64,000 nucleotides of DNA, taken from Bacteroides graminisolvens DSM 19988 = JCM 15093. GTDB taxonomy: Bacteria > Bacteroidota > Bacteroidia > Bacteroidales > Bacteroidaceae. Positions 1 through 64,000 of this stretch are shown piece by piece (within the stretch, counting starts at the first letter, position 1; every line of letters begins with the position of its first letter). The translations under genes were made by a program, and so were the position numbers. A model generated the notes under the pieces. It did not search any database. It saw nothing but the letters and a program-made list of their open reading frames with translations, and was not told the DNA's origin. The DNA lies in the NCBI RefSeq assembly GCF_000428125.1, contig NZ_ATZI01000001.1:620001-684000 (forward strand). Reading direction: 5' to 3'.

Positions 1-2
1 GG

Positions 3-89
3 GTCAATAAACTCTCCAATCTAGAGATTCGCGAGCATATACAAGAAACGCTTTACAGGGCATTGATGCAACCGGCTCCCGTTGAATAG
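3..89 (+). CDS. C-terminal end of a gene cut by the window edge
   Basis: An open frame enters from the left edge and stops at TAG (87-89), giving 28 C-terminal residues beginning VNKLSNLEIREHIQE and ending QPAPVE. The tail looks like an amphipathic helix. A strong hairpin terminator follows 13 bases after the stop, which supports this being a real gene end. Too little is present to name a family. The − strand frame covering the same bases is more likely a shadow. Confidence 0.5.
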   Translation, partial: VNKLSNLEIREHIQETLYRALMQPAPVE

Positions 90-102
90 TGTCCTTATAT
101 AT

Positions 103-147
103 AAGAGTAATTCCCGCGCTTGCAATGGCAAACCGGGAATTACTTTT
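103..147. terminator. Bidirectional Rho-independent terminator
   Basis: Arms GTAATTCCCG (107-116) and CGGGAATTAC (134-143) pair perfectly, and flanking A/T bases extend the stem on both sides with a T run at 144-147. It lies between the + strand gene tail and the convergent MarR gene, so it can serve both. Confidence 0.8.
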
Positions 148-170
148 ATAACATTCAACCGCAGATGAGT

Positions 171-527
171 TTATGAAACGAATAAAGGCTTGAGCAATTC
201 GGGAATAACCACCTTGTCGCACTGTAACTCCTCTAAACGCTTGCCGCCTGCTGCAGTGAGTGAGAAAAACATCTGTCTTTTATCAACCTCACCCAATGCC
301 CGTTCAATCAGACCTTTTTCTTCTACAGTGCGGATAACTTTCGATGTATGTGATGTTTTCATCTGGGTACGTTCCGCTATTTCTGTTGAACTTAAAGGTT
401 TCCCTGCATCGTGAAGGGTGCAAAGAACCATTGCCTCATTGAGCGAAATGCCATATACGCCTTCAAACTCCTCCTCGAAAGTGGAGATGGCTTTGTATAT
501 GTCTCGCATGGTGCATATTGATTTCAT
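171..527 (-). CDS. MarR-family winged-helix transcriptional regulator
   Basis: This 118-residue protein has the MarR layout: an N-terminal helix, the recognition helix region (SSTEIAERTQMKTSHTSKVI, about residues 46-65), a wing, and the KRQMFFSLTAAG segment typical of the family. It is on the short side for MarR (usually 130-150). It starts 12 bases after the stop of the upstream disulfide-reductase fusion on the same strand, so the two are probably co-transcribed and the regulator may sense thiol or sulfur stress; that role is inferred from context only. A second in-frame ATG at 509 is possible. AGAGAAAG just upstream of 527 fits a weak ribosome site. Confidence 0.85.
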   Translation of the reverse strand: MKSICTMRDIYKAISTFEEEFEGVYGISLNEAMVLCTLHDAGKPLSSTEIAERTQMKTSHTSKVIRTVEEKGLIERALGEVDKRQMFFSLTAAGGKRLEELQCDKVVIPELLKPLFVS

Positions 528-539
528 CTTTCTCTTGTT

Positions 540-2975
540 TTAAATGAATAAATTAATGTTGGCATTATCGGCACGTTCCATGTAAGTCGCAACGCCACCT
601 ACCGTCACCTCGTCGAGCAATTCCTCGCGTTTAACTCCCATCACGTCCATAGACATTTGGCAGGCGATGAACTCCACTCCGTTTTCCAATGCCTGATCGC
701 GAAGAGATTCCAGCGAGTCAATGCCTTTGCGATGCATAATGTAACGCATCATTCGGCCGCCTATGCCACCCATACTCATCTTTGAAAGCTTCAAACTCAT
801 GGAACTTCCCGGTAGCATCATGCCGAACATTTTGCCAAATATATCTTTCTCAACCTGAGGTTTATGAAGCTTTTTAATCACGTTCAAGCCCCAGAAAGTG
901 AAGAATATGGTCACTTTTTGTCCGGTAGCCGCAGCGCCGTTTGCTAATACAAAGGTAGCTAAAGCTTTGTCAAGATCATCACTGAACATGATAAAAGTTT
1001 TCCCTTTGCTGTCTTGCGAGCTAACCAGCTTGCACGCTTTGGCTTCTTCCTTTTGAATGACTGTGACCGATTTGCCACCGCTTGACTCCTGAGAAACCAG
1101 TCGGTTGCCCGTTGAGTTACACCAAGCTGCGGCATCGCGTAAAAAGCCCGGATCAGTGGCAATAATCTCCACTTGTTCGCCCGGAGTCAGCTTGTCGACC
1201 ACCTTCTTCATCTTTAAAATAGGACCGGGACACTGCAATCCGCACGCATCGACCTGCACCACTTTAAAGGCGGCTCTTGCCGAACCGTCATCATTCACCT
1301 CTTTTATTGTTTGCTTCTGCAACGTGACCGGTGAAGTGGCTGCGAGATATGTTTTGTATCCGCCCGACACATTGCGAATGTTAGTGAAACCGTGTTGTGC
1401 CAGAATGCGATACGCCAAATATCCGCGTAGACCCACGGCACAAAAAATGTACACCGTTTTATCTGTCGGTACTTCACTGAGGTGTTCACGAAGCTCATCG
1501 AGCGGAATGTTCACCGCCCCCGGAATGGAACCGAGCGAATACTCATCGACTGTTCTGACGTCGAGCAAGAAAGAAGTATTTGGATCTGCGTTCTGCACAT
1601 CACGCCAATAAGCCGGTTTCACTTTGTCTTTTAATATATTCTCAGCCACATAGCCGGCCAGCGCCACGGGGTCTTTTGCCGAAGAGAAAGGTGGTGCATA
1701 CGCCTGTTCTACTTCCGTCAAATCATAAACAGTGCCATTCTTCTTGATCACGAGCGCCATTTCGTCAATGCGTTTGTCGACTCCGTCATATCCCACAATC
1801 TGTGCGCCATACAATCGGCCCGTTTGCGGATCGAAGGTGATCTTAATGCTCATGGGCAAGGCGTTGGGGTAGTACCCCGCGTGAGAAGACGGATGCGTGG
1901 TGGATGAGAGAAAAACAATGCCCTCTTGCTTTAGTTTCTTTGCCGGCAAGCCGGTTGAAGCCACCGTCATGTCAAACACTTTGGCTATGGATGTTCCGAT
2001 AGAACCTTCGTAAACCTTTTGGTTACCATACAACAAGTTTTCGGCCACGATGCGCCCTTGTCGGTTAGCCGGTCCGGCCAGGTAGTTGAGCCAAGGCTTT
2101 CCGGTTATGGGGTGGGGGAACTCAATTACATCACCGATGGCATATATATGCTCGTCGGATGTTTGCAGGAACTCGTTTACATAGATACCTCCGGCTTTAC
2201 CGATGGTGAGTCCGGCAGCCTGCGCCAAAGACGTTTCCGGCCGAACACCAATGGAAAGAATCACCACATCGGCCTCAATAACTTGTCCGTCGGCAAAAAC
2301 GACCTCGATGCCTTTGGCTGTTTTGCGAAACGATGCTACAGCTTTTTCGAGGTAAAGATTTACTTTTTTCTCCATCAAGTGCTGGTGCACCAATGCCGCC
2401 ATTGAAAAATCAATAGGCGCCATTACCTGATTGGCCATTTCGACGATAGAAACCGATGCACCCAAAGCATGCAAGTTCTCGGCCATTTCCAAACCGATAA
2501 ACCCGGCGCCCACAACAACGGCGCGTTTCACTTCGTGCGAATCAATGAAAGCTTTGATCTTATCGGTATCGTTTACGTTGCGCAAAGTGAAAATACCTTC
2601 CGAGTCGATACCTTGTAAGGGTGGACGCACAGGGGCAGCACCGGTAGAAATGACCAGTCGGTCATACGTTTCGTTGTACTGGCTGCCATCTTTTCTTTTG
2701 ATGATCACCTGCTTTTGCTCTTTGTCGATAGCCACTACTTCGTTTTCCGTTCTTACATCCACCATGAAGCGCTTTGAAAACGCCTCGGGAGTTTGCACGA
2801 AAAGTTTTTCGCGCTCTTTAATTGTGTTCCCAATATAATAAGGTAACCCACAGTTCGCATAAGAAATGTACTTACCCCTTTCCAGCAAAACAATTTCTGC
2901 TGTTTCGTCTACTCTGCGGATGCGTGCTGCCGTGGTTGCTCCACCGGCTACGCCTCCAATAATTACAATCTTCAT
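540..2975 (-). CDS. CoA-disulfide reductase / rhodanese / TusA / DsrE multidomain fusion
   Basis: The 811-residue protein combines four sulfur-handling modules. Residues 1-445 form a FAD/NAD(P)H disulfide oxidoreductase of the CoA-disulfide reductase type: GGVAGG at 7-12, redox cysteine C42 in SYANCGLPYY, and a second dinucleotide fold near 153-165. Residues ~455-545 are a rhodanese with catalytic C512 (FCAVGLRGY). Residues ~570-645 are TusA-like with the CPGP motif (C582). Residues ~658-811 are DsrE/DsrF-like. By family knowledge it would reduce CoA or polysulfide disulfides and relay sulfane sulfur between cysteines in the cytoplasm; substrate is unknown. The start is fixed by AAAGGAG 5 bases upstream. 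A MarR gene follows in the same transcript. Confidence 0.93.
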   Translation of the reverse strand: MKIVIIGGVAGGATTAARIRRVDETAEIVLLERGKYISYANCGLPYYIGNTIKEREKLFVQTPEAFSKRFMVDVRTENEVVAIDKEQKQVIIKRKDGSQYNETYDRLVISTGAAPVRPPLQGIDSEGIFTLRNVNDTDKIKAFIDSHEVKRAVVVGAGFIGLEMAENLHALGASVSIVEMANQVMAPIDFSMAALVHQHLMEKKVNLYLEKAVASFRKTAKGIEVVFADGQVIEADVVILSIGVRPETSLAQAAGLTIGKAGGIYVNEFLQTSDEHIYAIGDVIEFPHPITGKPWLNYLAGPANRQGRIVAENLLYGNQKVYEGSIGTSIAKVFDMTVASTGLPAKKLKQEGIVFLSSTTHPSSHAGYYPNALPMSIKITFDPQTGRLYGAQIVGYDGVDKRIDEMALVIKKNGTVYDLTEVEQAYAPPFSSAKDPVALAGYVAENILKDKVKPAYWRDVQNADPNTSFLLDVRTVDEYSLGSIPGAVNIPLDELREHLSEVPTDKTVYIFCAVGLRGYLAYRILAQHGFTNIRNVSGGYKTYLAATSPVTLQKQTIKEVNDDGSARAAFKVVQVDACGLQCPGPILKMKKVVDKLTPGEQVEIIATDPGFLRDAAAWCNSTGNRLVSQESSGGKSVTVIQKEEAKACKLVSSQDSKGKTFIMFSDDLDKALATFVLANGAAATGQKVTIFFTFWGLNVIKKLHKPQVEKDIFGKMFGMMLPGSSMSLKLSKMSMGGIGGRMMRYIMHRKGIDSLESLRDQALENGVEFIACQMSMDVMGVKREELLDEVTVGGVATYMERADNANINLFI

Positions 2976-3020
2976 TCTACTCCTTTATTTTAAGATATAA
3001 ATAGTTTCTAATGGAAATAA

Positions 3021-3028
3021 CAAATGTA
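3021..3028 (-). promoter_or_regulatory. Probable -7 element for the disulfide-reductase/MarR operon
   Basis: On the − strand this reads TACATTTG, matching the Bacteroides -7 consensus TAnnTTTG, about 45 bases upstream of the start codon. No clear TTTG -33 box is seen. Confidence 0.55.
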
Positions 3029-3163
3029 GGAAAGAAATGTTTTATATACTAGTCTATCTCCTCTCGTTAACTACTATTTAACTATAAATGGTGCGATACC
3101 TTAGCTGTTCATTACCTGATGCTAAGTCATTTCTTAAGGGGAAATAGTTCGTCACCAATATGG

Positions 3164-3229
3164 GTGCCATTCGTCCCCGCATGCTGTGCCTCATGTCCCC
3201 GCATGCAGTGCCATTCGTCACAGGTAGCG
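3164..3229. repeat. Three 22-base imperfect tandem repeats (GTGCCATTCGTCCCCGCATG-like)
   Basis: Units begin at 3164, 3186 and 3208. Units 1 and 2 share GTGCC and GTCCCCGCATGC; unit 3 shares GTGCCATTCGTC and then diverges. The block is flanked by AGTTCGTC (3147-3154) and GACGAACT (3232-3239), which are reverse complements, and CGTCCCCGC can pair with GCGGGGACG near 3227-3235. It is GC-rich in an AT-rich spacer. Confidence 0.75.
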
Positions 3230-3652
3230 GGGACGAACTGTTTATAAAGAAGAAATTACTTAGTTTGTTTATTGAAACGTGTTAGTCTGTGTGGGTTGTT
3301 GACATACAACAACCGTTGCTCTGATGGAATACGAATATGCATCGCATGAATGGAAACGTGTGGTGTTACGGCATTTTGATGAGTTTTTGACAGAAAGATG
3401 TAACATGATAACATATTTTTGAAACAAATAAAAATGGCTTTTACTGATATTAATACCTAGATTTACGGAAAAATAATTTGAATATAATGGGAAATACACG
3501 TTCGTCGGTAATCTGTTTGTTATTTGCATTTCTAGAAAAGTGCTATACTCTATTTAGTGATCCTCTACAGAATTATAGAAACATTGTTTTACTAATGTAA
3601 ATTTGAAATCTCAATAAGACCCTTTCATGCGTTTCACTATAAATATTTAAAT

Positions 3653-4219
3653 ATGAAAAAATATATATCTACAATAGCAGCAGCTTTCTTACTATTATTT
3701 AGTGCTTGCGATAAAGACACTGAAACCGAAAATTATTCGGCTTTCTTCGGTTCGTATAACAATGGAAATCATTTACAGCTTATCTTAAAAGATAAAGATG
3801 GTAATAATTTATTGGATTCTTCTACGCCTAATTTTGTAGAAGAGAGCAATATTTCCATAGAATATGAACATCCTTCTTTTAGAAACTATATTTCAAAACC
3901 GAGGGATGCATTCTCTGTTGAAGAGGCTCAGGGTGAAACTGCTTTATCACTTTTATTGGAGCTTCCAAATAATGCAGTAAACATACCTACCGATGAAATT
4001 GTTGAGTGCGTTACTCATACTTATCTCAATTTGGGAAAGAAGGATCGGAATGTGCTGAAAGCGCATTATCAGATTTACATACATAAGAATGATGTGCAGA
4101 AAGGTGATGTCTTGTATGGAAATGCTTCTTGCCTACTCATGAAGATATTCTTTAATGATAAGTTGATTTGGGAAAAGTCAGATACTGATGAACGTTTCCC
4201 TGTAGTTATTATTAAATAG
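3653..4219 (+). CDS. Small predicted lipoprotein of unknown function
   Basis: The 188-residue protein begins with a lipoprotein signal: KK, a hydrophobic stretch, and LFSAC with the lipidated cysteine at C19, followed by acidic DKDTETE, which in Bacteroides resembles a surface lipoprotein export signal. The mature part contains a NigD-like feel (GNHLQLILKDKDGN early, and an extended β-rich body) but I cannot assign a family. It would sit in the outer membrane or periplasm. It stands alone on the + strand; a degenerate lipoprotein leader (4249-4317) and a TlpA-like protein follow. Confidence 0.75.
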   Translation: MKKYISTIAAAFLLLFSACDKDTETENYSAFFGSYNNGNHLQLILKDKDGNNLLDSSTPNFVEESNISIEYEHPSFRNYISKPRDAFSVEEAQGETALSLLLELPNNAVNIPTDEIVECVTHTYLNLGKKDRNVLKAHYQIYIHKNDVQKGDVLYGNASCLLMKIFFNDKLIWEKSDTDERFPVVIIK

Positions 4220-4248
4220 ATATTGCATTAATTTTATAAAACTATATT

Positions 4249-4317
4249 ATGACACAAAAATCAGTCTTTAAAAACGTGTATTGGCTTCTGTTATTAGTTG
4301 CTTGTATGAATGCCTAA
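4249..4317 (+). pseudogene. Remnant or micro-ORF resembling a lipoprotein signal peptide
   Basis: An ATG at 4249 gives 22 residues, MTQKSVFKNVYWLLLLVACM then NA and stop. This has a positively charged start, a hydrophobic core and a lipobox-like LVAC, exactly where a lipoprotein gene would start, but the frame closes at once. It may be the truncated 5' end of a lost lipoprotein gene. Chance is not excluded. Confidence 0.3.
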
Positions 4318-4352
4318 CATGTTCGTATTATATACCAAACTCCTAATGTTCC

Positions 4353-6758
4353 ATGAAAAACCTTATTTTATTTATTTGTATTGTCTTTACTTCAATTGGA
4401 GTAAAATCTCAGGAAAAAGTGGTAGAGAATCCTTCGTTTAGCGTTGCTTCTCATAACAATGTGATTATTGAAAAAGTTGAAATCACTCCACAGTCAACAA
4501 AACTTCACATGATGATGATGCACAGTCCCCGACACTGGATGCGTATCAGTTCAGAAACTTACATTCGGGTTGGCGACAGCAAATTCATTGTGCTCTCATC
4601 CGAAGGCATTGAACTGGATAAAGAAGTTTTTTCTGATCAAACGAATAAAACCTATTTCGTTTTGACGTTTCCTTCAATAGACCCCAAGACTGAACGCCTT
4701 GATTTTATAGAGAGTGACTGTGAAGACTGCTTTAAAATATGGGGCGTTGAATTACAGTCTAAGAACCTCACCGATCGTCAGGATGTGCCGGCGCATATCC
4801 GCAAACAGGCAAAGGTGAAAGACGACGGAAAATCGCTGGAGATTCCGGCATTTAAATCGGGCAAGGCACTGCTGAAAGGGAAGTTTTTGGCTTTCAGAAC
4901 AGACATGAATAGAGGTATAGATGTGTATGTCAATAACCCGGTAATAGGAACTCAGGAAGAATATAATACCAAAATAAAGGATGATGGGACTTTTGAATTA
5001 GAGATTCCGTTGGTTACTACTTTTCAATCTGTTCTGTTTAGGACTCAGTTCTTTAACGATTACATGTTGTTGTCTCCCGGTAAGGAAACATCGATCTATG
5101 TTGATATGCAGCAAATGAGTAGTCAGAAAACCGTTAATAGCGCCATAAAACGTCCGGACGAACAGTTTATCTTCTTCGAGGGAGCGAATGCGGAAATTAA
5201 CAATCAAATGCTCCTTCCTGAAGTTACTAAATGCATGGAAGGCGTTTTTACTCAGAATAAGCTAACTAATGAAGTGGCAGGCATGACAGCTTTACAATAC
5301 AAGGCTTATATATTAGGTGAACTAGACAAAGGAATCAGTTCTTTGGCTTCATTGGGACTATCGCAAAAGGTACAGCAGTTTGCTGGTATTAGGTTGCGGG
5401 GAATGGCGTGCTATTATCTTCTGTCTGCAGATTACTATCTTGAAAATGCATATCGTACAGCGAACAAATTGAATTGGGATGCACCGTTAACCGGTTATAA
5501 GGCGCCTATTATTAATAAAGAGTATTATTCTTTAGTCAAAGAGATGGGGGTGAATAACGCTTTATCGCTTTATGATAATATGTATTATAACAACATTAAT
5601 TCTTGCAAATACGCCGTGCACCATAGCAAGCCGGTGACTTTGAGTGATCCTCCTGCAGAAGCGTATCAAAAGCTGATTGATTCGGGACAGCTCACTGCCG
5701 AGGAACTTGTTATCGCTCAGTTTCTGAAAAAAAATTGCATGGAGAACTGGAGCAAAGAATTGGTTGCTTCTCGCAAATTGTACGAAGCCAATGTTGTACA
5801 GTTGTTGATTGATTCTTTGTCTCTAACAAAGGAAGATAGTGTGGCTGCCCAAAAAGCAATGGGTTTATGTCTTTCTCCTGAGTCTAAAATCAAAGATGTC
5901 ATTGAAGAACGAGTGAATTTTCAGGCAGCATTTGCTATCTCCAAAAGATATACCAATGATTACCTAGATAAATTAGTCTCACAAGTGATATTCAATCAGG
6001 GGCTTGCTCAGAACGATACGTTGCCTCAATCTGCAGTTGCCAACCTGCAACCCTTCTATAATAAATACAAAGATCAGCTGGAACTTTTCAAGATGATGCA
6101 AGCGCTAAATGAAAGAATCAAACTTTTTGTGGCCGATTTAGTTGGTAGCTCGGAGGGTATATTGTTTGACTTGATGACGGCCCAATCGTTTGCCGGTAAA
6201 TTTCAAGAGTTTACTCCACTTACCGAAGAAGAATTGAATTTTGTGTCCGAACTAAAAGATCCTTTTTTCTACACTTATTTATCGGATAAAAGCAAAGAAA
6301 TAGTTGCTATCAACGAGAAGAACAAGCTTAAAGGTGGGTATACCATTCACGAAGTTCCTCAAACAAAAGGCGAACAACTACTTGCCGACATCATGAAACC
6401 GTTTGAAGGAAAGGTTGTGATGATTGATTTCTGGGCTACCTGGTGTTCTCCTTGCCGTTCGGCTATCAAATCATTTGAAGAAGCCAAGAAAGGATTAAAA
6501 GAAAAGGGAGTGGTCTTTGTTTACCTTACCGATGAGTCTTCTCCAATCAACGCATGGCAAAACATGATTTCTAATATTCCCGGCGAACATTACCGGTTAA
6601 CACCTTCTCAATTTGATGAGTTAAAAAAGAAATTCAATTATCGGGGAGTGCCTTCTTACCTAATTATTAATAAGAAAGGAGAACAAGTGTATTCCAAGAC
6701 AGGTTTCGAAGGATCAAGTGTTATAACAAACATTCTGAAGAATGAATTAAATAAATAA
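4353..6758 (+). CDS. Secreted TlpA-like thioredoxin-fold protein with large N-terminal region
   Basis: This 801-residue protein has a cleavable signal peptide (MKNLILFICIVFTSIGVKSQ). Residues ~25-640 are a β-rich then helical region common to Bacteroides TlpA relatives, with no catalytic motif that I recognise. The C-terminal ~140 residues are a thioredoxin/TlpA domain: FWATWCSPCRS places redox cysteines at C698 and C701, and the cis-proline loop is GVPSYLII. It probably reduces or isomerises disulfides of exported proteins in the periplasm. Such proteins often sit beside outer-membrane uptake genes; here the neighbours give no substrate. The length agrees with other Bacteroides members. Confidence 0.85.
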   Translation: MKNLILFICIVFTSIGVKSQEKVVENPSFSVASHNNVIIEKVEITPQSTKLHMMMMHSPRHWMRISSETYIRVGDSKFIVLSSEGIELDKEVFSDQTNKTYFVLTFPSIDPKTERLDFIESDCEDCFKIWGVELQSKNLTDRQDVPAHIRKQAKVKDDGKSLEIPAFKSGKALLKGKFLAFRTDMNRGIDVYVNNPVIGTQEEYNTKIKDDGTFELEIPLVTTFQSVLFRTQFFNDYMLLSPGKETSIYVDMQQMSSQKTVNSAIKRPDEQFIFFEGANAEINNQMLLPEVTKCMEGVFTQNKLTNEVAGMTALQYKAYILGELDKGISSLASLGLSQKVQQFAGIRLRGMACYYLLSADYYLENAYRTANKLNWDAPLTGYKAPIINKEYYSLVKEMGVNNALSLYDNMYYNNINSCKYAVHHSKPVTLSDPPAEAYQKLIDSGQLTAEELVIAQFLKKNCMENWSKELVASRKLYEANVVQLLIDSLSLTKEDSVAAQKAMGLCLSPESKIKDVIEERVNFQAAFAISKRYTNDYLDKLVSQVIFNQGLAQNDTLPQSAVANLQPFYNKYKDQLELFKMMQALNERIKLFVADLVGSSEGILFDLMTAQSFAGKFQEFTPLTEEELNFVSELKDPFFYTYLSDKSKEIVAINEKNKLKGGYTIHEVPQTKGEQLLADIMKPFEGKVVMIDFWATWCSPCRSAIKSFEEAKKGLKEKGVVFVYLTDESSPINAWQNMISNIPGEHYRLTPSQFDELKKKFNYRGVPSYLIINKKGEQVYSKTGFEGSSVITNILKNELNK

Positions 6759-6801
6759 ATTATTTTTTTTCTTTCATAGTTGTTTCTTTAAGAAAGATAC
6801 A

Positions 6802-6834
6802 TATATTTGCAGTGTACTAGTACAATAATACACT
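6802..6834 (+). promoter_or_regulatory. Promoter and likely YtrA-type operator of the ABC/GntR operon
   Basis: TATATTTG (6802-6809) matches the TAnnTTTG -7 element. Directly downstream is AGTGTA (6811-6816), twelve bases, then TACACT (6829-6834), an inverted repeat that straddles the expected transcription start. Inside it TGTACTAGTACA (6813-6824) is a perfect 12-base palindrome. The Bacillus YtrA operator, as I recall it, is AGTGTA and TACACT with a similar spacer. The operon encodes a YtrA-type GntR regulator, so autorepression is the simplest reading. Confidence 0.65.
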
Positions 6835-6871
6835 TTGTTTTATATGTTGAATCTATTTATTTGCTCAAACT

Positions 6872-7720
6872 ATGATTGAAATTGATAATTTGTCGTTCGC
6901 TTACAAGCGCTCGAAGCCGGCAGTTATCCAGAACTTTTCTTTGAATCTGGAAAGGGGAAAAGTTTATGGACTGCTTGGCAAAAACGGCGTGGGGAAATCT
7001 ACGTTGCTTTACTTGATGACGGGATTACTCACGCCTCGCAGCGGACGTGTGCTGTTTGAAGAAACAGATGTTAGAAAACGTTTGCCTGTTACCATGCAGG
7101 ACATCTTCCTGGTGCCCGAAGAGTTTGAATTGCCTCCTGTTTCCTTAGTCAGCTTTATCGAGTTGAATAGTCCTTTCTATCCCAAATTCAGCAAGGAAGA
7201 TATGATGAGGTATCTGCATTATTTTGAGATGGATATGGACCTCAATCTGAAAACGCTTTCCATGGGACAGAAGAAGAAAGTGTTCATGAGCTTTGCTTTG
7301 GCTTCAAACACTTCAGTGTTGCTGATGGATGAACCTACTAACGGGCTCGATATACCCGGAAAGAGCCAGTTCCGTAAATTTATTGCTTCGGAAATGAGCG
7401 AGGATAAGATCATTATCATATCGACTCATCAGGTAAGAGATGTTGATCGTATTTTAGATCATGTTTTGATAATGGACAACAGTAGGGTGTTGCTCAACGA
7501 GTCCACTGTGAACATACAGAAGTGTTTGCTATTTAAAGAAACTGATGATGCAAGTCTGCTGGCAAATGCTATTTATTCTTTGCCCAGTGTACAGGGGCAC
7601 AGCTTGATGCTGCGCAATTTGAAAGACGAAGAGTCGGATATCAACCTGGAACTTTTGTTTAACGCTACTTTGTCACAGCCCAAGCTGTTGATTGAGTTGT
7701 TTCTAAAAAACGATAAATGA
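6872..7720 (+). CDS. ABC transporter ATP-binding protein (YtrB-like)
   Basis: This 282-residue ATPase has Walker A GKNGVGKST (36-44), a degenerate signature LSMGQ (129-133), Walker B VLLMDEP (149-155) and the switch histidine in ISTHQVRD. It energises the permease encoded immediately downstream (ATGA overlap at 7717-7720). It is the first gene of a four-gene operon with a GntR/YtrA regulator. In Bacillus the related Ytr transporter responds to cell-wall antibiotics; whether that holds here is unknown. The substrate cannot be told from the sequence. Confidence 0.9.
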   Translation: MIEIDNLSFAYKRSKPAVIQNFSLNLERGKVYGLLGKNGVGKSTLLYLMTGLLTPRSGRVLFEETDVRKRLPVTMQDIFLVPEEFELPPVSLVSFIELNSPFYPKFSKEDMMRYLHYFEMDMDLNLKTLSMGQKKKVFMSFALASNTSVLLMDEPTNGLDIPGKSQFRKFIASEMSEDKIIIISTHQVRDVDRILDHVLIMDNSRVLLNESTVNIQKCLLFKETDDASLLANAIYSLPSVQGHSLMLRNLKDEESDINLELLFNATLSQPKLLIELFLKNDK

Positions 7721-8544
7721 TGAGCAAGAATACTTTTTTCGATTTACATCGGTTTATCAATCTTTGCCGCAAAGAGATGGTAGAAGGTTGGAAAGTGAAT
7801 TTACTTCGCATGTTGTTAATGTATGGAGCGCTTACCGTGTTCTTTATCTTTATGGGATTTATCGATTATGAAAGAGCAACAACATTGATGAAGGATCCGG
7901 TTGTGGAAGGGTCATTGAGAGTCTTTCTGGTGGCAGGCTGTATCTATGGCTGCATCAGCGCATCTTTGATAATGGAGCGAATGAAGACCAAAGCAGGACG
8001 TTTTTCGTTTTTAATGCTTCCGGCTACTTCTTTTGAAAAGTACGTTGCCCGCTGGTTGGTGTTCACTGTGGTGTTTGTAGTGGCTTATCTGGTTGCTTTT
8101 GAATTGGCTGATTACACGCGGGTAGTTGTTTGTTCGCTATCTTTTCCCGATGTTAAAGGCATAACTCCTACTAGTTTGAGACTTCTTTTCTTATGGAATG
8201 ACGGAAATGAAATCGTTTATCAGTCGGCATCGGACGTGCTGATCTCTGTTTGTTCGTACTTGTTCTTGCAGTCGTTTTTCGTTTTGGGAAGTACTGTTTG
8301 GCCTAAGAACGCGTTTCTAAAAACATTTGCCACCGGACTGGGATTGTTTTTTACGTTCCTATTTATAAGTACCTTATTAGTTAAAGCATTGATGCAAGGA
8401 AGTACAAATGTAAATTGGAATTTCAACTTACTTGATGCCGAGAATGCCTACGTGGCTTCGTGTATCTTCTTTGTTTTAGCCTTGTTCAATTGGATCTTGG
8501 CTTATTTTCGTTTCAAGGAATCAGAAATCATTAACCGTATGTAA
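7717..8544 (+). CDS. ABC transporter permease-like membrane protein
   Basis: The 275-residue protein has about six hydrophobic segments, near residues 30-50, 70-88, 110-132, 175-195, 205-228 and 248-265, and no soluble domain. It overlaps the ATPase gene by four bases, and the GntR gene starts two bases after its stop, so the genes are translationally linked. It fits the membrane half of a YtrBC-type exporter. Bacteroides operons of this type commonly pair such a permease with a short GntR regulator. Confidence 0.8.
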   Translation: MMSKNTFFDLHRFINLCRKEMVEGWKVNLLRMLLMYGALTVFFIFMGFIDYERATTLMKDPVVEGSLRVFLVAGCIYGCISASLIMERMKTKAGRFSFLMLPATSFEKYVARWLVFTVVFVVAYLVAFELADYTRVVVCSLSFPDVKGITPTSLRLLFLWNDGNEIVYQSASDVLISVCSYLFLQSFFVLGSTVWPKNAFLKTFATGLGLFFTFLFISTLLVKALMQGSTNVNWNFNLLDAENAYVASCIFFVLALFNWILAYFRFKESEIINRM

Positions 8545-8546
8545 TT

Positions 8547-8930
8547 ATGGATTTTAAGAATTACAAGGCAATTTATTTGCAAATAGCAGACAGAATCTGC
8601 GATGAAATTCTTCTGGGTACGTATGGCGAAGAAGAACGAATTCCTTCTGTCAGAGAGTACGCCTCGGTAGTGGAGGTAAATGCTAACACAGCGATGCGGG
8701 CATTTGATTATTTGCAGTCGCTACAAGTCATATATAATAAACGTGGTATCGGGTATTTTGTGGCTGTTGGTGCCAAAGGGGCTATCTTAAAGCTTAGAAA
8801 AGAGATGTTTCTTAAAGATGAATTGGAGTATTTCTTCAAACAGCTTTGCAGCATGAATGTTTCTGTCGTTGAGCTGTCGGCCATGTACAACGAATATATT
8901 ACTAATAATCATAAACAAGACATACAATGA
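8547..8930 (+). CDS. GntR-family transcriptional regulator, YtrA subfamily
   Basis: This 127-residue protein has a GntR winged helix-turn-helix at about residues 10-75 (IPSVREYASVVEVNANTAMR is the recognition region) and a short helical C-terminal tail rather than an effector domain. That size is diagnostic of the YtrA subfamily. It lies third in an operon with an ABC ATPase and permease. The inverted repeat at 6811-6834 beside the operon promoter is the likely binding site. The effector is unknown. Confidence 0.9.
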   Translation: MDFKNYKAIYLQIADRICDEILLGTYGEEERIPSVREYASVVEVNANTAMRAFDYLQSLQVIYNKRGIGYFVAVGAKGAILKLRKEMFLKDELEYFFKQLCSMNVSVVELSAMYNEYITNNHKQDIQ

Positions 8931-9724
8931 AACGTACTACCTATATTATTATCGCCATGTTGACGCTGACTCTCTTCGCATTGTTATCGAGCATTTTTTT
9001 CGTTGTGCAACGGAGCAAAACAAAGAAATACGCGGTAGAATTGTCTGCTGAATACAAAGAGCTGTCCGTAGCCGGGGTTCGTGCTCTTGCTTTAATGCAG
9101 GCCAACACTCCTCATAGAGTTTATGCTTTTGGCACTTTGCAGGTGGTGGCACCGGATGCTCAACATAAACCCAATACGCTTTACTATCCTAAAGATTTGG
9201 AAGGCTACATAAAACATACAATCAGGAAGGATACACTATTTGTTGAGGTTGATTTTACGAAAGGAAAGGCTCAGGCAGAGAGTAATACCAGAGACATTTT
9301 CGTCGATAAGGTGACGATGATCTTGGTTGCCGATTCTGCATTGAAAGATGTGTTGAGCTATGTGGGTGGCTTGTCAATACACGCTAAGGGAATTGTTCAG
9401 AAGGATATTTGTTTTAGCGGAAAAGATGTAATTTTGGTTGACTCTTGTCGTTTCGAAAAAGCTTCGTTTACCGGAAAGGATGCCTGTTATACGAATGTGA
9501 AGATTATAAAGAGTCAAATTGAAGATGCGTATTTGAATTTAGACTTTGTTGAGCAATGGGCGACGGAGCACTCAACCATGAATACGATTCATTGTTCGGG
9601 CAGAAACAAAGGTGGTCGCGTCTCGGCTGATAGCTTGCGTGTGGTGCATTGGGAGCCTACCGACGAAGAGGCTGAATTGAATCTTGTTCTCAAAAAGAAA
9701 GCAACTGTGCACATTGAATACTGA
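8927..9724 (+). CDS. Membrane-anchored protein of unknown function in the YtrA-type operon
   Basis: The 265-residue protein has one N-terminal membrane segment (about residues 5-27) and a β-rich extracytoplasmic region. The segment around residues 135-205 contains alternating short strands reminiscent of a right-handed β-helix or GIN-like fold, but I cannot assign it firmly. Its start overlaps the regulator stop by four bases (ATGA), so it belongs to the operon. It may be a periplasmic partner of the transporter. Confidence 0.7.
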   Translation: MKRTTYIIIAMLTLTLFALLSSIFFVVQRSKTKKYAVELSAEYKELSVAGVRALALMQANTPHRVYAFGTLQVVAPDAQHKPNTLYYPKDLEGYIKHTIRKDTLFVEVDFTKGKAQAESNTRDIFVDKVTMILVADSALKDVLSYVGGLSIHAKGIVQKDICFSGKDVILVDSCRFEKASFTGKDACYTNVKIIKSQIEDAYLNLDFVEQWATEHSTMNTIHCSGRNKGGRVSADSLRVVHWEPTDEEAELNLVLKKKATVHIEY

Positions 9725-9731
9725 TGGACAT

Positions 9732-9773
9732 AAAAAAAAGCACCCGAGAGTGGAAGCCTCCCAAATGCTTATT
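9732..9773 (-). terminator. Terminator downstream of tRNA-Met
   Basis: On the − strand AAGCA and TGCTT bracket an imperfect inner stem (GAG with CTC), followed by a run of eight T. It suits the leftward tRNA at 9784-9857 and could also stop rightward transcription from the operon that ends at 9724. Confidence 0.5.
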
Positions 9774-9783
9774 CTTTAAGAAG

Positions 9784-9857
9784 TAGCGCGACCCAGGATT
9801 GAACTGGGGACCTCATGATTATGAATCATGCGCTCTAACCGGCTGAGCTATCGCGCC
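9784..9857 (-). tRNA. tRNA-Met (anticodon CAT)
   Basis: The 74-base − strand sequence folds as a tRNA: acceptor GGCGCGA with TCGCGCT, D arm AGCTCAGCCGGTTAGAGC, anticodon stem CATGA/TCATG around loop TTCATAA, and T arm with GTTCAATC. The CCA is not encoded. The CAT anticodon with an elongator-like acceptor suggests elongator Met; a tRNA-Ile2 with modified C34 is the alternative. Confidence 0.95.
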
Positions 9858-10084
9858 ATCATTTCTTGATTGCGGGTGCAAAGATAGAGCTTTTTCTGAA
9901 AACTCCAAAATTATGGTCGGCAAAATTAAACTTTTTGTAGTGATCCTACCTCAGATACCTCGAAAAGTAGTTTTGTCGACTAAACTTTGATCTCAAAATG
10001 AAGTACATAGATAAAGAGAGTTAAAAGCATAGCGCATTTAAAAAAAAGTGTTTATCTTGGCGCACGCAATTTAATACGATAGCT

Positions 10085-10471
10085 ATGAAAAAGGAGAAAA
10101 TACATTTAGAGTATCTTCTGAATGCAACTTCCAGGAATATAATTTGGTCGGCAATCAGTACGCCTAGCGGACTGGAAGGATGGTTTGCCGATAGAGTAGT
10201 TTCAAACGACAAAACAGTATCTTTTTATTGGGGAAAAGAAGAAAAAAGAGAAGCCGAAATAATTGCAATAAGAGCTTTTTCGTATATCCGTTTCCGATGG
10301 AAAGATGACAATGATGATCGTGATTATTTTGAATTAAAGATGACAAATAATGAACTAACTAATGATTATGTTTTAGAGATTACTGACTTTGCTTATCACG
10401 ATGAGGTTGACGACTTCAAAGAATTGTGGGATTCTCAGATAGAGACGCTCAGAAGGACGTGCGGATTCTAA
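10085..10471 (+). CDS. START-like / SRPBCC-fold small protein
   Basis: The 128-residue protein resembles the Bacteroidetes START-like (AHSA1/SRPBCC) family: N-terminal strand, helix with WSAISTPSGLEGWFAD, a β-sheet rich in aromatic residues, and a long C-terminal helix (FKELWDSQIETLRRTCGF). Such folds bind hydrophobic ligands, but no ligand is known for this group. It sits just upstream of the LptF/G permease gene, an arrangement often seen in Bacteroides. A fresh promoter-like TAATTTTG at 10506-10513, with TTTG at 10485-10488, separates the two. Confidence 0.8.
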   Translation: MKKEKIHLEYLLNATSRNIIWSAISTPSGLEGWFADRVVSNDKTVSFYWGKEEKREAEIIAIRAFSYIRFRWKDDNDDRDYFELKMTNNELTNDYVLEITDFAYHDEVDDFKELWDSQIETLRRTCGF

Positions 10472-10538
10472 TGCCTAAAAATTTTTTGCTGTGCTTTTTT
10501 TGTGCTAATTTTGTGTCTTAATTATATTACATATTGAG

Positions 10539-12437
10539 ATGCTACGCATAAAAAGATTAGATATTTTTGTTATTAGGAGCTTCCTAATGCTTTTCCTAGG
10601 CACTTTCTTTATCTGCCTTTTCATCTTTATGATGCAGTTTCTGTGGAAGTATGTAGACGAACTGGTGGGTAAAGGTCTGGAAATGGAAGTGTTGGTGCAA
10701 TTCTTCTTCTATTCGGCAGTAAGCTTAGTTCCGGCATCCTTACCTCTCGCTGTTTTATTGGCTTCGCTCATAACTTTCGGCAATTTTGGTGAACGCTATG
10801 AATTGCTTGCCATGAAGGCTGCAGGCATTTCACTGCTCAAAATCATGCGACCGCTCATCGTTTTTATCGCTTTTGTATGCGGAATTTCCTTCTATTTTCA
10901 AAATGTAATAGGTCCCAAAGCTGAGGTCAAGCTATGGACCTTACTTATTTCAATGAAACAAAAATCACCAGAATTGGATATTCCGGAAGGTGTTTTTTAT
11001 GATGCCATTGATGGGTATAATCTTTACGTTAAAAAGAAGAACAGAGAAACCGGTGTACTCTATAATGTGATGATTTATAATTTTTCCGATGGATTTGAGA
11101 ATGCACATATTATTGTAGCCGATTCCGGAAAGTTGGAAATGACAGCGGATAAGAAACATCTTTTCCTTCATCTGTATCACGGTGAAATGTTCGAGAATCT
11201 AAAGGCGCAAAGCATGAGCGCGGAAAATGTTCCGTACAGAAGAGAAACTTTCCGAGAAAAACATACTATTATTGAGTTTAACTCTGACTTCAGTATGGTG
11301 GATGCCAGTATCATGAGTAACCAGTCACGTAGTAAAGATATGAAGAAGTTACAGGCATCTGTCGACTCCATGACTGCCATTAGCGATAGTGTGGGGCGAT
11401 CTTATTACCGGGAAGTGAATAATATAGGAACTTATCGGTTAACTCCATCATTAACCAAACAAGATACGGTAAAAATGCAGGCTGAGAATCCCCGAGGCTA
11501 CAACGTTGATAGTCTTTTTCAGTCCTCCACATTGATGCAAAAACAACGAATCATCTCTTCGGCATCTAGTACGGTAGGGAATTTGGCCAATGACTGGAAT
11601 TTTAAAAGCTTTAATATTAAGCAGAATGATCAGGATATAAGGAAGCATCAAACGGAATGGCATAACAAAATTACGTTGTCGCTCGCTTGTCTTATCTTCT
11701 TTTTTATAGGTGCTCCTCTGGGAGGTATTATTCGAAAAGGTGGATTGGGAATGCCGGTTATCGCTTCAGTTCTTATCTTTATTATTTATTACATCATTAA
11801 CAATACGGGCTATAAAATGGCGCGTGACGGCAACTGGGTTGTGTGGATGGGTATGTGGACCAGTACAGCCGTGTTGGCTCCGTTAGGCGCGTTTCTTACT
11901 TATAAATCAAATAATGATTCTGTGGTGCTCAATGCCGATGCTTATGTTGATTGGTTTAAAAAAGTGGCTGGAATAAGGAGCGTTCGCCACATGTTCCGTA
12001 AAGAAGTTATCATTGTTGATCCCGATTATGAAAGGATTGTGGGCGATTTGGAGAAATTATCTGCCGACTGTCAGGCTTATGCTCAAAAGAAAAAGCTGAC
12101 GAAAGCACCCAACTATTTTACGCTATGGATGGTGAATAAGAATGATCATGAAATTGAGCAATTAAATGATCGGATGGAGGCGCTGGTTGATGAGTTATCT
12201 AATACACGCTCTATCGTTTTACTTAATCAGCTGAATAATTATCCCCTTATTCCGGTGCATGCACACGTGCGCCCGTTTGACATTTATTGGCTGAACATAC
12301 TCGCCGGTTTATTTGTTCCTGTAGGGCTATTCTTCTATTTCAGGATATGGGCTTTCAGAATTCGTCTGCAGAAGGATATTGATAAGATTATTAAAACAAG
12401 TGAAGAAATTACTACCATTATAAAGAATAATAAATAA
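10539..12437 (+). CDS. LptF/LptG-family lipopolysaccharide export permease
   Basis: The 632-residue protein has the YjgP/YjgQ architecture: N-terminal membrane helices (about residues 12-35, 55-82 and 100-122), a β-jellyroll periplasmic region, and further helices near 380-470 and 590-612. The motif [20 protein letters not shown] near the second helix is characteristic. It would form the inner-membrane part of the Lpt machine that moves LPS from the inner membrane to the bridge. The C-terminal extension (~470-585) is longer than in enteric proteins and typical for Bacteroidetes. ribBA follows after six bases. Confidence 0.9.
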
Positions 12438-12443
12438 TAAGGT

Positions 12444-13658
12444 ATGGAAGATATTAAACTGAATACGATTGAAGAGGCAATTGCCGACTTCAAAGAGGGT
12501 AAGTTTGTGATTGTGGTCGACGATGAAGATCGTGAAAACGAAGGCGACTTTATCATAGCTGCTGAGAAAATTACTCCCGAAAAGGTGAACTTCATGCTTA
12601 CACACGGTAGGGGCGTACTTTGTGCACCTATTACCGAAGAACGTTGTGAAGAGTTAGACTTAAATATGCAGGTTTCCGCTAATACATCAATTTACGAAAC
12701 TCCCTTTACCGTCACGGTTGACTTGTTGGAAGGATGTACTACGGGAGTGTCTATGCATGACCGTGCAGCAACTATTCGCGCGTTAGCAGATCCCCATACG
12801 AAGCCAACCGATTTAGGACGTCCCGGACATGTAAATCCTTTGCGTGCGCGCTCCAGAGGTGTACTTCGTCGTGCCGGTCACACAGAGGCAACTGTCGACT
12901 TAGCCAAACTTGCAGGACTGTATCCGGCCGGTGCGTTGATTGAAATAATCAATGAAGACGGCACCATGGCGCGTTTGCCTCAATTGGTGGAAATCGCAAA
13001 AAAATTCGATCTCAAGATCATTTCTATTAAAGATCTTATTGCGTATCGTGCTCAAATGGAATCGATTGTTGATAAGGGTGTGGAAGTTGACATGCCTACC
13101 CATCACGGACATTTTCGCCTCATTCCTTTCCGTCAGAAGTCAAACGGACTGGAACATGTGGCTTTAATCAAAGGTACGTGGGAGAAAGATGAACCAGTTT
13201 TGGTACGGGTACATTCTTCTTGTATGACGGGCGATATTTTTGGTTCTTGCCGTTGCGAATGTGGCGAGCAGTTGCAAAAAGCCATGGAAATGATTGAAGC
13301 AGCCGGTAAAGGGGTTATCGTTTACATGAATCAAGAGGGAAGAGGTATTGGTTTGATGGCTAAAATTGCTGCATACAAATTGCAAGAAGAGGGTTATGAC
13401 ACGGTTGATGCCAATATCCACTTAGGATTTGATGCTGATGAACGCGATTATGGTGTGGGTGCTCAGATTCTTCGTGAGGTAGGGGTGACTAAAATGAAAC
13501 TGATGTCGAACAATCCTGTTAAAAGAATAGGTCTCGAAGCTTACGGCTTACAAATTACAGAAAATGTACCCATTGAGGTTACGCCTAATCAATATAACGT
13601 ACGTTATTTGAAAACCAAGAAAGATAGAATGGGTCATACGCTACATTTTAATAAGTAA
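12444..13658 (+). CDS. ribBA: Bifunctional DHBP synthase / GTP cyclohydrolase II
   Basis: This 404-residue enzyme makes two riboflavin precursors. The N-terminal half converts ribulose 5-phosphate to dihydroxybutanone phosphate ([11 protein letters not shown] at 26-36; [11 protein letters not shown]). The C-terminal half opens [23 protein letters not shown] near residue 258 carries the zinc cysteines, and GRGIGL follows. Length and order match bacterial RibBA. It is co-oriented with the LptF/G gene six bases upstream and may share its transcript. Confidence 0.97.
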
Positions 13659-13740
13659 ACTGTCTTTTTGTTTTCATATATCAAATATTATCGTTTATTT
13701 TGCAACGATATTTACTCAACAACAATAAAAGAGATACGAA

Positions 13741-14937
13741 ATGAATCAATTATCAGACCGTTTGAACAGTTTGTCTCCCTCAGAGACACTTGCGATGTCG
13801 CAAAAAAGTAATGAGCTGAAGGCTCAGGGCATTGATGTTATTAACATGAGTGTTGGAGAACCCGACTTTAATACTCCTGATCACATTAAAGAAGCTGCGA
13901 AGAAGGCCGTTGATGATAATTTTTCTCGTTACTCACCAGTACCGGGATATCCTGCTCTTCGTGATGCTATTGTAGCCAAACTTAAAAAAGAAAATGGTCT
14001 GGATTATACGCCGGCTCAGATTCTTTGCTCGAATGGTGCAAAACAATCTGTGTGTAATGTCTTGATGGCACTTATTGGTCCGGGTGATGAAGTGATTATC
14101 CCTGCTCCTTATTGGGTGAGCTATCCCGAGATGGTAAAGCTGGCCGAAGGCACTAACGTAATTGTTTCTGCAGGAATAGAACAAGATTTTAAAATCACTC
14201 CTGCTCAACTTGAGGCAGCTATTACACCTAGGACAAAAGCATTGATTCTTTGTTCGCCTTCTAATCCTACCGGTTCTGTGTACAGTAAAGAGGAACTAGC
14301 CGGTTTGGCTGCAGTGTTGGCCAAATATCCGCAAGTAGTGATTATTGCTGATGAAATTTATGAACATATTAATTACATTGGTCAACATGAAAGTATTGCT
14401 CAATTTCCGGAAGTGCGTGATAGAGTGGTAATTGTAAACGGCGTCTCTAAGGCTTATGCCATGACGGGTTGGAGAATTGGTTTCATTGCTGGTCCACAAT
14501 GGATTGTTTCTGCTTGCAATAAGTTACAGGGACAGTATACTTCGGGACCTTGTTCGGTTTCTCAAAAGGCAGCAGAAGCTGCTTATGTAGGTGATCAACA
14601 GCCGGTGGAAGACATGCGTCAGGCTTTTGAACGTAGAAGGGACTTGATTGTTAAGTTGGCTAAAGAGATTCCCGGATTTGAAGTGAATGTACCCCAAGGT
14701 GCTTTCTATCTTTTCCCAAAATGTGATTCTTATTTTGGAAAGTCTACTGCAGAAGGCCGAAAGGTGACCGATTCAGGCGAGTTAGCTATGTATCTGCTCG
14801 AGGTGGGTCATGTGGCTTGTGTAGGCGGAGCGGCATTTGGTGCACCCGATTGCATTCGTATGAGTTATGCTACCTCAGATGAAAACATCGTTGAGGCGAT
14901 GCGTAGAATAAAAGAAGCTTTAAGCAAGCTGGCTTAA
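13741..14937 (+). CDS. Class I pyridoxal-phosphate aminotransferase (aspartate aminotransferase type)
   Basis: The 398-residue protein is a fold-type I aminotransferase. The PLP lysine is K237 in VSKAYAMTGWRIGF, with SPSNPTG and the Asp in IIADEIYEHI earlier, and R-binding residues near the C-terminus (RMSYATS). It most resembles bacterial AspB-type aspartate aminotransferases, which use aspartate/2-oxoglutarate, although aromatic specificity cannot be excluded. It is followed by a strong terminator at 14959-14992. Confidence 0.9.
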   Translation: MNQLSDRLNSLSPSETLAMSQKSNELKAQGIDVINMSVGEPDFNTPDHIKEAAKKAVDDNFSRYSPVPGYPALRDAIVAKLKKENGLDYTPAQILCSNGAKQSVCNVLMALIGPGDEVIIPAPYWVSYPEMVKLAEGTNVIVSAGIEQDFKITPAQLEAAITPRTKALILCSPSNPTGSVYSKEELAGLAAVLAKYPQVVIIADEIYEHINYIGQHESIAQFPEVRDRVVIVNGVSKAYAMTGWRIGFIAGPQWIVSACNKLQGQYTSGPCSVSQKAAEAAYVGDQQPVEDMRQAFERRRDLIVKLAKEIPGFEVNVPQGAFYLFPKCDSYFGKSTAEGRKVTDSGELAMYLLEVGHVACVGGAAFGAPDCIRMSYATSDENIVEAMRRIKEALSKLA

Positions 14938-14958
14938 GATTAATATATTAGCACACAT

Positions 14959-14992
14959 AAAAAAGGTTGCACAACTCTGTGCAGCCTTTTTT
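14959..14992. terminator. Bidirectional Rho-independent terminator
   Basis: Arms GGTTGCACA (14965-14973) and TGTGCAGCC (14978-14986) pair with one G-T wobble around a four-base loop, with six A before and six T after. It separates the convergent aminotransferase and helicase genes. Confidence 0.92.
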
Positions 14993-15030
14993 ATGTTATA
15001 AAAGGCAAAACCGTTGTTTTATTGTTACGG

Positions 15031-16449
15031 CTATTCAGTCTGTTCCTTTGGGTAATTTACCAGATACAACGTATGAGTAGCTCGTGTGAAAGCCGTATAA
15101 AGCCATTTGAAATATTCGGGCGTTAATTGCTCCTCATTCACATAGCCCTGATCTAGGAACACATTTTTCCATTGCCCACCTTGTGCTTTATGACAAGTAA
15201 CCGCATACGCATATTTCACTTGCAAAGCATTGTAATGAGGATCCTGCTTCATTTTTTTCATCCTTTCACGCTTCATGCTAATCTCCGCATAATCTTCCAA
15301 AACTGCATAGAACAATCTATCATTGTCGGCCTTTGGCAAAGCAGGTGCGTCGGCATGTAGTGTGTCAAGCAAGACACTGGCTTCCATTTCAAAATCATCG
15401 CGGTCGGGTAAAGACAGAACCACATCGGCAAAGCGGAAACCATATAGTTCACGCGTTCGTCGAACCCTTCGAACACAAACAATTTCCCCATTTGCTATAA
15501 AATCCATTTCTTTATACTTCTCCGTCCAGAAATAATTATTGCGGGCTACCATTAAATAATCGCCGGAGTTGAGTTCATCCTCTCTATATAATATGGTATT
15601 CCTAATTCCTTTATTATAAATATTAGCCCTCTTGTTCGAACGGCAAATAACGATAGTCTCACCCATACCGTCGTTGCTATAGCATGCTGTTATCTTGTCA
15701 ATCAGCTCATCCCCGGGAACAGCCTGTATGTCTGCAAAACCCGTTACTCTGATTTTAGGTAAAGACAAAGGACCTTCGTCGGTAATATACTGACGGAGTC
15801 GGGTGGCATTAAATAATATTCCCGAGTTCATCTCCTGTCTGACCACTTGAGTCAAATCAGCCTCATCAACCTCCAGACCGTACCCTTTCAGTACGTCGGA
15901 AATAAGGGCAGGAGCCTCATTCTCACCTATTGGAGGCAACTGTGCGGTGTCTCCCATTAACAATAAGCTGCATTGCACGCCTGAATAAACAAATTGAATC
16001 AAGTCATCGAGTAAACGCCCCGTGCCGAACATTGAGCCCGAGAGCCCTTCATTGGCTATCATAGAAGACTCATCGACAATGAACAACGTTTGTGTATTCA
16101 AATTATCGTTGACGACAAAGTTCGATACTTCATTTGAGAAAGATTGCTGACGATATATTTTTTTATGTATGGTATAGGCCGGATGTCCGGCATACCCAGA
16201 AAATACCTTTGCGGCTCTCCCGGTAGGAGCCAGCAAAACTACTTTTTGCTGCAAGGCAGTCATCGCTTTTACCAAAGCTCCTATCAGTGATGTTTTACCT
16301 GTACCGGCAAACCCTCTGAGCACAAAAACGGTGTCCTTTTTACCCGATAATAAAAAAACGGATAATAATTCAACTGTTTTATTCTGCTCAAAAGTCAGTT
16401 CATAAGGGAAATTTTCCTTAATTTGTCTTTCTAAATAGTTATTTATCAT
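15031..16449 (-). CDS. RecD-like ATP-dependent DNA helicase (superfamily 1)
   Basis: The 472-residue protein has helicase motif I GFAGTGKTS (46-54), motif II IVDESSMI, motif III LLMGDTAQLPPIG, a Q-type residue in VVRQEMNSG, and the C-terminal UvrD-like YAVTCHKAQGGQWKNVF and YTAFTRATHTLYLV. It is a stand-alone RecD-family 5'-3' helicase without RecB/RecC, about the size of the Bacteroides members. Its role would be DNA repair or processing of DNA ends. It is transcribed alone, convergent with the aminotransferase. Confidence 0.9.
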   Translation of the reverse strand: MINNYLERQIKENFPYELTFEQNKTVELLSVFLLSGKKDTVFVLRGFAGTGKTSLIGALVKAMTALQQKVVLLAPTGRAAKVFSGYAGHPAYTIHKKIYRQQSFSNEVSNFVVNDNLNTQTLFIVDESSMIANEGLSGSMFGTGRLLDDLIQFVYSGVQCSLLLMGDTAQLPPIGENEAPALISDVLKGYGLEVDEADLTQVVRQEMNSGILFNATRLRQYITDEGPLSLPKIRVTGFADIQAVPGDELIDKITACYSNDGMGETIVICRSNKRANIYNKGIRNTILYREDELNSGDYLMVARNNYFWTEKYKEMDFIANGEIVCVRRVRRTRELYGFRFADVVLSLPDRDDFEMEASVLLDTLHADAPALPKADNDRLFYAVLEDYAEISMKRERMKKMKQDPHYNALQVKYAYAVTCHKAQGGQWKNVFLDQGYVNEEQLTPEYFKWLYTAFTRATHTLYLVNYPKEQTE

Positions 16450-16545
16450 TTCGTTATAAGAAAAAAGTCTCCTTAACTATGGCTAATTAGATTTATTTAT
16501 TTTATTTTTGCGCTACGAATATAAACTAAAAAAAACATATTTATC

Positions 16546-17232
16546 ATGAAAGCTGTAATTAATATCTTATTAGGCCTTTGCGTTTGCGCATTAGTATATA
16601 TTTGCTATGCCAGCATCATGGGTCCTATTGAATTTGAGCAAGAACAAAAGTTTAGAGAAAAAAAGGTTATTGCGCGCCTTATGGATATCCGTAAAGCACA
16701 ACAGGAGTATCGTATGCGCAATGAAGGCAAGTATACTGCCAGCTTTGACACTTTGATTGAGTTTGTTAAAACACAGAAAATTCCTTTTATCATGAAAGAA
16801 GGAGTTTTGAATGACAAGCAATTGGAAGATGGGTTAAACGAAAGAAAAGCTATGGCTATTGTTAACAAAGCCAGAAAAACCGGAAACTGGGCGGAAGCTA
16901 AGGCTGCTGGTCTGGAAAACTTCAAACGCGACACCATGTGGGTTGCTATCATGGATACCATCTTCCCAAAAGGTTTCGATGCTGATTCATTGAGATATGT
17001 ACCTTTCGGTAATGGCGCTCAGTTTGAAATGGCCACAAAGAACAGTACCACAAAATCTGGAGCTCCTATCTACTTGTTAGAAGTAAAAACTCCGTATGAT
17101 GTATATTTGAATGGCCTTGACCAGCAAGAAATTGCTAACATGAAAGACCTTCAAATTAAGTTGAATAAATATCCGGGTTTAATGGTCGGTTCACTTGAAA
17201 CGCCAAATAACAACGCAGGAAACTGGGAATAA
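16546..17232 (+). CDS. Single-pass membrane protein of unknown function upstream of DUF3822/rsmD
   Basis: The 228-residue protein has one N-terminal membrane helix (about residues 4-25) followed by a charged helical segment (LMDIRKAQQEYRMRNEGKYT) that resembles the start of pseudopilins, then a mixed α/β body. It begins a three-gene run with the DUF3822 and rsmD genes, 14 bases before the former. TATTTTTG at 16503-16510 is a plausible promoter -7 element. Function unknown. Confidence 0.75.
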   Translation: MKAVINILLGLCVCALVYICYASIMGPIEFEQEQKFREKKVIARLMDIRKAQQEYRMRNEGKYTASFDTLIEFVKTQKIPFIMKEGVLNDKQLEDGLNERKAMAIVNKARKTGNWAEAKAAGLENFKRDTMWVAIMDTIFPKGFDADSLRYVPFGNGAQFEMATKNSTTKSGAPIYLLEVKTPYDVYLNGLDQQEIANMKDLQIKLNKYPGLMVGSLETPNNNAGNWE

Positions 17233-17246
17233 ATAATCGTATTATC

Positions 17247-18041
17247 ATGCCCGAAGGTGCAATTGAAAATATAGATTTCACTAATACAGAACAGTACACA
17301 CTATCCATCCGTCTTAGTACGGATGGATTTTCTTTTTCTGTATATAATCCGCTTCAGGAAGGAGAATCTTTCTTATCAGAATGGTCTATTGAAACATCGC
17401 TTTCACTAACAGCCAATTTGAAAAGAGTCTTTCAGGAGTCGGAATTGCTGAAGCATGCCTATAAACGGGTCAACCTAATTATAACAAGTAAAAGATTCAC
17501 GACCGTTCCGCTCGAACTTTTCGAAGACGAACAGGCTGAAGCCTTTTTCTATCATAACCACACTCCCAAAGAAAACGAAGTGGTTCTTTATAACGTACTG
17601 AAGAAAAATAATATTGTAATCATCTTCGGTATGGATAAAAGCGCACACCTGTTTCTGACAGAGCAGTTCCCCGAGGGTAAATTCTATTCGCAGACCTCTC
17701 CGATGACAGAATATTTTTCTGCCAAGAGTAAGTTGGGTAACAGCAAAAAGATGTATGCAACCGTTCGTCAGCAGAGTGTGGATATCTATTGCTTTGAACG
17801 AGGACAGCTCTTGCTTGCTAATTCTTTCGATTACAAGCTGTCCGAAGACCTTATTTATTATTTGTTGCACATTTGGCAACAGCTTAATTTCAGTCAGGAA
17901 AGAGACGAACTCCATCTGACCGGAACTATCAGAGATAAAGAACGTTTTGCGCTTGAGCTCAGACGTTTCTTAACCCATGTCTTTATTATTCCCCAAAGTA
18001 CATTCACAGACATTCAAACACTCATATCATGCGAGTTATAA
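17247..18041 (+). CDS. DUF3822 family protein
   Basis: The 264-residue protein matches the Bacteroidetes DUF3822 family as I know it: N-terminal LSIRLSTDGFSFSVYNP, the ELFEDEQAEAFFYHNH stretch, and a C-terminal half with alternating strands and helices resembling a two-lobed actin-like ATPase fold (IFGMDKSAHLFL). It sits between a membrane protein and rsmD, overlapping rsmD by 13 bases, an order conserved in Bacteroides. The function has not been established to my knowledge. Confidence 0.8.
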   Translation: MPEGAIENIDFTNTEQYTLSIRLSTDGFSFSVYNPLQEGESFLSEWSIETSLSLTANLKRVFQESELLKHAYKRVNLIITSKRFTTVPLELFEDEQAEAFFYHNHTPKENEVVLYNVLKKNNIVIIFGMDKSAHLFLTEQFPEGKFYSQTSPMTEYFSAKSKLGNSKKMYATVRQQSVDIYCFERGQLLLANSFDYKLSEDLIYYLLHIWQQLNFSQERDELHLTGTIRDKERFALELRRFLTHVFIIPQSTFTDIQTLISCEL

Positions 18042-18592
18042 GCGGCATTTACAAAAGAAGAAGATTTGACGTTCCACATACATTCAAAGCAAGGCCTACG
18101 ACTGATTTTGCAAAAGAAAACCTGTTTAACGTATTAAGTAATTATATTGATTTCGAGGATGGTGTAACCGCACTCGATCTTTTTGCAGGTACCGGAAGTA
18201 TCAGTCTGGAGCTTGTATCCAGAGGATGTGACAAAGTCATCTCGATCGAAAAAGAAAGTGCGCATTATAGCTTTATCTGTAAGGTGATGCAGGAAGTCAA
18301 AACAGACAGATGCATACCTATCCGGGGAGACGTATTTAAGTTTGTGAGCAAAAGCAAAGAACAATTCGACTTTATCTTTGCCGATCCTCCTTATGACTTG
18401 CGTGAATTGGAAACCTTGCCGGATCTTATCTTTCAGAATAACCTCTTAAAGGAAGACGGCCTGTTTGTTTTAGAGCATGGAAAGACCAGCCATTTTGAAG
18501 ACCATCCACATTTCATTGAAAAGAGAGTTTACGGAAGTGTGAATTTTTCCTTTTTCTCTTCAGAGCAACGGAGCGAGAAGTCGGACGACTGA
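18029..18592 (+). CDS. rsmD: 16S rRNA (guanine-966-N2) methyltransferase
   Basis: The 187-residue protein is an RsmD-type methyltransferase: MRVISGIYKRRRFDVP and RPTTDFAKENLFN at the N-terminus, SAM-binding LDLFAGTGSISLEL, and catalytic ADPPYD. It methylates guanine 966 of 16S rRNA in the small ribosomal subunit. Its start overlaps the DUF3822 gene by 13 bases; its 3' end overlaps the convergent cardiolipin synthase gene by 33 bases. Confidence 0.95.
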   Translation: MRVISGIYKRRRFDVPHTFKARPTTDFAKENLFNVLSNYIDFEDGVTALDLFAGTGSISLELVSRGCDKVISIEKESAHYSFICKVMQEVKTDRCIPIRGDVFKFVSKSKEQFDFIFADPPYDLRELETLPDLIFQNNLLKEDGLFVLEHGKTSHFEDHPHFIEKRVYGSVNFSFFSSEQRSEKSDD

Positions 18593-19999
18593 TTCGGCAG
18601 CCCGCTGTTTTAGTGGACGTTTGATCCAGTTTTTCAGAAACACCTGACTGCATTTGCGCTGGTCATTGAGGAAAACCTCCTTCATGGCCAATGCCGTTTG
18701 TGTGTCGTACACAAAAGCATTCACTTCAAAGTTGTGCTCAAAACTACGAAAATCGACATTGGTAGATCCTACCGTTGCAAGATAATCATCGGCAACCATT
18801 AATTTGGAATGTAGGAACCCTCTTCTGTAAAAATAAACCTTGACTCCCGCGCTCATCACATCTTTCAAATAAGAGAATGACCCCAGATGCGTAATTCGGT
18901 TATCGGCTTGAGCAGGTAACATTAAACGTACATCCACGCCCGACAATGCCGCTGTTTGCAAGGCAGCCAAAATGGGTTCTGTAGGCAAAAAATACGGAGT
19001 CTGTATATAAAAGTATTTCTGAGCTTGCGATATAGCCATCACAAGCCCTTGCATAATTTCTTTCCAGGGACCGATGGGGTCACTGGTTACAATCTGTGCC
19101 ATGGAGTCTCCACAAGACTCGATACGTGGGAAATAACGTGAAGAAGTGATTAAGGTACTGTCTACAAAATACCAGTCGAGCAGAAAAGCTGTTTGCAAAC
19201 CATGCACGGCCTTACCTTCTATCATGATGTGCGTATCACGCCATTCTCCCCAAGCAAATCCCCTCAGATACCTTTCAGCAAGATTCATTCCACCCACAAA
19301 ACCTATTCGGCCGTCAATCACCACTATCTTTCTGTGATTCCTATAGTTTACTTTGCTTGTAAACAGAGGGAAACGAACTTTAAGAAAGGCCCGAACCTCA
19401 ATGCCTGCATTCTTCATCTCTTCGAAAAAGCTACCCGGTACATGCCAGCACCCCACATCATCATATACCACTCTCACCTCAACTCCCTCGCGTGCTTTAT
19501 CAATGAGCACATCGCGAATTAAGCGGCCTACCGCATCATCTTCAATGATGTAATATTCCATGTGTATGTGGTGCTTAGCCCGATAGAGCTGCTGTATCAA
19601 TGCCTGCAACTTAGCATAGCCTTCGGTAAATATCTCCATTCGATTGCCTTCAAAGGGAAGCGCCTGATTAGTCTCTTTGAAAAGCTCAATGAGTCGAGCA
19701 TACATTTGCGGATATGAAGAATTCTCTTGCGCCAGGTATTCGGCAATAGGCTTCTTCATTAAACGGTTATAAGTTTTTTTACTGATGATGCGTTCTCGGC
19801 GAGTGCTTCTGCCAAAGAAGAAATAAAAGACAAGTCCCACAAGAGGCAAGAACATCAGAATCAGTATCCAGGCCATTGTTTTCACAGGATTTCTATTATC
19901 CAGAATCACCACAGTGATGGTTCCGATAATTGCTCCGAAGTAGATCAGTTTAAAGATCACTCCGGCTATTTCTCCGGCAAATAAATTCAAGTCGGCCAT
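18560..19999 (-). CDS. cls: Cardiolipin synthase (phospholipase D family)
   Basis: Starting at MADLNLF the protein has 479 residues. Two N-terminal membrane helices (about residues 13-35 and 45-65) precede two phospholipase D domains with HKD motifs NHRKIVVIDG and HSKLMVADD. It condenses two phosphatidylglycerols (or PG and PE) to cardiolipin in the inner membrane. I chose the ATG at 19999 because residues upstream of it are not family-like; the frame is open to an ATG at 20062. The last 33 bases overlap rsmD on the other strand. Confidence 0.92.
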   Translation of the reverse strand: MADLNLFAGEIAGVIFKLIYFGAIIGTITVVILDNRNPVKTMAWILILMFLPLVGLVFYFFFGRSTRRERIISKKTYNRLMKKPIAEYLAQENSSYPQMYARLIELFKETNQALPFEGNRMEIFTEGYAKLQALIQQLYRAKHHIHMEYYIIEDDAVGRLIRDVLIDKAREGVEVRVVYDDVGCWHVPGSFFEEMKNAGIEVRAFLKVRFPLFTSKVNYRNHRKIVVIDGRIGFVGGMNLAERYLRGFAWGEWRDTHIMIEGKAVHGLQTAFLLDWYFVDSTLITSSRYFPRIESCGDSMAQIVTSDPIGPWKEIMQGLVMAISQAQKYFYIQTPYFLPTEPILAALQTAALSGVDVRLMLPAQADNRITHLGSFSYLKDVMSAGVKVYFYRRGFLHSKLMVADDYLATVGSTNVDFRSFEHNFEVNAFVYDTQTALAMKEVFLNDQRKCSQVFLKNWIKRPLKQRAAESVVRLLAPLL

Positions 20000-20073
20000 G
20001 ATGGAATACGTATGATTTATGTTCTTCAAACAAATATACAAAAAACAATACGAATAAAACAATAAGCAGTCAT

Positions 20074-20116
20074 GATAAAAAAAGTTCCAACACAGTTTGC
20101 CCGTGTTGGAACTTAA
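20074..20116 (-). terminator. Terminator between cardiolipin synthase and the outer-membrane barrel gene
   Basis: GTTCCAACAC (20084-20093) and GTGTTGGAAC (20103-20112) pair perfectly around nine bases; on the − strand the stem is followed by seven T. It ends the leftward outer-membrane protein transcript at 20165. Confidence 0.9.
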
Positions 20117-20164
20117 TAAACGCCCGTAGGCATTTATCTATTGAATTAACTGGTTTGTTCGTTT

Positions 20165-22999
20165 TTAAAACGGACGACCTCCTCCGAAGCCACCACGACC
20201 GCCGCGTCCGCCCGGGCGAGGTCCGTCAAATCCTCCTCTGGAGTTTCCTTTGCCAAACGCATTCAGTCGGTACACAAAATGCACCATAAAATAACTGTTT
20301 ATAGCATTGTATTCAGTATCCTGTCTCATGCTGGCAGAGATGCTTCTTGATAAATTGCTCTGCTCTTTCAGGATGTCATAAATCTGCAAACTGATGGTAG
20401 CCTGTTTCTTTTTGAGGAAGTTTTTGGCAATTTGTGCATTCCAAATCAGTTCGTTTCTGTCGAGTCCTTCACTATATCCTCGTTTCATGCTATAAGAAGC
20501 ATCTGTAGATACAGTTACATCCCATGGCAGTGTTACATTGCTGCTGGCTCCAAACGAATAATCAAACGTTTCCTTGTCGCTTTGAGGCTGCAATGTACTC
20601 TTGGACACATTGTAACGGATACCTCCATTCAAACCAAACTCAAACCAATCGTTTCGGAATGTACCATTGAGTCTTTCCGATAAGTTCAGGCTACGTGTTG
20701 TGTTCTTCTGCGAATCAGTTTGTCCCGACAAACTTGTAAATCCAACCATATTATTATACGATCCGTCTGAGAAAGTAGAGACGGTGAACTTTTTGTTTTT
20801 CAGCGGCGTGTTAAAAACAAAACCTCCGCTGGCCGACCAGTTGCCGTTAATATTTTTAGGCTGCGTAATGCGTGCGCCTGTTTCTTCATCATAAGTCACC
20901 GTGTTGCTTACACTGTTTATGGTATTCGAGAATGTCAGTCGAGCCATCATACTCTGTTGCTTCTCAGGCAAGAAAGTATTATAAAACAACATGAAACTAT
21001 TGGTGTACGAAGGCTTCAGTGAAGGATTACCCTTGCTGATATTCAACGGATCTGACGTGTCGGTTATAGGTAACAAATCAGTCATACTGGGTTGCGAAGT
21101 ACGTCCCCGGTAATTGATTCGTAACATACTCTGTTTGTTGAAACGGTAACGATAGTCAAAAGTAGGAGAGAAATTCACCACGTTGCGTGTGGTATCTACT
21201 TTGATGGTTCCTTGCTCATAACTGGTTGTCGATTGCTGCGGTTGAACGCTGAACCCAATGTTGTATTGATACTTCTCCCTGATCGTTCTTAACGACACGT
21301 TGAACTCGTGCGTATTGTACTTATTTTCATAAAACTTACTTAGCGAGTCCAGCCTATTATTCATGTAATCGTCCGGGTTCATGTAGTCATACGTGTCCTT
21401 ATCCGTCTTCTGGTACCTATGCTGATAGCTATAGCTGAACTGCAAAAAACGGTTTGTGAAGACCGGCTCACTATACGTTGTTTGAATCCGGTAATTGTAG
21501 CCGCTACCTACATTTTCAATATACTGATTGGTGAGTGAAGTGGAATCTTTTTTAAAATAGCGTACCTTCGATTCAGCATACTGGTCGGAGTCGTCATCGT
21601 TGTATCCGTAAGTAAGCCTTAAGGTAATATTTCTCCCTTTGCTATTCAGCTTGCGGTTAATCTGCAAATTGCCATCGGTAGAGAATCCTTTGCTCAGATT
21701 TGATGTTTTGCGCATGTTGTAGTTAACCAGATTCACATCGTCTAAGTCATCCTGAAATAGATTATCAGACAGCATATACTGAGCCAGATTATCGGCGTCG
21801 GAAGTGAGAGAAAGAGAGTTCGAAAAATTGTCGCCGGAAGAGTACGACATCGACGGGCGGAAAATGATATTCGTCATGCTATCCGGTTTCCATTCCAAAC
21901 GAAAATCAGCGTTGACCGTTTCCGATTTATTAATTTGCGACCTCAGGCTTTTGGAAAAAGAAGAAGTGTTTTGTAAGAAGCTCTCCGACAAACTCTTTGT
22001 CTGAATGTCTTTGTCCGAATAACTATAAGTCACATCGCCACCAAGTTCTAGTTTACTCGATTCTGTCGCAAAGTTAAGACCCGTAGTCTTGAGTGCATTC
22101 ACCCCGTTGTTTGATCCTCCGCCCATGCGGAAGCCACCGCCGCCGGGAAATCCCTGGTCGTTGATGTTGTTGGCATTGGCCACGACGCTAAACTGGTCAC
22201 CGTCGGCAAAACGGTTCAACATAGCCTTGCCGATGTACCTTTCTTCGCTACCATAGCCCAGGTCCATGTTACCGAACCAACCCTGATTCATGCCTTTTTT
22301 GACCGACAAGTCGAGAACCGTTTCCTCCTCACCATCTTCAATACCAGTGATACGTGCCAAGTCGGACTTCTTATCATACGATTTCACCTTCTCAATCATT
22401 TCAACGGGCAGATTCTTCATGGCCACTTTCGTGTCCTGCGAAAAGAACTCCTTGCCGTTCACCATGATCTTTTTAATTGTCTTGCCGTTGATGGTGATAG
22501 AACCATCGTCGGCTATCTGTGCGCCGGGCAATTTCTTAACCAACTCCTCCAACATGGCCCCTTGCGGCACCCTGTAAGCAGACGAATTATAAACTAACGT
22601 GTCTTCCGCTACTGTTACCTGAGGAGCTTCGGCTGTGACTACAGCCTCTTTTAATAATATAGCATCGGTTTTCAACGCCACCGTACCCACGTTTTTGCTT
22701 GTGTTGGCCGAAGATAACTGTACGGGAACGTTTCGGGTTTTGAACCCGATGTAAGAAACGGACAATACATATTTGCCCGCGCTCACCTTAGGAAGCGTAA
22801 AAGCACCCTTTGCCAGCGTAGCCGCACCGGCAACGTACGTACTGTCGGGTAAAGAGAGCAATCTTACAGTAGCCTGCAAGATCGGTTCCTTTGTTTCGGC
22901 CTCTACGACAATTCCCGATACTGTAATGTTTTTGTTTTGCGCATAGACGGATAACAAGCCAACAAAAAGCATGGTCATCCCAATCAGAATTTTTTTCAT
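20165..22999 (-). CDS. TonB-receptor-like outer-membrane β-barrel protein with carboxypeptidase-regulatory domain
   Basis: From MKKILIGMT the protein has 944 residues: a signal peptide, a carboxypeptidase-regulatory-like β-sandwich (about 25-110), a plug-like segment (EDTLVYNSSAYRVPQGAMLE; TINGKTIKKIMVNGKEFF), then a large β-barrel. It belongs to the outer-membrane barrel family 3 group rather than SusC. The C-terminus is a glycine/arginine-rich tail (GRGGRGGFGGGRPF), unusual because barrels normally end on a strand. Substrate unknown. I prefer the ATG at 22999 over 23023 since it gives a standard signal peptide. It is closed by the hairpin at 20074-20116. Confidence 0.88.
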   Translation of the reverse strand: MKKILIGMTMLFVGLLSVYAQNKNITVSGIVVEAETKEPILQATVRLLSLPDSTYVAGAATLAKGAFTLPKVSAGKYVLSVSYIGFKTRNVPVQLSSANTSKNVGTVALKTDAILLKEAVVTAEAPQVTVAEDTLVYNSSAYRVPQGAMLEELVKKLPGAQIADDGSITINGKTIKKIMVNGKEFFSQDTKVAMKNLPVEMIEKVKSYDKKSDLARITGIEDGEEETVLDLSVKKGMNQGWFGNMDLGYGSEERYIGKAMLNRFADGDQFSVVANANNINDQGFPGGGGFRMGGGSNNGVNALKTTGLNFATESSKLELGGDVTYSYSDKDIQTKSLSESFLQNTSSFSKSLRSQINKSETVNADFRLEWKPDSMTNIIFRPSMSYSSGDNFSNSLSLTSDADNLAQYMLSDNLFQDDLDDVNLVNYNMRKTSNLSKGFSTDGNLQINRKLNSKGRNITLRLTYGYNDDDSDQYAESKVRYFKKDSTSLTNQYIENVGSGYNYRIQTTYSEPVFTNRFLQFSYSYQHRYQKTDKDTYDYMNPDDYMNNRLDSLSKFYENKYNTHEFNVSLRTIREKYQYNIGFSVQPQQSTTSYEQGTIKVDTTRNVVNFSPTFDYRYRFNKQSMLRINYRGRTSQPSMTDLLPITDTSDPLNISKGNPSLKPSYTNSFMLFYNTFLPEKQQSMMARLTFSNTINSVSNTVTYDEETGARITQPKNINGNWSASGGFVFNTPLKNKKFTVSTFSDGSYNNMVGFTSLSGQTDSQKNTTRSLNLSERLNGTFRNDWFEFGLNGGIRYNVSKSTLQPQSDKETFDYSFGASSNVTLPWDVTVSTDASYSMKRGYSEGLDRNELIWNAQIAKNFLKKKQATISLQIYDILKEQSNLSRSISASMRQDTEYNAINSYFMVHFVYRLNAFGKGNSRGGFDGPRPGGRGGRGGFGGGRPF

Positions 23000-23070
23000 T
23001 AGTGTTGCATTGAGTGATAACAATGCCTTTTTGACAAGCTACAGCCCAAAAGGTTTAATCAAAATGCAAC

Positions 23071-23475
23071 TTATCTTTTGAAAAATCGATCAACAGCCGC
23101 TTTTTTAAGACCAAACTCCAAACAAATCACATGAATAATTAAAAACGAAAGAAAAGAAGACGTATCGACCGTAACCAAATCGCCTTTAGAAACACGATAC
23201 AACATGGTTCCGAAGATAACCGCTATGGTGATAAAAACAGCGTTGCGCATAGCTTTTATCCGTATGGCTTCTGTCTCTTCCGATTCATTTTTGGTCAGCG
23301 CCATTAAAATCATCAATGCACCCACCATCATCAGCAGTTTGATGCATTCTTTGTAAAACAACAAATTACTATCCGTAATAGCGCCCTGCATCACCATCAT
23401 AAAGGGTAAAAACAACGACACAAGTAAAATTACGTAGCCCAACGGACGACAAAATAAAGGCAACATGGCTTTCAT
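23071..23475 (-). CDS. Small four-helix membrane protein of unknown function
   Basis: Starting at MKAMLPLFCRP the protein has 134 residues with four hydrophobic helices (about 12-30, 45-63, 78-97 and 108-125) and charged loops (TKNESEETEAIRIKAMR). I do not recognise a family with confidence. The longer frame to 23529 adds residues that look untranslated. It lies between the outer-membrane barrel gene and the divergent aroB gene. Confidence 0.7.
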   Translation of the reverse strand: MKAMLPLFCRPLGYVILLVSLFLPFMMVMQGAITDSNLLFYKECIKLLMMVGALMILMALTKNESEETEAIRIKAMRNAVFITIAVIFGTMLYRVSKGDLVTVDTSSFLSFLIIHVICLEFGLKKAAVDRFFKR

Positions 23476-23605
23476 AATACAAATCACATTATATAGTTTC
23501 GTACAAAGATACCAATTTTGCCTAAACACATGGTGAAACCACCCGTTAAGTGCCCCTTGATTTCACTTTTTTAAGTTCTGCGCTTTCAGTTGTGTGCGGA
23601 AGTCC

Positions 23606-23613
23606 TATCTTTG
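23606..23613 (+). promoter_or_regulatory. Probable aroB promoter -7 element
   Basis: TATCTTTG matches TAnnTTTG, with TTTC (23584-23587) eighteen bases upstream as a possible -33 element, and the aroB ATG at 23639. Confidence 0.6.
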
Positions 23614-23638
23614 CATCGTAAAGAAACCCTTTTGCAAT

Positions 23639-24700
23639 ATGAGTAAACAAGATGTCATTCTGTGCGAAAGTCTGGAACACAGTCTGGAGCAAGCCATTGA
23701 AAAGTGTCCGCACGACAAGCTGTTTGTGTTAACCGACGAGCATACCACCTCCTTGTGCATGCCCGCACTTCGTGAACTAAGTCCGCTAAAAAATGCTGTT
23801 GAAATAGTTATTGGTGCCGAAGATACCCATAAAACCCTCGATACCCTTGCCAGCGTGTGGCAGGCATTGAGTGAAAAAGGAGCCAGTCGTCATTCCCTGC
23901 TGATCAATGTAGGCGGAGGCATGGTGACCGATCTGGGCGGCTTCGCGGCAGCTACATTCAAGCGAGGCATAGCCTATATAAATATTCCCACTACCTTGTT
24001 GGCTATGGTCGATGCCTCGGTAGGAGGGAAGACCGGAATTAACTTCAACGGATTGAAGAATGAAATAGGTTCCTTCTTTCCTGCTTCCAGCGTACTGATT
24101 GAAACCGAATTCCTGCGCAGCCTTGACCGCTACAACTTCCTGTCGGGTTATGCTGAAATGCTGAAACACGGATTAATAAGTACCCCTGCCCATTGGAGCG
24201 AGCTGCTTACCTTCAACACTGAGCACATTGACTACAGCGAACTGAAACAGCTGGTAGGTCGGTCTGTGCAAGTGAAGGAGGACATTGTGCAGCAAGATCC
24301 GTTTGAGCACGGCATCCGCAAGGCCCTTAACCTGGGGCATACGGTAGGTCACGCCTTTGAGAGTCTGGCATTGGCAGAAAACCGCCATGTGCTACACGGC
24401 TATGCCGTGGCTTGGGGAGTGGTGTGCGAGCTCTACCTGTCGAACGTCAAAGCCGGGTTCCCTACTGATAAGATGCGTCAAACCATTCAGTTCATTAAAG
24501 AAAACTACGGAACGTTCTTTATTGATTGTAAAACCTACGACCGGTTATACGAATACATGCTGCATGATAAGAAAAATTCTTCGGGCATCATTAATTTCAC
24601 CCTGTTGAAAGAGGTAGGCGACGTAAGTATCAATCAATCAGCCACTAAGGACGAAATCTTCGAGATGCTCGACTTCTACAGAGAGTGCATGGGCTCTTGA
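23639..24700 (+). CDS. aroB: 3-dehydroquinate synthase
   Basis: The 353-residue enzyme (start MSKQDVILC) cyclises DAHP to 3-dehydroquinate, step two of the shikimate pathway. Seen motifs: NVGGGMVTDLGGFAAATFKRG (NAD and metal site), TTLLAMVDASVGGKTGIN, and LNLGHTVGHAFE with metal histidines. The length is standard. An in-frame ATG at 23594 lies upstream of the promoter-like TATCTTTG and is not a likely start. Confidence 0.96.
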   Translation: MSKQDVILCESLEHSLEQAIEKCPHDKLFVLTDEHTTSLCMPALRELSPLKNAVEIVIGAEDTHKTLDTLASVWQALSEKGASRHSLLINVGGGMVTDLGGFAAATFKRGIAYINIPTTLLAMVDASVGGKTGINFNGLKNEIGSFFPASSVLIETEFLRSLDRYNFLSGYAEMLKHGLISTPAHWSELLTFNTEHIDYSELKQLVGRSVQVKEDIVQQDPFEHGIRKALNLGHTVGHAFESLALAENRHVLHGYAVAWGVVCELYLSNVKAGFPTDKMRQTIQFIKENYGTFFIDCKTYDRLYEYMLHDKKNSSGIINFTLLKEVGDVSINQSATKDEIFEMLDFYRECMGS

Positions 24701-24788
24701 TGAGAACCTGAAAAACGCCAAAAGCTAAAAAAAAGAGCGCCCAAAGTTTGGACTTTAAAAATGAAGTTGTAACTTTGTGCTCCGAATT

Positions 24789-24863
24789 CGGGGTGTAGCT
24801 CAGCCCGGTTAGAGTACGCGTCTGGGGGGCGTGTGGTCGGAAGTTCGAATCTTCTCACCCCGA
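24789..24863 (+). tRNA. tRNA-Pro (anticodon GGG)
   Basis: The 75-base sequence folds as a tRNA: CGGGGTG pairs with CACCCCG, the D arm is AGCTCAGCCCGGTTAGAG, the anticodon arm CGCGTCTGGGGGGCGTG presents GGG, and the T arm contains GTTCGAATC. CCA is not encoded. The discriminator is A. A terminator follows at 24878. Confidence 0.95.
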
Positions 24864-24877
24864 CATTTGCTGAGCAA

Positions 24878-24916
24878 AGAAAAAGGAGTCAGGCGACAAG
24901 CCCGACTCCTTTTTTG
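24878..24916 (+). terminator. Terminator after tRNA-Pro
   Basis: AAGGAGTC-A-GGC and GCC-C-GACTCCTT form a long stem around ACAA, followed by a T run (24909-24915). Confidence 0.9.
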
Positions 24917-25940
24917 TTTGGCAGGCAGGAAGTTATTGTTTTATTCTTAAATACATACAAGTGTTTGTGGAAACTCTCTATTGGTCTTGTGTATAGTTAT
25001 CAAATTGATTGTTAACGACCTTTCTCTGACTAAATTTCCTCAATGTGTTACCAGATGCGCTCGAATCAATTCATCTCCTCATAATTGCTTTATTTGCAAA
25101 AGTATGGTTGCTTCTTGTTTGTTAAATGCTCAAGGATGTCTTTTTAAGGCTCTCTGTTATGTTTTAGTTATCTTGGCGTACTCGGCTTTGGTTTTTGTGT
25201 TATTTTTCAATAGAAGAGATTTAAAGCCTAAATTGCATGGTGTTGTGTTTGTGCCTAAAACAGTTCTTAACTACTTGCCTGTTGCAAGGCTGTGATTTTA
25301 TTGGTTTAAGCTCCGGTGATTTGAGTTTGATGCCCTGTATTTGCAGCCTTTAGTTGGCGGTTAACACCTTGAATAAGCGGTGTTTGGCGGGTTCTTTCGT
25401 TTGTTGAAATAAATAACCGAAATTTATTCACCCCTCTTTTCACCCCTAAAATTATGCTTTTAATTTATTGAAAATCAGCTCGTTGTGGGTGTAATGAAAA
25501 ATCGTTTTCACCTCTCTTTTCACCCCAATATATTAATATTATATTAAAAATATAGATAAGAAGATTTGGGTTGAGTTTTGGGTGAGTTTTGCGATTGCAC
25601 TGTCATGATTTCTCTTAGTAAGGCGATTTGTTCCTTTGAACTGTCGTTTTTTTGAGAGTGGTAGAGCTGTTTCTGATGTGTGGTAAGTGGACATTTCTCC
25701 CAAGGTTTGGGTATTTGTTCTTAGGAGAACAATGTACTGTTTTTAAGAGATAGATGAGCTGTTTTTTATTTTGTTAATATGGTTTCAGTTGCAATAGTTG
25801 ACATGACTGTAGGGCTAAAGACTTCTCTTTAGACAAAAGCGAGATTGTTGGTCTGCGATTTTTATTTCTACGCCTATAATTTTAAAAAGTTGGTCTGCAA
25901 TTTTAAATTGCTGGGCAGGAAATGGGGGGAGAGTATATAT
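24917..25940. other. About 1 kb of gene-poor, AT-rich DNA downstream of tRNA-Pro
   Basis: I see no supported gene. A + strand frame of 104 codons (24981-25295) has no domain, no convincing ribosome site and unusual residue use. The stretch contains two copies of a TTCACCCC-type 21-base repeat (25427-25527) and many short T and G runs. The position directly after a tRNA gene is where integrative elements often insert, so it may be decayed accessory DNA; no integrase remnant is visible. Confidence 0.55.
25427..25527. repeat. Pair of 21-base direct repeats (TTCACCCCTCTTTTCACCCC type)
   Basis: Copy 1 (25427-25447) and copy 2 (25507-25527, TTCACCTCTCTTTTCACCCC then A) match at 19 of 21 positions and are 80 bases apart start to start. 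Each copy is itself an internal duplication of TTCACCCC. Confidence 0.75.
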
Positions 25941-25977
25941 AAAAAAAGACCGCCTCTTGTGGAGACAGTCTTTTTTT
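25941..25977. terminator. Terminator of the ferredoxin gene (bidirectional)
   Basis: AAAAAAAGAC (25941-25950) pairs with GTCTTTTTTT (25968-25977) around an imperfect inner stem. It lies 20 bases past the ferredoxin stop on the − strand. Confidence 0.75.
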
Positions 25978-25996
25978 ATATTCTACCTTACAGGAA

Positions 25997-26167
25997 TTAT
26001 TCTGCAGGGTGAATTGCTTCAGAAGGACAAACATCTGCGCAAGTACCGCAATCAGTACATACGTCAGGGTTGATTGAATAGATATCTCCTTCAGAGATAG
26101 CTTCTACCGGACACTCGTCAATACAAGTTCCGCAAGCAATACAGTCATCAGTAATTACGTAAGCCAT
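25997..26167 (-). CDS. 2[4Fe-4S] ferredoxin
   Basis: This 56-residue protein is a bacterial-type ferredoxin. Two CxxCxxCxxxCP motifs are visible: C9, C12, C15, C19-P20 and C37, C40, C43, C47-P48. It carries electrons for cytoplasmic redox enzymes in an anaerobe. The − strand promoter element TATTTTTG lies at 26206-26213, about 40 bases upstream, and a hairpin terminator follows at 25941-25977, so it is monocistronic. The size fits clostridial-type ferredoxins (~55 residues). Confidence 0.97.
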   Translation of the reverse strand: MAYVITDDCIACGTCIDECPVEAISEGDIYSINPDVCTDCGTCADVCPSEAIHPAE

Positions 26168-26391
26168 TTTGTCAAAATTTTAAATATTAGTACTAATTAG
26201 TTGCGCAAAAATAAGAGTTTTATTGATTAGTCACCCATGTTTGCCCTTTAATTTGTTTTAATTTGTATCTTTTCTAAATAAGAACAATCGTTAAATGCTT
26301 TGACATAAACAAGCTTTGTCGCTGATTCTGTGCTTACTAACTTCTTTTTTTGCTATTTTTGCAGCCGAAACAAGTAACAACGGAGGATATT

Positions 26392-27309
26392 ATGCCATTA
26401 AACTTACCCGATAAGCTTCCTGCAATAGAAATTTTGAAAGGAGAAAATATTTTCGTTATTGATTCTTCGCGTGCCAATCAACAGGACATTCGTCCACTAC
26501 GCATGGTGGTGTTGAACCTGATGCCGCTTAAAATCACAACGGAAACAGATCTGGTGCGTTTACTTTCAAACACACCGCTTCAGTTGGAAATTTCATTCAT
26601 GAAAATAAAAAGCCACACCTCTAAGAATACACCCATAGAGCACATGCAGACTTTTTATAATGATTTTGATGAAATGCGTCATCAGAAGTTCGATGGTATG
26701 ATTATAACCGGTGCTCCGGTGGAACTGATGGATTATGAAGAAGTTAGTTACTGGAACGAAATTACCGAAATATTCGACTGGGCACGCACGCACGTTACTT
26801 CCACTTTTTATATTTGTTGGGCGGCACAAGCAGGGTTGTACCATCATTATGGAATTCCGAAGTACCCGCTCGAGAAAAAGAAGTTTGGCGTTTACGAGCA
26901 TTTGGCACTCGACCCGCTTCATCCTATATTTCGTGGTTTCGATGATGTGTTTTACGTTCCTCATAGTCGCCATACGGAAGTGAGAAAAGAAGATATATTG
27001 AATGTGCCCCAGCTGAAGTTGCTTTCTGAATCTGAAGGCGCGGGTGTGTACATGGTAGAAGGTCGTGAAGGCAGAGAGTTTTTCGTGACCGGGCATTCAG
27101 AGTATTCTCCTTTCACCTTAGATGTGGAGTACCGCAGAGACAAAGAAAAAGGCTTGCCCATAGAGTTGCCTCAAAACTACTACAGAGATAATGACCCGAC
27201 CAAAGAACCGCTTGTGCGTTGGAGAGGACACGCCAATCTCTTGTTCTCCAATTGGCTGAACTATTTCGTATACCAAGAAACGCCTTACAATATAGAAGAT
27301 ATTAAATAA
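26392..27309 (+). CDS. metA: Homoserine O-acetyltransferase (MetA type)
   Basis: From MPLNLPDKLPA, with CGGAGGA as ribosome site, the protein has 305 residues, the standard MetA length. It acylates homoserine, the first committed step to methionine. The catalytic cysteine is C142 (FYICWAAQAG). Position 111 is glutamate (APVELMDYEEVSYW), the residue that in characterised MetA proteins goes with acetyl-CoA rather than succinyl-CoA use, so I call it an acetyltransferase. The longer frame from 26350 starts before the promoter element TATTTTTG (26354-26361). Its stop overlaps the next ATG by one base. Confidence 0.95.
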   Translation: MPLNLPDKLPAIEILKGENIFVIDSSRANQQDIRPLRMVVLNLMPLKITTETDLVRLLSNTPLQLEISFMKIKSHTSKNTPIEHMQTFYNDFDEMRHQKFDGMIITGAPVELMDYEEVSYWNEITEIFDWARTHVTSTFYICWAAQAGLYHHYGIPKYPLEKKKFGVYEHLALDPLHPIFRGFDDVFYVPHSRHTEVRKEDILNVPQLKLLSESEGAGVYMVEGREGREFFVTGHSEYSPFTLDVEYRRDKEKGLPIELPQNYYRDNDPTKEPLVRWRGHANLLFSNWLNYFVYQETPYNIEDIK

Positions 27310-29135
27310 TGAGGAAACTGCGTAACATAGAGTTGCTGGCACCGGCTAAGAATCTGGAGTGTGGCTTGGAAGCTATTAATCACGGTGCCGACGCCGTATA
27401 TATTGGCGCACCCAAGTTTGGTGCCCGTTCGGCAGCAGGCAACTCACTTGACGACATACAAACGCTGGTGAAGCACGCACATCTGTATAATGCCCGCATT
27501 TATGTAACGGTAAACACAATCTTGAAAGAAGAAGAATTGTTAGAAACCGAAAAGATGATTTGGGAGCTATATGGCATGGGTGTAGATGCTCTCATCGTAC
27601 AAGACATGGGCATAACGGGTTTGAACCTGCCTCCCATTCCTTTGCATGCTAGTACGCAAACCGATAATAGAACATCTGATAAAGTCAAATTTCTAGCTAA
27701 TGCAGGTTTTCGTCAGGTAGTGTTAGCGCGTGAACTGTCTTTGAAGGAGATTGACCGCATTCATCGCGAAAATCCCGATGTGGCTTTGGAAGCCTTTGTA
27801 CACGGTGCTCTTTGTGTTAGTTACAGCGGTCAGTGCTACGTTAGTGAGGCTTGTTTCGGTAGAAGCGCAAACCGGGGCGAATGTGCTCAGTTTTGCCGTC
27901 TTTCTTTCAACATGGTCGATGCCGATAATCAGGTCATGGTGAGTAACAAGCATTTGTTGTCATTAAAAGATATGAACCAGTCAAACCAGCTGGAGGCGTT
28001 AATCGATGCCGGTGTGTCTTCCTTTAAGATTGAGGGACGGTTGAAGGATGTTTCGTATGTGAAGAATGTAACAGCGGCTTATCGCCAGAAACTGGATGAA
28101 ATACTGAATCGCCGGCCCGACCTGATAAGAGCTTCCTCGGGGACTTGCTACTTTGACTTTAAACCCCAGCTGGATAAGAGTTTCAGCAGAGGTTTTACTC
28201 ATTATTTTGTGAATGGACGTGATCGTGATATCGCTTCTTTTGATACGCCTAAATCACTGGGCGAGGAGATGGGAACAGTGAAAGAGATAAGAGGCAATTA
28301 CTTGACTGTAGCCGGTTTGAAGTCATTTAACAACGGCGACGGGGTTTGTTATCTTGATGAAAAAGGAACCTTGCAAGGGTTCCGAATTAACAGGGTGGAT
28401 GGCAATAAATTGTTTTTGCAGGAGATGCCCGAAATTAAACAACGAACTGTTTTGTATCGTAACTATGATCAGGAGTTTGAAAAAATACTGTCACGTGAAT
28501 CGGCCAAGCGAAAAATAGCGGTTGAATTGCTTTTAGAGGATCATGTTTTCGGATTCTCCCTTGCGCTAACGGATGAGGATCGTAACTTGGTGACATTGGC
28601 TTTGCCCCGTGACAAAGAATTGGCTCGTTCGCCACAAACTAAGAATCTGGAGGAACAGTTGGCCAAGTTAGGCAATACACCTTTTGAGGCAATTAAGGTA
28701 GAGGTTCGCTTCTCCGATAACTGGTTTATCCCGGTGTCTGCTTTAGCCGATTTACGTCGTAAAGCGGTGGACGAATTGTTAACCCTACGCAGCATCAATT
28801 ATAAGCGCGAGGTATCTGTATGGAAATCGACCTCACATGCCTATCCGCAAACGGAACTTACGTATTTGGGTAATGTCATGAACTCCAAAGCGCATTCTTT
28901 CTATGCGGCTCACGGGGTGAAGAATATTGCTCCGGCGTTTGAAAAACAACCGGTTGAAGATGCGGTATTGATGTTCTGCAAGCATTGCCTGCGCTTTAGC
29001 ATGGGCTGGTGTCCGGTACATCAAAAAGGCCGTTCACCTTATAAGGAACCGTATTACCTGGTCTCTTCCGATGGAAAACGATTCCGTTTAAGTTTTGATT
29101 GTAAAAACTGTCAGATGAAGGTAAGTGCCGTATGA
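27309..29135 (+). CDS. U32 peptidase-family protein, probable RNA C-hydroxylation factor (RlhA/TrhP-like)
   Basis: The 608-residue protein has the U32 core: LLAPAKNLECGLEAINHGAD, VNTILKEEEL, and the signature EAFVHGALCVSYSGQCYVS followed by a cysteine cluster (C in SEACFGRSANRGECAQFCR). Family members RlhA and TrhP in E. coli hydroxylate a 23S rRNA cytidine or tRNA uridine, with an Fe-S cluster bound by these cysteines. The C-terminal part carries two more Cys pairs (MFCKHCL and FDCKNCQ). It begins inside the metA stop (TAATG) and overlaps the next gene by four bases, a tight operon. Confidence 0.85.
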   Translation: MRKLRNIELLAPAKNLECGLEAINHGADAVYIGAPKFGARSAAGNSLDDIQTLVKHAHLYNARIYVTVNTILKEEELLETEKMIWELYGMGVDALIVQDMGITGLNLPPIPLHASTQTDNRTSDKVKFLANAGFRQVVLARELSLKEIDRIHRENPDVALEAFVHGALCVSYSGQCYVSEACFGRSANRGECAQFCRLSFNMVDADNQVMVSNKHLLSLKDMNQSNQLEALIDAGVSSFKIEGRLKDVSYVKNVTAAYRQKLDEILNRRPDLIRASSGTCYFDFKPQLDKSFSRGFTHYFVNGRDRDIASFDTPKSLGEEMGTVKEIRGNYLTVAGLKSFNNGDGVCYLDEKGTLQGFRINRVDGNKLFLQEMPEIKQRTVLYRNYDQEFEKILSRESAKRKIAVELLLEDHVFGFSLALTDEDRNLVTLALPRDKELARSPQTKNLEEQLAKLGNTPFEAIKVEVRFSDNWFIPVSALADLRRKAVDELLTLRSINYKREVSVWKSTSHAYPQTELTYLGNVMNSKAHSFYAAHGVKNIAPAFEKQPVEDAVLMFCKHCLRFSMGWCPVHQKGRSPYKEPYYLVSSDGKRFRLSFDCKNCQMKVSAV

Positions 29136-30040
29136 AAAACTTGCTTGGTTTACTCGTTCTTCTCTTATTGTTGGTTTCTTGTCGGTATCCCCGGGAAGAG
29201 GGGCAGATAAGTGCATTGAAAGAGAACACCAATTTGGAGGTGTTTGCTGATTCGGTTGCACTGGAACGGTTACCGGTAAAAAACTCGTTTACTTACTTAC
29301 ATAAAGGCGATAGGGTAGTGGTTGCAGAATTAAATGTACATGCTACCGACAGCGTTGACAGCATTTGGGTGAAAGTGGCTCATTCACAGGAAGTGCAGGG
29401 CTGGATTCGGCAGAGCGAATTGGTTCAGAACTTTGTACCGTCCGACAGCATATCGCAATTCATTCATTTTTTCAGTGATACACACGCTTCTTACTTTGTC
29501 ATTATTTTCTTCGTGTTTGTAGGAGTATGGCTTTTTAGGGTGTTCCGTAAGAAACAGCTTCAACTGGTTTATTTTAATGATATTGATAGCGTATATCCTT
29601 TGTTTCTCTGTTTATTAATGGCCTATAGTGCCACTCTTTATGAATCAATGCAGGTATTTGTTCCCGAAACCTGGCAATATTATTATTTCAATCCCACTCT
29701 ATCACCTTTCAATGTACCGGTTATTCTATCAGTCTTTTTACTCAGTATCTGGGTGTTTATAATTGTATTTTTAGCGGTACTTGATGATTTGTTCAGGCAA
29801 TTAACGCCTTCAGCTGCGGTCTTTTATTTGCTGGGGCTGATGTCTTGCTGTATTTTCTGCTATTTCTTTTTTATTCTGACAACTCATTTTTATGTGGGCT
29901 ATCTTTTCTTGGCTGTCTTTACGGGCATTTGTTTCCAACGAATGCGCCACAGTATGGGTTATAGATATCGATGCGGTAATTGCGGCCGAAAGATAAAAGA
30001 GAAAGGGGAGTGCCCATACTGCGGTGCTATCAATCAATGA
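29132..30040 (+). CDS. Lipoprotein-type SH3-like/multi-helix membrane protein with C-terminal zinc ribbon
   Basis: The 302-residue protein has an N-terminal signal with lipobox LLVSC (C17), a bacterial SH3-like region (about 30-108, with SIWVKVAHSQEVQGWIRQSE), four membrane helices (about 118-138, 150-170, 188-215 and 222-265) and a C-terminal zinc ribbon (CGNC then CPYC). An extracytoplasmic wall-sensing SH3 domain and a cytoplasmic zinc ribbon on one chain suggest signalling or assembly, but this is inference. It overlaps the U32 gene by four bases (ATGA). Confidence 0.75.
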   Translation: MKNLLGLLVLLLLLVSCRYPREEGQISALKENTNLEVFADSVALERLPVKNSFTYLHKGDRVVVAELNVHATDSVDSIWVKVAHSQEVQGWIRQSELVQNFVPSDSISQFIHFFSDTHASYFVIIFFVFVGVWLFRVFRKKQLQLVYFNDIDSVYPLFLCLLMAYSATLYESMQVFVPETWQYYYFNPTLSPFNVPVILSVFLLSIWVFIIVFLAVLDDLFRQLTPSAAVFYLLGLMSCCIFCYFFFILTTHFYVGYLFLAVFTGICFQRMRHSMGYRYRCGNCGRKIKEKGECPYCGAINQ

Positions 30041-30044
30041 TTTC

Positions 30045-32288
30045 TTAGAAGCGACAACGCATGTCTACACCAAACTGCATGGGGCGTGCCAACTGAGCGT
30101 AGCCGTTACCCGATGACTCGAAGTAGAAGGTGTTATAGCGTTTGTTAAGGAAATTGCGTGACCACAAATCAATCTCCGCACGACCAATGGAAGTACATAT
30201 TTTCCAGTTTACAGTGCCATAGAAATTCTGTGCCACGTCATTCTTTTCCGTCCAGTATATCTTGCCTGCTCCCGAATAATTGGCCACGAAACGCACTTCG
30301 TCAAACAAAGAGTTTTTGTCACATTTTACAGTGTATTGAGCGCCTATATTCAGTGTGTGACGAGGAATGAAGGGAACGAAGTTATCTTTGTAATCGGCTT
30401 TCCCGTCGTTAAAGTCGGCAAAGCTAGCATGGGTGTAACCGTAGTTGGCTGTTAGCATAAGCTCATCGGTTACGTTGGCCCGTATGGCTGCTTCCGCTCC
30501 ATAACTGCGACTTTTGCCTGCGTTGACCATCATTCTACCCATTTCACTGCCGGAAAACTGAGCAATCTGTTGGTCTTTCGTATCCATGTAAAAGGCTGCC
30601 AAATCGGCCCACAAGGTACCGTCGAGTAGGGTAAGGTGACTTCCTAATTCATAGTTCCATGCATATTCGGGTTTGTAGCTTATCACCTTGCTGATATCGG
30701 TCGTATTGCCTCCGGTTCTCATCATTTGAGCCTGAATAATATCCGAGAACATTTGAATGTTGTACCCTCCACTGCGGTATCCGCGGCTCACGGTTGCGTA
30801 CAGATTGTTTTTAGGATCGAAACTATATTTCAACGCAAACTTAGGTAGCAGAATCCAATAATCATCGTCTTCCTTACCATCAACACTGTAGGTGTTTGAC
30901 ACAACACCTCCCATAGGGTTGCCCATCATATAGGCTTGTGCTCTCATGGTGGTGTGCGTGTCATGTGTAATATCCATTTTTTCATAATCGGCACGTAAAC
31001 CTACGGTCAGGCTCAGACCTTTCCACAACAGGTCATTAAACGTGCTTTCATGAAATAAAGCTGCTCCCAAAGTAGGGGTGTCGTAGAATCCGTAAACCGG
31101 CATGGTTTGATCTAGCAATTTTACTTTTACCGGACTGGATGCCATGGCTGCGTCCATGTATCCTTGAAGCATTGCCATTCCGTCGGCCATGAAGGTAACA
31201 GGTGCCTCGGTATCCAATGCCTGGTAGAAAGCAAATCCTCCAAACAGCCACTCCCAACGTTTGTTGTTTTTGCTTTTGAGCGTTAGCTCTTCGCTGAAGG
31301 TTTGCTGTTTCTGTTTCTGCATGATGCTATATTTATCGGCTACAGAGAAATCCTGATCCATCATCAGTCTGTCTTTCAAATACTGGAAACCGGTTACAGA
31401 TGTTAACGTGAAGTTTCTGGCGTTGTATTCGGTATTCAGGCTGGTATTAACCAAGTTGCGATGGTAGGTCGACTCCAAATTGTAAGCCGGATCGGCTGTT
31501 TTCCCCGTACTTTTATCATATAACCCATAAGGATATCCGCCCTGATCGTTGTATTCGTAATTCACATTCAAGTCTAACTTTAAATTAGCCGTAGGCAAGA
31601 ATATACTACGGATACGGCCTCCGGTTGAATGGATGTGATCGATGTTTTTGTCGAGTGCCTTGTTCTCAAAGAAGCCACCTGCATATTCATAGAACCCCCC
31701 TGCCGAAAATGCAAATTTATCGGATACACGATGATAATGCGTAACTGATGTATTATACTGATTATAAGTTCCGGCACTCACACGGAGATCAGTACCCTGA
31801 TAGCTAAACGGCGATTTGGTGAATACACGGATCAGTCCGCCCATGGCACTGCGGCCGTATAGAGTAGCCTGAGGTCCACGCAATACGTCAATTCGCTCAA
31901 TATCAGCATAGTTGAAATCGAATGCCGATTTGTCCATAAAAGGTACATTGTCAACATACAAACCTACAGAAGGGTTGTTAATACGCGAGCCGGTGCCTCG
32001 TATATAAATGGCTGAAGTCAGCTTAGAACCATAATCGGGAATGAAGAGGTTTGGCACGAGTGCTGAAAGGCCTTTCAGAGAGGTGACCTGACTATTCTGC
32101 ATGTCTCTTTGTGACAAAATAGTTGAGGCAGAGGGTTGTTGACGTAGCTTTCGGCTTTCTTTAGGCGTAGCAATGACGACCACTTCTTCTACATCAATCA
32201 CTCGAACAGTATCTTTGGGCAAATCTTCGGCCCAAACTGGAACACAGCCCAGCAACGCCAGGCTTAATAGAAATTTATTTTTCTTCAT
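30045..32288 (-). CDS. TonB-dependent outer-membrane receptor
   Basis: From MKKNKFLLS the protein has 747 residues: signal peptide ending near WAED, TonB-box-like EEVVVIATP, a plug domain (about 50-160, with GLYVDNVPF, IERIDVLRGPQATLYG and SAMGGLIRVFTK), and a 22-strand-type barrel ending in aromatic F. It resembles siderophore or small-molecule receptors of the FepA/CirA type rather than SusC. A LuxR-type regulator gene lies 136 bases upstream on the same strand, suggesting coupled control. The frame extends upstream to 32408, but that part is not signal-like. Confidence 0.9.
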   Translation of the reverse strand: MKKNKFLLSLALLGCVPVWAEDLPKDTVRVIDVEEVVVIATPKESRKLRQQPSASTILSQRDMQNSQVTSLKGLSALVPNLFIPDYGSKLTSAIYIRGTGSRINNPSVGLYVDNVPFMDKSAFDFNYADIERIDVLRGPQATLYGRSAMGGLIRVFTKSPFSYQGTDLRVSAGTYNQYNTSVTHYHRVSDKFAFSAGGFYEYAGGFFENKALDKNIDHIHSTGGRIRSIFLPTANLKLDLNVNYEYNDQGGYPYGLYDKSTGKTADPAYNLESTYHRNLVNTSLNTEYNARNFTLTSVTGFQYLKDRLMMDQDFSVADKYSIMQKQKQQTFSEELTLKSKNNKRWEWLFGGFAFYQALDTEAPVTFMADGMAMLQGYMDAAMASSPVKVKLLDQTMPVYGFYDTPTLGAALFHESTFNDLLWKGLSLTVGLRADYEKMDITHDTHTTMRAQAYMMGNPMGGVVSNTYSVDGKEDDDYWILLPKFALKYSFDPKNNLYATVSRGYRSGGYNIQMFSDIIQAQMMRTGGNTTDISKVISYKPEYAWNYELGSHLTLLDGTLWADLAAFYMDTKDQQIAQFSGSEMGRMMVNAGKSRSYGAEAAIRANVTDELMLTANYGYTHASFADFNDGKADYKDNFVPFIPRHTLNIGAQYTVKCDKNSLFDEVRFVANYSGAGKIYWTEKNDVAQNFYGTVNWKICTSIGRAEIDLWSRNFLNKRYNTFYFESSGNGYAQLARPMQFGVDMRCRF

Positions 32289-32424
32289 AATAAACCAGAA
32301 TTTAGTGAATACAGCATCCTTGGATCCTTTTTCTGTATGACCGGGACCGGGAAACGCCGTATTGATTGTAACGAGGGCAAAGAAACAGTTTATATTTGGG
32401 CTATACAATCCTAATTTATGAGGA

Positions 32425-32985
32425 TTATATACGGTCTGCTTCTACATATCCGTTCATCACGGCATACATCGTAAGTCCGGAAACCGATTTGATTCCCAAC
32501 TTTTCAGTGATGTTTTTGCGGTGAGTGATAACCGTCGTGAGACTGATGTTCAGCTTATCGGCTATCTCTTTGTTTATATACCCTTTGGTGATGAGAACAA
32601 GCACTTCTATTTCGCGTGCCGATAGCTCAGCCTCCTCGTGCGGAGGAGGGAGTGGAATGCTATCGGAGAAGAATTTGCTTAATTCAGCTTTCATCATTTT
32701 CTCCGGAAGGAAAATATTCAATATATGATTTCCGCCCGATGCGGTATTGAGTCCTATGCCGTGCATCAGAATAACCGTTTTTTCTTTGCGAGGGAGAAAA
32801 AATGAATTATACAGTACGTAGGTTTGCGAAGAAACAAAGTACCACGTATACATATCAGGGGTATCATCGGCAAATGTACCGTAGTCGGCAAACGTACGGA
32901 TAATAAATTCCTCGCTTATTTCACTGAGCAACTTTTTGAGTCCGATAGCCGATAATGTATCGGGGTTGATGATTGCTATTTCCAT
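32425..32985 (-). CDS. LuxR-type helix-turn-helix regulator with a degenerate receiver-like N-terminus
   Basis: The 186-residue protein ends in a LuxR/FixJ DNA-binding domain (LSAREIEVLVLITKGYINKE, then IADKLNISLTTVITHRKNI). Residues 1-110 resemble a receiver fold (MEIAIINPDTLSAIGLKKLL) but I see neither the acidic pair nor a clear phosphoacceptor aspartate, so it is probably not a normal phosphorylated response regulator. No histidine kinase is adjacent. It is co-oriented with, and upstream of, the TonB receptor gene. Confidence 0.85.
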   Translation of the reverse strand: MEIAIINPDTLSAIGLKKLLSEISEEFIIRTFADYGTFADDTPDMYTWYFVSSQTYVLYNSFFLPRKEKTVILMHGIGLNTASGGNHILNIFLPEKMMKAELSKFFSDSIPLPPPHEEAELSAREIEVLVLITKGYINKEIADKLNISLTTVITHRKNITEKLGIKSVSGLTMYAVMNGYVEADRI

Positions 32986-32998
32986 AAGAGCATTCTAT

Positions 32999-34594
32999 TT
33001 AAGCCGGATTGTTCAGGAAGGCAGCAACGGCTTCTGCACATCGTTCCCCATCCATGCCCGCAGATACGATACCTCCTGCGTATCCCGCACCCTCTCCGCA
33101 AGGGAATAGGCCTGCAATAGTGATGTGTTGCATCGTTTCTTTATCGCGCACAATTCGTATGGGTGATGAAGTTCGTGTTTCAACACCCATCATTACAGCT
33201 TCGTTGGTTAAAAAGCCATGACAGCTTTTTCCGAACTGCAAAAATCCTTGTGCCAACCTTTTTGAGATGAAATCGGGCAACCAGAAATGAAGCGGTGAGG
33301 CAAGTAAGCCGGGGCTATACGAAGACTTCGGCAAATCGACTCCCAATTTGCGGTTGGTGAAGTCGACCATACGTTGCGCCGGTGCCGTTTGCTTCATGCC
33401 TCCTTGCAGCCAGCTTTGCCTTTCCAATTCTTCCTGAAAGTGCATCAGTTTTAAAACACTTTCTACTTTATCGGCCTTGCCATTGGCCACGAGCCATTGG
33501 TCTACCTCTGTATCTTCGGGTCGTATTTCAACCACCATTCCCGAGTTACTCCATTTAGAACCTCGGTTGGAGGGCGACATGCCATTGACAACAACTTGTT
33601 CGGGACCGCTTGCGGCCGGTACAACGAAGCCACCCGGACACATGCAGAAACTATATACACCTCTTTCCTTTACTTGGGTGACAAAACTGTACTCGGCAGC
33701 CGGAAGATATGAGCCGCGGCCTTCTCTCCGATGGTATTGAATCTGATCTATCAGTTCGGAAGGATGCTCCAAGCGAACACCTACTGCCAGTCCTTTGGTT
33801 TCAATGGGAACGTTGTTTTCGGCTAACCAGCGATATACGTCGCGCGCTGAATGTCCGGTAGCCAGTATAACCGGTCCGAGAAATGTTTGGCCGGTATTGG
33901 TTTCAATCCCTTCCACTCTGTTATTCTTAATAATCAGTGCATCCATACGTGTTTCGAAGTGCACTTCACCTCCGTTGGTCAGAATGGTGTTACGCATGTT
34001 TTCAATGACTTTGGGTAACTTGTCAGTCCCAATATGCGGATGTGCATCGGCCAGGATAGCAGGATTGGCTCCGTGTTGGCAGAACACATTTAATATTTTA
34101 TCAACATTACCTCGTTTCTTGCTGCGGGTGTAGAGCTTTCCGTCCGAGAACGCACCGGCACCGCCTTCTCCAAAGCTATAATTCGATTCAGGGTTAACGA
34201 TGTGCTCCCTACTGATAAGGGCTATATCCGATTTCCGGTCGCGTACACTCTTTCCCCGTTCCACTACGATAGGACGCAACCCTAGCTCAATAAGACGCAG
34301 CGCTGCAAAGAGTCCGCCGGGTCCTGCACCTACTACGATCACTTGCGGTTTATTCTCGACACTTCGGTATTCGGTTATTTGAAATTCATCCCCCGAAGGC
34401 ATTTCGTTGATGTAAACACGTACACCCAGATTGAGGTAGATGGTTCGTTGTCGGGCATCGATGCTTCTCTTTAGTATGCGAATGGCATAAATCGTATCTG
34501 GTTTCACACCCTTTTCACGGGCAATGTACTGCTTCAGTACCTGCTCGTTGGCTGCCTGCTCTGGCAGAATTCTAAGTTGGTATTCTTGTATCAT
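32999..34594 (-). CDS. FAD-dependent oxidoreductase of the COG2509 type
   Basis: From MIQEYQLRILPE the protein has 531 residues. Residues 1-80 form an N-terminal extension found in this family; the FAD fold follows with VVGAGPGGLFAALRLIELG, and later GHSARDVYRWL, GMSPSNRGSKWSNSG and the C-terminal FPCGEGAGYAGGIVSAGMDG. The reaction is not established. The ATG at 34633 would overlap radA, and the residues it adds are not conserved-looking. It follows radA on the same strand and may be in its operon. Confidence 0.88.
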   Translation of the reverse strand: MIQEYQLRILPEQAANEQVLKQYIAREKGVKPDTIYAIRILKRSIDARQRTIYLNLGVRVYINEMPSGDEFQITEYRSVENKPQVIVVGAGPGGLFAALRLIELGLRPIVVERGKSVRDRKSDIALISREHIVNPESNYSFGEGGAGAFSDGKLYTRSKKRGNVDKILNVFCQHGANPAILADAHPHIGTDKLPKVIENMRNTILTNGGEVHFETRMDALIIKNNRVEGIETNTGQTFLGPVILATGHSARDVYRWLAENNVPIETKGLAVGVRLEHPSELIDQIQYHRREGRGSYLPAAEYSFVTQVKERGVYSFCMCPGGFVVPAASGPEQVVVNGMSPSNRGSKWSNSGMVVEIRPEDTEVDQWLVANGKADKVESVLKLMHFQEELERQSWLQGGMKQTAPAQRMVDFTNRKLGVDLPKSSYSPGLLASPLHFWLPDFISKRLAQGFLQFGKSCHGFLTNEAVMMGVETRTSSPIRIVRDKETMQHITIAGLFPCGEGAGYAGGIVSAGMDGERCAEAVAAFLNNPA

Positions 34595-34625
34595 TCTAAA
34601 TTTATATATGAAATAAAATTCCGGT

Positions 34626-35993
34626 TTATCCAAATAAAGCCCGGAATGCTTCCTCTACTTTTCTAACAGGAATAAGCTCAATCTTAATCCGTTTGGTGTC
34701 AATGCCCTGCAAATTATATTTGGGAAGAACAAACTGACGGAAACCTAATTTTTCGGCTTCAGCAATGCGTTGTTCAATACGGTTTACGGGTCTTATCTCT
34801 CCTGATAATCCTATCTCACCGGCCATGCACATGCCACTCTCTATCCCTGTATCCATGTTGGAAGACAGTATGGCGCTAATAACTGCCAGGTCAATGGCCG
34901 GATCATTCACCTTTATACCTCCGGCAATGTTTAAAAATACATCTTTCTGAGCCAGTTTAAAGCCCACCCGCTTTTCAAGAACGGCCAATAGCATATTCAT
35001 CCTTCGCAGATCAAAGCCTGTTGCCGATCGTTGCGGGTTCCCATAAACAGCCGAACTAACAAGAGCTTGTGTTTCTATCAGAAAAGGCCTAACGCCCTCA
35101 ATAGCAGATGCAATGGCTACGCCGCTCATCCCTTCGTGATCTTGTGATAACAATAATTCGGAAGGATTGTTTACTTGTCGGAGCCCGTCTTGCCGCATTT
35201 CATAAATGCCTAGCTCGGCCGTACTGCCAAATCGGTTTTTGATGCTTCTGAGAATACGATACATGTAATGCTGATCTCCTTCAAATTGAAGGACCGCATC
35301 GACTATGTGTTCCAGCACTTTGGGACCGGCAATGCTTCCTTCCTTATTGATGTGCCCGATCAGGATAACGGGTGTATGACTCTCTTTGGCGAAGCGGAGA
35401 ATGGACGCGGAGCATTCACGAACCTGCGCTACACTCCCGGGCGAAGATTCAAGTATCTCTGTCGAAATGGTTTGTATGGAGTCGATAATAACAAGGTCGG
35501 GACGCGTATTCTTAATGTGAACATATATTTGCTCCAGTGATGTTTCGCAAACAATGAGGCATTCACCCGAAGCACTTCCTAAACGGTCGGCTCTGAGCTT
35601 AAGCTGACGCGCGCTTTCTTCACCGGATACGTACAGAATGCGTTTTTCGGGGATGCGAAGCACGGTTTGTAAAACCAAGGTCGATTTTCCGATGCCCGGT
35701 TCACCACCTATCAACACCAGCGAACCTTGCACCAGTCCGCCTCCCAAAACCCTGTTCAACTCCTCGTCGTACATATCAATACGAGGCTCATCGGCCGCTT
35801 CGATTTCGTTGAGCGTAATGGGGCGGGTTTTTACGCTTTCCATACCGGTTGAAACCTTTTTCGGTCCGCTTTCTTTGCGGATGATTTCTTCCACATACGT
35901 ATTCCATTCTCCACAACCGGGACATTTCCCAATCCACTTAGGTGATTCCTGTCCGCAGTTGCTGCACACATAAACGCTCTTTTCCTTTGCCAT
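34626..35993 (-). CDS. radA: DNA repair protein RadA (Sms)
   Basis: The 455-residue protein has a zinc finger (C10, C13, C24, C27), Walker A GGEPGIGKST (96-105), the RadA-specific KNRFGS motif, and a C-terminal Lon-protease-like domain (about 275-455). RadA is a DnaB-like hexameric helicase that drives branch migration in recombination. The − strand promoter element TACTTTTG lies at 36021-36028. Confidence 0.97.
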   Translation of the reverse strand: MAKEKSVYVCSNCGQESPKWIGKCPGCGEWNTYVEEIIRKESGPKKVSTGMESVKTRPITLNEIEAADEPRIDMYDEELNRVLGGGLVQGSLVLIGGEPGIGKSTLVLQTVLRIPEKRILYVSGEESARQLKLRADRLGSASGECLIVCETSLEQIYVHIKNTRPDLVIIDSIQTISTEILESSPGSVAQVRECSASILRFAKESHTPVILIGHINKEGSIAGPKVLEHIVDAVLQFEGDQHYMYRILRSIKNRFGSTAELGIYEMRQDGLRQVNNPSELLLSQDHEGMSGVAIASAIEGVRPFLIETQALVSSAVYGNPQRSATGFDLRRMNMLLAVLEKRVGFKLAQKDVFLNIAGGIKVNDPAIDLAVISAILSSNMDTGIESGMCMAGEIGLSGEIRPVNRIEQRIAEAEKLGFRQFVLPKYNLQGIDTKRIKIELIPVRKVEEAFRALFG

Positions 35994-36071
35994 TCAATTT
36001 CTTTATTTGTAGAACAATGACAAAAGTAATGAAAATAATCAGAATGAAGATGGGTACTTGCCTTGAATCTG

Positions 36072-37115
36072 TTAAACTGTGATTTCACCTGCTAGCGAGT
36101 GATTCATTCGTTCTCTGATTTCCTCGGGAGAGTATCCGTGTCCGATTAGAAACATCAGTTTAGTTACGGCCGATTCTGTGGTGCTGTCATATCCACTAAC
36201 AACCCCTGCCTGCAATAATTGGTAACCGGTATTGTAGCGTTCCATTTCCACCGTGCCGGCGTTGCATTGCGTTACGTTGACTATGACAATGCCTTTGGCG
36301 CAGGCTTCACTCAGGCACCGGATAAACCACGGTTTGCTGGGAGCATTACCCGATCCGTAAGTCTCCAGTACCAATGCTTTTAGTCCGTCGATAGCCAAGG
36401 TAGCCGCCATTACGTTTTCTTGTATGCCCGGAAAGAGTTTCAATACGGCGATGTTACTGTTGAGCCAGGTATGCACCTTTAACTGCCTGCCTTCTTCGTA
36501 TTGATGAATATGCATGCGGTGGAAACGGATATGAATACCTGCTTCGGCCAGTATGGGGTAGTTGGAAGAACGAAATGCATTGAAGTTTTCGGCATTCATC
36601 TTGGTGGTACGGTTACCACGCATCAGGTGATTTTCAAAAAAGATGCATACTTCGGGTACAATGGGATTGCCTTCGGCATCATGTGCGGCTGCAATTTCAA
36701 TGCTGGTCATTAGATTTTCTTTGCCATCCGTACGCAGTACGCCTATGGGAAGCTGTGAACCGGTGAAAATGATAGGCTTATTGAGCCCTTCCAGCATAAA
36801 ACTCAATGCCGATGCCGTATAAGCCATTGTATCCGTACCGTGAAGAATCACAAAACCGAAATAGTTGTCATAGTTCTCGCCAATGATCTGTGCCAGTTTT
36901 TTCCAGATCTCCGGGTCCATGTCGGATGAGTCCATAGGAGGATTAAACTGCAAAGAATCGATGGTGAAATTGAGTTGTTTCAACTCAGGAATATGATGTC
37001 TGAGCTGCTCGAAGTTGAAATTTTCGAGTGCTCCGGTTTTTTCATTTTCAATCATACCGATGGTTCCACCGGTGTAAATTAGCAATACGGAAGTATTTTG
37101 TGCTTTTTCTTGCAT
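36072..37115 (-). CDS. ansA: Type I L-asparaginase
   Basis: The 347-residue enzyme hydrolyses asparagine to aspartate and ammonia in the cytoplasm. Both catalytic threonine motifs are present: IYTGGTIGM near the N-terminus and VILHGTDTMAYTASALSFML. There is no signal peptide, which favours the cytoplasmic type I (AnsA) over periplasmic type II. A − strand -7 element TATATTTG sits at 37138-37145. It is divergent from the threonine operon, which begins from aspartate. Confidence 0.95.
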   Translation of the reverse strand: MQEKAQNTSVLLIYTGGTIGMIENEKTGALENFNFEQLRHHIPELKQLNFTIDSLQFNPPMDSSDMDPEIWKKLAQIIGENYDNYFGFVILHGTDTMAYTASALSFMLEGLNKPIIFTGSQLPIGVLRTDGKENLMTSIEIAAAHDAEGNPIVPEVCIFFENHLMRGNRTTKMNAENFNAFRSSNYPILAEAGIHIRFHRMHIHQYEEGRQLKVHTWLNSNIAVLKLFPGIQENVMAATLAIDGLKALVLETYGSGNAPSKPWFIRCLSEACAKGIVIVNVTQCNAGTVEMERYNTGYQLLQAGVVSGYDSTTESAVTKLMFLIGHGYSPEEIRERMNHSLAGEITV

Positions 37116-37238
37116 AATTGTACTGTTTTCTGGCTTGCAAATATAGTATTATTCTTGTTATTAATGACATTTTGTAAAGCTAAAATTATTTTATAAGAAA
37201 AATAAGGCAAAAAGTTATAAATTGATTGTTTTTATTCT

Positions 37239-37463
37239 TACTTTTGCAACACTTATCAAAAACGATAATAGAAACAAAGAGAATGGTTCATTACTATCCA
37301 CATACAACCACATCCATGTGCACCACAACCCTTAGGGGTTAGGGATAGTATTTGTGTTTCTACGTGATACACGCTTGCAATAGCAGGCAATTTCAATAAA
37401 TCTTATTTTAATCGTCATTGAATTTCCTTTTGAGGGAATTAGTGTACTTAAATTAGCATCTTC
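37239..37463 (+). promoter_or_regulatory. Promoter and leader (attenuator) region of the threonine operon
   Basis: TACTTTTG (37239-37246) is a TAnnTTTG element, so transcription should start near 37253 and leave a ~210-base leader. The leader encodes a Thr-rich peptide (37283-37342). At the peptide stop lies AACCC-TTAG-GGGTT (a small hairpin), and downstream AATTTCC-TTTTGA-GGGAATT forms another. I cannot draw a full terminator/antiterminator pair by eye, but the Thr-codon clusters imply translation-coupled control. Confidence 0.65.
37283..37342 (+). CDS. Threonine-rich leader peptide of the thr operon
   Basis: An ATG at 37283 gives the 19-residue peptide MVHYYPHTTTSMCTTTLRG, then TAG. Six of 19 residues are threonine in two runs of three (ACA ACC ACA and ACC ACA ACC), separated by SMC. 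This is the hallmark of an attenuation leader: ribosomes stall at Thr codons when charged tRNA-Thr is scarce. It sits between a promoter element and thrA, 121 bases before the thrA start. It is analogous to, but not homologous in sequence with, enteric ThrL. Confidence 0.85.
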   Translation: MVHYYPHTTTSMCTTTLRG

Positions 37464-39899
37464 ATGAAAGTAATGAAATTCGGCGGAACATCCGTAGGTT
37501 CCGTGAACAGCATTTTAAGCGTAAAGAAAATAGTAGAGGCAGCAGAAGAGCCTGTAATCGTGATCGTTTCAGCATTGGGTGGTGTGACCGACCAATTAAT
37601 CAATACTTCTAAAATGGCTTCTGCCGGTGATTCTCGTTATGAAGGAGAGTTCCGCGAAATTGTATTCCGCCATGTGGAAATGATAAAAGCCGTTATTCCG
37701 TCCGGAGAGCAGCAGCAGGATTTGCAGCGCCGTGTGGGTGAACTTCTTAATGAATTAAAAGATATCTTTCAGGGTATCTACCTTATAAAAGACCTCTCTC
37801 CGAAAACTTCTGATATGATTGTCAGCTACGGTGAGAGGCTTTCTTCTATTATAGTGGCAGCATTAATTCAGGATGCGGTATGGTTTGATTCGCGTAGCTT
37901 CGTTAAAACCGAAAGAAAACATGCACGACACATGCTTGATGCGGAACTTACCAATAAATTGATTAAAGAAACGTTTAAAGTATTACCCAACGTGTCATTG
38001 GTTCCCGGCTTTATCTCGTCCGACAAGGTGACTGGTGATGTAACTAACTTAGGACGTGGAGGTTCTGATTATACGGCTGCTATCATTGCTGCTGCGCTTG
38101 ACGCTTCGGGTCTGGAGATATGGACAGACGTTGACGGCTTCATGACTGCCGACCCTCGCGTGATCAGTACTGCCTATACAATAACCGAACTGAGTTATGT
38201 GGAGGCAACCGAACTGTGTAACTTCGGAGCCAAAGTGGTTTATCCACCAACAATTTATCCGGTTTGTCACAAAAACATTCCTATTCTGATAAAGAATACA
38301 TTCAACCCCGAAGCAGTTGGTACTATCATCAAACAACAAGTGAGCAGTCCGCTAGGTAAGGCCATTAAGGGTATTTCTTCCATTAACGATACAAGTCTTA
38401 TTACTGTGCAAGGCTTGGGAATGGTTGGAGTGATCGGTGTAAACTATCGCATCTTCAAAGTTCTCGCAAAGAGTGGAATCAGTGTGTTTCTGGTATCTCA
38501 GGCCTCTTCGGAGAATAGTACCTCTATCGGTGTGCGAAATGCCGATGCCGATTTAGCTTGTGAGGTATTAAACGAAGAGTTTGCCAAAGAAATTGAAATG
38601 GGCGAAATTGGTCACGTATGCGCTGAGAAAGATTTGGCTACCGTAGCCATTGTCGGTGAGAATATGAAACACACCCCCGGTATTGCGGGTAAACTATTTG
38701 GTACGTTAGGACGTAACGGTATCAATGTGATTGCTTGTGCACAAGGAGCCTCGGAAACCAATATTTCGTTCGTAGTCGAATCCAAATCGCTGCGCAAATC
38801 ACTGAATGTGATTCATGATTCTTTTTTCCTTTCCGAATATCAGGTTTTGAACCTGTTTATCTGTGGAATAGGTACTGTAGGTGATAGTCTTATCGAACAA
38901 ATACGTTGCCAGCAACAGAAGTTGATGCAGGAAAACGGGTTGAAACTGAATGTGGTGGGTATAGCCAATAGTTCATTTGCTATGTTTCGCCGAGAAGGGC
39001 TAGACCTTTCCAATTATCGTGTTGAACTGAAAGAGAAGGGTATCAAGAACTCTCCCAAGATATTTCACGATGAGGTGATAAAAATGAATATTTTCAATTC
39101 GGTATTTGTTGATTGTACGGCTAATGCTGAAGTTGCAGCTTTATACAAAGACTTCCTGCAACACAATATATCGGTGGTGGCTGCTAATAAAATTGCGGCT
39201 TCTTCGAAATATGACAATTACCGTGAACTTAAGCAAGTGGCACGTCACAGGGGAGTAAAGTTCCTTTTCGAAACCAATGTGGGAGCCGGATTGCCTATTA
39301 TCAATACGATCAATGATTTAATCAATAGCGGTGATAAAATATTAAAGATTGAGGCGGTTCTTTCGGGTACACTCAACTACATCTTTAATAAGATCAGTGC
39401 TGATATTCCTTTCAGCAAAGCCATTCAGATGGCGAAAGAAGAAGGCTACTCCGAACCCGATCCCCGCATTGATTTGAGCGGTAAAGATGTTATTCGCAAA
39501 TTAGTGATCTTAGGGCGTGAGGCGGGTTATCGTTTGGAACAGGAGGATGTGGAAAAACACCTGTTTGTACCTGCCGAATATTTTGAAGGCTCGCTGGATG
39601 ACTTTTGGAAACGGGTTTCCACGCTTGACGCCAACTTTGAAGCACAACGCAAGTTGCTTGAAAGCGAGAAGAAACATTGGTGTTTCGTAGCCCGTTTGGA
39701 AGATGGCAAAGCGTCTGTTGGTTTGCAGGAAGTCGATGCTTCTCATCCGTTCTACGGACTGGAGGGAAGCAACAACATCATCTTACTGACAACGGAAAGA
39801 TATAAAGAATATCCGATGATGATTCGCGGATATGGTGCCGGTGCAGGCGTTACAGCGGCCGGCGTATTTGCAGATATTATGAGTATAGCTAATGTTTAA
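37464..39899 (+). CDS. thrA: Bifunctional aspartokinase / homoserine dehydrogenase
   Basis: The 811-residue fusion carries aspartokinase (MKVMKFGGTSVGS at the start; two ACT regulatory domains at about 310-450) and homoserine dehydrogenase (NAD-binding CGIGTVGDSL near 467; AANKIAASSKYDNY; catalytic region EGYSEPDPRIDLSG). It performs the first and third steps from aspartate to threonine and methionine. It is the first gene of a thr operon with a Thr-rich leader. The ACT domains suggest feedback control by threonine. Confidence 0.97.
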   Translation: MKVMKFGGTSVGSVNSILSVKKIVEAAEEPVIVIVSALGGVTDQLINTSKMASAGDSRYEGEFREIVFRHVEMIKAVIPSGEQQQDLQRRVGELLNELKDIFQGIYLIKDLSPKTSDMIVSYGERLSSIIVAALIQDAVWFDSRSFVKTERKHARHMLDAELTNKLIKETFKVLPNVSLVPGFISSDKVTGDVTNLGRGGSDYTAAIIAAALDASGLEIWTDVDGFMTADPRVISTAYTITELSYVEATELCNFGAKVVYPPTIYPVCHKNIPILIKNTFNPEAVGTIIKQQVSSPLGKAIKGISSINDTSLITVQGLGMVGVIGVNYRIFKVLAKSGISVFLVSQASSENSTSIGVRNADADLACEVLNEEFAKEIEMGEIGHVCAEKDLATVAIVGENMKHTPGIAGKLFGTLGRNGINVIACAQGASETNISFVVESKSLRKSLNVIHDSFFLSEYQVLNLFICGIGTVGDSLIEQIRCQQQKLMQENGLKLNVVGIANSSFAMFRREGLDLSNYRVELKEKGIKNSPKIFHDEVIKMNIFNSVFVDCTANAEVAALYKDFLQHNISVVAANKIAASSKYDNYRELKQVARHRGVKFLFETNVGAGLPIINTINDLINSGDKILKIEAVLSGTLNYIFNKISADIPFSKAIQMAKEEGYSEPDPRIDLSGKDVIRKLVILGREAGYRLEQEDVEKHLFVPAEYFEGSLDDFWKRVSTLDANFEAQRKLLESEKKHWCFVARLEDGKASVGLQEVDASHPFYGLEGSNNIILLTTERYKEYPMMIRGYGAGAGVTAAGVFADIMSIANV

Positions 39900-41121
39900 T
39901 GAGATGAAACATATTATTATATTGGGAGATGGCATGGCCGACTGGCCTGTGAAGTCTCTGGGAGACAAGACGCTCCTGCAATATGCGAAGACGCCTTATA
40001 TGGACATGCTCGCCCGGATGGGACGCAACGGTAGGCTGCAAACCGTAGCCGATGGCTTCCATCCGGGCAGCGAAGTGGCTAACTTATCAGTTCTGGGTTA
40101 CAACCTGCCTAAAGTGTACGAGGGCAGGGGAGCACTTGAAGCGGCAAGTATTGGTATTGATCTCAAACCGGGAGAGATGGCCATGCGCTGTAACCTGATC
40201 TGCATAGATGGAGAGGTTATTAAAAACCACTCTTCCGGTCATATTTCGACGGAAGAGGCTGATGTGCTTATTCAATATTTGCAGGAAGAGTTGGGGAGTG
40301 ACAAGGTGTGCTTTCATACCGGAGTCTCTTACAGGCATCTATTGGTTATCAAAGGTGGAAATAAGCAGTTAGACTGCACACCGCCTCATGATGTGCCGTT
40401 GCAACCGTTCCGCCCGCTACTGGTAAAACCTTTGCAGGCAGAGGCTGAAGATACGGCTTCGTTGATTAACGAGCTGATCTTGAAGTCTCAGGAACTTTTG
40501 AAAAGCCACCCGATCAACCAGAAACGAATAGCGGATGGCAAGGATCCGGCTAACAGTATCTGGCCATGGTCGCCGGGTTACCGTCCTCAAATGGAAACAT
40601 TGTCGGACACTTTTCCCGGTATAAAGTCGGGAGCGGTTATCTCGGCGGTCGACCTGATTCGGGGGATTGGTTATTATGCCGGACTTCGCCGATTGGAGGT
40701 AGAAGGGGCAACCGGTTTGTACGATACAAACTACGAAAACAAAGTGGCTGCTGCACTGGATGCTTTGAAAAAGGACGACTTTGTTTATCTTCACATTGAG
40801 GCCAGTGATGAGGCCGGCCACGAAGGAGATGTGGACTTGAAAATTAAAACGATTGAGAATTTGGATAGTCGGGCAGTCGGACCCATTTACGAAGCTGTTA
40901 AAGACTGGGATGAACCTGTTGTGATTGCCGTCTTACCCGATCACCCTACTCCCTGCGAACTTAGAACACACACTAAAGATCCGATTCCTTTCTTGATTTG
41001 GTATCCGGGAATTGAAGCCGACAGCGTGCAGACTTATGATGAAGTGGCTGCTTGTGAAGGAAGCTACGGATTGTTGAAGGAGGATGAATTTATGAAAACG
41101 TTTATGCTTGCAAACAAATAA
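39892..41121 (+). CDS. Phosphoglycerate-mutase-like homoserine kinase of the thr operon
   Basis: The 409-residue protein belongs to the archaeal-type cofactor-independent phosphoglycerate mutase family (alkaline phosphatase superfamily): metal site IIILGDGMADWP, PGSEVANLSVLGYN with the nucleophile Ser, GRGALEAASIG, and C-terminal ADHPTP-like PDHPTPCELRTHT. Between thrA and thrC the missing activity is homoserine kinase; I recall genetic evidence from B. thetaiotaomicron that the homologue performs it. No GHMP-type thrB is present here. A start at 39904 (MKHIIILG) is as likely as 39892; the latter overlaps thrA by eight bases. Confidence 0.85.
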   Translation: MFNEMKHIIILGDGMADWPVKSLGDKTLLQYAKTPYMDMLARMGRNGRLQTVADGFHPGSEVANLSVLGYNLPKVYEGRGALEAASIGIDLKPGEMAMRCNLICIDGEVIKNHSSGHISTEEADVLIQYLQEELGSDKVCFHTGVSYRHLLVIKGGNKQLDCTPPHDVPLQPFRPLLVKPLQAEAEDTASLINELILKSQELLKSHPINQKRIADGKDPANSIWPWSPGYRPQMETLSDTFPGIKSGAVISAVDLIRGIGYYAGLRRLEVEGATGLYDTNYENKVAAALDALKKDDFVYLHIEASDEAGHEGDVDLKIKTIENLDSRAVGPIYEAVKDWDEPVVIAVLPDHPTPCELRTHTKDPIPFLIWYPGIEADSVQTYDEVAACEGSYGLLKEDEFMKTFMLANK

Positions 41122-41126
41122 CAGCT

Positions 41127-42434
41127 ATGAAATATTACAGTACAAATAAACAAAGTCAGTCGGTTTCCTTGCAAGAAGCGGTAGTGAAAGGATTGGCTTC
41201 AGACCGCGGACTTTTCATGCCCGAAGCGATCAAAGCTCTTCCATCAAGTTTCTACGATCACATTGAAGACCTGTCTTTTCAGGAGATAGCCTATCGTGTA
41301 GCTGATGCCTTTTTTGGTGAAGACATTCCGGCAGACACATTGAAGGACATTGTGTACGATACGCTCAATTTTGATGTTCCTTTGGTGAAGGTGGAAGAAA
41401 ACATCTATTCGCTTGAGTTGTTTCACGGACCCACTCTTGCTTTCAAGGATGTTGGCGGTCGTTTTATGGCCCGGTTATTGAGCTACTTTATCCGCAAAGA
41501 AGGTCAGAAAGATGTGAACGTATTGGTTGCCACTTCGGGAGATACCGGCAGTGCAGTGGCTAATGGCTTCCTCGGTGTAGAAGGCATTCACGTTTACGTG
41601 CTTTACCCCAAAGGAAAAGTAAGTGAAATACAAGAGAAGCAGTTTACTACATTGGGACAAAATATCACTGCTCTGGAAGTTGACGGTACGTTTGACGATT
41701 GCCAGGCACTGGTGAAATCGGCTTTTATGGATAAAGAACTGAACGATCACTTGTTGCTTACCTCGGCCAACTCCATCAATGTGGCTCGCTTCCTACCGCA
41801 GGCATTCTACTATTTCTATGCTTATGCGCAACTGAAAAAGATGGGACAAGCAGACAATAAAAAGGTTGTGGTATGTGTGCCAAGTGGTAACTTTGGTAAT
41901 ATTACGGCCGGCTTGTTTGGAAAGCAGATGGGCTTGCCTGTGTCTCGCTTCATTGCAGCCAACAACAAGAACGATATATTCTACCAGTATCTGCAAACCG
42001 GAAAATACAACCCTCGTCCGTCGGTTGCTACGATAGCCAATGCAATGGATGTGGGTGATCCCAGTAACTTTGCTCGTGTACTCGATCTGTATCAAGAATC
42101 TCACGAAGCTATCTGCCGTGATATTTCGGGAACCACCTATACTGATGAGCAAATTCGTGAAACGGTGAAAACCACTTATCTGCAAACGGGTTATTTACTT
42201 GATCCGCACGGAGCATGTGGCTTCCGTGCTTTGAAAGAGGGATTAAAGGAAGGAGAAGTCGGCGTATTTCTGGAAACAGCTCATCCGGCCAAGTTCCTTG
42301 AAACAGTAGAGGACATCATTGCCGACAAGGTAACTATTCCCGCCAAGTTGCAGGAATTTATGAAAGGAGAAAAGCAAAGCTTGCCGTTGAGTAAAGAATT
42401 TGCAGATTTTAAAGCTTATTTATTGAAACTTTAA
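41127..42434 (+). CDS. thrC: Threonine synthase
   Basis: The 435-residue PLP enzyme converts O-phosphohomoserine to threonine. The PLP lysine is K107 in FHGPTLAFKDVGGRF, with the phosphate-binding ATSGDTGSAVANGFLG loop and VPSGNFGNITAGLFGKQMG. The N-terminal YYSTNKQSQSVSLQEAV matches the family. It starts five bases after the preceding stop, and the operon terminator follows at 42456-42491. Confidence 0.97.
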   Translation: MKYYSTNKQSQSVSLQEAVVKGLASDRGLFMPEAIKALPSSFYDHIEDLSFQEIAYRVADAFFGEDIPADTLKDIVYDTLNFDVPLVKVEENIYSLELFHGPTLAFKDVGGRFMARLLSYFIRKEGQKDVNVLVATSGDTGSAVANGFLGVEGIHVYVLYPKGKVSEIQEKQFTTLGQNITALEVDGTFDDCQALVKSAFMDKELNDHLLLTSANSINVARFLPQAFYYFYAYAQLKKMGQADNKKVVVCVPSGNFGNITAGLFGKQMGLPVSRFIAANNKNDIFYQYLQTGKYNPRPSVATIANAMDVGDPSNFARVLDLYQESHEAICRDISGTTYTDEQIRETVKTTYLQTGYLLDPHGACGFRALKEGLKEGEVGVFLETAHPAKFLETVEDIIADKVTIPAKLQEFMKGEKQSLPLSKEFADFKAYLLKL

Positions 42435-42455
42435 GCACAAATCAAATATCTTTGG

Positions 42456-42491
42456 AATCTCGTTCGGCATATTGCCGGGCGAGATTTTTTT
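42456..42491 (+). terminator. Terminator of the threonine operon
   Basis: AATCTCG (42456-42462) pairs with CGAGATT (42480-42486), and an inner CGGC/GCCG pair sits around ATATT; a run of seven T follows. It ends 13 bases before the next gene. Confidence 0.9.
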
Positions 42492-42504
42492 ATGACTAGC
42501 AGGT

Positions 42505-43713
42505 ATGAGTAACTGGAAAAATGTATTTGGCATTATATGGACGGGGCAATTATTCTCCATTCTAAGTAGCTCTATCGTTAGTTTTGCATTAATTTTATGG
42601 CTAAGCTTTGAAACAGGTTCAGCTGAAGTATTGGCTTTATCAGCTTTGGCCGCCTTGCTTCCCCAATCGGTTATTGGTTTGGTTGCGGGAGTCTATATTG
42701 ATCGGTGGGACAGGAAACGAACCATGATTGCAGCCGATTCTTTCATTGCATTTTGTACACTCCTTCTTGCGATGCTTTTCTTCCTGAATATGGCCGAAAT
42801 CTGGCATATCTATGTACTGTTGGCTTTGCGTTCTGTCGGATCAGCTTTTCACATGCCTGCTATGCAAGCCTCTATTCCTCTATTGGCACCTGCCGATCAG
42901 CTGGGCCGTATTGCCGGTATAAACCAGATGCTCGAATCGGTGTGTAACATTGCCGGTCCGGCTTTGGGAGCTTTGTTTATCGGACTGATGGACATTAGCT
43001 ATATTTTGTTGTTGGATGTAGGAGGAGCTTTGATGGCATGCTTATCACTCCTTTTCGTCCGCATGCCCAATCCCGAGCAGGACGAAAATAAACGCACCGG
43101 TATCTGGATCGAATTAAAAGAAGCACTACACATCGTAAAAAAGATAAAAGGCATCACACCACTGGTACTGTTTTCGGTCTTATCTACCTTTGTCATTATG
43201 CCGGTAGCAGTCCTTTTCCCTTTGATGACATTGAAGCACTTTTCGGGAGATGCTTTTCAGATGAGTGTCGTTGAGGTTGCTTGGGGTGCAGGTATGTTGT
43301 TGGGTGGTGCGGTGATGGGCGTATTCTCTATTAAAACAAATAAAGTCATCCTTATCAATCTGATGTATGTACTGATCGGGTTAAGCTTTTACTTTTCAGG
43401 CATATTACCCGAAAGCGGTTTCTGGACGTTTGTGTTCCTTACTTTGGCAGGCGGAGTAGCGGGTAGCATCTATAACGCATGCTTTATTACTGTTATTCAG
43501 ATACAAATACCACCCCATATACTCGGACGGATTTTCTCCGTTTACCTCAGTCTGGCTCTATTGCCATCCATGATCGGGCTGGTGGCTGCCGGAGCCATAG
43601 CAGATGCCATCGGATTGAGTAATATGTTTATCATTTCAGGCCTTCTGCTTTGTCTTATCGGACTGCTATCATTCGCTTTCCGTTCCATGCTGGTTTTAGG
43701 AAAACCATTGTAG
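42505..43713 (+). CDS. Major facilitator superfamily transporter
   Basis: The 402-residue protein has twelve predicted membrane helices and the MFS motif between helices 2 and 3 (GVYIDRWDRKRTMIAADS). It most resembles drug/macrolide-type exporters of the MFS group found in Firmicutes and Bacteroidetes. Substrate unknown. It follows the thr terminator, so it needs its own promoter, which I do not see clearly. Confidence 0.85.
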   Translation: MSNWKNVFGIIWTGQLFSILSSSIVSFALILWLSFETGSAEVLALSALAALLPQSVIGLVAGVYIDRWDRKRTMIAADSFIAFCTLLLAMLFFLNMAEIWHIYVLLALRSVGSAFHMPAMQASIPLLAPADQLGRIAGINQMLESVCNIAGPALGALFIGLMDISYILLLDVGGALMACLSLLFVRMPNPEQDENKRTGIWIELKEALHIVKKIKGITPLVLFSVLSTFVIMPVAVLFPLMTLKHFSGDAFQMSVVEVAWGAGMLLGGAVMGVFSIKTNKVILINLMYVLIGLSFYFSGILPESGFWTFVFLTLAGGVAGSIYNACFITVIQIQIPPHILGRIFSVYLSLALLPSMIGLVAAGAIADAIGLSNMFIISGLLLCLIGLLSFAFRSMLVLGKPL

Positions 43714-43729
43714 CCTTTAAATAGTCTGC

Positions 43730-44368
43730 TTAATAGGTGCGGAAAATAAGATATTCCCCTTTAGCCTGTATGGTAAAGCTATCGCCAGTTGTTTGGTTCA
43801 AAGTTCCTTGCCACCAGTTACTGAAATCGCTGAGCGGGTATACCAATCCTTCACCTTTAATGCCTGTTGCGCCAAAGTTAATGAGAGAGATCTGCTCACC
43901 GGGTACACACTCAAAACAAGCATCACCCTGAACCGGGGTGAATACACCGTAATCGGTAGCCATTTGTACATCCGCCCCCAAATGCATGTAATCCATTAGC
44001 AGACTGATGTTTCCTAGCGTGTGATCTTCGCGCTTGCCGGTAGCTCCAAGAATCAGAAGATGATTCCTTTGCTGTTGCAGGCAATAAGCGACCGCCTTTG
44101 TCTGATCATTTGTTTCCTGGTCAGCACTCGTGATAAGTATCTCTTTGAACCGTTCACGATTTTCGGGCGATATGGAATCACCGTCTCCAATTATAATAGA
44201 GGGGGTGTTGCCACGGCAGATATAGTCGTCCGCTGCACCGTCACAACAAACTACAAAGCTTGCCTGCTGCAACAATCCGACCGGAAGCGGATGAGAAGGA
44301 TACTCGCCATTGGCCAGAATAACTGTTTCAATGGCTGAATGGCTACGAAGTAAAGGATAGTATTTCAT
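43730..44368 (-). CDS. Thiamine pyrophosphokinase
   Basis: From MKYYPLLRSH the protein has 212 residues. It transfers pyrophosphate from ATP to thiamine, making TPP. Seen motifs: VCCDGAADDY, IIGDGDSI, SADQETNDQTKA, ILGATGKREDHTLGN. I chose the ATG at 44368 because it overlaps the pnuT stop as ATGA; the ATG at 44389 would give a 25-base overlap. It is the last gene of the thiamine operon behind a TPP riboswitch, so imported thiamine is trapped by phosphorylation. Confidence 0.93.
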   Translation of the reverse strand: MKYYPLLRSHSAIETVILANGEYPSHPLPVGLLQQASFVVCCDGAADDYICRGNTPSIIIGDGDSISPENRERFKEILITSADQETNDQTKAVAYCLQQQRNHLLILGATGKREDHTLGNISLLMDYMHLGADVQMATDYGVFTPVQGDACFECVPGEQISLINFGATGIKGEGLVYPLSDFSNWWQGTLNQTTGDSFTIQAKGEYLIFRTY

Positions 44369-44922
44369 GCTAAAATCATTTTCTTCCATTTAAAGTAGCC
44401 AAAGATAGCTATAACTGCGTAAAGACCGTACAGAAAAGCCGTAAAATCAAGTCCTTTGTAAACGTACAATCCACAGCTTACCACATCAACAGCAATCCAA
44501 GCCAACCATTGTTCCACATACTTTCTTGCCAGCAGCCACATGCCTACAATGCTGAGTGCGGTGGTGAAACTATCCAGCCAGGGAACCGTGCTGTCAGTGA
44601 AATTCACCAAAATCCATCCGATAACCCAGAATGCTACTACAAAAACCAATGCAAGTGGTAAGTACACACGTAGCGGTGTATACGTTACAGGTAGCTCTTT
44701 TTTATTACCTCCGCCCTGTTGCCAGATAATCCATCCGTAAACAGCTGCCAGCAAGTAATACACATTAATGCCTGAGTCGGCATACAGTCCCGCCTCGTAA
44801 TAAACAAAGATATAGATAGCAGGCATGATGACGCCTGCTATCCATAAATAAATACTGGCTTTATACTCCAGCCATAAGTAGAGTAAGCCGATAACCGTTC
44901 CTGCTATTTCAAGGTAGTCCAT
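44365..44922 (-). CDS. pnuT: Thiamine transporter PnuT (PnuC family)
   Basis: The 185-residue inner-membrane protein has about seven helices and PnuC-family motifs (VIGLLYLWLEYKASIYLWIA, AVYGWIIWQ, and a W-rich C-terminal helix). It lies between a TonB receptor and thiamine pyrophosphokinase under a TPP riboswitch, which makes thiamine rather than nicotinamide riboside the likely substrate. Transport is probably facilitated diffusion with metabolic trapping. Its start shares one base with the receptor stop (TAATG). Confidence 0.92.
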   Translation of the reverse strand: MDYLEIAGTVIGLLYLWLEYKASIYLWIAGVIMPAIYIFVYYEAGLYADSGINVYYLLAAVYGWIIWQQGGGNKKELPVTYTPLRVYLPLALVFVVAFWVIGWILVNFTDSTVPWLDSFTTALSIVGMWLLARKYVEQWLAWIAVDVVSCGLYVYKGLDFTAFLYGLYAVIAIFGYFKWKKMILA

Positions 44923-47147
44923 TAAAAACGAAGAGTTAAGTTGGCCATTACGTTAGTACCCGCCTGAGCTGCATAACCTGCGTAGTTGTAACGTATGGCT
45001 TGGTTGTTATCCATATAATATCCGCTACCTGCATACCCATTGTTTTCATACTCTTCGTTGAATAAGTTGTAGATGGTAAAACCTACACTGGCCGATTTGG
45101 TGTGAGCCAGTTTGAAACGATAAGCCACATTCAGGTTACTTACAAAATAGGCATCAAGAATGTGCTCATCCTGTTTGGCATTACTCATGTATTGTTTGCT
45201 CACGTATTGTGATTGCAAACCGGCTTCCAGGTTCTTATAGTTGAAGCTGAACAAATTATTTAGAATCAAATCAGGTGAAAAGGCAATTGGTGTATCGCCG
45301 TGTTTTATCTCAATAGGATTCTTTTCTTCGTTTTCGTACAATAGCTCGGTAAAGTTTTGTACCCGGTTTTTGCTTAACGTTCCGTTGATGTCCCATCGTA
45401 GATATTTACCTAATTTCACTCCCAGCATTAGCTCAACACCCATTCGGTAACTGTTGGGTACATTGGCTGCCATTGGTTCTCCTATCTCATTCTGTTCGCC
45501 GGTCAGTACCAACTGATCCTTGTAATCCATGTAGTACAAGTTAGCACCTGCGGTGAGCCAGCTGTTAGCAAAGGTGTATCCCAATTCATAATCGAGCAAA
45601 CGTTCCGCTTGGGGATGTTCAGCTGCTTTACCATCCGTATAATTGTTACGGGTTGGCTCCTTCTGAGCAACAGAGAATGAAGCATAAGCCCGGTTGTTCT
45701 GATTGATTTGCCAGTTGATACCAGCTTTTGGGTTCAAGAAATCGAATGTTTCATCAACATTTAGTTTCTGCATTGCTGCCGTATTCCAATCCCAGTTATC
45801 ATTTGCTCCTTTTATCTGGTAATTGATGTGACGATACTGTACGTCACCATACAAGCTGAGGTGTTTATTGAGACTGTAATCAGCCTTCAAATACAGATTC
45901 CCGTCGGTCTTTTTCCCGTTATTACGATAATACTCCTGTTCCGGGTCCAATGCACCGACGTAGTTCCTTACCCAAGTAACCTTTCCGAAGTGATCACCGT
46001 CATACTTATTCCATCCTCCGCCAAGAACAGCATTCAGCTGATCCGTTTTATAATTGAGCGAAAAGATAGCCCCGTAAAAGTCATTGTCCATCTTCTTTTG
46101 ACGTATCAAATCGCTTTTTTCTATTGTTACTCCATCTACGATGTATGGCTTCAGTCCGTATTCAACTAACTTTCGTCCGGTTTTGTATTCCTGATAATAC
46201 CCATTACCGGGAGTGTAATGCAAACCTCCGTTCAAACTCCACGAAGGAGAAATCGTGTGATTAACCAATAACTGGTAATGCGTTTGATGATAATTGTCGG
46301 TCTGATCATCATAATAAGCCGCTTTACCATTGGCATCTGTATAAGCTCCGGCAGGATTGTAGCGGCGTCCGTATTTCTTCATATCCTCTTTCGAAGCATA
46401 ATACCAAGCATGATATGTTTTCTCCAATCCGCTGAAAGTAATCAGTTTGATTAACGTGTTATCAGTGAAATATGCTCCCTGAAGGAAGTACGAATACAAA
46501 TCCACCGAAGCTCTATCAATGTAGCCATCGGTTCCGATGTTCGATAAACGTGCATCGAAAGCAAAATGCTTATTGATTAGTCCCGTGCCCACTTTTACGG
46601 TTTCCTTGTGCGTATTGAATGAACCATACGCACCATTAAATTCCGCATACGGCTGCATGGAAACCCCTTCGGTTTGCATGCTTACACTACCGCCAAAAGC
46701 TCCGGCACCGTTTGTTGACGATCCGGCACCACGTTGCACCTGAATATCTTTAAGTGAAGATGCAAAGTCGGGCATGTTCACCCAAAACACGGTGTGGCTC
46801 TCGGCGTCATTCATGGGAATACCGTTGGCCGTTACGTTGATACGTGTACCGTCCGTTCCGCGAATACGTAACGATGTATACCCGATACCCGCTCCTGCAT
46901 CCGAGGTGGTAAGAACGGAAGGTGTCAGACTCAGCAGATAGGGAATATCTACACCCGAGTTCTGCTTACTTATTTGGTCTTTACTGATGTTTGTAAAAGC
47001 CATCGGTGTTTTGGCGGTGGCACGCGTTGATACAATCTCCACTTCCTGGAGGTTCACTTGTTTGAGACTGTCGTTTTGTACTTTCTGTGCAAAACTCATG
47101 GAGCCGGAAATAGCTATCCCGACCAGCATTAAAGCTCTCTTTTTCAT
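44922..47147 (-). CDS. TonB-dependent outer-membrane thiamine receptor
   Basis: The 741-residue protein has a signal peptide (MKKRALMLVGIAISGSMSFA), a TonB-box/plug (LQEVEIVSTRATAKTPMAFT onward, with RGTDGTRINVTANGIPMNDAE and QRGAGSSTNGAGAFGGS) and a barrel ending in TLRF with the terminal aromatic. Because it is directly behind a TPP riboswitch and ahead of pnuT and thiamine pyrophosphokinase, thiamine is the likely cargo; the same locus in B. thetaiotaomicron is described as a thiamine uptake operon. Confidence 0.92.
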   Translation of the reverse strand: MKKRALMLVGIAISGSMSFAQKVQNDSLKQVNLQEVEIVSTRATAKTPMAFTNISKDQISKQNSGVDIPYLLSLTPSVLTTSDAGAGIGYTSLRIRGTDGTRINVTANGIPMNDAESHTVFWVNMPDFASSLKDIQVQRGAGSSTNGAGAFGGSVSMQTEGVSMQPYAEFNGAYGSFNTHKETVKVGTGLINKHFAFDARLSNIGTDGYIDRASVDLYSYFLQGAYFTDNTLIKLITFSGLEKTYHAWYYASKEDMKKYGRRYNPAGAYTDANGKAAYYDDQTDNYHQTHYQLLVNHTISPSWSLNGGLHYTPGNGYYQEYKTGRKLVEYGLKPYIVDGVTIEKSDLIRQKKMDNDFYGAIFSLNYKTDQLNAVLGGGWNKYDGDHFGKVTWVRNYVGALDPEQEYYRNNGKKTDGNLYLKADYSLNKHLSLYGDVQYRHINYQIKGANDNWDWNTAAMQKLNVDETFDFLNPKAGINWQINQNNRAYASFSVAQKEPTRNNYTDGKAAEHPQAERLLDYELGYTFANSWLTAGANLYYMDYKDQLVLTGEQNEIGEPMAANVPNSYRMGVELMLGVKLGKYLRWDINGTLSKNRVQNFTELLYENEEKNPIEIKHGDTPIAFSPDLILNNLFSFNYKNLEAGLQSQYVSKQYMSNAKQDEHILDAYFVSNLNVAYRFKLAHTKSASVGFTIYNLFNEEYENNGYAGSGYYMDNNQAIRYNYAGYAAQAGTNVMANLTLRF

Positions 47148-47194
47148 TTTAAATAAAAAATTAAATTAAACAGAAAAGGGGACTTTTCTATTTT

Positions 47195-47267
47195 ATCCCT
47201 CCGCCGGCATTATCCGGATCAGGTTAATGGGTATGATCTCAGCCCGTTTTATTAAGGCACCCCTCTT
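47195..47267 (-). promoter_or_regulatory. TPP riboswitch (THI element)
   Basis: On the − strand the sequence reads GGGGTGCC, then GGGCTGAGATCATACCC, AACCTGATCCGGATAATGCC and GGCGGAGGGA, the conserved parts of the thiamine pyrophosphate aptamer. It sits about 50 bases before the receptor gene. A promoter element TACTTTTG lies upstream at 47282-47289. TPP binding should lower expression of the uptake operon. Confidence 0.97.
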
Positions 47268-47344
47268 ATTGAAATCTACTGCAAAAGTAACGCTTTTAAG
47301 TTAGAATGGTTCTATGTAACTGCAATTTTAACGATTCAACATCC

Positions 47345-47731
47345 TTATAACTTGTTGAATGTATAAGCCATGCATCCTTTTTCTGAGTTAACGCGAACCA
47401 GATAGACTCCGTTCTTGAGGCCGTTCATCGGTATGGTAATTTCGCCCGCTACCATGGGCTTGTTAACCAGTACCAAACGTCCGTTTGTGTCGGATATGTA
47501 GATGGATTTAATACAAGATTCGGCTTTTATGCAGATACGATCAGTTTTAGGATTGGAATAAATTCGAATATCAGCACCGGTTTCTGCCATATTCTCATTG
47601 GGAGTATTGCCAATAATCAGGAAGGAACTCTTGAAACCACTTGCAGCTACTAACCCATTGCCAGACGGCTCTTGAGCGGATAGTTTCCATCCGCCGGCGA
47701 GAAGTAAAAGTATGAGAGCTATTTTTTTCAT
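47345..47731 (-). CDS. Small secreted protein consisting mainly of a T9SS-like C-terminal sorting domain
   Basis: The 128-residue protein has a signal peptide (MKKIALILLLLAGGWKLSAQ), about 30 linker residues and a β-sandwich much like a type IX secretion C-terminal domain: IRIYSNPKTDRICIKA, IYISDTNGRLVL, IPMNGLKNGVYLVRV. There is no cargo domain. Either it is a stripped sorting domain or a stand-alone small periplasmic protein of the same fold (compare DUF3244 proteins in Bacteroides). Promoter element TATTTTTG lies at 47758-47765 on the − strand. Confidence 0.75.
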   Translation of the reverse strand: MKKIALILLLLAGGWKLSAQEPSGNGLVAASGFKSSFLIIGNTPNENMAETGADIRIYSNPKTDRICIKAESCIKSIYISDTNGRLVLVNKPMVAGEITIPMNGLKNGVYLVRVNSEKGCMAYTFNKL

Positions 47732-47903
47732 ACTACAATGACATGCAATAGGTTAAACAAAAATAATTATATGTTTCGGCCAAAGATAGAAGATAGATTC
47801 ATTATATCCAACTAAAAAAACATAAAAAGTTATTTTATGATGATAAATAGTTCCCCAAGCATGGTAATTACATATTTATATGTCAATGAGATGTCGTGGG
47901 TTG

Positions 47904-47993
47904 TTTTTAGGGGGTGTTCTCTATTAAATTTATGTATTTATAAAAATAACCCCCTAAAAATTAGGGGTGTATTGGGAAAAACATATAATTTTG
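47904..47993 (+). promoter_or_regulatory. Inverted repeat and promoter of glnN
   Basis: TTTTTAGGGGGT (47904-47915) and ACCCCCTAAAAA (47949-47960) form a perfect 12-base inverted repeat, 33 bases apart, and TTAGGGGTGT (47961-47970) is a further direct partial copy. TAATTTTG (47986-47993) is a TAnnTTTG element 31 bases before the glnN start; TTAG at 47961-47964 would be at -33. The repeat therefore touches the promoter and is a candidate operator for nitrogen control. Confidence 0.6.
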
Positions 47994-48023
47994 CGGCAAC
48001 AACCAATAAAAAAGAGACCCTAT

Positions 48024-50222
48024 ATGTCTAAAATGCGTTTTTTTGCTCTTCAAGAGCTGGCAAACAGAAAACCCGCAGAGGTAACCAATCCATCGAACAA
48101 ACTGTCTGACTACTATGCGTCACACGTGTTCGACCGTAAAAAGATGCAGGAATACCTTCCTCGTGAAGCGTTCAACGCCGTGCTGAATGCTGTAGAGAAA
48201 GGTACCCCCATTAGTCGTGAAATGGCCGACTTGATTGCTAACGGCATGAAAAGCTGGGCTAAAAGTTTCAATGTAACTCACTACACACACTGGTTTCAGC
48301 CACTAACCGACGGAACAGCCGAAAAACATGACGGTTTTATTGAGTTTGGTGATGACACCGAAGTGATTGAACGCTTCTCGGGCAAGCTGCTTATTCAGCA
48401 AGAACCCGATGCTTCTTCCTTTCCAAACGGAGGAATACGAAATACATTCGAAGCGCGTGGCTACACCGCTTGGGACGTCTCTTCTCCGGCATTTATTGTT
48501 GATTCTACTTTGTGTATTCCTACCGTATTTATATCGTATACGGGTGATGCACTCGATTATAAAACACCACTGCTTAAGGCTTTGGCAGCTGTTGATAAGG
48601 CGGCAACCGATGTATGTCAGCTATTCGATAAAAACATAGCCCGTGTTTATACCAACTTGGGTTGGGAACAAGAATATTTCTTGGTAGACAGTGCCCTGTT
48701 TAACGCCCGTCCCGACCTTTGTCTGACCGGCAGAACGCTGATGGGACACTCGTCGGCTAAGGATCAGCAGTTGGAAGATCATTATTTTGGTTCTATACCA
48801 CCCCGCGTAACCGCCTTTATGAAAGAACTGGAACTGGAGTGCCACAAATTAGGTATTCCGGTTAAAACCCGCCACAACGAAGTAGCGCCCAATCAGTTTG
48901 AGTTGGCGCCCATCTTTGAGAATGCCAACATAGCGAATGACCATAACCAGTTGGTCATGGATTTGATGAAACGCATTGCTCAGAAACACAAATTTAACGT
49001 ATTGTTTCACGAAAAGCCTTTCAGCGGCATTAACGGTTCCGGTAAGCACTGCAACTGGTCGCTTTGTACAGACAACGGCATCAACCTCTTTGCACCCGGT
49101 AAAAATCCGAAAGGCAATATGCTTTTCATTACCTTTATTGTCAACGTGCTGATGATGGTTTATAAGAATCAAGACCTGCTTCGTGCGTCAATCTCCAGTG
49201 CCAGCAACTGCTATCGCTTGGGAGCCAATGAAGCACCGCCCGCCATTCTTTCCATTTTCTTAGGGAAGCACCTTACCAATAAGCTCGATGAGTTGGTTGA
49301 GCAGGTTGAACAAGCCGGCAATACCAAGATGACACCCGAAGAAAAGACGATTCTTAAACTAGGCATCGGTCGTATTCCCGAGATTTTGCTCGACAATACC
49401 GACCGTAACCGCACTTCGCCTTTCGCCTTCACCGGAAACCGTTTCGAGTTCCGTGCGGCAGGCTCTTCGTCGAACTGTGCGGCTGCCATGATTGCCATTA
49501 ACGCCGCAATGGCTCATCAACTGAATGAGTTTAAAGCAGCGGTAGACAAGCTGATTGATGCCGGAGTGGGACGTGATGAGGCCATCTTCCGCATACTGAA
49601 AGAAAATATTCTGGCTTCAAAAGCGATCCGCTTTGAAGGTGATGGCTATTCGGATGAATGGAAGCAGGAAGCTGCCCGTCGCGGATTGACCAACATCTGC
49701 CATGTGCCCGAAGCGTTGATGAAGTACAACGACGAACAAGCCCGCAAAGTATTGCTCGGTGAGAAAGTGTTCAACGAAAACGAGTTGGCAAGCAGGGTAG
49801 AAGTGGAATTGGAAAAGTACACCATGAAAGTACAGATAGAAAGCCGCGTGTTGGGCGATTTGGCCATCAACCACATTGTGCCAACTGCTATTACCTATCA
49901 AAACAGATTACTAGATAACCTGCGCGGAATGAAAGAAGTATTCTCCGAGGAAGAGTTCAACGAGTTGAGCCACGACCGCAAGGAGTTGATTCGTGAAATA
50001 TCACGCAGGGTAACCGAAATAAAAAGACTGGTTCGTGAAATGATTGAAGCTCGTAAAACAGCCAATCATTTGAGCAGTCAGGAAGAAAAAGCTTTTTCTT
50101 ATGAAGAGAACGTCAGACCGTACTTTGAGCAAATCCGTGATCATGTGGATCATCTGGAACTTGAAGTCGACGATGAGATATGGCCGTTGCCTAAATACAG
50201 GGAACTGCTATTCTCCAAATAA
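48024..50222 (+). CDS. glnN: Type III glutamine synthetase
   Basis: From MSKMRFFALQELANRK the protein has 732 residues, the length of type III (GlnN) enzymes, which are characteristic of Bacteroides. It joins ammonia and glutamate to glutamine using ATP. Seen: TGRTLMGHSSAKDQQLEDHY, KTRHNEVAPNQFELAP, KPFSGINGSGKHCNWSLCTD (active site) and DRNRTSPFAFTGNRFEFRAAG. The frame is open to 47967 but that lies upstream of the promoter element at 47986. A terminator follows at 50256. Confidence 0.97.
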   Translation: MSKMRFFALQELANRKPAEVTNPSNKLSDYYASHVFDRKKMQEYLPREAFNAVLNAVEKGTPISREMADLIANGMKSWAKSFNVTHYTHWFQPLTDGTAEKHDGFIEFGDDTEVIERFSGKLLIQQEPDASSFPNGGIRNTFEARGYTAWDVSSPAFIVDSTLCIPTVFISYTGDALDYKTPLLKALAAVDKAATDVCQLFDKNIARVYTNLGWEQEYFLVDSALFNARPDLCLTGRTLMGHSSAKDQQLEDHYFGSIPPRVTAFMKELELECHKLGIPVKTRHNEVAPNQFELAPIFENANIANDHNQLVMDLMKRIAQKHKFNVLFHEKPFSGINGSGKHCNWSLCTDNGINLFAPGKNPKGNMLFITFIVNVLMMVYKNQDLLRASISSASNCYRLGANEAPPAILSIFLGKHLTNKLDELVEQVEQAGNTKMTPEEKTILKLGIGRIPEILLDNTDRNRTSPFAFTGNRFEFRAAGSSSNCAAAMIAINAAMAHQLNEFKAAVDKLIDAGVGRDEAIFRILKENILASKAIRFEGDGYSDEWKQEAARRGLTNICHVPEALMKYNDEQARKVLLGEKVFNENELASRVEVELEKYTMKVQIESRVLGDLAINHIVPTAITYQNRLLDNLRGMKEVFSEEEFNELSHDRKELIREISRRVTEIKRLVREMIEARKTANHLSSQEEKAFSYEENVRPYFEQIRDHVDHLELEVDDEIWPLPKYRELLFSK

Positions 50223-50255
50223 ATTGCATTATTCTTAATTAGTTTTTGTTGGATG

Positions 50256-50298
50256 GTGGCTGCGTTGTGGTAACGCGGCCACTTCTGTTTTTTGTTAT
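50256..50298 (+). terminator. Terminator of glnN
   Basis: GTGGCTGCGTT (50256-50266) and AACGCGGCCAC (50272-50282) pair with one wobble around GTGGT, and a TTTTTT run follows at 50288-50293. Confidence 0.9.
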
Positions 50299-50674
50299 AC
50301 AGAATATTGATTGTTTGCCTCGTTTTAAAAAGCGTAGAGATTTCCTTTGTGTATTTCTAAGCCCTTCTCCCAGAGATAAAAAAGTGTGGTTTACCCTCAC
50401 TTACCCTCACTAACTTGCTAAAACTATTTGCTGAAAGGCGTTTCGGGGTAGTGATAGTAAAATATGTCTACCACTAAATAGGCAGTATTACCCTCACTAT
50501 CTATCACTTTTAACTAAGACTATAGATTCATTAACTCCAATTTAACTAAAAAAGCGACGACGTTTGAGCTATTCCGAGTGCTTTTTGATTAAAAACGGCA
50601 GAAAGCGACTTCATAACTCGTCGAAACTCCGCAGTTTGTGCCCTAATAATAACCTGATAAAATAACCACAATGA
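50299..50674. other. Gene-free intergenic stretch with TTACCCTCAC repeats
   Basis: No gene is visible. The decamer TTACCCTCAC occurs three times (50391-50400, 50401-50410, 50488-50497), the first two in tandem. GTGATAG (50451-50457) and CTATCAC (50501-50507) form a short inverted repeat around the third copy. Confidence 0.6.
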
Positions 50675-50706
50675 TTTGGAATTGACAGGATAATGTATTA
50701 TCTTTG
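50675..50706 (+). promoter_or_regulatory. Near-perfect Bacteroides promoter
   Basis: TTTG (50675-50678), twenty bases, then TATCTTTG (50699-50706): both the -33 and -7 elements match the Bacteroides consensus TTTG-N19-21-TAnnTTTG. Transcription would start near 50713 and read into the candidate small RNA. Confidence 0.75.
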
Positions 50707-50708
50707 TA

Positions 50709-50778
50709 CCTATAATCTTATAGTATATTCAAATTATTATAGGCGCAAAGGCAGGAGCTCATACTCTTGCCTTTTTTT
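50709..50778 (+). ncRNA. Candidate small RNA (~65-70 nt)
   Basis: Directly after a consensus promoter, CCTATAAT (50709-50716) pairs with ATTATAGG (50736-50743), and AAAGGCAGGAG (50747-50757) pairs with CTCTTGCCTTT (50764-50774) with one wobble, ending in seven T (50772-50778), a classical terminator. No open reading frame fits between promoter and terminator. The transcript would be about 65 nt. The exact 5' end may trim part of the first stem. I do not recognise the RNA family. Confidence 0.6.
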
Positions 50779-50810
50779 ATGTCTTAGCGGTTTATGATTG
50801 CATTTACACG

Positions 50811-51218
50811 GTGTCTCGCGCCAGTTTGCACGGTAGCAAAAGGCTCCTGAGAAACCGTCTTACGGCGAAGAGACGGTTTCTCATGACTCAAAAGACGGTT
50901 TATGATTTAAAATTGCTCGTTATCTTTTTGAAAAAGTCGGTTATGTTTTTGAAAAAGTTGGTTATGTTTTACCAAAGTCTTGCCGCTCCTTGTTGCTCCC
51001 CAGTTTACCCGTTAATAATATATAAAACTGCTCTTGACAAGATTCCTCTGATTCATGATGCAAAAGGGCGAATTTGTAAAATTAGTTCTACTACGTGGGC
51101 AACAGAACTTGGTTATCACAAAAGATTCGTAAACAGTACCATCGTGAACCACACAGCAATAATGCAGACACCAGTAAAACACGAAAAAATACAAAGCTCT
51201 ATTCAAAAAACGAATTAA
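50811..51218 (+). CDS. Doubtful 135-codon ORF spanning the junction to the A-rich tract
   Basis: The frame has no domain I recognise, and no good ribosome site precedes its ATG. It reads through the hairpin (50848-50883) and the three 21-base repeats, which are in frame and give VIFLKKS, VMFLKKL and VMFYQSL, and its last ~35 codons lie in the A-rich tract. The in-frame repeat is the only hint of coding. I think it is more likely non-coding. Confidence 0.15.
   Translation: MSRASLHGSKRLLRNRLTAKRRFLMTQKTVYDLKLLVIFLKKSVMFLKKLVMFYQSLAAPCCSPVYPLIIYKTALDKIPLIHDAKGRICKISSTTWATELGYHKRFVNSTIVNHTAIMQTPVKHEKIQSSIQKTN
50848..50883. repeat. Perfect 13-base inverted repeat (hairpin)
   Basis: TGAGAAACCGTCT (50848-50860) and AGACGGTTTCTCA (50871-50883) are exact reverse complements around a ten-base loop. 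No T run follows, so it is not a simple terminator. AGACGGTTT recurs at 50893-50901, and CGGTTTATGATT occurs at both 50788-50799 and 50896-50907, so the block has several related copies. Confidence 0.85.
50919..50980. repeat. Three 21-base tandem repeats (GTTATNTTTTTGAAAAAGT)
   Basis: Units begin at 50919, 50940 and 50961: GTTATCTTTTTGAAAAAGTC, GTTATGTTTTTGAAAAAGTT and GTTATGTTTTACCAAAGTCT. The core CTTTTTGAAAAAG of unit 1 is nearly self-complementary. They lie about 140-200 bases left of the start of the A-rich tract. Confidence 0.85.
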
Positions 51219-52422
51219 TGAGGAACAAAATAGAAACGAATAAATGTTTAAGAAAAGAATAAAACGACAATAAATATCGATAAAAAAAACGGGAGTCAAC
51301 AAAAACATACCGTAAACAAAGGACTGGAAAAGTATGGACGACAGTGGTTCAAATTGTATAAAAAACTAATAAAAAGACATAGTCGAACTAGGAAAACAAA
51401 AAAATGAACAGACTCATAAAGGCAAAGCCTAAGAAAAAAACCATCGCTAAACTGAACAACACAAGGAATACAGAGATCGGAAAAGCAAGCAGCGAAACAA
51501 ATAAAGACGTAGCAGAAGATACAAGACGAAAAGAAGCACTCAGACAAATTGAAAAAAACAGGAAAACTAGTTCACCCAAAATAACATCGATAAATACGCG
51601 AGCCTGTGATAGAAAAGAAGAAAAACACAAAGACAAGAAACAAGAGGCACCAACAAAGGCTACTGCCTGAAAATTACATAAACAGACAAAAAACCCAATA
51701 CCAACTAATGAACAGACTAAATCGCAAAAACCTAGGAAAAAAAAAACCAACGCAAAACACGTTGATTCGAAAAACAAAAATTTAACCAGACCCAAAGGTA
51801 CTACCAAAACAGGCAGAAGGAGCAGCCAGAAAACGAAGATGAAAACACATAATAAATACATGTTCAACAAAAAAGTAAAGAAAAACACAGCTGCGGAAAC
51901 CGAGCCTAGAAGCGAAACTAAGATAATACCTAAAACAAGCAAAGAGAATATAAGGACATCAGTCACGTAAGAACAGCTCTAATCGATCGACCAATATGCC
52001 AACAAATAAAGAAAACAAAGCAGAAAGAAAAACAGACCAAATAAAAGCAATTGCCTTGGATGCAGACGACACCCCGGGGGAAAAAGAACAGTAGTCTCAA
52101 GAATTTGAGGCAAAATTTACTAACACCGTAGCCTGTTACCCAACAAGAGAACAGCCCACCAACAAACCACGAAGAACAGAAATAACAAAACCACAAGCCG
52201 ATAAACAGGGAGCTAAGGGAATCAGGCTCTGTATCACCAAAACAGTAACGAAACAGGAAAAAGAAGAAAGCCGCCCCAGCAAAGAACACAAAATACGAAA
52301 GCCGGGACATAAATAGTCGCAAATACCCGTGAAAACACACCCCCGAAACAAAAACAACCCCTCAGCAGCAAAAAAAAACGATAAACTGCCACAGAAAAAG
52401 AAAGCGGATTTGCTACAGAAAG

Positions 52423-52439
52423 AAAAAAAAAAAAAAAAA
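52423..52439 (+). repeat. 17-base poly-A run
   Basis: Seventeen consecutive A, one of the two longest homopolymers noticed in the A-rich tract. At about 52% A, a run near 13 would be expected by chance in 12.9 kb, so it is only mildly long. Confidence 0.9.
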
Positions 52440-53990
52440 TCCGCAACACAGCACAATGAAGACCCAAAAGAAGCAAGCAAGCACAAAACAAGGACCCACG
52501 ATCAGAAAACAACCGAAGCAATAACAGAGAAACCACAAGAGAACCAAATAAAGAGTAACACTACAAAAACGGAAACCCAACAAGGAACGGCAAACGCCGG
52601 ACATGCAGAACACAGCCCCAATCACAAAAAATCACAGTATCAAACACAGAGGGAAAACACAGAGGCCCACCAGAAAAACACATCAGAAAAAAGAAAAGAA
52701 CCATACAACCACGTATAAATAGCGGCAACCCACAATCCGATTAATTCGTTTCGTCGGCAAAAGCCATCAAAATGCGCTCGAGCCCAAAAAAAAGCATACA
52801 TAAAAGCCTGCAAAACACGATCCGAAAAGCCTGCAGAAACATACTGAAAAGCGGCAAAAAGACATCAAAACTGTGACATAACAGCACCAAAATAAAACGA
52901 AACCGAAACCAATAAATCCAACACGTAGCAAGTATGACTGAAAGCAAACAATTTAAAAAACACTTACAAAAAGGGAATAGACAAGCTGGGATACACACAG
53001 CCAACCAAACGCTCGAGCATACTCAGTAACCAGAACAGATTAAAAAACATCTCATCCAGAAAACCCGGAACCAAATGGGAAATCTCCGGAAAACACAGAA
53101 AAAAACAAGCCAAGCAAAACAGAAACATTCGGCAAACACCCAAAATCAACCCAATGAAATATACCGAAAAGACCACACACATATAAAAATAAAAAACAAC
53201 ACACCAACAGCCGGCCGAACTAATGAAGATCACCACAGCGCGCGAAAAAGACGATCCGATAGCATGGACAAAAACACAAGGACCGTTATCAGCCGACGGG
53301 CCAATCCACATGCCTCCAAACGGATGGACTATACTCACACCAGAAAGGCGGAAATAAAAGGAATTGAAAGCAGCCTGTACTAAAAGTTGCAGGACTTGGT
53401 GCAAAACCCGAAAACGAACCACGCAAAGATCCAAAACAAAGACAAACTCGCCGGGAGACAGAAATCGACACAAGGCAAGCGCAATCCGTAGTTGAGCAAT
53501 CCACAAAGAAACAACATGCACCACAGCTATGCATTACAGAACCCACTAAACAAAAAGGGAAACAATAACAATAAAAAAAAAGGAAAAAATACCCAAACAG
53601 AAAGCCACTTAAACAAGGGGAAGAAAAGACCCAAATCGATTCAGCTGAAAATCAATCAAGTTATACAGCGAACTACACAATAAAAAGCACAGTATAATCG
53701 CCCAACAAAGCGAAAGAAGAGAGGTAAACCAGCCCATAGCAAAAAGAGTTAATAAATCCGCGATACAAAAAACAGATTCATGAACCAGTGACGAAGAAAA
53801 GCACTGATAAAACCCACAGAACACATCCACAAAAAGCAAAAAACAACAACATCACCACAGAACCGCAACCCTAGACAAAAAAAGAAACAGGACGGAACAT
53901 GAGAAATAAAAAAACAAACAAGAAAAAAACTCACAAAAAATCGAAGAGATTAAGAAAACACCAGACGAATAACTACAAACCTGAGTGAAC

Positions 53991-54007
53991 AAAAAAAAAA
54001 AAAAAAA
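53991..54007 (+). repeat. 17-base poly-A run
   Basis: Seventeen consecutive A between GTGAAC and TGC. It lies in one of the most A-rich lines of the tract (41 A of 60 at 54001-54060). Confidence 0.9.
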
Positions 54008-57000
54008 TGCAAAAAACATAGATAAACAATAACAAAAAAAAAAAGAGGACGAAGCAAGACAATACAGCTAAAAAGAAATAATTTCCAAAAAAAGAACAAG
54101 ACCAGAAAAATCCCACAGATGAATCAACCGGATCCACAGAAAAAGAGCCTCAGAAGCAAGACGACGATAACGAACAAAATCTAAAAAAAACGAAAACGGA
54201 CAGCAATCAAACAAAATAAAAAAACTACAAACTACAAAAAGACCTTCATCTTTGGGCGCATCCGAAAAAAGGAAAACAGACCGCTACTCCCAAACGACAA
54301 AAGCACCAAGAAGCACATCAAACAAAAACTGAAAAAAGAAAATCACAGCAAAAAAAAAAACAGAGGCAAATGCAATAGAAAGTGCCACAAAAACATCGGA
54401 TAAGTCCGGATCTCAACAAAGAACAAACAAGATAAAGAAAGGTATTCTCAAAAACAAAAAACCTAACACCTAAACAACAAACCGTGAACATAAGCCTGAC
54501 AAAAGAACACCAAGAAATGGAAATAACAGAAACGGACAACGCTATCCGAAAGAAGGAATCAATCAAAGCAAAACTGAGGAACTCAAACCAACCCCTGACA
54601 CGGAGAGGTACCAAACCAAAACAGAGAAAAAAAATAGATCAGCAACAAGATAAAAAATTCACAGAAAAAAAAGGCCAAAAGAAACAGAAAAAGAGAGGCC
54701 AGAAAAAAAGAAGCCGAATAGATCAAACTTAAAAAAAAGGACCTCAGAAAAACGACAAAAAGGAACTGCGAGAAAAAATTCACCAAAAGCGCCCACGAAA
54801 ACGAGAATGGAGCAGCGCCTAAAAAAAACGATCAAAAAAAACACAGAAACCGGTATAAATGATACACCACACAAAACTAGGGTGGTGCAAAACCAATTAG
54901 ATATGAAAAAAAAATGTGAAAAAAGGAACCATATTAATACGACAATAAGTACAACAAAACCTTCACCAATACGTACTCCGGCAAGAAAACAAGCTAGACC
55001 CCAACAAGAACCTTACGATAGAGAGAGTACAAAAGAGTAAGAACTACTACTCGAAGCAAAACACAAATAAAATGAGCCATTAATAAACAAAACAAATCTG
55101 CAAAAGGCACAATGTACAAAGGTCGATAGATGTGAAACCGAATAAAACAAAGAAATAGAAGGAACCGAATGTCAAACAAAACAAGCTCAGACGATCATAC
55201 AGAAAGAAAAACAACGACCAGATCGTAAACAAGACCCCCAGAACCAACTGGAAACGAAAAAATAAGCAGCGAGTCGTCGAGAAAGGAGACAAAAACCGTC
55301 GGAGAGTGATCAAAGCAGAGAGGAGCCGAAAGACAGACATACAAGATGAAGGGCAGCCCGAACAAACAGAAAACAAGGAACAACTAAAACGCAAAAGAAG
55401 CAAGCTCGAGACAAAAATTCCAAGCATCCAAAATGAGTGAGGCGAACGCATCATAAGCAGAAAGAGGCAGATAAAAATCAACAAAATCCAAGTGACAAAC
55501 AGAACTATAAGATGTAAATGAGAAGAGAAGGTAAAAAAGATAAGGATGGAAATCGACGTACCCCAAGAATAATGAAAAATAAACAACCCCTACCAGAACA
55601 CAAAAAAAACAGGAAAAAACAAACAGTATATCGAGAAAATTACAATAAGCCGCGACAAAGACAAACACGAAAAGAAGAACCAACAGGTGCAACTAGACAA
55701 TAAACGAGAGCAAGGCAAATCAAAAAAAAAAACACCGCTCACAAATATCAAAGTACGAGTAAATATCTTCAGAGTCGAAAGCCCATTAAGCATAGTCATG
55801 AAGACATTATAAGAAATAAAATCAAAAAAAAAATAAAGAAGAGCGCCGAGATACTACCATCAGCTTGTCCTGCTTCATATCCTGCAAAAATACAAAAAAA
55901 AAAAACAGATAAAAGAAAAATACCATAAAAAAAAAACAACGAATATTAGCTAACACACACTTATAACTTGCAAAAATAACAAGAGCACACAACGATAAGG
56001 ATCCGAGATCGAAGAAAGAGAAAAAGATGACACAACAAAAATGAAAACAGACTCGCCAAACGAAAAAAAAGAACAAAATCACAAAAAAGTCCCGGAACGC
56101 AAAAATGGAAAATACGGCGAACCAGAGGCAACAAAACAAACAACAAACGGAACACCACAAAACAAATGCGCTACACAAAGAAGCATCAAACGAAGACAAA
56201 TATCACCAGGAGCACAAGGGCAAACCGTCAGAAATAAAATACAAAGAAACCAAACCCCAGATTAAACCAGAAAAAACGAATACGGAGAAGGCGAAGGCCA
56301 TACACAAAAAAAAAAACGCACAGAACAGAAGAACCTCACAAAAACAACACAACAACACCGAAAGAAGAAACAACAAATAACAAACCGGCAATGCCGGAAA
56401 CAACGGTACCAAAACAGAGATTCAAGAAGAACAAAAGAAAAATCCACAAAAAGAACAACTGCCCCCAGACATAAAGCCCCAAGCCGAACAAGAATGCATG
56501 GAATAACAACCATCAAACCGGTACGACAAATTACAACAAAAGCCAGACAGACCAGATGAAGGAACCCGGACCAAAACCGAAGGGAAAGCAAAAGCACGGG
56601 AAGCATAAGAGCAGCAAGAATACGAGGAACAAAACAATCCGCTAAGAAAAACAAGAACGAGTGACGGAAGCACGCATCAAAAAGGAGCACGACAAAATAG
56701 TGATTCCCAGCCCAAAAAAGACTACATCAAAAACACTAAAAATCGTAAACCCCACGCCAGCAACCGCCACAAAAAAAATTGCAGTCAGCGAGAACTAACA
56801 GAAACCCCTGCCCACCCGGTGAAACATGCCAGCCAAAAAACCGCAGATAAAGAATAAAATCAAAACAAGGCTACAAATAAACAACGAACCCACGCACACA
56901 CGGGGGCCAAAAGATAAGAAAGCCAGAACCGGAAACCGACAGTCCAGGAAGCGCAACAGCGAGCACCAGACAAGAACCGAGAAAAGAAGAGCCAACCAAG

Positions 57001-60000
57001 CGAAGAAAATGATCGAGGGCACGAGAATACCTCAACAGACCAAAGACACCGCCAAAAACACGCACCAGATGGAAGGAAAGAATAAGGGGAAAGCCGGACA
57101 AAAAAACCAAACTTGCTACGGAAGCGACCCTCAAGCGCACAGCGCACAACTAAGGAAAAAGAAGAAGCAAGAATAAAAGACATCCCAAAGAGGATGACAG
57201 GCAAAAAAGAAGCCAGTAGCGAAACTCGCCCCTAGAAAGATTACGGAAAGGGACCGAGACCCCAAAAAACAGAACCCATCAAGGCGAAAGAGTACAACGA
57301 ACGAACTGACAACAACCCGACTCCCAAAGAAATACAAGTAAACCAAAAAGAGAAAAACCAACACCAGACGGCTGCGGCACACAAGCAAGAAAAGCAGGGC
57401 ACAATAAAAAAATGGACCAAAAACAAAACGAAATAACCCAGTAAGAAAAGAAAACGAAAACTATCCGGAGACGGAAAAGCAACAGTTAAACGAACAAACA
57501 AGGGAAGCACCAGCAAAAGGCCAGATAAACAGACTAAAAAGAGCCCGCCTCAATAAAAAATAAAATAACAGAAGGGACAAAAGCAAAAACGTAAAAGAGA
57601 AAGCATGATACACGAAAAGAAATACTCAAACTCTGAACCCGAAAGAAGCCCCCAACAGGAGAAAAGAGGACATGATGCAACAAAATAAAGCCGATAAAAG
57701 GCCCGAAATCAAAGAAGGGATGCCTCAAGTGACCATCTCAGAAACGGAAACAAAAAGAGCCACGAAACAGCTAGTCATCACTGTCAAAACCACGACGCAT
57801 TTCCACTGGAAGAAGACCATGGCCAAACCAGCCACCTGGCAAAAGCAAAAAGACGACGAAGACAAGAGCACAGTAGTAAAACGAAAGAAGCCAGGTGAAA
57901 CCTCGGAAGAAAAGAACAAAAAGAACGAGCCGACTTTCAAAACCTAAAAAAAAGAATAGGGCAATGAAAATCAGTCCAACGTCTCAATACACTCCGAAGA
58001 AAAAACAAGAAACTCGACCGAAAAACATACCCAGAAATAAAACACATCACGCAAGCCAACCGTCAACGCGAAAAACAAAAAGGAAAAGAAGCCGCCGAGA
58101 AGAAACCCCTCACAGTGCTACATCATCAGCTTACGAACAAAAGCAGAAAAACAAAGTCCGATAAAAAAGGTCATGCTGAAGTAGAAGGTAGAGACAACCA
58201 AGAAAAAATAAACGACAAAAAAACCCATGAAGAAGAAAACTAAGGAAAGACCTGCCTCTATCAGGAGGTCAACCCCAAGTATAAAACAAGAGAAGATCTA
58301 AGCCAACGAATGGCCTACAACAGATGCAACATCACCCAATGGGCCCCCTAAAAAACCGAAAGATTCGAACAATAAGACACGGGAGCACAACAAATGGGAA
58401 AGCCTGCTACCCAACAAACGCAAGCAAAAAGGCCTGGTGACGAAAGAAAAAACCCATACAAAATAGCATGCCTCGGACGCGCAAAGCGGAGCGCAGGAAC
58501 TCACAAACATAACGAGCAACGCGCCGACCGGCAAAGAAGAGTGTAGCAAACGGAACAAATACATGACGGCCAAGACCGCCAAAAGTACAGAGGAAAACAA
58601 GAAAAAGCAGACCCAGCGCAACAACGCTTACATGCCCCGACTCCCGCAAACCGACAAGAGCACCTCAAAGCTCAAAACAAAAAACTCAGCAACATAATTT
58701 CGGACATCGGCACCGTCCTAGAATACTAATAAAATAGACGCCGGACTGCGTGATGCCTCCCTCTACTGAAGAAACGAACAGACAAAAAAACCCTCCCTTG
58801 AGTTCAAGGAAGCAGCTAATAACATCACATAACCATTGACTGAGAAAAAAATAAAACAAAAACTACGCAACGAGCAGGGAGGAATCAAAAAGGGAATTGC
58901 CCATGCATAAACAATTACCAAACATAAAAACAACAAGAACCCGACCAAACGACCCGATCACAAAAAACTCCCTACTCCCAGATAACAGCGGCAAAAGAGA
59001 CGTGACAACACGCAGCCCAATACGCAAGGACCAAAAGCAATTACCCAAAAACCCATAGACGAACTGACGCCACATGAAAAAGAGCATACTCCAAGCGCAA
59101 TCGACCCGGACACCGTGAACGGAAAACCGTCACAAACCAGAGGCGCCAACACAAGTCGCAAGAACTCTCCAACAAAAGAAACAAGCACAGACTCCACCAA
59201 CAACAGCAAGCGGACAGAGACACGCAAAACCAAAAACAAGTCGAAGTAGACCAAACATATTCACAGAACCAACCCAGAAACCCGATATGCCCAAAAACAC
59301 AAACTCGCAACCTGGAATCACATCCTTCCAAACCACAAAACGGAACACAGAAAATATAAAAACCTCACACCACCCCGGCCAAGAAAGGATAGCAACTAAG
59401 CAGCTCCCAAAGAAAACATGCGGCGCTGCAAAAGAACGGCAAGCGAAAACAATAGAAAAGATAAACAAGTAAGCAACACATCCCGCAACGAGGCATAAAA
59501 GCGGAAACGATCGACAGCCACAGAACGTAATTGGAAGGCAAAAGGTGTCGCTATTCGGCAGAAAACAGCAGCGCCAAACCACGAAACAAAGAAAAAAACC
59601 ATGAACAAAAAAAAACCAAAAGCCAAACAAAGAGACAGCGATCCGGCCCACCAGAAAACCCACAAAGGAAAAGCAAGCGCGAATCGAAAGCAAGTAACAC
59701 CCACCAACCATCCTTCATCACACATACGCATAGAGACCAAAAAGAAAAAAGCTCAGGGCGGAAAAGTAACAAACCCGACACACAAAAGCACAAAAAATCT
59801 GCAAAACACGCCGCAAAACACTGCCAGCATGCACGCACATGCCACCCGAGGAACGAAAACCGACACCGAAAAACTAAAACACATCGTGAACCACGACAGT
59901 CGATACGGTAACTAGACCGCTGGCAACAAGTTAACTAAAAACAAAGCCCCGAAACTAAGAAAGAACAACAAAGAGAATATTGCCACACAGCCCACCAATA

Positions 60001-63000
60001 CACACGGAAAAACGCTGCATTTCAGTACCTCTACCCGCATGAAGAAACACAGACAGAAGAAGGAGCAAAAAAACAAAGAGACACACCACACGCGCAAAAT
60101 GATACAACGGCTGAAGCTAACCAAGAAGAAATAGAAGCAATACACAGAACAACAGAACAAGGAGGAGCAAGAAAGAAAACAACTGAAGCCGCGCACCATC
60201 CAGAAACAGAAACCGCCAGAACAACAACCACAAACCGATCACAAAAGAGAAACAGACAACCCGTTCACCCGAAAGAAAAATGAAGAATTAAAGCGAGAGA
60301 CCCAGGAAAAGCACAATAACACTTAACCGATACAGACACACAATAAAACCGACCGGGACTGACAAATCAAATACACGGGGGTTGAAGAAAACAAAACCAA
60401 TAAGTTCAACAGCTTCAGAGAAGACAGCCTAGCAAAGTAAACCAACAACACACGAAAAAAAAAAACCACCCAAATAAAAACCGAAAAATACGATAGAACA
60501 CAACCCGCCAGAAAAGACAAAACACAAGAACGCACTAAGACAGAAACCCAACCCAAAAAAAACAGGGAAAAGACTTAGCGAGTACCAGTACACAAAAAAC
60601 AGCTAAACTAAACGAAAAAGGAACAAACACCTGTATAGGATTCAGCTTTGGGAAAGATAGGACGTATTCGCCGACCCCTCGGGCTGCAAAAAGATACACA
60701 TCAATTAAAAAAACCAAACAAAACTCCCCCCTTCGACCAACAAAGCACACAATCAACTACGATGGCAAGGAAACGGAAAGCGGTAAAATTCAAAACCGCA
60801 ACACGCAAAACGACCTCAAACAAATTAACGCCTCCGACAACGCCAACAACCCAAATGGTACCGTCGGTAAAAACAACCAAACCAAGTCCAACGCCAAAAG
60901 AAATAAGGCAATGAAACGAAAAAAGAAAAAAAAAACCATAACAACTGAAAAGAAGAAACTCATGACTGACAAAACCGATAACACCGCCACAAGAGACAAT
61001 ACATATAAACTCGAACGAAACATGAAGCAGACACCACAGAACGGAACGGCAGAGACCACAATCGCCAAACACGACCGTAAAAAAGTGAAAAGAAACCAAT
61101 ACACTCAAAGCAAACAGACCGTGAAATAACGCAAAAAAAGCAACAACGACGAACGCCACACCTATCCAAAACGGGGCAACACACATCTCGGTAACATCAA
61201 CCAAAAAGCATAAAACAAGATTCTCGAAATCCTTTAGCGCAACAAAACAAACTATCTCTGGACAGAAAAAGGCCAAACCCGGATCAATGAAGACCAACAC
61301 CTTGCCACTAAGGTCGCCGAAGAGACAGGTAACGTCATGACAACCAAACACCACGAAACCATCAGACGTACCCATAAAGAGTACGGCACTCGCAAAGATA
61401 AGGGAAACCAAACGGAAGACGCAATGAACCCGAACCATCTAAAGAAGTCCGTTACCAAAAGCAGCGAACGAAAAAAACTAGACGAAAACAACACCACGAA
61501 CGGTACGCGAAGTAAAAGCGATGAAGCAACCGGAGCAGGCAATGAAACAAACAACACCAAAACAATAAAGAAAAAGACAGACAGTCACCGCAAAAGCAGA
61601 AACAAACTCGATAAAAAAACCGCAAATAAAACAACACACCTTGGGGCCATCATGACTGAAGATCAGCAAGATGACGATGCAGGAATCACACGCACTCAGG
61701 ACGGCACACTAAGTCCCTACCAAAAAAACAGAGGCCACAGCAGCAGCAACCAGCCAGACCACGAAAGTAAACGCAAGGCAGCCCCCGGACTCTACTACCA
61801 CATCAAAATAAAGGATAAAACCTAGAACGACCAACGGATAAAGACCACCACCGGACCAAAACCACAAAAAAACTTAAATCTCGCGAACAAGACAGAACAC
61901 AACAGCATTCGAAAAACCAACCCTGATGACCAAAAACACAACGAAATAACGATGCACAGCAACAAGAAGGAGCAAGCAAAACAAAATGCCACACAACCGG
62001 CTCATCAGAAAACACAGCAAGAAGAAACTGCAGAAAAAATACAAAGAAAGCAGTAAGCGAAGGAGAATAAAGAGAGCATCAATAAATACAGAAAATACAA
62101 ACGCACGAGAAAGGAACAAGGACAAGACCCGGAAAGAATAAATATGCAACAAATAAACCAAAAAAAAAAATCGGGGAAGGCAAAAAACAACAAAAGAAAC
62201 AAACCGAAGGAGAAAACCCCAAAAAAAACACAAAAGAAGAACCATCAATTGAACGACTAGACGGCCGGGGCAAGTGCAGGGCTAACAATAAGAGACAACG
62301 GCGCCACCCAGGACGATGCGGATACCAATGAACACCGGAAGAACAAAAATAAACCGCTCGCAAACGAACATAACAAGAAAGGAGCAGGCAGAAAGTGCAA
62401 AAGTACAAGGACGGATAAACATAAAGACGATACTCAATCGACAAAGCCGGAAAAGAACCACAACAAGATGAAAAAAACAATCAAGCTGAAGCACAGTCAT
62501 GACAAAAAGCAAGAAACCAAGGAATACACTAACAAGGCAAACAAACACAAAAACAAAACAGATGATAAAGATACCAAAAAAATAACACTCACCGATCTGG
62601 GCCGACGTGACGGCTCAAAAGACATAGAGAAAACGATGGAAAAAAACGATGAAAAACCCAAAGGCACAACGCCACAAAATAACAATAACACGAGCTCAAG
62701 AAAAACGGACACAAAGATCAACCCCACACAAGATATTTACCACGACCGGGCACTCCACAAAGGCACGCAACCCAATCACCAAACCAAGAAGATAAATCAA
62801 GCAACAAGCAGAGCGAATGATCAAAAAACAGAAGACACCAAACAGAAAATAACCGTGCCGAAGGTACTGAAACAACATACGCCAACCAGAAAACCAAAGC
62901 ATAACGCAGGTAAGAACACCAGACAAACGACCCGTAGCAAAGAAGCGGCCAACAACCACCGTGCAACCAAGAATTCAGCAGAAACCCAAACGGCTAACCA

Positions 63001-64000
63001 AACTAAGAAGAACATAATGAGTGACCCCAAAATTATTAAACAAAAAAGCGAAGACAAACACAAAAACAACAACTATAGCCAAAAAGCAAATACAGAAATG
63101 CAGTCATAACCTCAGAAGAAAAAATACTCACCAATAAAGATGGAAATACACAATAAAAAAAAAAGCAAACAAACGAAGGAACAAGAAAAGGAAAAAACAA
63201 AGGGACACAACCAAGCCAACGTAAAAGAAGAAATAACATTCAAAGAAATGACAAAGGCGAATACACAAAACAAGCAACAAATACCAGACACAATAGACCC
63301 CATTCCACAAAAAATAGAAACAAAAAGAAAGAAACAATGGATCAATACTAAAAACAATACAGACCGTACGAAAATAAAGATCGACTAGACAAAAAGCGCA
63401 ACGACAAAACCTACACGAATTAGACAAGACCGAACAAATCCTCAAATCCTCTAAATGGAAAATCCGCTGGAACTGGAAGCAGACAAAAACAAGAACCGCA
63501 ACAGGAAAAGCTATCAAACTGAAAAAGAGTGGAAGAAGTAAACATGCCCTGCAGAAAACAATACGCAACCGGAAAAATTCGATAATGAGCATCAGTGGCA
63601 GAAGCAGAAATCGAGCCGACAGACTGCTAAGCAGAATCGAGAAAAACAAAATGCAAAACGGAAGGATAACTACAAGCGCTACTAGGACACCCAACAAACC
63701 AGGGCTAAGCTACTTCCGCCGAACGAACAAAAATAATAAAATTAAAAGCGTCAACTACAAGAGACGAACCATAATCACAATCCACGGCCACATCTCTAAG
63801 AAAAGGGAAACCAACAATAAAGCAAAAGGAATAGTCACGTAAACCGCCAACAAACAACAACAGACAGGAAAAACAAAACAAAAAAAAGAAACGGCGAACC
63901 AAACGAGTACCAAAATAGACAGCGATGATTCGATAAAAAACACTCATAAAAATCGCAAACAGCCACGGACAATAATCCACTAGGAAACCCAACAAACAGC

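Follow-up and report, generated by a model that had tools for sequence, protein, structure and literature searches.

A probable leader-peptide attenuator with threonine and methionine codons ahead of the thr operon of Bacteroides graminisolvens and its relatives

We analysed a stretch of 64,000 nucleotides from the Bacteroides graminisolvens genome (the window, whose positions are used below) and focused on the leader that separates thrA, which starts at 37464, from a divergently oriented type I asparaginase gene. Behind this leader the operon runs in the order thrA, an ApgM-type gene proposed to encode homoserine kinase, and thrC (Table 1). The genome encodes a second aspartate kinase, so that lysine synthesis need not depend on ThrA, and Lys is infrequent in the leaders, at 1.7%. 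A first-pass annotation had placed a promoter element before thrA. This assignment holds: in the 110 nt ahead of the leader ATG, 68 of 70 leaders contain the motif TAnnTTTG, which we take to be the Bacteroidota-type -7 consensus, compared with 8.4% of base-shuffled stretches.

Table 1. Features of the thr leader and its neighbourhood, in window positions.
Feature	Position	Strand	Remark
Type I asparaginase gene, divergent	36072-37115	-	TIGR00519, 328.5 bits
Promoter -7 element TAnnTTTG, TACTTTTG	37239-37246	+	Bacteroidota type
Candidate antiterminator UAGAAACA in the 5' UTR, complementary to UGUUUCUA (37355-37362) of T1	37269-37276	+	
Leader ORF MVHYYPHTTTSMCTTTLRG-stop	37283-37342	+	19 codons, stop TAG
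P1 5' arm UACUAUCC, codons 4-6, pairs with 37343-37350	37292-37299	+	swap tests
Sensing codons: Thr 8-10, Met 12, Thr 14-16	37304-37330	+	Thr-Thr-Thr twice
P0 stop-codon hairpin ACCC-UUAG-GGGU (37328-37331/37336-37339)	37328-37339	+	
P1 3' arm GGAUAGUA, directly 3' of the stop codon	37343-37350	+	swap tests
T1 hairpin GUGUUUC-UACGU-GAUACAC	37354-37372	+	alignment A1, covariation
T2 hairpin GCUUGC-AAUA-GCAGGC, abuts T1	37373-37388	+	covariation
Tail after T2, AAUUUCAAUAAAUCU, weak U tract in B. graminisolvens	37389-37415	+	
Hairpin AAUUUCC/GGGAAUU, ends 23 nt before thrA	37421-37440	+	fold
thrA, bifunctional aspartate kinase/homoserine dehydrogenase I	37464-39899	+	NF006959, 1044.5 bits (cut-off 726)
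Proposed homoserine kinase, ApgM-like	39892-41121	+	TIGR02535, 587.7 bits (cut-off 446.3)
thrC, threonine synthase	41127-42434	+	TIGR00260, 310.4 bits (cut-off 167.1)

For comparison we gathered thrA upstream regions from 80 loci and then 30 more, 109 of the 110 being anchored on thrA. Leaving out L111 (unmatched) and five duplicate leaders gave 104 distinct regions, of which 52 were used as carriers of the T1 hairpin; the remainder include most Prevotella-named or rumen loci, Tannerellaceae and Alistipes. The later-added loci raised the number of leader ORFs, with L159, L162 and L164-L166 left out, at least four of them being repeats of other leaders. The upstream region of thrA in Phocaeicola coprocola (L024) has neither leader nor T1, unlike its relatives.

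The same annotation had read a 19-codon ORF with two Thr-Thr-Thr runs in the B. graminisolvens leader, and both runs are present as described. Furthermore, the Thr codons, whose conservation among relatives it had put forward as a check, are conserved across 58 thrA leaders (56 distinct peptides), and in their own frame only. Of the 1195 internal codons in frame, 26.8% are Thr and 14.4% Met, and in the two other frames of the same leaders Thr falls to 4.3 and 3.2% and Met (ATG) to 0.3 and 0.4%. All four Thr codons are in use (132 ACA, 131 ACC, 34 ACT and 23 ACG), which indicates that the amino acid is kept and not a nucleotide string. An internal Met is found in every one of the 58 thrA leaders, and at least three Thr in 57 of them as well as in all 15 thrC-type leaders, which stand before an ApgM-like gene and thrC without thrA. 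Thr is the most frequent residue in both leader classes. Beyond the Thr and Met content and an end constrained by the RNA, the remainder of the peptide is variable.

Because the ORF starts were set by rule or by hand, we repeated the count on the 12 codons that precede the LRG or PRG (xRG) end. Thr accounts for 34.4% of these codons in the thrA leaders and Met is present in 57 of 58 (the exception is L093); Met occupies 131 of 694 codon positions, versus 0 of 180 in the thrC-type leaders. The hand-set cases were four unparsed leaders (L007, L021, L152 and L153), one misparsed leader (L025) and the starts of every thrC-type ORF, and three leaders without a T1 anchor (L033, L161 and L163) were included in the counts. 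One leader, L031, is Thr-free in the counted stretch from its chosen start. Two loci read by eye and left uncounted (L181 and L183) are without Met before the LRG end, L183 having one Met after LRG. Seven further thrA leaders without T1, six from Tannerellaceae and one from Coprobacter, carry 2-4 Thr and 1-2 Met each; they were selected because an ORF was visible, and L077 (Tannerella) showed none. Collectively, the locus has what is expected of a ribosome-mediated attenuator in its coding part: a short ORF rich in end-product codons upstream of a biosynthetic operon, with those codons found in frame among relatives and in one frame only.

Next we consider the RNA around this ORF. The first-pass annotation had described hairpins before thrA, and three of them (P0, T1 and T2) are present and covary across relatives, while the single-sequence fold of the leader is modest (z -1.9, with 12 of 200 shuffles as good). 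The alignment used, A1, holds 52 rows, of which 50 were picked by the motif TCTACG[TC]G and two (L002 and L033) were placed by hand. Over P0, T1 and T2 together, 81.1% of 816 cells are paired and 62 cells are changed on both sides; such changes occur at 10 of the 17 pairs. None of 500 shuffles scored as high on these measures, and controls with slid helices had at most 53.8% of cells paired. Further pair types, one of the five covariation measures, were not above shuffles (448 of 500), and RNAalifold alone keeps 7 pairs on A1. The P0 hairpin at the stop codon is paired in 94.8% of cells (48 distinct rows), three of its four pairs being invariant, and T2 is paired in 70.5% of cells with five of six pairs changed on both sides. 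The T2 stem is found in 40 of 70 leaders and T1 only in the other 30. Covariation scoring on a MAFFT alignment was abandoned as too noisy, 56 of its top 60 column pairs being unpaired.

A further helix, P1, joins the beginning of the ORF to the sequence directly behind its stop codon, and it was the only element that segment swapping picked out clearly. In 39 non-redundant leaders, own arms win 68% of comparisons with swapped arms on average and beat more than half of them in 30 leaders (Wilcoxon p 1.5e-4), nine leaders showing no advantage. The longest uninterrupted helix measures 8.4 pairs with own arms versus 6.8 with swapped ones. The hairpin just ahead of thrA is not conserved in sequence, as judged by eye among relatives.

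All but one of the 52 rows of A1 have the T1 loop CUACGYG (window 37360-37366), a constancy that is partly by construction since 50 rows were picked by motif, the stems being unselected. The loop is more constant than a terminator loop requires, and no partner was found for it. Used as a genome-wide motif, T1 has one match in the B. graminisolvens genome with up to 3 mismatches, which is its own place, and a reversed control pattern also gave one.

We then described the distribution of the element using a covariance model, R1, made of the stop-codon hairpin and T1/T2. R1 matches 51 of 201 Bacteroidaceae genomes, in single copy each and in 11 of 30 genera, and 150 have no match at E 0.01. By coordinates, the element lies before thrA in 42 of the 51 genomes and before an apgM-like gene and thrC in nine. 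Four weak matches elsewhere in the order (E 0.010-0.041) were taken as chance, as their 3-kb loci contain no thr-operon motif.

The nine thrC-type genomes belong to genera g20, g12 and g26, where further R1 searches found matches in 12 of 44, 3 of 19 and 1 of 1 genomes, respectively. A ThrA-type match is present in all nine, with best E values from 4e-102 to 5e-129; in the three genomes for which its place is given (G067, G020 and G130), it is on another contig. The 15 thrC-type leaders, from 14 genomes and with 14 distinct peptides (for example MINNTLHIITTGTGTTTTLRG and MDYISTYNTLTRLLSTTVTTVTTTTLRG), contain 34.2% Thr among 424 codons and no Met. Homoserine produced by ThrA goes into Met as well as Thr, and the two final steps are for Thr (and Ile), so that Met codons at thrA leaders only are what such wiring would give. 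Accordingly, the codon content tracks the branch of the pathway, and this supports a ribosome that senses Thr plus Met. On the ApgM tree there are three changes of thrA/thrC context and three of Met state; ten repeated loci were labelled 'none' on this tree, and the count of context changes, repeated without them, was again three. A test by independent pairs was uninformative, with three pairs on the best tree and one on the well-supported (starred) branches, so that the way in which the Met contrast follows context is suggestive and falls short of statistical proof.

Upstream of the separate thrA of five g20 genomes, three of which have the element at apgM, the T1 motif is absent from the last 300 nt. 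Small ORFs with at least three Thr are found there in two of the five. In G020 a 15-residue ORF (L186) with four Thr and no Met lies 61 nt before thrA; it may be a leader of another kind and may also be chance. In G130 two overlapping Thr ORFs resemble the end of the preceding gene. Two of the 44 g20 genomes have two R1 matches, all four before the apgM-like gene; these are G454 and G475 (L172, L179, L178 and L180), possibly mixed or duplicated assemblies, in which the leader-apgM locus occurs twice per assembly and L180 repeats L178.

Whether the leader contains a terminator and a competing fold was approached in several ways. No terminator-like site was called in 36900-37800. Across 70 leaders, the U fraction in the 15 nt after the last hairpin is 0.47 where T2 is present and 0.42 where there is T1 only, versus 0.28 in the leader, and the stop codon starts a median of 15 nt before T1. 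The candidate antiterminator in the 5' UTR pairs with T1 at -8.7 versus -5.3 kcal/mol for shuffled sequences in 25 leaders of fewer than 24 residues, and no excess over shuffled was found in 30 longer and 7 thrC-type leaders. These groups, which we call Bacteroides-like (<24 residues) and Phocaeicola-like (≥24), are defined by length and not by taxonomy. No compensatory changes were seen between the 5' UTR strand and T1. A general capture of T1 by upstream RNA was dropped, being above shuffled in only 33 of 55 thrA and 8 of 15 thrC-type leaders.

We also folded the leaders with a ribosome footprint masked, assuming that P1 can form around a stalled ribosome. For a ribosome at the stop codon versus one at a late stall, the predicted probability of T1 was 0.53 and 0.33 in the 25 short leaders, 0.80 and 0.64 in the 30 longer ones, and 0.63 and 0.54 in the 7 thrC-type ones. 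An early stall gave 0.42, 0.67 and 0.57, and no ribosome 0.30, 0.63 and 0.54, so that an early stall does not lower T1. In these models the contrast between stop and late stall thus has the right sign for attenuation, and the early-stall values do not help. The first-pass annotation had made mutually exclusive structures a requirement of its proposal; the folding suggests such structures as candidates in the short, Bacteroides-like leaders, where they come without compensatory changes, and the idea did not carry over to the longer and thrC-type leaders.

The element differs from known systems. Rfam searches of 37200-37500 (E up to 10) returned no cis-regulatory family, RF00506 Thr_leader and T-box included, and neither did searches of six related loci (E up to 5). 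At gathering score the window as a whole contains two tRNAs and a TPP riboswitch (47179-47274, minus strand, RF00059, 57 bits), all outside the leader. Like enterobacterial thrL (RF00506), the leader has a short Thr-rich ORF before thrA and hairpins before the first gene, in the same pathway. It departs from thrL in having a helix from the ORF start to the sequence behind the stop, together with the conserved T1 hairpin, and in having Met as second residue at thrA instead of Ile, which we take to be the second residue of E. coli thrL.

The B. graminisolvens genome has two more leaders of this general kind. A his leader before hisG (L190, 1204-1248 of C10) encodes the peptide MRYTTTHHHHSPGE and is followed by a strong hairpin and a U run; an ilv leader before ilvD on the reverse strand (L191, C5) encodes MITSTSINLSLLDIISVVVVPSRA and is followed by a strong terminator-like hairpin. 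Both peptides likewise stand ahead of their operon and contain repeats of an amino acid that it makes (HHHH and VVVV), and both have strong hairpins and U runs, unlike the thr leader. These leaders with their terminator hairpins indicate that leader-peptide control is in wider use in B. graminisolvens. Upstream of chorismate-binding genes, the filter noticed no leader of the kind sought.

Attenuators were reportedly predicted in Bacteroidetes/Chlorobi, and for threonine, by Vitreschak et al. in 2004. They are thus not unheard of in Bacteroidetes, and a Flavobacterium transcriptome gives clues for them in the portions of that paper available to us (PMC9723704). As far as the accessible text of PMC9723704 and PMC7366714 goes, the leaders described there are likewise short ORFs, located ahead of amino-acid operons or within long 5' UTRs, and no thr leader, Met codons or RNA element of this type is described. 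In the open literature, as accessible in part (including PMC9723704, PMC7366714, PMC2965389, PMC4833913, PMC1262725 and PMC3766115), we found no description of a Bacteroidota thr leader or of a Thr plus Met leader; Vitreschak 2004 or Lopatovskaya 2010 may list a Bacteroides one.

We hypothesize that the leader works as follows. RNA polymerase would start near 37250 and yield a leader with the short ORF. With charged Thr-tRNA or Met-tRNA in short supply, the ribosome would stall on the Thr and Met codons between the P1 arms, and a stall at the late Thr codons would leave the P1 3' arm free. When Thr and Met are both plentiful, the ribosome would reach the UAG, where its footprint, given the usual size of a ribosome footprint, should cover the P1 3' arm. 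The ribosome position would then select between P1, together with the 5' UTR strand capturing T1 in Bacteroides-like leaders, and T1/T2, and this choice would decide transcription into thrA, presumably by termination and in the direction described. The peptide would read Thr and Met because ThrA feeds both, and Thr without Met where only homoserine kinase and threonine synthase are controlled.

The first-pass observation is borne out, and more strongly than it was put. We consider that this is probably a real leader-peptide attenuator, and control of this kind outside Proteobacteria, as the first-pass annotation had proposed, is well supported by the in-frame Thr codons and the covarying helices. 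That the peptide senses Thr alone, as was then supposed, does not fit the codon counts: Met, which the annotation overlooked, is equally regular in the 58 thrA leaders. A threonine-only attenuator in which the Met codons are incidental, through RNA pairing or nested starts, would agree with Thr being the commonest residue in both leader classes, and control of thr in E. coli uses Thr and Ile. Such an attenuator would have to explain 131 Met in 694 late codons of thrA leaders versus 0 of 180 at thrC-type ones, out-of-frame ATG at 0.3-0.4%, and Met in the seven thrA leaders whose downstream RNA is of another kind, and we regard it as rather unlikely.

Another reading is that there is no terminator, and that the ORF and T1/T2 affect translation of thrA or decay of the RNA, or that the T1 loop binds a protein. 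The uncalled terminator, the weak U tract in the window, the extra hairpin just ahead of thrA and the T1 loop CUACGYG, kept in 51 of 52 aligned leaders (50 of them motif-picked), all lean this way. It is opposed by the U enrichment behind the last hairpin (0.42-0.47 versus 0.28), by the 75 nt between the end of T2 and the thrA start, which is far for direct occlusion, and by the ordinary terminator hairpins of the his and ilv leaders in the same genome, and on balance we see it as a lesser but real contender. That the ORF encodes a small functional protein, or arose by chance, would suit its shortness, and many Prevotella-type thrA leaders are without it; however, Thr, Met and the RNA-constrained end are kept while other residues vary and the enrichment is frame-specific, which makes this explanation barely credible.

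The in-frame codons, the split between Thr plus Met and Thr only, the conservation of P0 and the covariation of P1, T1 and T2 are directly supported. From these we favour, with reasonable though limited confidence, a cis-acting attenuator of the thr operon in which the ribosome senses Thr and Met. We are evenly divided on the fuller proposal of a two-input attenuator, in which a single peptide senses Thr and Met as the two end products of the homoserine branch, and Thr without Met at Thr-only operons, through a P1/T1/T2 element of Bacteroidaceae that lies outside Rfam and whose CUACGYG loop meets a partner. If the two-input reading is true, the wiring of the pathway can be read off the codon content, the variation of leader codons with the genes controlled being a natural experiment. 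A dominant gut lineage thereby gains a well-defined regulatory leader whose input (Thr plus Met) can be tested, along with an RNA model, absent from Rfam, that is useful to annotate thr operons; the conserved hairpin loop raises the question of its role.

Finally, six of the Tannerellaceae thrA leaders without T1 (L035, L039, L045, L047, L056 and L065) share a common peptide core, for example YYTWALMTPWG, and this conserved core could reflect nascent-chain arrest.
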